Assembly: GCA_903858935.1 (NCBI GenBank)
Contig: CAIOKO010000105.1
Location: 1-32,191, forward strand
DNA: 32,191 nucleotides
Direction: 5' to 3'
Origin: an uncultured Schlesneria sp.
GTDB taxonomy: Bacteria; Planctomycetota; Planctomycetia; Planctomycetales; Planctomycetaceae
Position numbers and translations under genes: made by a program. Below the pieces are notes generated by a model that did not search any database, had not been told where the DNA came from, and saw only the letters and a program-made list of their open reading frames with translations. Within the stretch, counting starts at the first letter, position 1, and the number at the start of each line of letters is the position of its first letter. Shown piece after piece: positions 1 through 32,191 of the stretch.

Positions 1-58
1 CGCCCTTCATCGCCTCTTGGCACCGAGACATCCTCCACACACCCTTAATAACTTGACC
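1..58 (-). rRNA. rrl: 23S ribosomal RNA, 5' end only (cut by window edge)
   Basis: Read on the minus strand this begins GGTCAAGTTATTAAGGG and runs on to GCCAAGAGGCGATGAAGGGC, the conserved first helix region of bacterial 23S rRNA (compare E. coli GGTTAAGCGACTAAGCG...GAGGCGATGAAGGACG). Only about 58 nt lie in the window; the rest of the gene is to the left. The exact mature 5' end is inferred by alignment from memory and may be off by a few bases. It is preceded on the same strand by tRNA-Ala and tRNA-Ile, the usual spacer tRNAs of an rRNA operon. Confidence 0.9.
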
Positions 59-351
59 ACTTGGTTTTAGAATCTTGATCTCCAACCCAATCTCGCACAT
101 CAGCCAGCCTCCCGAAGCATTACGCCCCAAGACAACCAACCGACACACGTATTGGCGATGAAACAAGAACACCAAGCTCTTATTTTTTACTTAAACCGAG
201 TTGTCAAATATCGTTGCGTCGTTCAGCGGCCTCGACCGGCGAACGAGCGGGAGGGAGATGTTATCCGCCGTACTACCAAACGTCAAGCGTCCGGTGCGAA
301 ATGACAGCGAATTCTCATCACCCCATTTTTGCCATCTTTTTCAGATGGCAG
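59..351 (-). other. Pre-23S spacer between tRNA-Ala and 23S rRNA
   Basis: This 293-nt stretch has no gene. On the minus strand it contains ATATTTGACAACTCGG (about 196-211), which resembles the boxA-type antitermination/processing segment found before 23S genes (CTCTTTGACAATTTGG-like). The same TTGACA could be read as a -35 element, but no good -10 follows at 16-18 bp. Short open frames here are shadows of the RNA region. The boxA reading is an inference by resemblance only. Confidence 0.4.
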
Positions 352-424
352 TGGAGACGACCGGGATCGAACCGGCAACCCCCGGCTTGCAAAGCCGGTG
401 CTCTCCCAATTGAGCTACATCCCC
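352..424 (-). tRNA. tRNA-Ala, anticodon TGC
   Basis: The minus strand folds into a complete 73-nt cloverleaf. It has acceptor GGGGATG/CGTCTCC (two G-U pairs), a D arm GCTC/GAGC, anticodon stem CCGGC/GCCGG with loop TTTGCAA (anticodon TGC), a T arm GCCGG-TTCGATC-CCGGT, and discriminator A. CCA is not encoded. It lies 2 nt downstream of tRNA-Ile and 293 nt before 23S rRNA, so it is almost certainly processed from the 23S precursor transcript. Confidence 0.97.
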
Positions 425-426
425 AG

Positions 427-501
<75 letters not shown>

Positions 502-506
502 CGGAT

Positions 507-568
507 GAAACCCTAAAAGGTTTCGGCCCGAAGAGGCGGATGCTAAAGATTTTCATCGTCAAGTTCAA
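507..568 (-). promoter_or_regulatory. Candidate promoter and leader hairpin of the tRNA-23S unit
   Basis: On the minus strand, TTGAAC (563-568) and TAGCAT (540-545) are separated by 17 bp, each matching the sigma-70 consensus at 4 of 6 positions. Transcription would start near 533. Between that point and tRNA-Ile lies a small hairpin, GAAACC-N6-GGTTTC (507-524). Some promoter must exist between 500 and 838, because no 16S gene feeds this unit from upstream. The particular boxes are weak and other choices are possible. Nothing else is seen in 569-838. Confidence 0.3.
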
Positions 569-838
569 GTCGACACAACACAGGAATACGATTCTTCGTT
601 GCCAAGCGGCGGAATCAGCGACTTTTTTCGTTTTTTCCCTTAGTTTTCGCATTTTCAAACACAGCATCGGGAGCGTGCTGCAAACAGGAATCGCAGCCAG
701 TCTGAGATTTTTTCTGAGGATTCCAGACATTTTTATTACCAAATGGGATAAAACCGACCTGCGGCCGCTGGAAGCTTCCGCTTTTGCCAACTGAAATCGA
801 ATTGAAATTACGCCATCGAGACACCACGGCCGCTTCAC

Positions 839-3800
839 ATGACAAGACGACCCCAATTTACAGACCAACAAGCGGCGGCAATCCATGCTCGGGGAGTGTC
901 TGTCGCCCTGTCTGCCGGGGCTGGTTGCGGCAAAACCTTTGTCCTGACACAGCGTTTTCTCGCTGGGCTTGAGCCGACTGACGGAAACGATCCGGCAACC
1001 GACCTCCACCAGCTTGTGGCGATCACCTTTACCGAGCGGGCGGCAAGGGAGATGCGAGATCGCATACGAGCCGCGTGTCATGAACGACTTCAGGGCTGTC
1101 AACAAGACGACGTCCAACATTGGCTAGGGATCTTGCGGGGCCTTGATGCGGCCCGAATCAGTACGATCCATTCATTCTGCTCAAGCCTGTTGCGATCCCA
1201 GGCAGTGGAAGCGAATCTGGACCCCCGATTTGCCCTTCTTGAGCCCGCATTGGCCGACACCCTGCTGCGGCACGTTGCGCAGAATACACTGCACGACCTG
1301 ATCGAAATCGAAGACGAAGACGCAGTTGAGTTCGTCGTACAATTTGGACTGGAGCGAGCACGTGAGCTCCTGAGGAAACTGACGAGCCAACGGTTCCAAA
1401 TTGATTTCTCTCTATTCCGCGAGTTGTCACCCGCGCAGCTTGCGACGGAATGGATGCGAAAATGGAACGTTGAATTCGTCCCAAAACTTGTTGGGAAATT
1501 CCGTGAGTCGCCAATTATCGAAAGGACGTTAACCGCGATGAGCGGTTCGCCTTCAAAACATGCGACAATGATTGACCGGATTGCGTTTCTCAACTCGACA
1601 CTGTGGCCTCAAACGCCATGGAGCGACCTTCCCGCAACACTCGCCGACATTCACGAGAATGCAAGGATTACTGGAGGTGGTGGAAAGAAAGACTGGGAGT
1701 CAGAAGAAAGAAAAGAAGAGGTTAAACTCGCATTTCAAAAGCTGCGCGAATCGGTTGAAAAGCTGAAAGAGACGCTCGATTTTCATCCGGAAGAAGTGGT
1801 CTTCTCTGCCAAACTCGCCTGCTGTGCGATTCGCCTGACGGATCGAACTGCCGACAACTATGCCGCCGCAAAAAAGGCCCAGGGAGTGCTTGACTTTGAC
1901 GACTTGCTACTGCATACACGAAATCTTTTACGCGATAATGAATCTGTAAGAAAACGAGTCGCTGCCGGAATCCGACTGCTGATGGTCGACGAATTCCAGG
2001 ATACCGATCCCGTTCAGGCCGATGTGGTCCGTAGCCTCTGTGGGGCAGCGTTAACACAGGGCAAGCTCTTCATGGTTGGCGACCGCAAACAATCGATCTA
2101 TCGGTTTCGCCGAGCGGACCCGACTGTCTTTTCGACGATGAGCAACGAAATTCCGGCTTCCGGTCGACTACCGCTGAACGTCAATTTCCGCAGTCAGCCC
2201 GCTGTGCTGAATTTCGTTAACCATCTCTTCGCACCAGCCATGGAGCGATACGAGCCGCTGGTTCCATTCCAGAACAAACAGCACTCTCCGACACCGGGTG
2301 TCGAATTCTTGTTTGCAGGATTCGATGCGGAAGGTGCCGACGCCGATTCACCTGTCTTGACCACATCAAACTCGATCGCCCAGCATTCCGACGACGATGA
2401 CGTCCGGGCAAACGCTGCAGAACTGCGAGCCCGAGAAGCGGATTGGATCGCCCGTCGGATCGCAACATTGCTGGCCGATCCAACTCCGCGAATCCGAGGC
2501 AAAGAAAAAGACTCGCTTGGCACACCCCTGCTCCGCCGCACAGAGCCTGGGGACATCGTGATTTTGTTCCGAGCGCTGTCCAGTGTCCAGGAGTACGAAG
2601 CGGCACTCAGGCGTTACGGTCTCAACTATTATCTTGTTGGAGGCAAGGCGTTTTTTGCTCAGCAAGAGATTTTCGATCTGCTGAATCTCTGTCGATATCT
2701 TGACGATTGTGACGATCTTGTTGGGCTCGTGGGCATTTTACGTTCGCCGTTTTTTAATTTGAGTGACGATGCGATTCATGCCGTGGCAATTCACAGCGAT
2801 TCCATTACAGAATCAACAAACACGGAGACTCCTCAACCTCCGACAGCAACTCATGCAACACTTACACTGCACCAAACACTATATCTGGAACCGCCTGAAT
2901 ACCTTCCGGAAGACCAGAAGAGTCGGATTCGATTCGCTGCCGAGATCCTGACGAATTTGCGTAATCGCAAAGATCGCATCCCTCTTTCTGACCTGTTGAC
3001 AGAAGCCGTCGAGCAGACCGGATACGACGCTTCAATCCTTGCCGAATTTCTTGGCGATCGAAAACTGGCCAACTTGCGAAAACTGATTGAAATGGCACGC
3101 CAGTTCGACCAGGGTGATTTCTTCTCGCTGAAGGATTTCGTGACCCGGCTCCAAACGTCGGTGATCGAGGAGACCGACGAAGAATTCGCCACAACACTGC
3201 CCGAATCGGGTGATGTCATTCGCCTGATGTCGATTCATCAATCGAAGGGCCTTGAGTTTCCGGTTGTCATCGTGGCTGACATTGATCGCAAGGGACCACC
3301 ACGTGGCAGTGAAGCGGTTTTGCACCCGGAACTTGGGGCACTTATCAAGCCCCGCGAACAATTTGGCAGCAAAGTTAAAAATCTCGCCCTCGAAATGCAC
3401 AAGCTTGCAGAACAAGAAGCGGATGCCGAAGAGACAATCCGGCTATTCTACGTCGCCTGCACCCGCGCAGCGGATTACCTGATTCTCTCAGCCGGAATTG
3501 AACCTGACAAACCGGCCCAATCACCGTGGCGAGAACTTGTTGAAACGCGCTTCGATATCCGCACGGGACTTTTGAAAACGGACCCTTTACTTGGCTCGTC
3601 CGAATCCGGAACCGCTGCTCCTGAAAACATTCCTGAGATCCTTGTTCATCACGCCCCATGTGACGCCAGGCGGGCGGAACCGGAAAACAAAAAACGAATC
3701 TCATTGGGCCAACTCCCCGGCCAAGTCCTCGAAGCGAAACTCGCCGAATTTCCAGAATCCGCGACAGTGTTTCCGAGAAATAGATCTGACCTGAATATCA

Positions 3801-4519
3801 TCAGTGTCTCACGACTCGAATCGATCGATGGAGAAACCACTGGAGGAATTCATCCACAACGACCAGGAAAAAGGGTGGACGACGACGAGGCTGTGATTGA
3901 CTCAGACATGGCGACAACGCTCGGAACCATCGTACACAGGGTTCTGGAACGAATCGACTTTCGCGAAACAGCCCTGTGGCCCGATCTCCTTCAAAATGCG
4001 ATCGACCACAGCCTCGACAAGGTCAGCCACGATGTCATCAAGCAAGCAAGATCGATGCTCACACGTTTTTTCGATTCAACGCTTGCTGATGAACTGGCTC
4101 GTGCCAAGACAATCCACCGTGAAATCGACTTCTTGCTTCCCTGGCCTGACGATCTGACCTTGGGAAAAGATTTAGCTGCAACTCACTCGAGACCCGCTCC
4201 ATTGATTTCTGGAGTCATCGACCTGTTGATCGAATCCGAGGCGGGCTGGCATGTGCTCGATTACAAAACCGGCGATTTCCCGCAACAAACCTCGGATGAC
4301 CAGTTGATATTACCTTATGAGCTGCAATTGGGACTCTACGCGCACGCGGTCGAACAATGGTTTGGATCGCCGCCGGTTGAACTTTCGCTGATCACATTTC
4401 GTCCGCAAGTCCGCCGAGTGACAATGCCTTGGTCTCACGCCCGATGGGATCAAATCCGTTCGCGAGTCGACCGTGTCATAGCAACATTGAAAACCGATTC
4501 GTCCGGCACAGCCGGTTGA
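839..4519 (+). CDS. addA: AddA/RecB-like UvrD-family helicase-nuclease
   Basis: This 1226-aa protein has a full superfamily 1 helicase core and a C-terminal RecB-type nuclease, the layout of AddA (length close to the family's roughly 1200 aa). Walker A is SAGAGCGKT (25-33) and Walker B/motif II is LLMVDEFQD (380-388). Further motifs seen are GDRKQSIYRFR, LMSIHQSKGLEFPVV and LFYVACTRA. The nuclease residues are H1033 (GTIVHRVLE), D1128 (GVIDLL), D1141 and K1143 (LDYKT), followed by a Q-x3-Y type motif. It would process double-strand DNA ends for recombination. AddA normally works with AddB, whose gene usually sits just upstream; here the upstream neighbour is the divergent 23S unit, so a partner must lie elsewhere. 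The start is the first ATG of the frame; no clear ribosome binding site is seen. Confidence 0.88.
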   Translation: MTRRPQFTDQQAAAIHARGVSVALSAGAGCGKTFVLTQRFLAGLEPTDGNDPATDLHQLVAITFTERAAREMRDRIRAACHERLQGCQQDDVQHWLGILRGLDAARISTIHSFCSSLLRSQAVEANLDPRFALLEPALADTLLRHVAQNTLHDLIEIEDEDAVEFVVQFGLERARELLRKLTSQRFQIDFSLFRELSPAQLATEWMRKWNVEFVPKLVGKFRESPIIERTLTAMSGSPSKHATMIDRIAFLNSTLWPQTPWSDLPATLADIHENARITGGGGKKDWESEERKEEVKLAFQKLRESVEKLKETLDFHPEEVVFSAKLACCAIRLTDRTADNYAAAKKAQGVLDFDDLLLHTRNLLRDNESVRKRVAAGIRLLMVDEFQDTDPVQADVVRSLCGAALTQGKLFMVGDRKQSIYRFRRADPTVFSTMSNEIPASGRLPLNVNFRSQPAVLNFVNHLFAPAMERYEPLVPFQNKQHSPTPGVEFLFAGFDAEGADADSPVLTTSNSIAQHSDDDDVRANAAELRAREADWIARRIATLLADPTPRIRGKEKDSLGTPLLRRTEPGDIVILFRALSSVQEYEAALRRYGLNYYLVGGKAFFAQQEIFDLLNLCRYLDDCDDLVGLVGILRSPFFNLSDDAIHAVAIHSDSITESTNTETPQPPTATHATLTLHQTLYLEPPEYLPEDQKSRIRFAAEILTNLRNRKDRIPLSDLLTEAVEQTGYDASILAEFLGDRKLANLRKLIEMARQFDQGDFFSLKDFVTRLQTSVIEETDEEFATTLPESGDVIRLMSIHQSKGLEFPVVIVADIDRKGPPRGSEAVLHPELGALIKPREQFGSKVKNLALEMHKLAEQEADAEETIRLFYVACTRAADYLILSAGIEPDKPAQSPWRELVETRFDIRTGLLKTDPLLGSSESGTAAPENIPEILVHHAPCDARRAEPENKKRISLGQLPGQVLEAKLAEFPESATVFPRNRSDLNIISVSRLESIDGETTGGIHPQRPGKRVDDDEAVIDSDMATTLGTIVHRVLERIDFRETALWPDLLQNAIDHSLDKVSHDVIKQARSMLTRFFDSTLADELARAKTIHREIDFLLPWPDDLTLGKDLAATHSRPAPLISGVIDLLIESEAGWHVLDYKTGDFPQQTSDDQLILPYELQLGLYAHAVEQWFGSPPVELSLITFRPQVRRVTMPWSHARWDQIRSRVDRVIATLKTDSSGTAG

Positions 4520-4679
4520 TGTGCGTCGAATGACGGGTTCAAAATAGGAAGATCGTTCGCGCGTTGAATCAGGAATTTAATGCGGTGGCAAATCAGCGTC
4601 GTTGATCTTGGCACAACTCACCAAGGAGTGAACTGAGATTGCCGTGATCCAGTGGTGATAAGGCAAAATTGCATTGTCG

Positions 4680-4937
4680 CCCCAACGGGCCAGCAGTTCA
4701 AACAGCCAGGGTCGGAGGTCTTCAGGAGGCCCTGGTATCGTCCGTTGATCAAGAGAGAAGGCCTGAAGGGCCAACCGTTCCCTTAAGACATCATGCTCGT
4801 TTATCGAACCGCGCCGGCGACAGAAAGGAAACGAATGGCCGGCCTTTCAGGCCTCTTATCATTTCTGTTGACCAATCACCAAGGCCTCCGGCGGACCTGC
4901 GACCCTGGCTATGTGAATTACTGGCCCAGTTGGGCCT
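4680..4937. repeat. Large imperfect inverted repeat (MITE-like or paired intergenic repeat)
   Basis: The left arm (about 4681-4791) and the reverse complement of the right arm (about 4820-4937) align over roughly 100 bp. Shared blocks include GGGCCAG, AGCCAGGGTCG, GGAGGCC, TTGATCAA versus TTGGTCAA, and AGGCCTGAAGGGCC versus AGGCCTGAAAGGCC. The gap between the arms is short, so the transcript could form a long hairpin. It lies between the convergent ends of addA and the cytochrome gene. It could be a non-autonomous mobile element, two inverted copies of one repeat, or a bidirectional termination structure. The rest of 4520-5012 shows nothing else. Confidence 0.7.
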
Positions 4938-5012
4938 GAAGGAGAGTCTGTTTTGGGCCTGGCATCCGGCGCTCCATAATTGTTGCCTTTGATTTAGACG
5001 CCGCATCTATCA

Positions 5013-7856
5013 CTAATCAACAAACAAAAACTCATTCGTCATCAGCAACACCTGTGCAAAACGGTCCCAGGGAGACAGCTTCTCTGTCCCCGTCGTCTGT
5101 GCTGTTTCAAGAAACTGCAAGCCAAGTTTTCGCTCGTCTTCGGTCGGCTGACGAGCAAATACACGATGATAGATCAATTCGATCCGCTGTGGATCATTAC
5201 TCGCGCCCGCTTGACATTCGGCAGCCAGTCGACGCGATTGCTCCTGAATAAAGGGCGAATTCATAGCAAACAGGGACTGCTGAGGAACCGTCGTTTGAGG
5301 TCGATCGGACGCGGACGCATCCGTATCTGCAAAATCAAATGCACGGAAGATCCCCGGCAAATCATTACGGTTGATCAGTGTGTAAATTGTTCGTCGGGTT
5401 GTCGCCGAATTCATGACACCGTCAAACGGCTGACCTCCGATCCGATCGTCGAGCTTCCCTGAGACGACTAGTAATGAATCCCTTAAAGATTCGAAGTCGA
5501 GACGCTGACGTGGCATACGCCAGAGCAACCGGTTTTCGGGATCAATATTACGAGCCGGAGCATTTTCGTTCGACGATTGTCGATAAACTGATGAATCCAG
5601 GATCAACCGATGAAGTCGCTTCAGCGACCAGCGATTTGGCGAGCCAGCCATGTGCGTTGGAACATCAACACCTGCCGTCTCAGCCGCTAACCAATCGAGC
5701 AATTGAGGGTTCGACGGAGGCATACCACGAGTTCCAAAGTCGCTCGGAGAAGCGACAATTCCCGTTCCGAAATGATGTTGCCAGATACGATTCACGATGA
5801 CGCGCGATGTCAGTGGATTGTGCGGATCGACGATCGCTTCGGCCAGATCCAGACGACCACTTCCCCGCGTAAACGGTTTGCGCTCGGCCCAAGAAGCAAC
5901 TTCCAGGAACTGACGCGGAACGTTCTTGCCGCGACGTCCTGGATTACCACGAACAAAGATAACCGGTTCGTGAACAGGACCATCTCGTACAATCATGGCA
6001 CGAGGAGGAGCTCCCGGTGAAGTCACTTTCAGAGCATCGACGTTCCGTTTCAGGTTGGTGATCTGATCTCGGATATCACGCCCGAAGCCCGCTCGTGCTT
6101 CATCCAATGTTAAAATTGTTGGCGAGCCTTCTCCGAAGAGGACTTGTCGTAATTGTTCCGCAGCACCGTCAGGCAGTTGCGTGACTTCAGGCGAAGTTTT
6201 TCGGAGATCGTCCCATTGCAGGCGGACGTCATCAAAAAGCTTTCCATAGAGTCGACCTAACGCCAGCAAATTAAGCGGCTTCTGATCAACGATCGCCTGC
6301 CGAACGAACGGATTGACGCGAGCCGCTTCTTCACCATTCTCCCAGGATTCAATCAGTTTGGCTAAGGCCACGGGAAACTCTTCTGCCTTGTCGATTTTTG
6401 CCAGCAAATGCCACGGCGACATGACCACGTGCGGTTGTGAGGCTGTTCGATTCAGAAAGTCTCGCCAACGCTGAACAATCGGCCCTCTCGCTTCATTCTT
6501 CCCTTTCAATTCAAGGGAAACTTGAGACCAGACAGGCTGTTGTTTCGCAATCTGCTGCAACGCGTCGCCGGCCACTTCTCGAATTTCATTTGCCAGTTTT
6601 GGAATACTTTCCGTTTCATAGTTTAAGACAGCCGCCTCACGCTTTGACAATTCGGCCAGGAACTCGCGATAGGCGTTGGCATCCTTTGGAAGACCGATGA
6701 CAGGCAATTCTTCAGGTTCTATCGACGAGGAAAAAACTCCGTACAGTGAGTAATAATCCGCGGTCGGGACAGGATCAAACTTGTGGTCATGACAGCGAGC
6801 ACACCCAACCGTCAGCCCAAGTAAACCACGCGAAACAACATCAATCCGGTCATCAATGATGTCGTTCTGATTATTGAGATAACGTCGACCGACGGTAAGA
6901 AAGCCGAGCGCGGCAAGTCGAGCGTCTTGCGATTCCGCGACAGCAGTTTCACCTTTTTCAGCAGAAACAACAATGTCGGCAGCCAGTTGTTCAATGACAA
7001 AGCGATCGAACGGCAGATCGGAATTGAAAGCATCGACCACATAGTCGCGATACGTATACGAATAGGGGTATCGAGGTTCGGCCGTGAAGACATATCCTTT
7101 TGAATCCGCGTAGCGAGCAATATCAAGCCAGTGCCGCCCCCATCGCTGTCCATACAGGGGTGACGCAAGCAATCGATCAACCAATCTTCCCGCCGCATCT
7201 GGCGATCGATCGGTTTCGAATTCATGTACCTGTTCGAACGTGGGTGGAATGCCACACAGATCGAACGTCGCCCGACGGATAAATTCATATCGATCTGCCG
7301 GTTTCGAAAGACTGAGTTTCTTCTCCACTAATGCCGCCGCGATGAACGAATCAACCGGTGTTTGCAGAGCGGTCCTTTCAGCACCCGCTATTTCGACAAC
7401 AGGGATGCCTGATCGTTTCACCGGCTGAAAGGCCCAATGACTTTTTGCCGCGGCCATGGCGTCGATCGAGGCGACTTCCGCGGGCCACGCCGCCCCCTGT
7501 TCAAGCCACTTTCGAACCACCGCGATCTGCTCTTCGGACAGTTTTCCTTTTGGCGGCATCTGAGTCTCGCCTTCGGCATACTTCAAGACGGTCAGCAGAC
7601 GGCTTCCTTCGACATTGCCCGCAGTGAAGACGACACCCCCATCCGACCCCTTAAGAAACCCGGCATGTGTGTCGAGGCGCAAGCCCGCCTCTTGTTTTTT
7701 TGCACCATGACATTCGTTGCAGTTCTGTACCAGCAACGGCCGGACCTGCTTTTCAAACACTTCGATCTGTTCTGCAGAAGGCGCGTCTGCTGAATAAGCA
7801 ACAGCGCAGGCAACCGCGTACGCGGACGCGACTACAGCTCGAAAATAGTATTTCAT
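5013..7856 (-). CDS. Secreted PSCyt1-DUF1549-DUF1553 cytochrome protein
   Basis: This 947-aa protein has the three-domain layout typical of Planctomycetes. A PSCyt1 cytochrome c-like domain (about 30-125) has the haem motif CNECH (C46, C49, H50). A DUF1549/PSCyt2 domain (about 160-370) contains a second CxxCH, GCARCHDHKFDP (C352, C355, H356). A DUF1553/PSD1 domain lies near the C-terminus (NPLTSRVIVNRIWQHHFG). The frame is open to 7931, but the ATG at 7856 starts a good signal peptide (MKYYFRAVVASAYAVACAVAYSA), so that start was chosen. The family is thought to act in redox or polysaccharide-related chemistry outside the cytoplasm; the reaction is unknown. It is usually paired with a DUF1501 gene, which is absent here. 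It is flanked by an Rpn-like gene upstream (210-bp gap). Confidence 0.92.
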   Translation of the reverse strand: MKYYFRAVVASAYAVACAVAYSADAPSAEQIEVFEKQVRPLLVQNCNECHGAKKQEAGLRLDTHAGFLKGSDGGVVFTAGNVEGSRLLTVLKYAEGETQMPPKGKLSEEQIAVVRKWLEQGAAWPAEVASIDAMAAAKSHWAFQPVKRSGIPVVEIAGAERTALQTPVDSFIAAALVEKKLSLSKPADRYEFIRRATFDLCGIPPTFEQVHEFETDRSPDAAGRLVDRLLASPLYGQRWGRHWLDIARYADSKGYVFTAEPRYPYSYTYRDYVVDAFNSDLPFDRFVIEQLAADIVVSAEKGETAVAESQDARLAALGFLTVGRRYLNNQNDIIDDRIDVVSRGLLGLTVGCARCHDHKFDPVPTADYYSLYGVFSSSIEPEELPVIGLPKDANAYREFLAELSKREAAVLNYETESIPKLANEIREVAGDALQQIAKQQPVWSQVSLELKGKNEARGPIVQRWRDFLNRTASQPHVVMSPWHLLAKIDKAEEFPVALAKLIESWENGEEAARVNPFVRQAIVDQKPLNLLALGRLYGKLFDDVRLQWDDLRKTSPEVTQLPDGAAEQLRQVLFGEGSPTILTLDEARAGFGRDIRDQITNLKRNVDALKVTSPGAPPRAMIVRDGPVHEPVIFVRGNPGRRGKNVPRQFLEVASWAERKPFTRGSGRLDLAEAIVDPHNPLTSRVIVNRIWQHHFGTGIVASPSDFGTRGMPPSNPQLLDWLAAETAGVDVPTHMAGSPNRWSLKRLHRLILDSSVYRQSSNENAPARNIDPENRLLWRMPRQRLDFESLRDSLLVVSGKLDDRIGGQPFDGVMNSATTRRTIYTLINRNDLPGIFRAFDFADTDASASDRPQTTVPQQSLFAMNSPFIQEQSRRLAAECQAGASNDPQRIELIYHRVFARQPTEDERKLGLQFLETAQTTGTEKLSPWDRFAQVLLMTNEFLFVD

Positions 7857-8066
7857 TTTGCGGAATTCCAATGGCGGGAAAACAATCGAACCTGAAAGAA
7901 CGAAGCGTCTATTACGGTCCGACTCTTTCATGGATTTATTAAAACATTAACCAAACAAGCCATCGAAAAAGTCATCCGGCCTTGGTCAACGACTGAAAAA
8001 CGGGTGGGACAGTTAGCAGGGAATAATGGCGGCGTACGGAGATTTTTTTTGTGAGGAAAGCTGAGA

Positions 8067-9071
8067 TCAATGTGACTTCGTTTTCAACCAATTCTTGAGA
8101 TCTTCGAGCGCGTGAAAATCCAAAAGTGCCTCACCGAGGTTCTGACTTTGCTCCAGTGATAACTTACGAATTTCCTGTTCAATTTCTTCGGACATGGGAC
8201 CGCAAAGATGCGTTAGTTGCCGCAGCAGCAGAGTCGCACTCCCCTGTTCTCGCCCCTTGATAACCCCTTCCTCACGACCTTTCTCGAGACCTTTCTCGAG
8301 ACCTTCCTCAAGACCTTCTTCCTTCGCCAATCGCTCAACTGATGTGACGTAAGGCATATGCATCTCCTCTTCGTAGGCAACTAAATCGGCCTTGAATCGA
8401 CGATCAAGAACTGACGGCAGGCGCATCATCCAATCAATCAGACGAAATAACTCCCGAATTCTATCCGAAGAATACCCCAGCGTGTAGAGGTTTCTTACTA
8501 ACTGCGTTTTGGCATTGAAACGAGCTTCCGGATTACCTGCCGTCTTCAGAGCGGCAATCTGGGCTCGCGACACCTGAACCACAAGCGAAGTCTTACCGAC
8601 CCAATCATTCGACAAACGGTCCAGAATTTTGCAAATCGGAAACCGACACAGACTTTCAAAGCCACCCATTTTGAAATGGTGTTCGGTCGGACGCCAATCC
8701 GGACTTAGATCCGCCAGGATGACCAGCGTCAAAACATCTCGCCGAAACATCCACTTCAAGCCCGAATTGTATTGATCGATCCGAAATTCGAAATCTGCTT
8801 CATACGAGGTCTGAATCTCAAGATGGCATAAAATCCATTGGTCACGCCCGTCGAGCAAACGAACTTTGAAGAGCAAATCAACCTGACGATTCCGATGTCC
8901 CGACTGCCCGATGATCTGGCTGATTTCTTTGTCGAGCCATTCGGGTTCATAATTCCAATCGATAAGCTTTACGAAATCGGGAAAGCAGTCCTCAAGCGAT
9001 TCCATCAGATTTGAGCGAAGCAACTCCTTCCACGCACCATCGTAGTCGCTGTCCTGCCGTTCGTCCTCCAT
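8067..9071 (-). CDS. Rpn-like PD-(D/E)XK nuclease/transposase-family protein
   Basis: This 334-aa protein resembles the Rpn/COG5464 group of PD-(D/E)XK proteins, often annotated as putative transposases and linked to RecA-independent recombination. The likely active-site residues are D65 (QVDLLFKV) followed by E85 and Q87 (CHLEIQTS). Near the C-terminus is a charged coiled stretch with repeated E-E-G-L-E-K-G units, then a region like DUF4351, both common in this family. The frame is open to a TTG at 9086, but the ATG at 9071 is preferred; no strong ribosome binding site helps decide. Such genes occur in many copies in planctomycete and cyanobacterial genomes. No terminal inverted repeats are seen next to it, so it is treated as a standalone gene. 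Confidence 0.75.
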   Translation of the reverse strand: MEDERQDSDYDGAWKELLRSNLMESLEDCFPDFVKLIDWNYEPEWLDKEISQIIGQSGHRNRQVDLLFKVRLLDGRDQWILCHLEIQTSYEADFEFRIDQYNSGLKWMFRRDVLTLVILADLSPDWRPTEHHFKMGGFESLCRFPICKILDRLSNDWVGKTSLVVQVSRAQIAALKTAGNPEARFNAKTQLVRNLYTLGYSSDRIRELFRLIDWMMRLPSVLDRRFKADLVAYEEEMHMPYVTSVERLAKEEGLEEGLEKGLEKGREEGVIKGREQGSATLLLRQLTHLCGPMSEEIEQEIRKLSLEQSQNLGEALLDFHALEDLKNWLKTKSH

Positions 9072-9154
9072 CACGTCGGTCCCCAATACACGTCAGAAAT
9101 TTCCCGACTTTTCCATTGGCGATTGAATGGCGGCAAAAAACACGACCCAAGCAG

Positions 9155-11545
9155 CTATTTCTGCAAAGCCTGTTTCATCACCCAGATGTCGGTCACATAA
9201 TGCCTTTGCCGCCAGTTCAGGTGCTGTTCATCCAGCGTCTCCCAGGTCAGCGTGATCCGACCGTCTTTGCTCGCTTCGAGCGGAACTTCAAAGATCTGTT
9301 CGGTCACCTTGTCATATGTTTCACCGGTCTTGATCAACCTGGCTTTCACCCCATCGATCAACAAGGGTGATTCGCGCTGTGCGAACAGTTTGACGACGTA
9401 ATTAGCAGTGGGGTCGAGATTGTTATAGACCATTCCACGCGGCCAGCGGTCCAAATGCGTGTGCCATGCCTGTCGATTGATTGTCGGCTTCTCGGTCATC
9501 CAGCGCTGCGTCGGATGTTCCACTTCATGACGCATGGCATCACCCGCGAAGACCATTTTGACAATTCGCGGCGAGCGCCCGACATGACCAATCACGTCGT
9601 AATATCCTCCCTCACCAGGGTTTTCCCAATTCCGAATCACCTCGATCCGATCCAACTGAGCTTTGGAATCCGGCATTTTCAGGATCTTTTCGAACTGGTC
9701 CTCCAGCCACCAACGATTATTGAGCGGATAGTCGATGAAGTCCAAAACCGCACCGCGCTGCGAATTAGAAGCATGGCACTTCAGCACGCTGGTTTGCAAG
9801 CCGATTTCCTCAAACAGTTCGTCTCCAAATGTGCACAACTTCGCAATCGCCTCATGATCAACGGGCTTCGTCACTGCTCGCCTGAGGATCGCTTGCGCCT
9901 CTTTCAGTGCCTGCGAAACCCCGACACTTGTCGCGTCTGCAAGTTTATTGAGAGCCTGACTTTCGAGTTCCTTTTCATAAATCAGGCGTCGACGAGTGAA
10001 GTCGACGTAATAAGCCCGAAACAGATGCATCCGAAAACGCCATGAACTTCCTGCTGTCAGTATCCTTCGCTCGAGTTCCTTCCAGAGCAATAACGTCGCA
10101 GCCACCGAACCGTTATCTTCCAACGAACCACGCGTGTCGGATTCAAGGGCGAATAACCCGTCAGCACCCAGTTCAGCCGAATCAGGTCGGAAAAAAAATC
10201 TCGCATATTCCTTGGCGACTTCACGCGGGCTTTTGTCTGGATTCCATCCAAGCTGCGTCCAGAGGCTCTTATTGAAGTCGTCATGAACTCCGTCCGAGTA
10301 CGTCACAAACCCGTCTGTGAAGGCATAATCCATCCGATAGATTTGCGTATAATCGACGGGCCGTGGATTTACGGGTTCGCGACCGAGCGTCATCCCCAAG
10401 GCGGGGTCGAGCCAGGGAATCGGATACTGACATCGAACTGAATGAGTGATGTCGGGATACCAGCGAAGCTGATACGGCTTTGCCAGACGCCTTCGAGTCA
10501 ACTCCATCGGCGGACTGCTCGGCCCCATCACGAGACCACCGAACCATTTCGGTAACTTCCGATCGAGGTACGCATACAAAAAGTCGATGTCATCTGCTTT
10601 AAAATGTTGTAGCGACAACCAGATCTTCGCCTTTGGATGGTACTTTGTAACAAGTTCAGCCATTCGCTCCAGATGCGGAAGTAACACGTTGGCCTTGTTA
10701 TCCCCCGGGTCACCTCCAGGAACAAAAATCGCGTCGAGCCGTCGGACTTTGCTGTAATAAGCCTCCTGCTGCTTCAAAAACTCGACTTCTTTGGTTTCGT
10801 CCGGAAGTTTGACCAGCACAGGAACCCAGATCCAATGGTCAAGATCGTACTTGTCGCAAAGTTCTGCAAATTTAATGTTCATTTCGTCGCGAGTGTATTT
10901 CATCAGGGGACCAGGCTTCTCTTCCTGCCACGGAATATTTTCGACGGCGTTCGCCCCAAAAATGGCCATCTCACGAAAATATTGATCGTATTGATCGAAC
11001 GTCCAGGCGTCCCAGCTGTTCGCGGTGTCTCGATAGCCAATCTGATGCCCACGAATCGGCCGATCAGGCGATTCGTCCGCATTGAAATGATCAGCAATCG
11101 ATACGTCTTTCAGCTTCCAATCAAGATTGCGAAGCAGCTTTCCAACCCCAAACATCGCACCACGCGAATCGAAACCGGTGATGACCACGGTGGCAGGCCG
11201 ATGATCCGTCGCAGGAAGAACTCGAATCCCAAACGATTCCGGCTTCTTCGGAACGGCATTTAAAGTCGTCGCGATCTGATCCTGCCAGGATGGTGGATCG
11301 ACGAGCGTCGAAATCGCAATAATCGCTGACGCCTGCTTCGGCCAATCAGAGGTCACAGTCCATGTGATTCCCGATCGTCGAGCAATCTCTTCCACCAGGA
11401 TCGTCGGAGCAATTTTTTCTGCAGCAGGCCGCTCGCCAGGCCGAATGACAACAACGGCATTCGACAAGTCGATTGCCGCTGCGAATAGTGATGATGAAGC
11501 TGTCATCGCCAGAACAAACGCCAAGGTGGCAATTTCACGAATCAT
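9155..11545 (-). CDS. Secreted glycoside hydrolase-like protein (GH67/GH20-type N-terminal domain)
   Basis: This 796-aa protein has a signal peptide (MIREIATLAFVLAMTASSSLFAAA). The next part reads IRPGERPAAEKIAPTILVEE and then AIIAIS, like the N-terminal domain of alpha-glucuronidases and GH20 enzymes that precedes a TIM barrel. Barrel-like segments follow: RGHQIGYRDTANSWDAW, FGANAVENIPW, WIWVPVLV, AIFVPGGDPGD, IWLSLQHF. The C-terminal quarter looks like a beta-sandwich. The start at 11545 is chosen over an in-frame ATG at 11620 because the signal peptide begins there and GGGGA lies 7 nt upstream. It probably acts on plant or algal polysaccharide outside the cytoplasm; substrate and catalytic acids could not be fixed by eye. 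It lies 71 bp after the 286-aa gene and may share its transcript. Confidence 0.6.
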   Translation of the reverse strand: MIREIATLAFVLAMTASSSLFAAAIDLSNAVVVIRPGERPAAEKIAPTILVEEIARRSGITWTVTSDWPKQASAIIAISTLVDPPSWQDQIATTLNAVPKKPESFGIRVLPATDHRPATVVITGFDSRGAMFGVGKLLRNLDWKLKDVSIADHFNADESPDRPIRGHQIGYRDTANSWDAWTFDQYDQYFREMAIFGANAVENIPWQEEKPGPLMKYTRDEMNIKFAELCDKYDLDHWIWVPVLVKLPDETKEVEFLKQQEAYYSKVRRLDAIFVPGGDPGDNKANVLLPHLERMAELVTKYHPKAKIWLSLQHFKADDIDFLYAYLDRKLPKWFGGLVMGPSSPPMELTRRRLAKPYQLRWYPDITHSVRCQYPIPWLDPALGMTLGREPVNPRPVDYTQIYRMDYAFTDGFVTYSDGVHDDFNKSLWTQLGWNPDKSPREVAKEYARFFFRPDSAELGADGLFALESDTRGSLEDNGSVAATLLLWKELERRILTAGSSWRFRMHLFRAYYVDFTRRRLIYEKELESQALNKLADATSVGVSQALKEAQAILRRAVTKPVDHEAIAKLCTFGDELFEEIGLQTSVLKCHASNSQRGAVLDFIDYPLNNRWWLEDQFEKILKMPDSKAQLDRIEVIRNWENPGEGGYYDVIGHVGRSPRIVKMVFAGDAMRHEVEHPTQRWMTEKPTINRQAWHTHLDRWPRGMVYNNLDPTANYVVKLFAQRESPLLIDGVKARLIKTGETYDKVTEQIFEVPLEASKDGRITLTWETLDEQHLNWRQRHYVTDIWVMKQALQK

Positions 11546-11616
11546 AGATTTTCCCCAAAGACAAGGGTTCGAGGCATAAGTTCCGTAGGTCCTATAAGTC
11601 ACTGAGATCCCAAACT

Positions 11617-12477
11617 TCAACCACCAGCATTATCCTCAGGATCATCAAGCGGCAGGGGCTGAACATAGAATTCACTGAGATCAAGTTTTCCTTTGCCTTC
11701 AGCCTCCAGCAGATGAAGTCGTTTTTCAATACGCTGAATTCGGATTTCCAGATACGGCGGAAGTTTTTGATCTTTTGCTGTTTTTGACCGGGGAACTGCG
11801 GGATAACCAAGTTGCCGTTGCAGTGCTGCGAAAAGGTATAACGGGTCCTTCCCCCGATTCGCTTTGGCAATTCGCCCTTCCTGGCGCCCAAACAACAATG
11901 GCGCGTTTGCGACTTCGTTAGGATCGACCAGCTTACGGCGTTCTTCCAGGTAGAATTCTGAACGAAAATAGATCATGTCGGCGAACTCGACGGTCCCCAA
12001 TTGCATGCGAGCCTTCAGTATCCAATCTCGCCAGTTCGCGTCATAAACAGGATCATCGGCTATCGCCGCCATGCCACGATCGTAACCCAGCCTGTTTCGC
12101 GACAGGCACTCGAACTGATAAACAAACAACCCCGCTGGCTTGCCGTTTTCACTGCGATAACGCGCTTCACGCTCCAGTATTTGAAGTGCGACCCGCTGAT
12201 CAAACTTCGTTCGATCTTCTTCCGATTGCCGCATGACAAACGTCTGAAACGGTGCGAAGTAATGCCCCAGATGAGCCATCCCTTCACACAAACGCCCCTT
12301 GAGCAGCATCTCGCTGCGGAGTACGTCCAGCGCAAGCGGTAATTTTGTCGTGGCAAGAATCTCTTCTTTAATGCTCAGCAAGATCTCCTGCGAGGGAAGA
12401 TCTTCGTCAAGCCGCTCCAGGAACGTCTTAAAGAAGTAAGCCTGCTCAATATATTCCTCACGATCGAGAACCGGCAT
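11617..12477 (-). CDS. Conserved-looking protein of unknown function, 286 aa
   Basis: I do not recognise a family. The protein is soluble, largely helical and rich in charged residues, with no signal peptide or membrane segment. The N-terminal part (MPVLDREEYIEQAYFFKTFLERL) and a later block (EARYRSENGKPAGLFVYQFECLSRNRLGYDRGMAAIADDPVYD) look well structured. A proline-rich, acidic tail ends it. Coding is supported by its length and by the absence of a competing frame. It lies 117 bp downstream of the sigma-54 activator on the same strand and 71 bp before the glycoside hydrolase, so co-transcription is possible. The start is the first ATG; there is no clear ribosome binding site. Confidence 0.7.
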   Translation of the reverse strand: MPVLDREEYIEQAYFFKTFLERLDEDLPSQEILLSIKEEILATTKLPLALDVLRSEMLLKGRLCEGMAHLGHYFAPFQTFVMRQSEEDRTKFDQRVALQILEREARYRSENGKPAGLFVYQFECLSRNRLGYDRGMAAIADDPVYDANWRDWILKARMQLGTVEFADMIYFRSEFYLEERRKLVDPNEVANAPLLFGRQEGRIAKANRGKDPLYLFAALQRQLGYPAVPRSKTAKDQKLPPYLEIRIQRIEKRLHLLEAEGKGKLDLSEFYVQPLPLDDPEDNAGG

Positions 12478-12594
12478 TTTTCATTTTCGTGTGGGGGGAT
12501 GTAACATGATTTTGACACCGAACAGGTGCCTGCGAACGGAAATCGCTTCAGTCAATGTTCGTCCGGCAAGACGTTCCCTGCAACCCACTTCAGT

Positions 12595-15500
12595 TCAGCG
12601 AGGAAGCCGGCCGTACCGGGGCGGGCCTGTCGATTCGTCGTCAGCAATGCCGTACTTTTTCAATTTGCTGAAATACGTGCTGCGCGGCAAACCGAGCCGT
12701 TTCGCCGCCTTGGTCTTGTTGCCGCCGCACGCCTGCAGGGCTTCAACCAGTTGCTTTCGTTCAGATTCGGGATCATCGTCGGACCATGCTGTCACCAATA
12801 CAGAATCTTCTCGTGACGAATCTCGAATCAATCCACCACGTTCGATAATTCGCGTAGATTCAGCCGATTTCTGGATTTCGAAGGGAAGATCCACCAACTC
12901 GACCGTCTCGCGTTCAGCCAACACCACGGCGCGTTCGATCACGTTCTGAAGTTCGCGGATATTTCCAGGCCACTGATATCGCATCAGCGCGTTCATGGCG
13001 TCGTCGTCGAACCGGGCAATCCGCTTTCCATCTCGAGTTGAGGCCGATTTCAGGAAATAGACCGCCAGGTCAAGGATGTCATCGGGGCGTTCGCGTAAAG
13101 GGGGCAAGACAATACTGATGACATTCAATCGGTAGTAAAGGTCTTCGCGGAACTTCCCCTCGGCGATCAATCGCTCAAGGTTCTGGTGCGTCGCCGCGAT
13201 CAGACGAACATCGACCTGAATGGTCTTCGTCCCACCGACAGGCTCGAACTCCCGCTGCTGAAGGACCCGTAAAAGCTTGATCTGGGTTTCCGCCGAAATG
13301 TCTCCAATTTCGTCGAGGAATAGCGTTCCTCCATGTGCCAGCTCAAACCGCCCGGGCTTATCGTCGTGTGCCCCGGTGAACGAACCCTTCACATGACCAA
13401 ACAGTTCACTTTCCAGTAGCCCTGACGACAACGCAGCACAATTCACGCTGATCAACGGCCCCCCTCGGCGAGAACTGTTTTCATGAATCGCCTTCGCCAG
13501 CAACTCTTTCCCGGTACCACTCTCACCCCGAACGAGCACGCTGGTTTCGCTCGGCGCCACCTTGCGAACCATGTCTAAGACGCGGCCCAGCGCCGGACTG
13601 CGACCGATGATAAACTCGCGACGAAATTCAATACCCGAAGCCATGGGTGCCTCAACACGAGTCGTCGACAGTTCGGCCTCGAGAATGGCGATCTGCTGCC
13701 GCTGCTGCGCCAGTTGATCAACCTTCGATCGCAAATCTTCATTCAGGTGCTTCAAGTTCTGATGCACGTTGGCACAATGCAAAGCGATCCCTGTAATCTG
13801 GCCAAGTGCGGTCAGAAACGTCAGATCTTCAGCCGAATACATCAGGCCGTTCTGCTTACCCCCCAGTACCACAACCCCCTTGATCTCGCCATTCGTCTCG
13901 AGCCCGTGAACGAGATCGGCTTTGACCATGCGTAAAATGCTTTGGGTTGGGGTCAGATCGTCACGAGATCCTGAAGTGACTCGCTGCAGTGTCGGATCGG
14001 CCTGAAGAGCCTGGCAAAATTCGTCGGGTGCCGAAAATTGCATCGGCAATCCAACCGATGCACCTTGTGCACCGACCAGCCGAAATGCCGAAGTTTTCCC
14101 GTCCCGTAGATACAGAGCCGTCAACTCGGACTGCAATACATCACGACACGACATCAACATTCGTTCCGACAGAAAGTCGACGTCAGCCAAACGCCCTACC
14201 GCCTGATTCATCCGTTGCAGCGTTTTGTCCAATCGGTACTTTTCACGAAAGAATCGACGGTCGACAAACGTCTGCCAGGAATCACGCAGCCAGATGAGCA
14301 GAATGACCGCCAGCATCAGAATTCCGGCAATAATCCAGGCGGGCTGCTCCAGAGTATGGGCTTTACGAATCGTCATCGCCAGCGTTCCACACGCAATCGA
14401 GAACGCGACGGCAACGGTGGCACCGTAACTCAGGACGTAATACCACATCCCTCGATTGACGATCTGATCAATCAGCATCAGCTTGTAACGGACAATTCCC
14501 AGCGCGTAGGCAAACATGAAGACCAGGCTGGCCAGAAACATTGGAATTCGTCCGCCACCCAATGCGAATTGAACCCGATAGTAGACTGCCAGATAGGTGG
14601 CGTATCCGATAAACAAAGATGCCACACAGCCCGCTCGCAAAATCCAGCGAACCTGATTCTGTTCAACAGGATTCCGAGTTGTGAGCCAACTGTGCGTCAG
14701 CGCCCCGAGCGCCACCAGAAAATAGATTGCAGCGACACAGATATAGGAATAAACCCCAATCCGCAGCCAATTCAACAGCATCAATTCCAGCTTGGAGTTG
14801 AAGTCAGCCTGCTGGTCAGTCCATGTCATCAAATACCAGAGACCACCATCGACCAGTAGAAAGGACAAGATCGAGATGGCTGGTATGGCATAAATCGCCA
14901 CCAGAATAAAATTCGGCCAGCGGATGAGGGGCGGCTTCGGACGCGGATACACAAGAAAAAAATGCAGAATCACCGCCGGCAAAAGAATGCCGCACACAGC
15001 AAAGGGGAGATTCAACCAGAAACTGCTTCCGACCGTCCACCAGTGGAATCCTCCAACAAAGGCGGCAAGAGTCACTGAACACATCGCAAAGAACAGCCGT
15101 GCGGCATCATCAAACGGACGACTCCAAAAACCGACCGCCCCGACCGAAAAAATGATCATTTCGAGAAGGAACCAAACCAGAGTCAAACCGACTTCGCGCA
15201 TCGGAACGGCTTGCACCTTAACCAGACTACTGATGGGCTCGGATTCACCTTGCCTCAGAAACGTGATCGGAACGAAATCATGAGCGACTTGCCGCAGCGA
15301 ATTTGTTGAACCGATCCGCGGATGAAATTCACGGTTCCTGATTGCAAATTGTTCTCGCATAAAGCGAAGACACGTTCGGACGGCGACCCCATCCACTTCC
15401 AGCAAAATGTCATGCGGTTGAGGCGACGATTTTCCCTCCGCCACGACCAGATCAATTGTATCCTCAATCACGATCCCCGAGGTCGAGTTAGGGATGTCGA

Positions 15501-15627
15501 CAAGCAGGAATCGCATTCGCAGGTCAGGTGCCGTCGCAACGATAACCATCACGAAGACACAGTACGCAACGACCGTCCCCGCAAACCCAGCCAAAGCCCA
15601 CCGAACTACCCAATTTGCTCGCTCCAT
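12595..15627 (-). CDS. Membrane-bound sigma-54 enhancer-binding activator (PDZ-TM-GAF-AAA+-Fis)
   Basis: This 1010-aa protein combines a sensor and a transcription activator. In order it has TM1 (8-32), a PDZ-like domain (about 50-140, PHDILLEVDGVAVRT), a bundle of membrane segments (about 147-445), a GAF-like domain (about 480-640) and a coiled coil (about 645-680). A sigma-54 AAA+ domain follows: Walker A GESGTGKE (701-708), the sigma-54 contact loop as GSFTGA (748-753) instead of the usual GAFTGA, Walker B GGTLFLDEIGD, and NVISIVLPPLRER. It ends with a Fis-type helix-turn-helix (NKTKAAKRLGLPRSTYFSKLKK). No receiver domain is present, so it should sense a signal directly at or in the membrane. 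A candidate sigma-54 promoter and palindromes lie in the divergent intergenic region. GGGA precedes the ATG weakly. Confidence 0.93.
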   Translation of the reverse strand: MERANWVVRWALAGFAGTVVAYCVFVMVIVATAPDLRMRFLLVDIPNSTSGIVIEDTIDLVVAEGKSSPQPHDILLEVDGVAVRTCLRFMREQFAIRNREFHPRIGSTNSLRQVAHDFVPITFLRQGESEPISSLVKVQAVPMREVGLTLVWFLLEMIIFSVGAVGFWSRPFDDAARLFFAMCSVTLAAFVGGFHWWTVGSSFWLNLPFAVCGILLPAVILHFFLVYPRPKPPLIRWPNFILVAIYAIPAISILSFLLVDGGLWYLMTWTDQQADFNSKLELMLLNWLRIGVYSYICVAAIYFLVALGALTHSWLTTRNPVEQNQVRWILRAGCVASLFIGYATYLAVYYRVQFALGGGRIPMFLASLVFMFAYALGIVRYKLMLIDQIVNRGMWYYVLSYGATVAVAFSIACGTLAMTIRKAHTLEQPAWIIAGILMLAVILLIWLRDSWQTFVDRRFFREKYRLDKTLQRMNQAVGRLADVDFLSERMLMSCRDVLQSELTALYLRDGKTSAFRLVGAQGASVGLPMQFSAPDEFCQALQADPTLQRVTSGSRDDLTPTQSILRMVKADLVHGLETNGEIKGVVVLGGKQNGLMYSAEDLTFLTALGQITGIALHCANVHQNLKHLNEDLRSKVDQLAQQRQQIAILEAELSTTRVEAPMASGIEFRREFIIGRSPALGRVLDMVRKVAPSETSVLVRGESGTGKELLAKAIHENSSRRGGPLISVNCAALSSGLLESELFGHVKGSFTGAHDDKPGRFELAHGGTLFLDEIGDISAETQIKLLRVLQQREFEPVGGTKTIQVDVRLIAATHQNLERLIAEGKFREDLYYRLNVISIVLPPLRERPDDILDLAVYFLKSASTRDGKRIARFDDDAMNALMRYQWPGNIRELQNVIERAVVLAERETVELVDLPFEIQKSAESTRIIERGGLIRDSSREDSVLVTAWSDDDPESERKQLVEALQACGGNKTKAAKRLGLPRSTYFSKLKKYGIADDESTGPPRYGRLPR

Positions 15628-15655
15628 TTTTTCCCAGCGCTTGTCGAGACCATAA

Positions 15656-15719
15656 TTCGGCGCCGAAATACGTGATCTCAGCGCCCAGTCAACGGGAAAG
15701 GCATTTCGGCGCGCGCCGA
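15656..15719. promoter_or_regulatory. Two related GC palindromes upstream of the sigma-54 activator gene
   Basis: TTCGGCGCCGAA (15656-15667) is a perfect 12-bp palindrome, and TCGGCGCGCGCCGA (15706-15719) a perfect 14-bp palindrome. They share the half-site TCGGCG, with centres 51 bp apart (about five helical turns). They lie 29-92 bp upstream of the activator ATG. They could be operator sites for autoregulation, but which protein binds is not known. Confidence 0.45.
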
Positions 15720-15720
15720 C

Positions 15721-15735
15721 TTGTCAAAGTGACAA
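15721..15735. promoter_or_regulatory. Candidate upstream activator site 1
   Basis: TTGTCAAAGTGACAA is a perfect inverted repeat with 6-bp arms and a 3-nt centre. Its centre is about 112 bp upstream of the predicted start of the sigma-54 promoter at 15814-15829. This lies in the usual -80 to -150 range for enhancer-binding proteins with Fis-type HTH domains. The nearest such protein is encoded divergently next door. Binding is inferred. Confidence 0.5.
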
Positions 15736-15748
15736 ATGTGATTATCCC

Positions 15749-15777
15749 CTTAAGACCATTGAATTTCAATGGTTAAG
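15749..15777. promoter_or_regulatory. Candidate upstream activator site 2
   Basis: CCATTGA-ATT-TCAATGG, extended by CTTAA and TTAAG on the outside with a 2-nt bulge, forms a long inverted repeat with arms of about 12 bp. Its centre lies about 77 bp upstream of the predicted sigma-54 start and 35 bp from site 1. Like site 1 it has a 3-nt centre, but the half-site sequence differs, so the two may bind different proteins. Confidence 0.45.
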
Positions 15778-15813
15778 CTGGACACCAATTATTATTAAGC
15801 GCCGATTAAACTA

Positions 15814-15829
15814 TGGCACGAAGAATGCA
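15814..15829 (+). promoter_or_regulatory. Sigma-54 (-24/-12) promoter
   Basis: TGGCACG-AAGA-ATGCA matches the consensus TGGCACG-N4-TTGCW at every defined position but one. The invariant GG (15815-15816) and GC (15827-15828) are spaced exactly 12 bp apart. It reads rightward, away from the sigma-54 activator gene, with a predicted start near 15840. No convincing protein gene follows on this strand; the next annotated gene runs the other way. Confidence 0.65.
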
Positions 15830-15839
15830 TAAGTTCGGC

Positions 15840-16022
15840 AACAGTAGTCGAGCGATCGATTACGATGATCTTTCCCAGCCCGAACCCCCAGCGAACGACC
15901 AATGCCTTTGATTGTGAACTGCATGGCTCCTTCAAGCAGTCTCTGACCCACTCTGCTACCCGGTTCCCACTCGCCAGTACACCCAACACAGTCAGATGCG
16001 GCAGTTCTCTGGGGGTTCTTTT
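15840..16022 (+). ncRNA. Candidate structured small RNA, sigma-54 dependent
   Basis: From the predicted start at 15840 the transcript can close on itself. GAACCCCCAGCGAAC (15882-15896) pairs with GTTCTCTGGGGGTTC (16004-16018), 15 bp with one mismatch, across 107 nt, followed directly by TTTT. Two inner helices nest in this: 15919-15924 with 15996-16001, and 15943-15947 with 15991-15995, giving an elongated rod. Transcription may stop at 16022 or run on to the strong terminator at 16117-16144 (about 305 nt). A 60-codon frame (15865-16047) overlaps but has no ribosome binding site and odd composition. Alternatives are a 6S-like RNA, an mRNA leader for a very small peptide, or an unrelated inverted repeat. 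No known RNA family was recognised. Confidence 0.5.
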
Positions 16023-16116
16023 AAATCATAAGTTTGCTGCTCGATGAATCTCATGAACAGCAAAAACGAAACGGCATCCAGTCAGACGTGATTCAACGGA
16101 TGGAGCAGGATGCGGA

Positions 16117-16144
16117 AGCCCCCACGGATGGGGGCTATTTTTTT
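16117..16144 (+). terminator. Strong intrinsic terminator
   Basis: AGCCCCC-ACGGAT-GGGGGCT is a perfect 7-bp stem with a 6-nt loop, followed by A and seven T residues. It works in the plus direction. The only plus-strand transcript it can serve in this region is the one from the sigma-54 promoter at 15814-15829, which supports a real transcription unit there. The gene to its right runs on the opposite strand. Confidence 0.85.
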
Positions 16145-16157
16145 CTTTGGGCAGCCA

Positions 16158-16189
16158 GGATTCTGGACTCAGGGGATTCTGGACTCAGG
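16158..16189. repeat. Perfect tandem duplication of 16 bp
   Basis: GGATTCTGGACTCAGG occurs twice back to back (16158-16173 and 16174-16189), just beyond the 3' end of the beta-propeller gene and after the terminator. It looks like a recent slippage product; no function is apparent. Confidence 0.85.
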
Positions 16190-16203
16190 GGAAAAATGAG
16201 ACC

Positions 16204-17274
16204 TCAGTCCGCCTTGGCCAAGGTGACCATGCTTCCGTCAACGAGCGAAAACGAACCGACGGAGCCATCGAGGGATCCAAAATAGACAGCATCGCTGGCC
16301 GATGAAAACGCGATCCCGCCTGTACTGTTTTTCGAAACTTGGCGCAGAAGTCGTCCGCTGGCACGACTTACCACGCGAATCGGACATGCAAATCCACTTG
16401 CCGCAACCCAACGACCATCCGGCGAGATTGCTACGCTCGTCAGCCAATCCTGATCATTCTGATCCTCAAATTGGACCGTCCAGACCGGATCCCCCGATGG
16501 CAATTCATAAAGTGCGATAGTTCGATTAGTCGCGATAACGACACACGACCCATCCTGAGAAAAAATGGGGTCTGCTCTTGGGTATCCGGGCCCCTGAATC
16601 GTCTGAACGATAACACCAGTTCTCGCATCACAAAGATGTAACGTCCCCCGAGTCGTTGAAATCAGCATCCGACTGCCTTCAAAGTTCAACGCGATGCGAT
16701 CGACCACCTCAACGAACGAATAATCGGTTTCTACGATTTCGTCGGTCGACAAATCCCATCGGCGAACCATGATTCCATCAACAAGTCGAATTGCCACCTG
16801 CCCATCCAAAGATACCGCAAGCTGAACCGATGATTCCGCCGCCAGAAACTCAGCCCTCAACAATTCGTTTCTTCGAAGGAGCAACAGTTCCCGGTCCTCG
16901 ATCGAAAGTAAACAAGTTTCCCCATCCTGACTGACGCGGACTGCCTGCACGGGTCGACCATTCAATCCGAAGAACTTTTGAATTCGACCATGCTCCAAAT
17001 CAAAAGCGACGACCTCCGAAACCCCTCGGCGAGCGAGGATTTTTCGACCATCGGAAATCACGGATAGACTTACAATCGGGCCACATGCCGACTCATTCGA
17101 ATCCGACTCGTGATTCGGTGAGAGAATGATTCGAATCCCCAGCCATACAATCGAAGCAACCAGCCCCAGCAAAACAACCTCTGCAATGGAAGCAATGCCG
17201 CGACGACGATCTCGATTTGCGATTCGATTGCGGCCTCTGTTTTTGACCGACTGGAATTGCGCAACTCGCTTCAT
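16204..17274 (-). CDS. Membrane-anchored WD40/beta-propeller-like protein
   Basis: This 356-aa protein has a basic N-terminus, one membrane segment (about 28-50, IASIAEVVLLGLVASIVWLG), then a domain of repeated beta-strand blades. Typical blade signatures are VSLSVISDGRKILAR, RVSQDGETCLLS, LDGQVAIRLVDG, FEGSRMLIST, FSQDGSCVVIAT, ISPDGRWVAAS and FSSASDAVYFGS. The arginine-rich side before the membrane segment suggests that the propeller faces outward. The frame is open to a GTG at 17400, but the ATG at 17274 is preferred because GGAG lies 7 nt upstream. It stands alone, head-to-head with the gntR module, and its partner is unknown. A promoter with a palindromic spacer lies upstream at 17448-17476. 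Confidence 0.75.
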   Translation of the reverse strand: MKRVAQFQSVKNRGRNRIANRDRRRGIASIAEVVLLGLVASIVWLGIRIILSPNHESDSNESACGPIVSLSVISDGRKILARRGVSEVVAFDLEHGRIQKFFGLNGRPVQAVRVSQDGETCLLSIEDRELLLLRRNELLRAEFLAAESSVQLAVSLDGQVAIRLVDGIMVRRWDLSTDEIVETDYSFVEVVDRIALNFEGSRMLISTTRGTLHLCDARTGVIVQTIQGPGYPRADPIFSQDGSCVVIATNRTIALYELPSGDPVWTVQFEDQNDQDWLTSVAISPDGRWVAASGFACPIRVVSRASGRLLRQVSKNSTGGIAFSSASDAVYFGSLDGSVGSFSLVDGSMVTLAKAD

Positions 17275-17447
17275 CTTTCGTCTCCACAACAGGGCCGTCA
17301 CCTGGTCGTCATCGCACAAGCGGACCTGAATCGCGATCGCTTCAGGCGAACGTATTGACCCCTCACGACTTGAACTCAAAAAAACCTGAATCAGGGGCAC
17401 AAGACGCTACGCCAATCAACGTGCGAGACAACATAGACACGCCGTCT

Positions 17448-17476
17448 TTATTACAGACGTAACGTCTTTAAGTCAA
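17448..17476 (-). promoter_or_regulatory. Candidate promoter with internal palindrome
   Basis: On the minus strand TTGACT (17471-17476) and TAATAA (17448-17453) are 17 bp apart. The spacer contains AGACGT-T-ACGTCT (17455-17467), a near-perfect palindrome that could be an operator. The -10 is weak (3 of 6). It would drive the beta-propeller gene with a leader of about 165 nt. Besides this and the gntR promoter, 17275-17719 contains only a small CGGTGA/TCACCG hairpin near 17592-17614. Confidence 0.35.
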
Positions 17477-17663
17477 GAGAGAATCCCGAAGGTCGCTATC
17501 AATTGTCGACTGTGCACAAACCGAGTCACCAACAATTACCACGAGAAAAAACACCATTGCGCCCGGCACTTCTCTCTCGGATGAGCAGCCGGTGATTGTC
17601 TTTAAGCTCACCGCCGGGAACTTCATCCCAAGGTTAAAACTCAACCATTCGAATTTTTTTTGC

Positions 17664-17704
17664 TTGACACGCTGACCATCAACTGTACTATGTGACTTAG
17701 TACA
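17664..17704 (+). promoter_or_regulatory. gntR promoter with overlapping operator
   Basis: TTGACA (17664-17669, perfect -35) is followed 16 bp later by TACTAT (17686-17691, -10). A perfect palindrome, TGTACTA-N7-TAGTACA (17684-17704), covers the -10 and the likely start site. This is the place and form expected for autorepression by a YtrA-type GntR regulator, whose gene starts at 17720. Confidence 0.7.
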
Positions 17705-17719
17705 GAAGGAAACGGTGCC

Positions 17720-18112
17720 ATGGATTTCAATATTGATGTTGCCAGTCGGACGCCGATCTATCGGCAACTCGCAGAACAGATTCGCGCGGCCATCGCTCGC
17801 GGGCGGCTGCAGGCAAACGCTCGGCTTCCCTCCGTCCGTGATATGTCTCGACGATTGGTCATCAACCCCAACACCGTGGCACGGGTCTATACCGAACTGG
17901 AACGGGACGGCCTGCTTGTGACGCGACACGGCATGGGCGTGTTTGTCGCTCCGCCTGGCAGCGATCTCACGAAGAAAGCGCGACGAGAACGATTAGCCGT
18001 TTTGCTGGACGGCTTTTTCACGGAAGCGGTCTTGCTTGGTTTCACCGCCGACGAAGTGAAAGAACTCGTGCAAGATCGGGTGACTCAGTTTCAATGGCAA
18101 GCCGGGGCTTGA
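17720..18112 (+). CDS. GntR-family repressor, YtrA subfamily
   Basis: This 130-aa protein has the winged HTH of GntR regulators: VASRTPIYRQLAEQIRAAIA, GRLQANARLPSVRDMSRRL, NTVARVYTELERDGLL. Only a short helical C-terminal tail follows (about 50 residues), the hallmark of the YtrA subfamily, which lacks a large ligand domain and controls neighbouring ABC transporter genes. AAGGAA lies about 8 nt upstream of the ATG. It is the first gene of the plus-strand ABC module, with an operator palindrome over its promoter, so it most likely represses its own operon. It resembles, but is not identical to, the second GntR at 27305-27721. Confidence 0.92.
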   Translation: MDFNIDVASRTPIYRQLAEQIRAAIARGRLQANARLPSVRDMSRRLVINPNTVARVYTELERDGLLVTRHGMGVFVAPPGSDLTKKARRERLAVLLDGFFTEAVLLGFTADEVKELVQDRVTQFQWQAGA

Positions 18113-18180
18113 TTCAAAAACTAACGAGGCTCGAGTCATCGCATTTCCATCATTCAGTTAGCCTTTTCGAGACCGATATC

Positions 18181-19134
18181 ATGTCAGACGAAACTCCCCC
18201 CAATGCAATAGTCGTTGAACATCTTTCCAAATCCTACGGCTCGAAATGGGTTGTTCGTGATCTCAATCTGAAAGTGCCGACCGGCTGCGTTTACGGGTTT
18301 CTTGGCCGAAACGGCGCGGGGAAATCGACGACAATCAAGATGCTGACCGGCATGATCCCTCCCGATGCCGGGCAAGTCCGCTTACTGGGCGACGAGATCA
18401 CGACGATATCACCTAAGACACGTTCGCGGATCGCCTACATGGCGGAAGGACATCCGCTCTACTCGTGGATGTCGATCGGCCAGATCGTCCAGTTCACTCA
18501 GGCCTTCTATGAACATTGGGACCACAAACTGGTCGACCAGGTCCTGGACCATTTCGAATTGTCGAAAAAGCAAAAATGTGGTCGCCTGTCGCGAGGCCAG
18601 CAGGCCCAGGTCTCGCTCGCCCTTGCCGTGGCTCCCGACCCGGAACTCCTGATTCTGGACGATCCGACTCTGGGGCTCGACACGGTCGTTCGACGCGAAT
18701 TTCTCGAAGCGTTGATTCAACTGATTCAAAGCCGGGGCCGCACGATTTTCTTCAGTTCACACGTCCTGGGGGACGTCGAACGAGTCGCGACTCGTATCGG
18801 AGTGATGGTCGACGGAGTCCTGCGGGTCGATTGCCCGACGGAAACGTTTCGAGAATCGGTTCGCAAAATCGTAGTGGGATTCGAAGGCGAACCGCCCGAC
18901 TTCCCAGGCTGCGAGGGACTTGTCACCTGGCGGAAAGTTGGTACGGAACTCGAACTGGTCATCGTCAACTGGGGCCCCACCCAGCAGGCCATCGTCGAAT
19001 CGCTCGAGCCACGCTGGACCGATGTCGTGGATATGAATCTGGAAGATGCGTTTATCGAATATACCCGCGGATCAAAACGATCCCTGCCCATTTTTCATCG
19101 GGAGAATCACCGTGTGGACCGCGCTGCTGTCTAA
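18181..19134 (+). CDS. ABC transporter ATP-binding protein (plus-strand module)
   Basis: This 317-aa ATPase has Walker A GRNGAGKST (42-50), signature LSRGQ (136-140), Walker B LLILDDPTLGLD (156-167) and the H-loop FFSSHVL. The residue after the Walker B aspartate is Asp rather than the usual catalytic Glu. A C-terminal extension of about 100 residues follows the core, as in ATPases of YtrB/CcmA-like exporters. The frame extends back to 18094 inside gntR, but the ATG at 18181 directly precedes the conserved start (VVEHLSKSYG), so it is preferred; no clear ribosome binding site is seen. It lies 68 bp after gntR and overlaps the next gene by 23 bp. The permeases nearby are its likely partners. 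Confidence 0.92.
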   Translation: MSDETPPNAIVVEHLSKSYGSKWVVRDLNLKVPTGCVYGFLGRNGAGKSTTIKMLTGMIPPDAGQVRLLGDEITTISPKTRSRIAYMAEGHPLYSWMSIGQIVQFTQAFYEHWDHKLVDQVLDHFELSKKQKCGRLSRGQQAQVSLALAVAPDPELLILDDPTLGLDTVVRREFLEALIQLIQSRGRTIFFSSHVLGDVERVATRIGVMVDGVLRVDCPTETFRESVRKIVVGFEGEPPDFPGCEGLVTWRKVGTELELVIVNWGPTQQAIVESLEPRWTDVVDMNLEDAFIEYTRGSKRSLPIFHRENHRVDRAAV

Positions 19135-19792
19135 AGAATTACGCGAATGTGGACTCTTCGCCGGATTAGCCTTGCTGGCCCAAATGCAACTGCTCGGCTC
19201 GGGGATGGACTTGCCATTGATCCCCTTGCTCAGTTCGGGGCGAGGGACTGAAATTCCGTTTCACGCGAAACGAGCATTCGACGTGATGTCAGACCGAGAA
19301 ATCATGTTTATCACGATTGCCATCATCAGCGCGATCGTCATCGGACTAAATCAAACGCTGATGGAATCCTGGCGACAGACAAGCCTTTTCCTGCTGCATC
19401 GCCCCATGCCGCGATCACAGATTTTCCTGTGCAAGCTTGCTGCGGGCGGGTTGATCCTGCTCGGTACTTCTGCATTGCCGCTTTTGATTTATTGTTTGTG
19501 GGCGGCCACTCCTGGAACACACGCCAGCCCGTTTTTCTGGAGCATGACAGAACCGTGGTGGCATTCAGTGCTCGTTGCCTTCGCTTGTTATCTCGGGGCT
19601 TTCCTGACCGGCATTCGTCCGGCGAATTGGATTGGCTCACGCACATGGCCCTTGATTGCAGCGACTGGCATGGCATTGGGACTGAAGCTCGCCCCTGTCT
19701 GGACTGCAGTCGTCTATGCCGGTTTAGTCGCGCTGATCGCCTGCCTCGTCATTTCGATTTTGAATACCACACGTCACCGAGAATACCCGTGA
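19112..19792 (+). CDS. Small ABC-type permease or membrane subunit
   Basis: This 226-aa protein begins WTALLSKELRECG, the amphipathic start typical of ABC-2 permeases. It has about five or six membrane segments, including IMFITIAIISAIVIGLNQ, LAAGGLILLGTSALPLLIYCLW, WHSVLVAFACYLGAFLTG and TAVVYAGLVALIACLVISIL. The motif LFLLHRPMPRSQIFLCKL matches the cytoplasmic loop common in these permeases. The GTG at 19112 is chosen because GGGAGA sits about 6 nt upstream and this gives a 23-bp overlap with the ATPase gene, suggesting translational coupling; an in-frame ATG at 19046 would overlap far more. It probably forms the membrane part of an exporter with the upstream ATPase; the substrate is unknown. 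Confidence 0.75.
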   Translation: MWTALLSKELRECGLFAGLALLAQMQLLGSGMDLPLIPLLSSGRGTEIPFHAKRAFDVMSDREIMFITIAIISAIVIGLNQTLMESWRQTSLFLLHRPMPRSQIFLCKLAAGGLILLGTSALPLLIYCLWAATPGTHASPFFWSMTEPWWHSVLVAFACYLGAFLTGIRPANWIGSRTWPLIAATGMALGLKLAPVWTAVVYAGLVALIACLVISILNTTRHREYP

Positions 19793-19854
19793 TCGGCAAA
19801 CAACGCAGATCACTCTAAAGCCCATTTATTCTTTATCCTCAAGAAAGCTTTCCA

Positions 19855-21285
19855 ATGTCTCGTTCGTCGCACCCTTCGTTGCTGATGTTCGTCTGGCTGA
19901 CGATTGGCTACGCCGTTGTTCATGGGGCGGTTGCATCCTGGGGGATCATGTGCTGGCAGGCATTTTTTCCAAGCTCACAATATGTTGAGTCCGTCAAAAT
20001 CAGCGAAGACGGCGAACCGCTGATTCAGATGATATCCGGCATTCAACGACAAAAAGTCGCATACCGACATTTCGACGGAACAGTATTGCCTGACGGCGGA
20101 AAAAATGATTTTGCAGGTCCGGTCTATCTTCCGAATTTGACAAAGCCTGCCGAGGCAATTTCGTGGAACAGTCGGATTTCCTGCTTTTCGGACTATCAAA
20201 TCCCAAGCACGTGCTGGTACTTGATTGCTCCTCCGAATCGTTCGTCGACCGCCTATTTCGTGGGATACGATCCGCTCTCTCGACGGCTTGTGGGCTATAT
20301 CAGCATGATTGGGTTTTCATCCGAGCTGCCGACGATCGACGAATCGTTCCCGATCAATTCTTCGTATCAAGCATCTTTCGCTAATATCATGACCGCTTCA
20401 ATTCAAAGTCCAGATGTGATCGAGCCTCACATTGGACACGATTTTGAACCCGATGCCGAATGGACAAAGAAATGGGTTCAACAGACCGGTGCTCAACCGG
20501 ATCATGTCTGGATTTTGTCGAACGGTAATCTTTATGAAATCAGGCTCCGTGAGCGCGCCGTTCGTAAGCTGATTGAAAACCGACCCGACTTGCATTCACT
20601 CTCGCCATTTTCCGTCGATAAAGACGGCACATTTATCCAAAAATTGATCGTAAAAGGTGAATCAGAGCTGATGATCATCGACCACCGGGCGTCGGGACAT
20701 ACAGACACATTGAAGCTCGATCCACTTCCAGCCAACAGCTATGTCTTTTTTTATCAACTGAAGAATGGACAACGACTTCTCACCTACGACGTCGGGAGGA
20801 GTCTGGGGAATCTGACTTGGACTAGCCACATCAAGTGGTTGGACGCTGAAGGTCATGTTGACCGAGTCGCCGAGGCCAAGCTGAGTTACAAACCGCCGAG
20901 CCCACCGTTTGACATCGGATTGGCAGCTTATCTGGGGATTCCGTCACCCTTAGTCGCATTCGGATCGTGGCTTGCTACACCATTCCTTCCTGAATTTACC
21001 ATGGAAGCTAATTCAACTCTCGGAGAGTTCTTCCATTACCTGAAACTGTGGTTAGGACTCAGCCTGTTGACGGGAATTGCCACCGGTTGGGCCTGTCGAC
21101 GTCGTGAACGCGACTGCTTCGGCTCATCGAGCTGGTTCTGGCCGATTATCGTCGGAGCCTGCGGTTGGTTTGGCTGGATGGGTTACATCTGTCTGCGCCC
21201 CCTTCCCGCTCGACTGCCACGCGGGCAATGGCTTCCAGCACAACCGGAACCGGCTCAACCCCTCGGGACGGAAATCTTTGCGTGA
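19855..21285 (+). CDS. Membrane protein with large soluble domain, ABC module
   Basis: This 476-aa protein is of no family I can name. It has a membrane segment near the N-terminus (about 9-39), a soluble domain of about 310 residues rich in beta strands (VESVKISEDGEPLIQMISG, DHVWILSNGNLYEIRLRERA, TFIQKLIVKGESELMIIDH), and about three C-terminal membrane segments (about 358-455). The soluble part recalls an irregular propeller, similar in style to the protein at 16204-17274. It lies 62 bp after the short permease on the same strand and is probably in the gntR operon. It may be a sensor or scaffold for the transporter. The start is the first ATG; no strong ribosome binding site precedes it. 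Confidence 0.65.
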   Translation: MSRSSHPSLLMFVWLTIGYAVVHGAVASWGIMCWQAFFPSSQYVESVKISEDGEPLIQMISGIQRQKVAYRHFDGTVLPDGGKNDFAGPVYLPNLTKPAEAISWNSRISCFSDYQIPSTCWYLIAPPNRSSTAYFVGYDPLSRRLVGYISMIGFSSELPTIDESFPINSSYQASFANIMTASIQSPDVIEPHIGHDFEPDAEWTKKWVQQTGAQPDHVWILSNGNLYEIRLRERAVRKLIENRPDLHSLSPFSVDKDGTFIQKLIVKGESELMIIDHRASGHTDTLKLDPLPANSYVFFYQLKNGQRLLTYDVGRSLGNLTWTSHIKWLDAEGHVDRVAEAKLSYKPPSPPFDIGLAAYLGIPSPLVAFGSWLATPFLPEFTMEANSTLGEFFHYLKLWLGLSLLTGIATGWACRRRERDCFGSSSWFWPIIVGACGWFGWMGYICLRPLPARLPRGQWLPAQPEPAQPLGTEIFA

Positions 21286-21377
21286 CATTCTTGTGCCTTG
21301 CCAGACAGGCCAATCTGCGATCCGCACAATGCGGGGAAAAATTTTTAATGGGACGTTTGGTCCCGCATTTGTCTTTG

Positions 21378-21625
21378 TCCCGGAGGGACTTCAGTAATTA
21401 GCCGGTGGTTGAGCGCAGCGACACCACCGGATATCGCGATCGAAACGGTTTTGAATCCCGGAGGGATTCCAGAAAACGATAGTTGGCCGGCGTCATTTCG
21501 AAGAATGCAGAAGTGTCTGAACCACGCTTCTGCCATCCTTCCAGGATGACATTTCTAACATCGCAACTGATCCGGTCGTGTCGCTGGCGCTCAACCACCG
21601 GCTAATCGCTTTAGTCCTTCCAGGA
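21378..21625. repeat. 248-bp palindromic repeat element, copy A
   Basis: The outer arms are 21378-21431 and 21571-21625. The left reads TCCCGGAGGGACTTCAGTAA then TTAGCCGGTGGTTGAGCG; the reverse complement of the right matches it with few differences. Inside are two smaller palindromes, AATCCC-GGA-GGGATT and CATCCT-TCC-AGGATG. A second copy of nearly the same length (249 bp) is at 29659-29907 and a solo right arm at 28171-28207. No reading frame is credible, so it is a non-coding, probably mobile, palindromic element. It interrupts the ABC module between 19855-21285 and 22051-23580. Confidence 0.85.
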
Positions 21626-21734
21626 CACTAATAATGCTGAAAATTCACCAAACCTTCCTGCGGGAAAATCGTTCCCCACGACGAAGAGCACTGCTTTTCA
21701 GATGATGCCAGCGAGGTTTCACCTCAGACCAAAT

Positions 21735-21893
21735 TAGCCATCATCGCTCCGGGTGATGAGCATCGTTCGAATACCCGTCAAATTCCAATCGGCATGTTTT
21801 CAAAAAGTATTTGAACGACGTCTCTGTTCCGATGTTTAGGCAACGATTGAATCGTTTCCGACGCATGCTCATCACGCGGAGCGATGATGGCTA
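21735..21893. repeat. 159-bp element with 29-bp terminal inverted repeats
   Basis: TAGCCATCATCGCTCC (from 21735) and its mirror ending at 21893 form 29-bp inverted arms (21735-21763 and 21865-21893) with one mismatch. The core TGATGAGCAT/ATGCTCATCA flanks an AT-rich middle. It is shorter than and unrelated in sequence to the 248-bp element 110 bp to the left. It is MITE-like and non-coding. No target duplication could be made out. Confidence 0.8.
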
Positions 21894-21966
21894 CTTTGGA
21901 AGACTACGAAGCAGTGGCGCAAGATTTGATTCGAGCCGTTCGATGACGCATCGGGCCCACTCACGC

Positions 21967-21996
21967 GTGACAAGACATTCACACCTTAACTACAAT
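21967..21996 (+). promoter_or_regulatory. Candidate promoter of the second permease gene
   Basis: GTGACA (21967-21972, 5 of 6) and TACAAT (21991-21996, 5 of 6) are 18 bp apart, placing the start near 22003 and leaving a leader of about 48 nt before the ATG at 22051. The repeats at 21378-21893 separate this gene from the gntR operon, so its own promoter makes sense. Confidence 0.45.
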
Positions 21997-22050
21997 GACG
22001 GAATGTCTATTCCACTCCTCCGCTGATTTCCGTTGATCGAGGAAACTCCC

Positions 22051-23580
22051 ATGTTCACCGGAGTGCTGGCACTACTCGAACGGTCGCTGCGCATCGATGC
22101 CCGTGCGTGGGGACCGCACCTCGCTCGGTTTGGGTTGATGGCTGCGATCTATATTGCAGTCTGTTACGCCTCTGCCACGAGCAACATCTTCGGTGCCCCC
22201 GGCCTGCGATTCTTTACCAGCATCGGGTACCTCAACCTGGTCTTCATGACACTGCTGGGAATCGGATTTTTCTCGACTGCCGTAACGGAAGAAAAGGAAG
22301 AAGACACGCTCGGCCTGATGCTGATGGCGGGGATCAGTCCGCTGGGAATCCTGATGGGCAAGTCTGGGGGACGATTGTTTCAGGCTTTGCTGCTGATTGC
22401 TGTCCAATACCCTTTCACACTACTGGCCGTCACCTTGGGGGGCGTGACTCAGGACCAGGTCTGGTCGACGTATATCGGGATGTTCGCGTATATGGTCATG
22501 CTGGCAGGAGTCGGCCTGTTGTGTTCAACCATCGCACACCGAAATCGTTCGGCGTCGTTTCGATTGAGTCTGTTGATTGTTGTCTACTGGTTGATCCCGC
22601 TACTCAGCAACCGACTGCTTCTCGAGATTGGTATGAAAGTCCCCTACCTGTCAAAAACCCTCTCGTTCATTGGTGAGTCGTGTCTTTTCATTCAGATGGG
22701 GACGATCCTGACGACAGGGTTTCATGAAACATTGTGGAGCCGTCAGGTCGTCACGAATCTCTGCATCGGGGTGTTGTCGTTTGTTTTATCGTGGGCTTTG
22801 TTTGGACTCGCGGTGCGGGAACCGGCAACCGAAGCCGCTACGCGAGGGTTGCTGACAAGATCCCGAACTTTTCAGCTGTTCACACCCAGTCGGCCGTGGT
22901 CCGAGCCAATGATCTGGAAGGATTTTTATTTTGTCACGGGAGGAGTCGGAGCCATCTTGATCCGATTCGTTCTTTACGCGTTCCTCTACGTATTATCGAT
23001 GTTGATTATGTTCGGCTATTTTGGCGGAGGGAGTGTCGGAAATACGGAAAAGCAGGCTCATGGAATGTTTCTTGTACTCGCCATGTTCGGCGTTTCGCTT
23101 GATGCGGCACTGATCGTCTCGCGGTCGCTTCACGAAGAGATCCGCTCACAGACACTGGCGACACTGATGCTGCTTCCCAAATCAACGGGGATGATCCTTT
23201 ACGGAAAGATTATTGGCGCGTTACTTGGCTGGTTACCCGGTCCGGTCTCCCTTCTCCTGGGCATGATCGCCCTTCCTTATGGCCCCAAAAACGTGTCGGA
23301 GTTCTTTGAAGCAGGCGGAGCTGCATTCTGGCTAGTCTCGCATCTGATTCTCGTCCCACATGCCGCTGCGGCCCTGGCCATGTTTGTCCGTTGGGGCGCC
23401 TTTCCTCTGGCAATCGCAGTCTCGTTCGGCTCACTCTTCCTTTCGGTCTCCATCTTTGGGGCACTTCGAGCGGGCCAAAACGCCCCCATCGTCTGGATAG
23501 TGATTTTTATCGTCCTTGCGGTCAGCGCAGCCTGCCATGTGGTCGTCTGGCTGAAAGCGGAAGCGGTCTGTGCGAGGTAG
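22051..23580 (+). CDS. ABC-2-type permease, 509 aa
   Basis: This very hydrophobic 509-aa protein appears to be two ABC-2 permease halves of about six membrane segments each. The first half includes the motif GFFSTAVTEEKEEDTLGLML then AGISPLGILMGK, typical of ABC-2 permeases (a long cytoplasmic loop after TM2). The second half repeats it as SRSLHEEIRSQTLATLMLLP then KSTGMILYGKI. The two EE-x-TL blocks are the clearest sign of internal duplication. The ATG at 22051 is preferred over the TTG at 22033 because GAGGAA lies 7 nt upstream. It likely works with the ATPase at 18181-19134. It ends 15 bp before the convergent LRR-permease gene. Confidence 0.88.
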   Translation: MFTGVLALLERSLRIDARAWGPHLARFGLMAAIYIAVCYASATSNIFGAPGLRFFTSIGYLNLVFMTLLGIGFFSTAVTEEKEEDTLGLMLMAGISPLGILMGKSGGRLFQALLLIAVQYPFTLLAVTLGGVTQDQVWSTYIGMFAYMVMLAGVGLLCSTIAHRNRSASFRLSLLIVVYWLIPLLSNRLLLEIGMKVPYLSKTLSFIGESCLFIQMGTILTTGFHETLWSRQVVTNLCIGVLSFVLSWALFGLAVREPATEAATRGLLTRSRTFQLFTPSRPWSEPMIWKDFYFVTGGVGAILIRFVLYAFLYVLSMLIMFGYFGGGSVGNTEKQAHGMFLVLAMFGVSLDAALIVSRSLHEEIRSQTLATLMLLPKSTGMILYGKIIGALLGWLPGPVSLLLGMIALPYGPKNVSEFFEAGGAAFWLVSHLILVPHAAAALAMFVRWGAFPLAIAVSFGSLFLSVSIFGALRAGQNAPIVWIVIFIVLAVSAACHVVVWLKAEAVCAR

Positions 23581-23595
23581 ACGAACCCGAAGCCA

Positions 23596-25782
23596 TCACG
23601 CCGAGCGACCGACTTCCCAGTTCATCCAACTGCGCCTTGCGATCCAATAACCCACACCTGCCGTGAGGTACAATCCGCCGATTAACGGAACCATGATTGT
23701 CGGAGTATGCCACCATTCGATTTTCTGGAACTGAAGACCAGGCGGCGTGATGAGACAGGAAAGAAGCGCACAATACCCCAGGAATCCCGCCAGCGCGATT
23801 TTCCAGAGGGAATTCAGCGTCAGGGCCCACATGCCAAACGAGAAAACGACCGACAGAATCCCAAGGAAGATTACCGTCGCCAAAAGGGCATCTGTGACCG
23901 TCCAGATTCCCAATGTCCCCGACCATAACATGATTTCACCGAACACGAGTCCCACCACCAGCACAGGTAAGATCTCGAACGCCACTCCGTAAAACCAGGT
24001 TGTGACCCAGTCGCGTCGCGTCACCGGTCGAAGCAGTTCGATTTCCTGCATCGGCCGACGCTGAAAGGCAAATGCCAGCGGCAGCAACAGCCCCATGGCA
24101 AGGGTCTGAAATCCAGTAAATGCCGGCATTTGTTTAAATTGTGATAACGTATCAGGAACGAGAAATGCCGCTGCAATCCAAATCGCCACGATGACCAGGG
24201 TGGTCGCCTGCAACCAGTCCCTGGAGCTGGCAACACAACCAATACGCCATAGCTGCAAGGTTGTTATCGGATTACCACCCTGCAACCGTTCGATAAAGCG
24301 GTCATTTTTTGAATCCATCCATCGCAGAGCATACGGGGCTCTTTTTCCTTCGCCTGCCTGCAAAGCGAACTGTCCCTTACGCCAATAATTGGTCCAGCCG
24401 CCGAGGTCGAACATCCCCAGCGGAACATTCCCCGCATCCGATTCTTCGAGTTCTCGCTTCAGCCCGATGTGCCAGCGAAACAGATCGACGGCACCCCAGA
24501 TCGATGCAACCAAAAGCACCAATGAGAACCAGGGACGCTCACCCCGCAAAAACCAGTCAACTTCAGATCCACAAGAATTGAGCAGGAACTGAAGAATCAT
24601 CGGAGGAAAGACGATCGCAAGAACCACCTGAGGAGAATTGAAACCCGGCATCGGAACGACATTCAGGCTGGTTAAATAGCGGATACACCTGGCCCCTAAT
24701 GCCAGAATTAACACGAAGGCAAGACACAGGCCAGTTGACGCCACGACCGAGCAACCGACAAACAAATCCAAACCGAATGAGAGACCTCCCATCAACAAGA
24801 TCACGGCAATGACCGGCATCAGGTGTGATCGCGCGAATTGAGGCATCAGCAGGCTGGCTGTCGTCACGAACTGTGATGACAGCTGTACCGCCATCACAAT
24901 CATGGCAAGCAAACCACAAATCAGAATTGTCGCTGCTCGCTGCCCGACAACGGGATCAAAGGAATTCGGGCGAACTCGCAAATTGGGCAACGCCGATTGC
25001 AGATCTGAAACAAGATGAGGATAGTATGGCCCCAGTTCCTGAACGAACAACCGCTGCAACACAGGAAAGCCCTTCAGCGAATCGAGCGTCTCGTCGGGCA
25101 TTCCGTTTTCGCCTGGGATCAGCCGCGTGGAAAGGGTTGTCAGTTTTGGCAACTGCCGCCACTCGTCTAATCGCTGCACGACAACTCCACGAGTGTCATC
25201 ACAGATCAGTGTTTGTACGTTGGGTGGCCAATCCAACGACGGTGAAGTATGCGCCACTGTCAATCCGAGCACGCGAAGATATTCAAGACGAGACTGGCCT
25301 TTCCAGGCATGCAGCCCTTTCTCTGTCAGAGAATTCCCATCGTAAAGCGTCAATGACCTCAAGTTGTGAAGCGTACACAACTCGGCCAATTGTTGATCTG
25401 TAATCGCGCCAAAGATCGTTAGTGATTCGAGCTGAGGAATTGCTCCCTTTTCCATTAATGGCTTGCATAGGGTAACGTCCGTAACGGTCAGGCTTTTTAA
25501 ATGAGCCCAGTCAATCTTTTGAACGTCTCTGTTGACGACTGATACCGAAGGAATTGGACTTGGCGCCGAAGGTTCAGCCGATGTCAGCGCGCGTGCTCCT
25601 GGATAGGGAATGACCTTTGAACGTCGAAAATCCGTCCAGAATGACCAGACCAGTCCGAACAGTATGCATCCAACACCTGCGGCCAAGATCCACATCAACC
25701 AGCGAGTCCGATACGACAACCACACGGCACCCAGACGGCTGGGACGACGAATAACAGCCACTTTTGCAATTCGATTATTCAT
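23596..25782 (-). CDS. Leucine-rich-repeat protein fused to ABC-2-like permease
   Basis: This 728-aa protein joins two parts. Residues 28-48 form a membrane segment. Residues about 94-270 hold leucine-rich-repeat strands with spacing of about 24 (LKSLTV, LESLTIFG, LRSLTLYDG, LEYLRVLGL, VQTLIC, LTTLS, LQRLFVQ), of the bacterial type without a strict consensus. From about 283 to the end come about twelve membrane segments, with permease-like loops such as QEIELLRPVTRRDWVTTWFYG (split by a residue, near 570-590). The LRR domain lies between TM1 and TM2, so it is most likely outside the cytoplasm. The gene overlaps the upstream ATPase gene by 8 bp, a sign of coupled translation. The substrate is unknown. 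Confidence 0.8.
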   Translation of the reverse strand: MNNRIAKVAVIRRPSRLGAVWLSYRTRWLMWILAAGVGCILFGLVWSFWTDFRRSKVIPYPGARALTSAEPSAPSPIPSVSVVNRDVQKIDWAHLKSLTVTDVTLCKPLMEKGAIPQLESLTIFGAITDQQLAELCTLHNLRSLTLYDGNSLTEKGLHAWKGQSRLEYLRVLGLTVAHTSPSLDWPPNVQTLICDDTRGVVVQRLDEWRQLPKLTTLSTRLIPGENGMPDETLDSLKGFPVLQRLFVQELGPYYPHLVSDLQSALPNLRVRPNSFDPVVGQRAATILICGLLAMIVMAVQLSSQFVTTASLLMPQFARSHLMPVIAVILLMGGLSFGLDLFVGCSVVASTGLCLAFVLILALGARCIRYLTSLNVVPMPGFNSPQVVLAIVFPPMILQFLLNSCGSEVDWFLRGERPWFSLVLLVASIWGAVDLFRWHIGLKRELEESDAGNVPLGMFDLGGWTNYWRKGQFALQAGEGKRAPYALRWMDSKNDRFIERLQGGNPITTLQLWRIGCVASSRDWLQATTLVIVAIWIAAAFLVPDTLSQFKQMPAFTGFQTLAMGLLLPLAFAFQRRPMQEIELLRPVTRRDWVTTWFYGVAFEILPVLVVGLVFGEIMLWSGTLGIWTVTDALLATVIFLGILSVVFSFGMWALTLNSLWKIALAGFLGYCALLSCLITPPGLQFQKIEWWHTPTIMVPLIGGLYLTAGVGYWIARRSWMNWEVGRSA

Positions 25783-26656
25783 GGTGAAGCTCCAGAAAAA
25801 TCTCTTCGAGATTCAAATCTTCGACCGCCACGTCTGCATGCCATTTCTCTTCCAGTTCACCCACCAACCGATCGTCGAGATCCCCCACGGCAACCATCGC
25901 CCGGTTGTGCGAAAATTCACTTCGTAGTGCTCCACGAACGGCGAAGTTCGCCGGAAGGTCGTTCGCTGCTGTGATCCGCAATCGCTTGACGCGATCTTTC
26001 ACCGCATCCAGTTCATCGAATAAGACGATGCGGCCTTCTTTGAGAATCGCCAGATGCGAAGCAACTCGTTCCAGATCTGACGTAATATGCGTCGAAAACA
26101 AAACGGTGTGCTGTTCGTGCTGGCAAAGTTCCAGCAGCGAACTCAGAAACTCACGCCGGGCAACGGGATCAAGACTCGCCACGGGTTCATCAAGCACCAG
26201 TAATTCGGGACGATAACTGAGTGCCAGCACCAGCGCCAGCTTCTGCAATTGACCGGGTGACATCGTCGCGATCCGATGGTCTCGCGGCAGTTCCCAGCGA
26301 TCAAGAAGCGTCTCTGCCCAGGCGGGATCCCAAGCGTCATAATACGCCGAGGTATAAGCCACGATGTGCTTGACCTTCATCCAGGGATAAAGCTTCACGA
26401 TTTGTGGCACGTAACCCAGGCGACTTTTGGCCGAGGCACTGAGATTCCACGGGTCCTCGCCAAACAGACTGATCGACCCGGACGTTTTCTTCAGCAGCCC
26501 AAGCAGGCACTTGATCAAGGTTGATTTGCCGGAACCGTTGGTGCCGACAAGCCCCACGACGGCCCCTGCCGGGACATTCATATCAACATCCTGCAGCACG
26601 GTCTTCGAACCGAACGACTTCTTTAAATGGCTGGTCGAAATCACAGGGTCTGTCAT
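25775..26656 (-). CDS. ABC transporter ATP-binding protein (minus-strand module)
   Basis: This 293-aa ATPase has Walker A GTNGSGKST (38-46), signature MSPGQ, Walker B LLVLDEPVASLD with the normal catalytic Glu, and an H-loop FSTHI. Its C-terminal extension is about 70-80 residues. The frame is open to 26719, but the ATG at 26656 sits 6 residues before the conserved start (ISTSHLKKSFG). No clear ribosome binding site is seen. It overlaps the LRR-permease gene by 8 bp, so the two are almost certainly one complex. It differs from the plus-strand ATPase in the signature motif and in Walker B, so the two are not recent duplicates. Confidence 0.92.
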   Translation of the reverse strand: MTDPVISTSHLKKSFGSKTVLQDVDMNVPAGAVVGLVGTNGSGKSTLIKCLLGLLKKTSGSISLFGEDPWNLSASAKSRLGYVPQIVKLYPWMKVKHIVAYTSAYYDAWDPAWAETLLDRWELPRDHRIATMSPGQLQKLALVLALSYRPELLVLDEPVASLDPVARREFLSSLLELCQHEQHTVLFSTHITSDLERVASHLAILKEGRIVLFDELDAVKDRVKRLRITAANDLPANFAVRGALRSEFSHNRAMVAVGDLDDRLVGELEEKWHADVAVEDLNLEEIFLELHHE

Positions 26657-26740
26657 GTCATGACTGCTTTCAATTCGGAGCGAGTTCGTTCGAAGTTCGG
26701 ACAATGCCCAATGTGACAATCGGTGCCGTCAATCTTGTGC

Positions 26741-26770
26741 CACTGCTTGACCGTCATCGGTCAAGCAGTG
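26741..26770. other. Perfect 12-bp hairpin inside the minus-strand ABC operon
   Basis: CACTGCTTGACC-N6-GGTCAAGCAGTG is a perfect 12-bp stem with a 6-nt loop. It lies in the gap between the zinc-ribbon gene and the ATPase gene. Neither side has a T-run, so it is not a classical intrinsic terminator. It could be an RNA processing or stability element, or an operator. Nothing else is seen in 26657-26851. Confidence 0.7.
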
Positions 26771-26851
26771 CTCCTGCGTCGTCCTGATCGGTCGCAATGC
26801 CGTCGCTTCTCTGATGACTCCGACGCAACGGAATTGTGAACGTTGTCGTCG

Positions 26852-27283
26852 TCACTTTTCAGGAACAATGTCCATGATCGACGAAGCGTCGGGTTCGGAC
26901 TTATCATCGAAAAGACGAACTTGTGGCGTCGCCTTTATCGGAGTTGCCGCCAATGATGAGACCTCGGAGTGTTGCATCAGCTGCATGCTCAGCATGCACC
27001 CGATACCGGCTAAAAAAAGGAGAAGGGACATCATCCCAGCGACATATGGCAATGACGAGCGATTCTGTTTGGAAACGACGTTTCCTTCAAGATCGACCTC
27101 GCATCCGCATTTTCCGCATGTGTATCCTCCAAACAACCACTGCCGCCTGGTTTTCTTGAAAGGATTTTGCAGAGGCGATAACCGCTCGCCGCATTCGGGG
27201 CAATTGCACGGTCGCCGAAAGAGACCAAAGATCACCATAAAGAAGAAAAAGAACGGAACAAAAACAATCCACAGGATGTCCAC
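26852..27283 (-). CDS. Zinc-ribbon membrane protein, 143 aa
   Basis: The protein has two membrane segments (about 3-21 and 80-101) with a short cytoplasmic-type loop between them. The loop holds two cysteine pairs, CPEC (28-31) and CGKC (56-59), which can form a zinc ribbon. A short tail follows. The start codon is GTG with AGGAG about 7 nt upstream, the clearest ribosome binding site in this area. It follows gntR by 21 bp and precedes the ATPase gene by 195 bp, so it belongs to the same unit. I do not know a family name; it may be an accessory subunit. Confidence 0.7.
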   Translation of the reverse strand: MDILWIVFVPFFFFFMVIFGLFRRPCNCPECGERLSPLQNPFKKTRRQWLFGGYTCGKCGCEVDLEGNVVSKQNRSSLPYVAGMMSLLLFLAGIGCMLSMQLMQHSEVSSLAATPIKATPQVRLFDDKSEPDASSIMDIVPEK

Positions 27284-27304
27284 GATATTCTCCTGATTCA
27301 GTTT

Positions 27305-27721
27305 CTAAGACTTGCGTCCCTTGAGGACAGAACGAACAACGGCCAGCGCCTGGTCATCGGTCAATTTGAGCTGCCATGCCCGTGTCGCGAGCTCTTCGGC
27401 GAACGGCCGCAGCTCCTGCTGCCTTTCGACGACGGGTACCATTGTTGTGGCCGCCCCCGCATCTAATGCACCCACCGGAACGCGCATCCCTAAACCACGT
27501 TCCCGTTCCAGTACACCGTCAGACTCGAGTTTTGCATAAGCCTTTGACACGGTCATCATGTTGACCTGCAGATCGGCCGCCATCTGACGGACGCTTGGCA
27601 GTCGGTCTCCCGGCTTCAGCCGCCCGCTCGCCACGAGTGCCCGGACCTGGTCTATCAGTTGCCGGTAGATGGGTACGCCGGAAGTCGGCTGAACGGCGAA
27701 TTCAAGTGATGTTGGTTGCAT
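27305..27721 (-). CDS. GntR-family repressor, YtrA subfamily (second copy)
   Basis: This 138-aa protein has a GntR winged HTH (GVPIYRQLIDQVRALVASG, LPSVRQMAADLQVNMMTVSK, AYAKLESDGVLERERG) and a short helical tail, as in YtrA. The frame is open to a GTG at 27745, but that start lies inside the operator palindrome; the ATG at 27721 matches the GntR start better. It leads the minus-strand ABC module, mirroring the gene at 17720. The start is only about 3 nt from the operator, so the mRNA may be nearly leaderless. Confidence 0.9.
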   Translation of the reverse strand: MQPTSLEFAVQPTSGVPIYRQLIDQVRALVASGRLKPGDRLPSVRQMAADLQVNMMTVSKAYAKLESDGVLERERGLGMRVPVGALDAGAATTMVPVVERQQELRPFAEELATRAWQLKLTDDQALAVVRSVLKGRKS

Positions 27722-27723
27722 AT

Positions 27724-27759
27724 GTGTATTACGATAGTAATGCACTGTCGCGAAGTCAA
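27724..27759 (-). promoter_or_regulatory. Second gntR promoter with overlapping operator
   Basis: On the minus strand TTGACT (27754-27759) is followed 17 bp later by TATCGT (27731-27736). The palindrome GTGCATTAC-N4-GTAATACAC (27724-27745, one mismatch) covers the -10 and the start site and ends 2 nt from the ATG. Its design matches the first gntR operator, but the half-site differs (ATTAC versus GTACTA). Confidence 0.6.
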
Positions 27760-27814
27760 TGGGGAGTTGAAAGAATGTTTTTCTCTGATGGCTGAGCGAT
27801 GAATCTGTCGCCTT

Positions 27815-28156
27815 CGTTTAACCGCGCCTCGCAGAGAAGCGGGGTCAACCGGCGGCAATGACAAGCCCGCGGCGTCAATTGCCCATTTGGCGAATGCGTA
27901 CGATCTGTCAATGCTCAGTGTTGTTCGAAGAAATCGGCTGAACGCCGATTCGCCTGCGCCGATGGCTACGGGTTAAACGACGCAGCCGGTTTCTTCGTTT
28001 AACCGCGCCTCGCAGAGAAGCGGGAACAGAACGGCCGGTTTGACGACACCCGAGGAGTCATTTCCCGTTGGGGCGTTGAAACGAAAGGGCTGCGGCAACG
28101 GTCGAAGAAATCGGCTGAACGCCGATTCGCCTGCGCCGATGGCTACGGGTTAAACG
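27815..28156. repeat. Tandem pair of elements with CGTTTAACC/GGTTAAACG ends
   Basis: Copy 1 (27815-27979, 165 bp) and copy 2 (27996-28156, 161 bp) share the same left end (CGTTTAACCGCGCCTCGCAG, continuing AGAAGCGG) and right end (GAAGAAATCGGCTGAACGCC through GGTTAAACG). The middles differ, with only weak similarity. Each copy is bounded by short inverted repeats CGTTTAACC and GGTTAAACG. No coding potential is seen. They fill most of the gap before the TIGR03032 gene. Confidence 0.85.
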
Positions 28157-28170
28157 ATGAAACTGTCGTC

Positions 28171-28207
28171 TCAACCGGCTAATCGCTAAAGCCCTTCCAG
28201 GACACAA
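28171..28207. repeat. Solo right arm of the 248-bp palindromic element
   Basis: TCAACCGGCTAATCGCTAAA and CCTTCCAGGACA match the right arm of copy A (21588-21628) closely, with a short deletion. The rest of the element is missing. This shows the arm can exist alone, either after deletion or as an insertion product. Confidence 0.65.
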
Positions 28208-28283
28208 AGCAATGCACAAATGCACGAATTTTTCGTGCGGAAAAAATCGTTACCCGCGTTCGTTGGCACAGGCCTCAACGCGA

Positions 28284-29435
28284 TTAAGCCCTTCGGCTAC
28301 CGCGCACTGATGCCGCCACGTCAGCCAGCGCCGCATCCGGAACCACAAACGAGTTCTGCAGCAACGTATCATCCTCATTAATGAGGTCGGGAAACTTACG
28401 GTCATGCAATACGGTCACTGCAAAGATCTCTTGCACAGAAGTCTCAAACCGCATGAGTGCCACAAGCTGACCGGTCAACAGATTGATCACGCTGACGCCG
28501 CATCGACGCTCATCCTCTGTCAGCCGCTGAGTGATCGGGATTCCACTGAAAACGGCACTTTCACGAACCTGCGAAAGTCCGACGAAGGCAAAGTTACCAA
28601 CAAAATCGACCCCTCGCGTAAACCCGGGCAATTCGACGATCGGCTCGTATTTGCCGGTCTGCAGATCAACCAGACCAAGCGTCCCCGCGCCTGATTCACA
28701 GACCCATAACCGACCACCATACCAGCGAGGCGAATGAGGCATCGACAGCCCTCGAGTGATCACCTCGTTCGAATCGATATCGATCAACAGACCACCCTTC
28801 GCCTTGTTTTCACGCCAGCCCCCTGCCGTGTTCGTCTCACCCAGCGCTGTGACGTAACGAGGACGACCCTCCACCATCGCCATGCCGTTCAAGTGACAGC
28901 GGTCGGTCGGTTCGAGTTCGGTGATAAACGAAGGGCGCCACCTCGGCGTGAAACTGGCCGCCTTGTCGATCGTGCACAGGCACGAAAATCGAGTGTTTAC
29001 CACCCAGAGTTCACCATCGTCGGCGAACGCCATTTCATGGATCTGGATATTGCCCGTGACGTGGCTTGATCGAGGCAAGTAACAAGCGTCGTGGCTACCG
29101 GGTGGAACCAGTCTCGCCGCCACGTCGGGAACATTCACATAATCCCAGATCTGAATTGTTGTACCGATCGCAAGCCGGTCACCCTGCAATGCCATCCCCA
29201 TCGGGGCCTGGAATACGCGGAAGTGAGCATTTAAGTGATCCCCTTCGTCGCGAAGCATCACCAGCTTACCCGCCTGGTACGTGGTGACCAGCAGCGATGA
29301 ATTCATCTGCCGCAGCAGACCCGGAAAGTTCGGCGTATGCACCGCGTGCAACGGACGCGTATCTACGGGAGGTACGGCCGCCGCTTGGTTTTCGGCAATC
29401 GCTTCAGCCGGTTGGGTTCTGTCGTTTTCGGCCAT
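28284..29435 (-). CDS. TIGR03032-type protein (DUF4915-like)
   Basis: This 383-aa protein matches the TIGR03032 pattern: LVTTYQAGKLVMLR, FRVFQAPMGMALQGDRLAIGT, IQIHEMAFADDGELWVVNTRFSCL (split), CHLNGMAMVEGRPRYVTALGETN (split), MPHSPRWYGGRLWVCESGAG and GFTRGVDFVGNFAFVGLSQVRE (split). The repeated strands suggest a beta-propeller, but no enzyme activity is known. There is no signal peptide. Its start ATG is the first in the frame and has no strong ribosome binding site. It stands alone between repeats. Confidence 0.85.
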   Translation of the reverse strand: MAENDRTQPAEAIAENQAAAVPPVDTRPLHAVHTPNFPGLLRQMNSSLLVTTYQAGKLVMLRDEGDHLNAHFRVFQAPMGMALQGDRLAIGTTIQIWDYVNVPDVAARLVPPGSHDACYLPRSSHVTGNIQIHEMAFADDGELWVVNTRFSCLCTIDKAASFTPRWRPSFITELEPTDRCHLNGMAMVEGRPRYVTALGETNTAGGWRENKAKGGLLIDIDSNEVITRGLSMPHSPRWYGGRLWVCESGAGTLGLVDLQTGKYEPIVELPGFTRGVDFVGNFAFVGLSQVRESAVFSGIPITQRLTEDERRCGVSVINLLTGQLVALMRFETSVQEIFAVTVLHDRKFPDLINEDDTLLQNSFVVPDAALADVAASVRGSRRA

Positions 29436-29658
29436 GTCGAAAGAGCTCGCTTCTGTTGATCGCTGGAAAATGAGCCAGTCAATTCCGTGTGATTATCACG
29501 GCAATGGCTGCGCCCGCAACTCAACGGGAGGTCGAGGCTCCCACACAGCCGCGACGTCGATGCATTTACCAATTTCGCAGCTCGCCAGGTGCTTCGAGGT
29601 CCCGACAACACCGTGAAGAATTTTTTGCCTGAAAATAGGGTCATCGCCTCTTTATTGC

Positions 29659-29907
29659 CATCCCGGCAGGGATATCAGTAATTAGCCGGTGGTTGAGCGA
29701 AGCGACACCACCGGAATCGAACGAATGAAAGACAAACCAATCCCGGAGGGATTGAAGAACGAACCCGGACAACGCATCAATTGAAAACAAATCCAAAATC
29801 GACATGAATTCTGGCATCCCTCCGGGATGCAAATGTCTTTTCCGTACCGCTATCCGGTGGCGTCGCTACGCTCAGCCACCGGCTAATCACTGAAATGCCT
29901 TCGGCAT
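29659..29907. repeat. 249-bp palindromic repeat element, copy B
   Basis: The left arm (29660-29715) and right arm (29851-29907) are inverted repeats with the same core as copy A (TTAGCCGGTGGTTGAGCG...AGCGACACCACCGG). Inner palindromes AATCCC-GGA-GGGATT and CATCCC-TCC-GGGATG are also present. It lies between the TIGR03032 gene and the truncated adhesin. Besides it, 29436-30019 shows nothing else. Confidence 0.85.
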
Positions 29908-30019
29908 ATAGAAATACGGGCGTTTTGCCAACTCTTTGTTTTCCTGACGAAAAATCCTTAATGGCGTTCCCCTCCCAGTGCGACATCTTCGCCGAACGCG
30001 AAGTTGCAACACGGTGTTA

Positions 30020-32050
30020 TTACAACCGACGAAGATTGATGCTTCCCGTTACAGCATTGCTGTTCGAAAACCCGTCGTTCACGATGATGCTCACATTTCT
30101 CGTCGTCGTGGACGGAACCCCAGCCACGTTATAGAACCCGATCGATTGCAGTATGGTCTGGTAATTCGCCACCGATGTCGACCCCGTGATTGTCAACGAA
30201 GCCGTATGAGCGACCAGGTCTTCTGTAAACGTATGCTGCAGGGCAAACTGGTTGAAAAAGCTGAGCCGATCGCCAACCTGCCAGTTGGTGAATGAAATCG
30301 TGGCCCCCGTTAAGACCGTGCTGTCGACATCGGCGACTTGCACTCTTGCTGCAAACAGCACCGGTGGCGCTCCCTGCACGTAAAGTGAGACGGGATTGAG
30401 CCATGATAAGACTGGCGACGCGTTCGTCGTCGTGACGATGATGTTTCGAGCCACCTGGTTACTGGGCGTCGTGTCATCGAACGCCGTAAACGTCACAAGG
30501 CGTATTCCCCGTGAAATATTAGGGCCTGATGAACTGAATGTGACCGATCGAAGCGCCGAACGGTAGTTCGACACGCTGCTCAATCCCGTTAGCGTCATTG
30601 TCCCCGTCGCGGCATTGAACACACCGGTGATGCCAGACTGATTGACGAACGTCAGCACGTCATGTCCGGCAGAATTGTTCTGGTATCCTCCTGCGATCTG
30701 CACCTTCGCACTGGTCAAGTTTTCGCGCCCGGGATCGGTGACTAACAAGGTACTGGTGATGGGCTGTGGTGGAAACTCGGGATGATTGGCTTGGTAGACC
30801 AGCGGCGTCTGCTCGATTCCCGACAGCACTGGCGGCTGATTTGATGGAGCCACCGTGAAGTTTTGGACCCCCGGTGCTGACGACTGGCCGATCGTGTCAG
30901 TCACCACGAAGGTTGCGGTTCGCGGCGCCGTAAATAGATTGCCGGCCACGTTCCAGAAAATGACCGTTTGCAATGTCGTCTGATATTGGGCTGGCGTGGC
31001 ATAACCACTAAGCGTCAAAGTCGCCGAGGTCATGTCCGGACTGTAAACCAGCGAACGGTTCAAGGCGAACAGGTTGTGGAAGTCAATGTGATCGCCCGGC
31101 TGCAGGTTCGTGAATGTCACGACGGCACCACCGAGATCCAGACCCAATGGCTGATTGACCCCGATCGTGCTGGCGATCGGCACCGGACTGCCACCCCTAA
31201 TGAACGTGGTTGTTCCGTTCAGACTGGACAGTGTCGGCGGAGCGACCGTCAACTGCATGTTGACATTTCGCGTCACCGTGTTGCTGGCGAGTGGAGTCGG
31301 CATCGAATCATCGTAGGCCGTGAACGAAATGGTTCGAGGTGTCCCGTTGGCCCCAGGACCTGACGAGCTGAACGTCACCGACCGCAGCGCCATTCGGTAG
31401 TTCGTCACACTTGCTGACCCCGTTAGCGTCAACGTTCCGGTCATAGAATCGAACGAACTGGTCAGACCAAACTGAGGCGTAAACGACAGCAGGTCACGAC
31501 TGCTCGAATTGTTCTGGTAACCGGAAGTAATCTGAACCTTCGCACGAGTCAGATTGTTGCTGTCCGCATCGAAGACCTGTAGCGAGTTCGTAATGATCTG
31601 TGGTGGAGAAGTCGGATAGTTCGCCAGGTAGGTCACTGGCGTCGTTTCGATTCCGGACAACACCGGTGCCTGGTTCGCCAGCGTCACATTGATGGTTTGC
31701 GATCCGTTGGCCGTGTTCGTCAGGGTGTCAGTCACGATAAACGTGGCCGTTCGCGGTGTCGTTGATGGACTCGCTGCGACACACGAGAAGACGACTGTTC
31801 GAAGTGTCGCCTGGTAGTTGGCCGCCGAGCTGACCCCGGTAAAGGTCAACGTCGCCGTGGTTTCATCGGGACTCAGCACTAGCGAACGCTGGAGCGCGAA
31901 CGGGTTATTGAAATCAATGCGATCTCCGACTTGCAGGTTCGTAAAGACCACCGTGGCACTGACAATATTCAAGCCGAGGTTCTGGTTCACAACCAGAGCC
32001 GGAGCAACCTGGACGGGACTGCTCCCTTGAGGATAAGTCGTCGTTCCTCC
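30020..32050 (-). pseudogene. 5'-truncated repeat-rich surface adhesin
   Basis: The remaining reading frame (up to 681 codons) is made of about five beta-sandwich repeats of roughly 130 residues in an A-B-A-B-A order. A-type repeats contain TFTNLQPGDHIDFHNLFALN; B-type contain TGTMTLTGLSSVSNYRSALR then SVTFSSSGP. Such repeats occur in large cadherin-like surface proteins of Planctomycetes. The frame has no signal peptide and begins in the middle of an A repeat. Its first codons (MRWPW) derive from the end of an insertion sequence that abuts at 32051, and a stop codon of the transposase lies just upstream. The original start and upstream repeats must have been lost or moved away. Expression of the remnant is unlikely. 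Confidence 0.75.
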
Positions 32051-32191
32051 CCACGGCCAGCGCATATCAAAGTTGTTGATTTGTCAGTACTTCGGTGAGG
32101 AAGTCTGGATTCATCATGCAGCGTAGCATCTTTCCCCGGAGGCTGTCTATTGCCGGATGGCGTTTCAGCAGGGTGACGGCGAAGCGTCGCA
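32051..32191 (-). mobile_element. ISAs1-like insertion sequence, right end only
   Basis: The plus strand starts CACGGCCAGCGCATATCAAA, similar to the terminal repeat of ISAs1-type elements (CAGGGCGAGCGCAT-like, recalled from family knowledge). Immediately inside is the end of a transposase gene. The element runs off the window, so the other terminus and the target duplication cannot be seen. It truncates the adhesin gene at 32050. Confidence 0.6.
32067..32191 (-). CDS. ISAs1-like transposase, C-terminal part (partial)
   Basis: The minus strand encodes a frame ending RRFAVTLLKRHPAIDSLRGK, MLRCMMNPDFLTEVLTNQQL, stop (TGA at 32067-32069). The LLKRHP...SLRGK...FLTEVL pattern resembles the C-terminus of ISAs1/H-repeat DDE transposases common in Planctomycetes. 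The catalytic part is outside the window, so it cannot be judged whether the transposase is intact. Confidence 0.65.
   Translation of the reverse strand, partial: RRFAVTLLKRHPAIDSLRGKMLRCMMNPDFLTEVLTNQQL

Follow-up and report, generated by a model that had tools for sequence, protein, structure and literature searches.

The divergent upstream region of a gene for a membrane-bound σ54 activator very probably specifies a structured small RNA, which that activator would switch on through σ54 and which probably acts in trans and without Hfq. The analysis concerns a 32,191-nucleotide stretch of DNA from an uncultured Schlesneria sp. (contig CAIOKO010000105.1; the window). In the mechanism that we propose, a one-component membrane sensor-activator would bind GCGCCGA sites that are repeated upstream, mostly at a distance of about 100-240 bp. 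The bound protein would open the σ54 promoter, from which a structured, non-coding transcript about 185 nt long would be made. In Schlesneria, read-through to a second terminator may extend this RNA to about 305 nt. Comparison of related sequences establishes the predicted promoter, the sites, the structure of the RNA and its linkage to the activator.

Features of the activator-RNA locus, with positions in the window
Feature	Position	Strand	Basis
Membrane-bound σ54 activator, 1010 aa	12595..15627	-	Pfam, AlphaFold model, relatives of sensor part
Probable upstream activator site, overlapping half-sites TCGGCGCCGA	15657..15666	.	Genus alignment
Probable upstream activator site, palindrome TCGGCGCGCGCCGA, about -110	15706..15719	.	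Genome pattern searches
Half-site GCGCCGA directly upstream of -24 box	15799..15805	.	Kept in 13/14 aligned genus members
Predicted σ54 promoter TGGCACGAAGAATGCA	15814..15829	+	Sequence match, pattern kept in relatives
Predicted small RNA	15840..16022	+	5' end from promoter geometry, 3' end at T-run; covariance model match, fold
Unpaired conserved leader CCCAGCC	15874..15880	+	Genus alignment, seed alignment
Closing stem P1, followed by TTTT	15882-15891 / 16009-16018 (arms)	+	14/14 P1 pairs vary on both sides over 64 RNAs
Apical hairpin P3, conserved loop segment CUGACCCACU	15935..15957	+	Alignments, covariation
Second ACCCA of window RNA, inside conserved block CGCCAGTACACCCA	15981..15985	+	Genus alignment
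Genus-level 3' extension, second terminator at end (hairpin 16117-16136, loop CACGGATG)	16023..16144	+	Genus alignment

The activator frame matches the Pfam families PF00158 (Sigma54_activat, 8.5e-72), PF25601 (AAA_lid_14) and PF02954 (HTH_8), and its domains, an AAA+ σ54 interaction domain and a Fis-type HTH, identify it as a σ54-dependent enhancer-binding protein. From the N- to the C-terminus it is laid out as a transmembrane helix, a strand-rich domain, a multi-helix (transmembrane) block, a GAF domain, the AAA+ domain and the HTH. The GAF domain gives a weak Pfam match and is also matched from fold libraries with the AlphaFold model (mean pLDDT 70.6, built from 10 sequences); the libraries assigned no other part of the sensor. 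A PDZ-like part of the sensor was a visual impression without Pfam support and is not retained. No receiver domain is found among the Pfam matches, and the NCBIfam LuxO model scores 303.5 bits against the activator, where its cut-off is 800. Relatives of the sensor part occur in 92 of 119 genomes (its own counted) and activator relatives in 70 of 73 Planctomycetaceae genomes; upstream regions were compared for 69 of these 70 Planctomycetaceae loci (G067 omitted) and for 21 of 22 loci from other families (G078 omitted). The window's genome, which is 99.96% complete, contains a σ54 gene and 10 genes of the CsrA family and gives no match to Hfq (PF17209), a search that finds a match in 5 of 14 control genomes. 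Elsewhere in the window, adjacent genes for tRNA-Ala and tRNA-Ile are found close to the end of the contig (351-500, minus strand), an arrangement typical of rRNA operons, and the frame at 8067-9086 (minus strand) encodes a DUF4351 protein weakly similar to an Rpn-family nuclease model.

The near-consensus -24/-12 promoter reported in a sequence-only reading of this DNA was borne out. Its sequence, TGGCAC-N6-TGCA, is directed away from the activator gene and is the sole perfect match in the window, in which matches with up to two mismatches occur at chance level (27 compared with 29.3 expected). GG and GC lie 10 nt apart in a TGGCAC-N5-TTGCA context, as is expected of a σ54 promoter. By the same reading, the boxes should be conserved where the activator is kept, and mostly they are: YGGYRY-N6-YGCD precedes the leader by at most 170 nt in 56 of 63 loci with an RNA, compared with 0.71 expected from shuffles. 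Among the seven loci that miss the pattern, L013, L018, L019 and L084 retain GG-N10-GC, GT replaces GC in L117, and no promoter was seen in L061 and L093. Taken singly, promoter scores are often no better than those of shuffled sequence (35 of 100 shuffles are as good at L036 and 78 of 100 at L093, compared with 1 of 100 in the window), and hence the weight rests on recurrence across loci. The conserved leader starts at most 3 nt ahead of the predicted start site and, in the shortest loci, right at it.

Upstream of the promoter, the heptamer GCGCCGA or its complement TCGGCGC recurs in every locus in which promoter and stem were both located, with 2-10 copies in each of these 58 loci and a mean of 5.02 per 320 bp, compared with 0.035 in shuffles. 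We regard these repeats as probable binding sites of the activator, a candidate role assigned from sequence comparison. In the most distal site listed in the table, one GCGCCGA half-site is invariant in all 14 aligned genus members and the overlapping palindrome is present in 8 of them. Two inverted repeats had been noted earlier, at about -112 and -77. The first corresponds to the conserved GCGCCGA-type palindrome, whereas the genus alignment shows no conservation of the second, an AT-rich repeat at 15755-15773, which was rejected as an element. The gapless palindrome TCGGCGCGCGCCGA occurs at one place in the 7.93-Mb genome, and once in each of 9 of the 15 genus genomes (the window's and eight others), always beside the RNA; in the other six the pattern is absent (G009, G012) or present solely in spaced forms elsewhere, and G003 has one additional spaced form. 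For the reversed control pattern, the count is likewise one in the window's genome, and 1-6 per genus genome. Because the control is equally rare, the uniqueness of the palindrome is weak evidence, and a regulon with a single target is suggestive only.

The predicted RNA takes the shape of a long rod, made of the closing stem P1, a variable helix P2 and the capped hairpin P3. The segment from 15840 to 16026 folds at -61.8 kcal/mol (z -4.71), with none of 200 shuffles as good, and across 47 RNAs the median fold z is -5.2, calculated against mononucleotide shuffles, which are a weaker control. As described in the sequence-only reading, the segment of about 180 nt is closed by a 15-bp stem with one mismatch (15882-15896 / 16004-16018). 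The T-run at 16019-16022 directly follows this stem, indicating that the core of the RNA ends there, and P1 with its T-run probably doubles as a built-in terminator. Within the genus (14 aligned members), the promoter, several GCGCCGA/TCGGCGC sites and the blocks CCCAGCCCGA, GACCCACTCTGCT and CGCCAGTACACCCA are kept while much of the intervening DNA is not; other genera have the same architecture in different letters. RNAalifold on plain MAFFT alignments recovered almost no structure for other genera. After these alignments had given little, a P1 and P3 structure set by hand on 19 RNAs, none from the window's genus, was used as the seed of a covariance model. This model matches the window RNA at 15872-16027 (36.2 bits, E 1.1e-9). 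P2 is a strong duplex in all 19 seed RNAs and is not part of the model.

Testing the stems for compensatory changes in relatives, as had been proposed, revealed extensive covariation. In an alignment of 64 rows, all 22 modelled pairs vary on both sides, and the covariation score of 0.480 compares with 0.214 in shuffles, none of 500 being as high; sliding the partners by one column lowers the score to 0.159-0.165. Pairing is possible in 83.6% of cells compared with 67.5% in shuffles, and the outer pairs of P3 hold in 61% of cells. Since the 64-row alignment was fitted to the model, it leans towards the model. We also compared own with swapped arms in 47 RNAs, a test that is free of any alignment. 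Own duplexes were more stable than swapped ones in P2 (-22.9 compared with -13.0 kcal/mol) and P3 (-11.0 compared with -6.2 kcal/mol), and the inner part of P1 formed 6.66 pairs with its own partner and 4.82 with swapped ones. The own partner ranked in the top 5% for P1 in 21, for P2 in 35 and for P3 in 24 of the 47 RNAs. The covarying stems, together with the recurrent promoter boxes, support the earlier proposal of a σ54-dependent small RNA divergent from a membrane activator, as far as comparison of sequences can do so.

A folded RNA of about 150 nt is predicted beside the activator at 63 of the 69 Planctomycetaceae loci (E at most 0.0011), 44 of them outside the seed. Of the remaining six, L038 and L078 end with the contig before the RNA and L069 shows just its first 24 nt; L090, L118 and L081 lack it beside the activator, the last belonging to G034, which carries the RNA elsewhere. 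A genome-wide search with the model detected the RNA in 90 of 120 Planctomycetaceae genomes, once in 84 of these; the second match in the other six is a tandem copy in G046 and short or weak in the rest. Outside the seed, E falls below 1e-26 in two genomes. In a sample of the class, 43 of 198 genomes match, 39 of which are Planctomycetaceae, and the four matches outside the family are all weak (G210, G108, G092 and G268). The match in G210 has no activator alongside and was judged to be due to chance, and that in G108 covers 40 nt at a place other than its activator. Among activator loci from named organisms, 61 of 69 match the model, including two of three from Gimesia, although these records overlap the genome set and are not independent of it. 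A predicted structured RNA adjacent to the sensor is thus kept by most Planctomycetaceae.

Three further arrangements were observed. At L067 of G046, two tandem copies of the RNA (288-421 and 423-577) stand behind one promoter match. In G034, an RNA (L213, 1615-1773, minus strand) with a promoter match and three sites lies beside a gene that reads as Fur-like from its ORF. Finally, RNA loci of other genera (for example L033, L074 and L076) frequently have T(A)TGCGCTGA just after the T-run.

What the RNA might do is suggested by the motif ACCCA, which averages 1.87 copies per RNA over 47 RNAs, compared with 0.20 in their shuffles; 17 of these RNAs have a single copy, 21 have two, seven have three and two have four. 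The mean unpaired probability of the motif is 0.85, compared with 0.38 for all bases. Across the family, the unpaired motif would lie in the leader, in the P3 loop or in the 3' strand; the window RNA has two copies, and its leader reads UCCCAGCC. Such exposed motifs suggest either pairing with mRNA or titration of a protein. If the reading is correct, an RNA in a genome without a recognizable Hfq would have to act in some other way. Most likely, then, the RNA would be transcribed under the control of the adjoining activator and would act in trans, the C-rich motifs pairing with UGGGU of mRNAs or an RNA-binding protein being titrated, in either case without Hfq.

A different function has to be considered for the longer Schlesneria form. 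The terminator noted earlier at 16117-16144 is real as far as the hairpin at 16117-16136 and its T tail are concerned, but the core of the RNA ends sooner, at the T-run of P1. The intervening 3' extension varies in form among the 14 genus members aligned, and visual inspection of the compared loci from other genera showed no counterpart. Between 16100 and 16144 it carries the GGA-bearing GCAGGATGC and the terminator loop CACGGATG, which we take to resemble the hcnA site bound by RsmE, a protein of the CsrA/RsmE type. Conceivably, the GGA in CAGGATGC and that in the loop bind CsrA, so that the long form sequesters this protein. Both GGA are kept in aligned genus members amid a changing neighbourhood, the genome has its 10 CsrA-family genes, and the perfect hairpin pattern occurs in the genome solely at this locus (13 more places at two mismatches, compared with two for the reversed control). 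On the other hand, RNAs that sequester CsrA (CsrB/RsmZ type) display many GGA motifs in hairpin loops and the extension has just two; no conserved GGA was noticed by eye in the seed alignment. Confinement of the element to one genus makes CsrA binding unlikely as the ancestral function. The unique hairpin and the abundance of CsrA genes lead us to keep it as a side reading, itself rather unlikely. Just downstream of the second terminator, at 16158-16189, GGATTCTGGACTCAGG is duplicated in tandem without a mismatch.

An RNA that acts back on the activator beside it or on its own promoter, and has no remote targets, would also be consistent with the linkage seen at 63 of 69 loci and with the location of the sites between both genes. 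In G034, however, the RNA and its sites are kept away from the gene of the activator relative, and the region upstream of that gene is devoid of sites; this assembly has 5% contamination. We consider feedback improbable and continue to favour an RNA acting in trans.

The position of the RNA is occupied differently in other families. There, 20 of 21 activator loci have an α/β-hydrolase frame at the place of the RNA, reading away from the activator, and the two frames tested both match Pfam Abhydrolase_1; the hydrolase motif is present in none of the 69 Planctomycetaceae loci. The other-family loci share the site motif (mean 2.71 per 1400 bp compared with 0.37 in shuffles; at least two copies in 13 of 21, none in three). 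Their promoter candidates are mostly no better than shuffles when taken singly, at most 5 of 100 shuffles being as good in just three of 21, which makes a promoter there likely without demonstrating it. The exception is G108 (L109/L216), a genome of another family with an RNA beside the activator (L216, 3378-3533); the closing stem is different yet still pairs, and the model finds this RNA weakly (8.9 bits, E 0.33; E 0.026 in a smaller search). When one hydrolase was searched against 37 Planctomycetaceae genomes, 24 gave no match at 1e-10 and the best among the other 13 was 8.5e-18. The hydrolase beside the activator scored from 2e-47 to 2.8e-82 in ten other-family genomes, but 2e-16 in an eleventh, G091; given so low a score for a copy in its true place, a diverged hydrolase elsewhere in Planctomycetaceae is possible.

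This distribution leads us to infer that a conserved sensor exchanged an enzyme for an RNA as its output, this being the presumed direction. A fuller version can be put forward tentatively, as somewhat short of an even chance. The activator and its DNA sites, probably with the σ54 promoter, would have stayed in place while a structured RNA took over the position of the hydrolase, both on the line to Planctomycetaceae and in a single genome from another family. This RNA would expose ACCCA, usually repeated, and act without Hfq, perhaps, as the planctomycete equivalent of CrcZ, by titrating an RNA-binding protein that has yet to be described. The sequence-only reading contains neither the recurrence of GCGCCGA sites as such nor the exchange of hydrolase and RNA nor the spread through the family.

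The hydrolase loci, several of which have a leader of about 100-200 nt between a promoter candidate and the frame, also raise the question of whether the RNA is a cis-acting leader or attenuator in the 5' UTR of a downstream gene. This is very unlikely, given that the next gene in the window (16204-17280, minus strand) is convergent, that the hydrolase motif is missing from all the family loci and that the RNA closes with its own stem and T-run. Least credible of all is a σ54-driven mRNA for a small protein with incidental structure: the 60-aa ORF at 15865-16047, with a similar frame in two of 14 other genus members, is not conserved (of 15 genus members, three have the frame, two have no ORF of at least 20 aa and the rest have other short ORFs; of 42 RNAs from other genera, 25 have no ORF of at least 20 aa and 17 have one of 21-53 aa), the RNA covaries strongly, and the earlier statement that no protein gene accounts for the promoter stands.

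The search of Rfam that had been called for was carried out, and neither the window RNA nor 20 loci, the window's own region among them, matched Rfam 15 at gathering scores. A permissive search gave weak matches, the best to Phe_leader (E 0.36) over the second terminator. No description of such an RNA in Planctomycetes was found among the best-ranked papers of a literature search, and within that literature neither the one-protein membrane sensor nor the exchange of enzyme and RNA has an earlier description. A table of candidate RNAs lists 'Rhodopirellula-1' for Proteobacteria and Planctomycetes, with marks that read as a likely cis element (PMC2864571). If our reading is correct, this regulatory RNA family lacks a match in Rfam 15 and has a membrane sensor of its own, and the best-ranked papers include no study of such an RNA in the phylum.

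Several known systems invite comparison. 6S RNA is a long rod with an open central bubble; the RNA described here is rod-like, but does not match Rfam at gathering scores. The activator-hydrolase pair of other families has a related sensor-activator and the same site motif, and differs in that its output is a protein frame. If the exchange of enzyme for RNA is true, it would illustrate clearly how, in nature, a pathway with a conserved sensor can switch its output from protein to RNA. CrcZ carries repeated short unpaired motifs and titrates Hfq/Crc through A-rich CA motifs. With CrcZ and CbrB, the present locus has in common a small RNA, a multi-site promoter, a σ54 activator and such repeated motifs, whereas the motif here is ACCCA and the fold is a rod. 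According to PMC6296734, the CrcZ/CrcY promoter of Pseudomonas and Azotobacter has several activator sites under the σ54 activator CbrB.

Qrr RNAs depend on Hfq. The Qrr/LuxO system of Vibrionaceae, to which the locus had been likened, shares with it a σ54 promoter, upstream activator sites and a small RNA opposite the activator gene. According to PMC10162802, 20 of 21 representative taxa that have a LuxO homologue carry a putative Qrr opposite luxO, and phosphorylation activates LuxO, which is a response regulator. Here, by contrast, sensor and activator are combined in one membrane protein in which a receiver domain was not found, the RNA has no Rfam match and Hfq was not found in the genome. 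The comparison is thus apt as an analogy of wiring, while the RNA itself is not a Qrr. The wiring, in which a σ54 activator governs a small RNA, is of a known kind, that of LuxO with Qrr and of CbrB with CrcZ.
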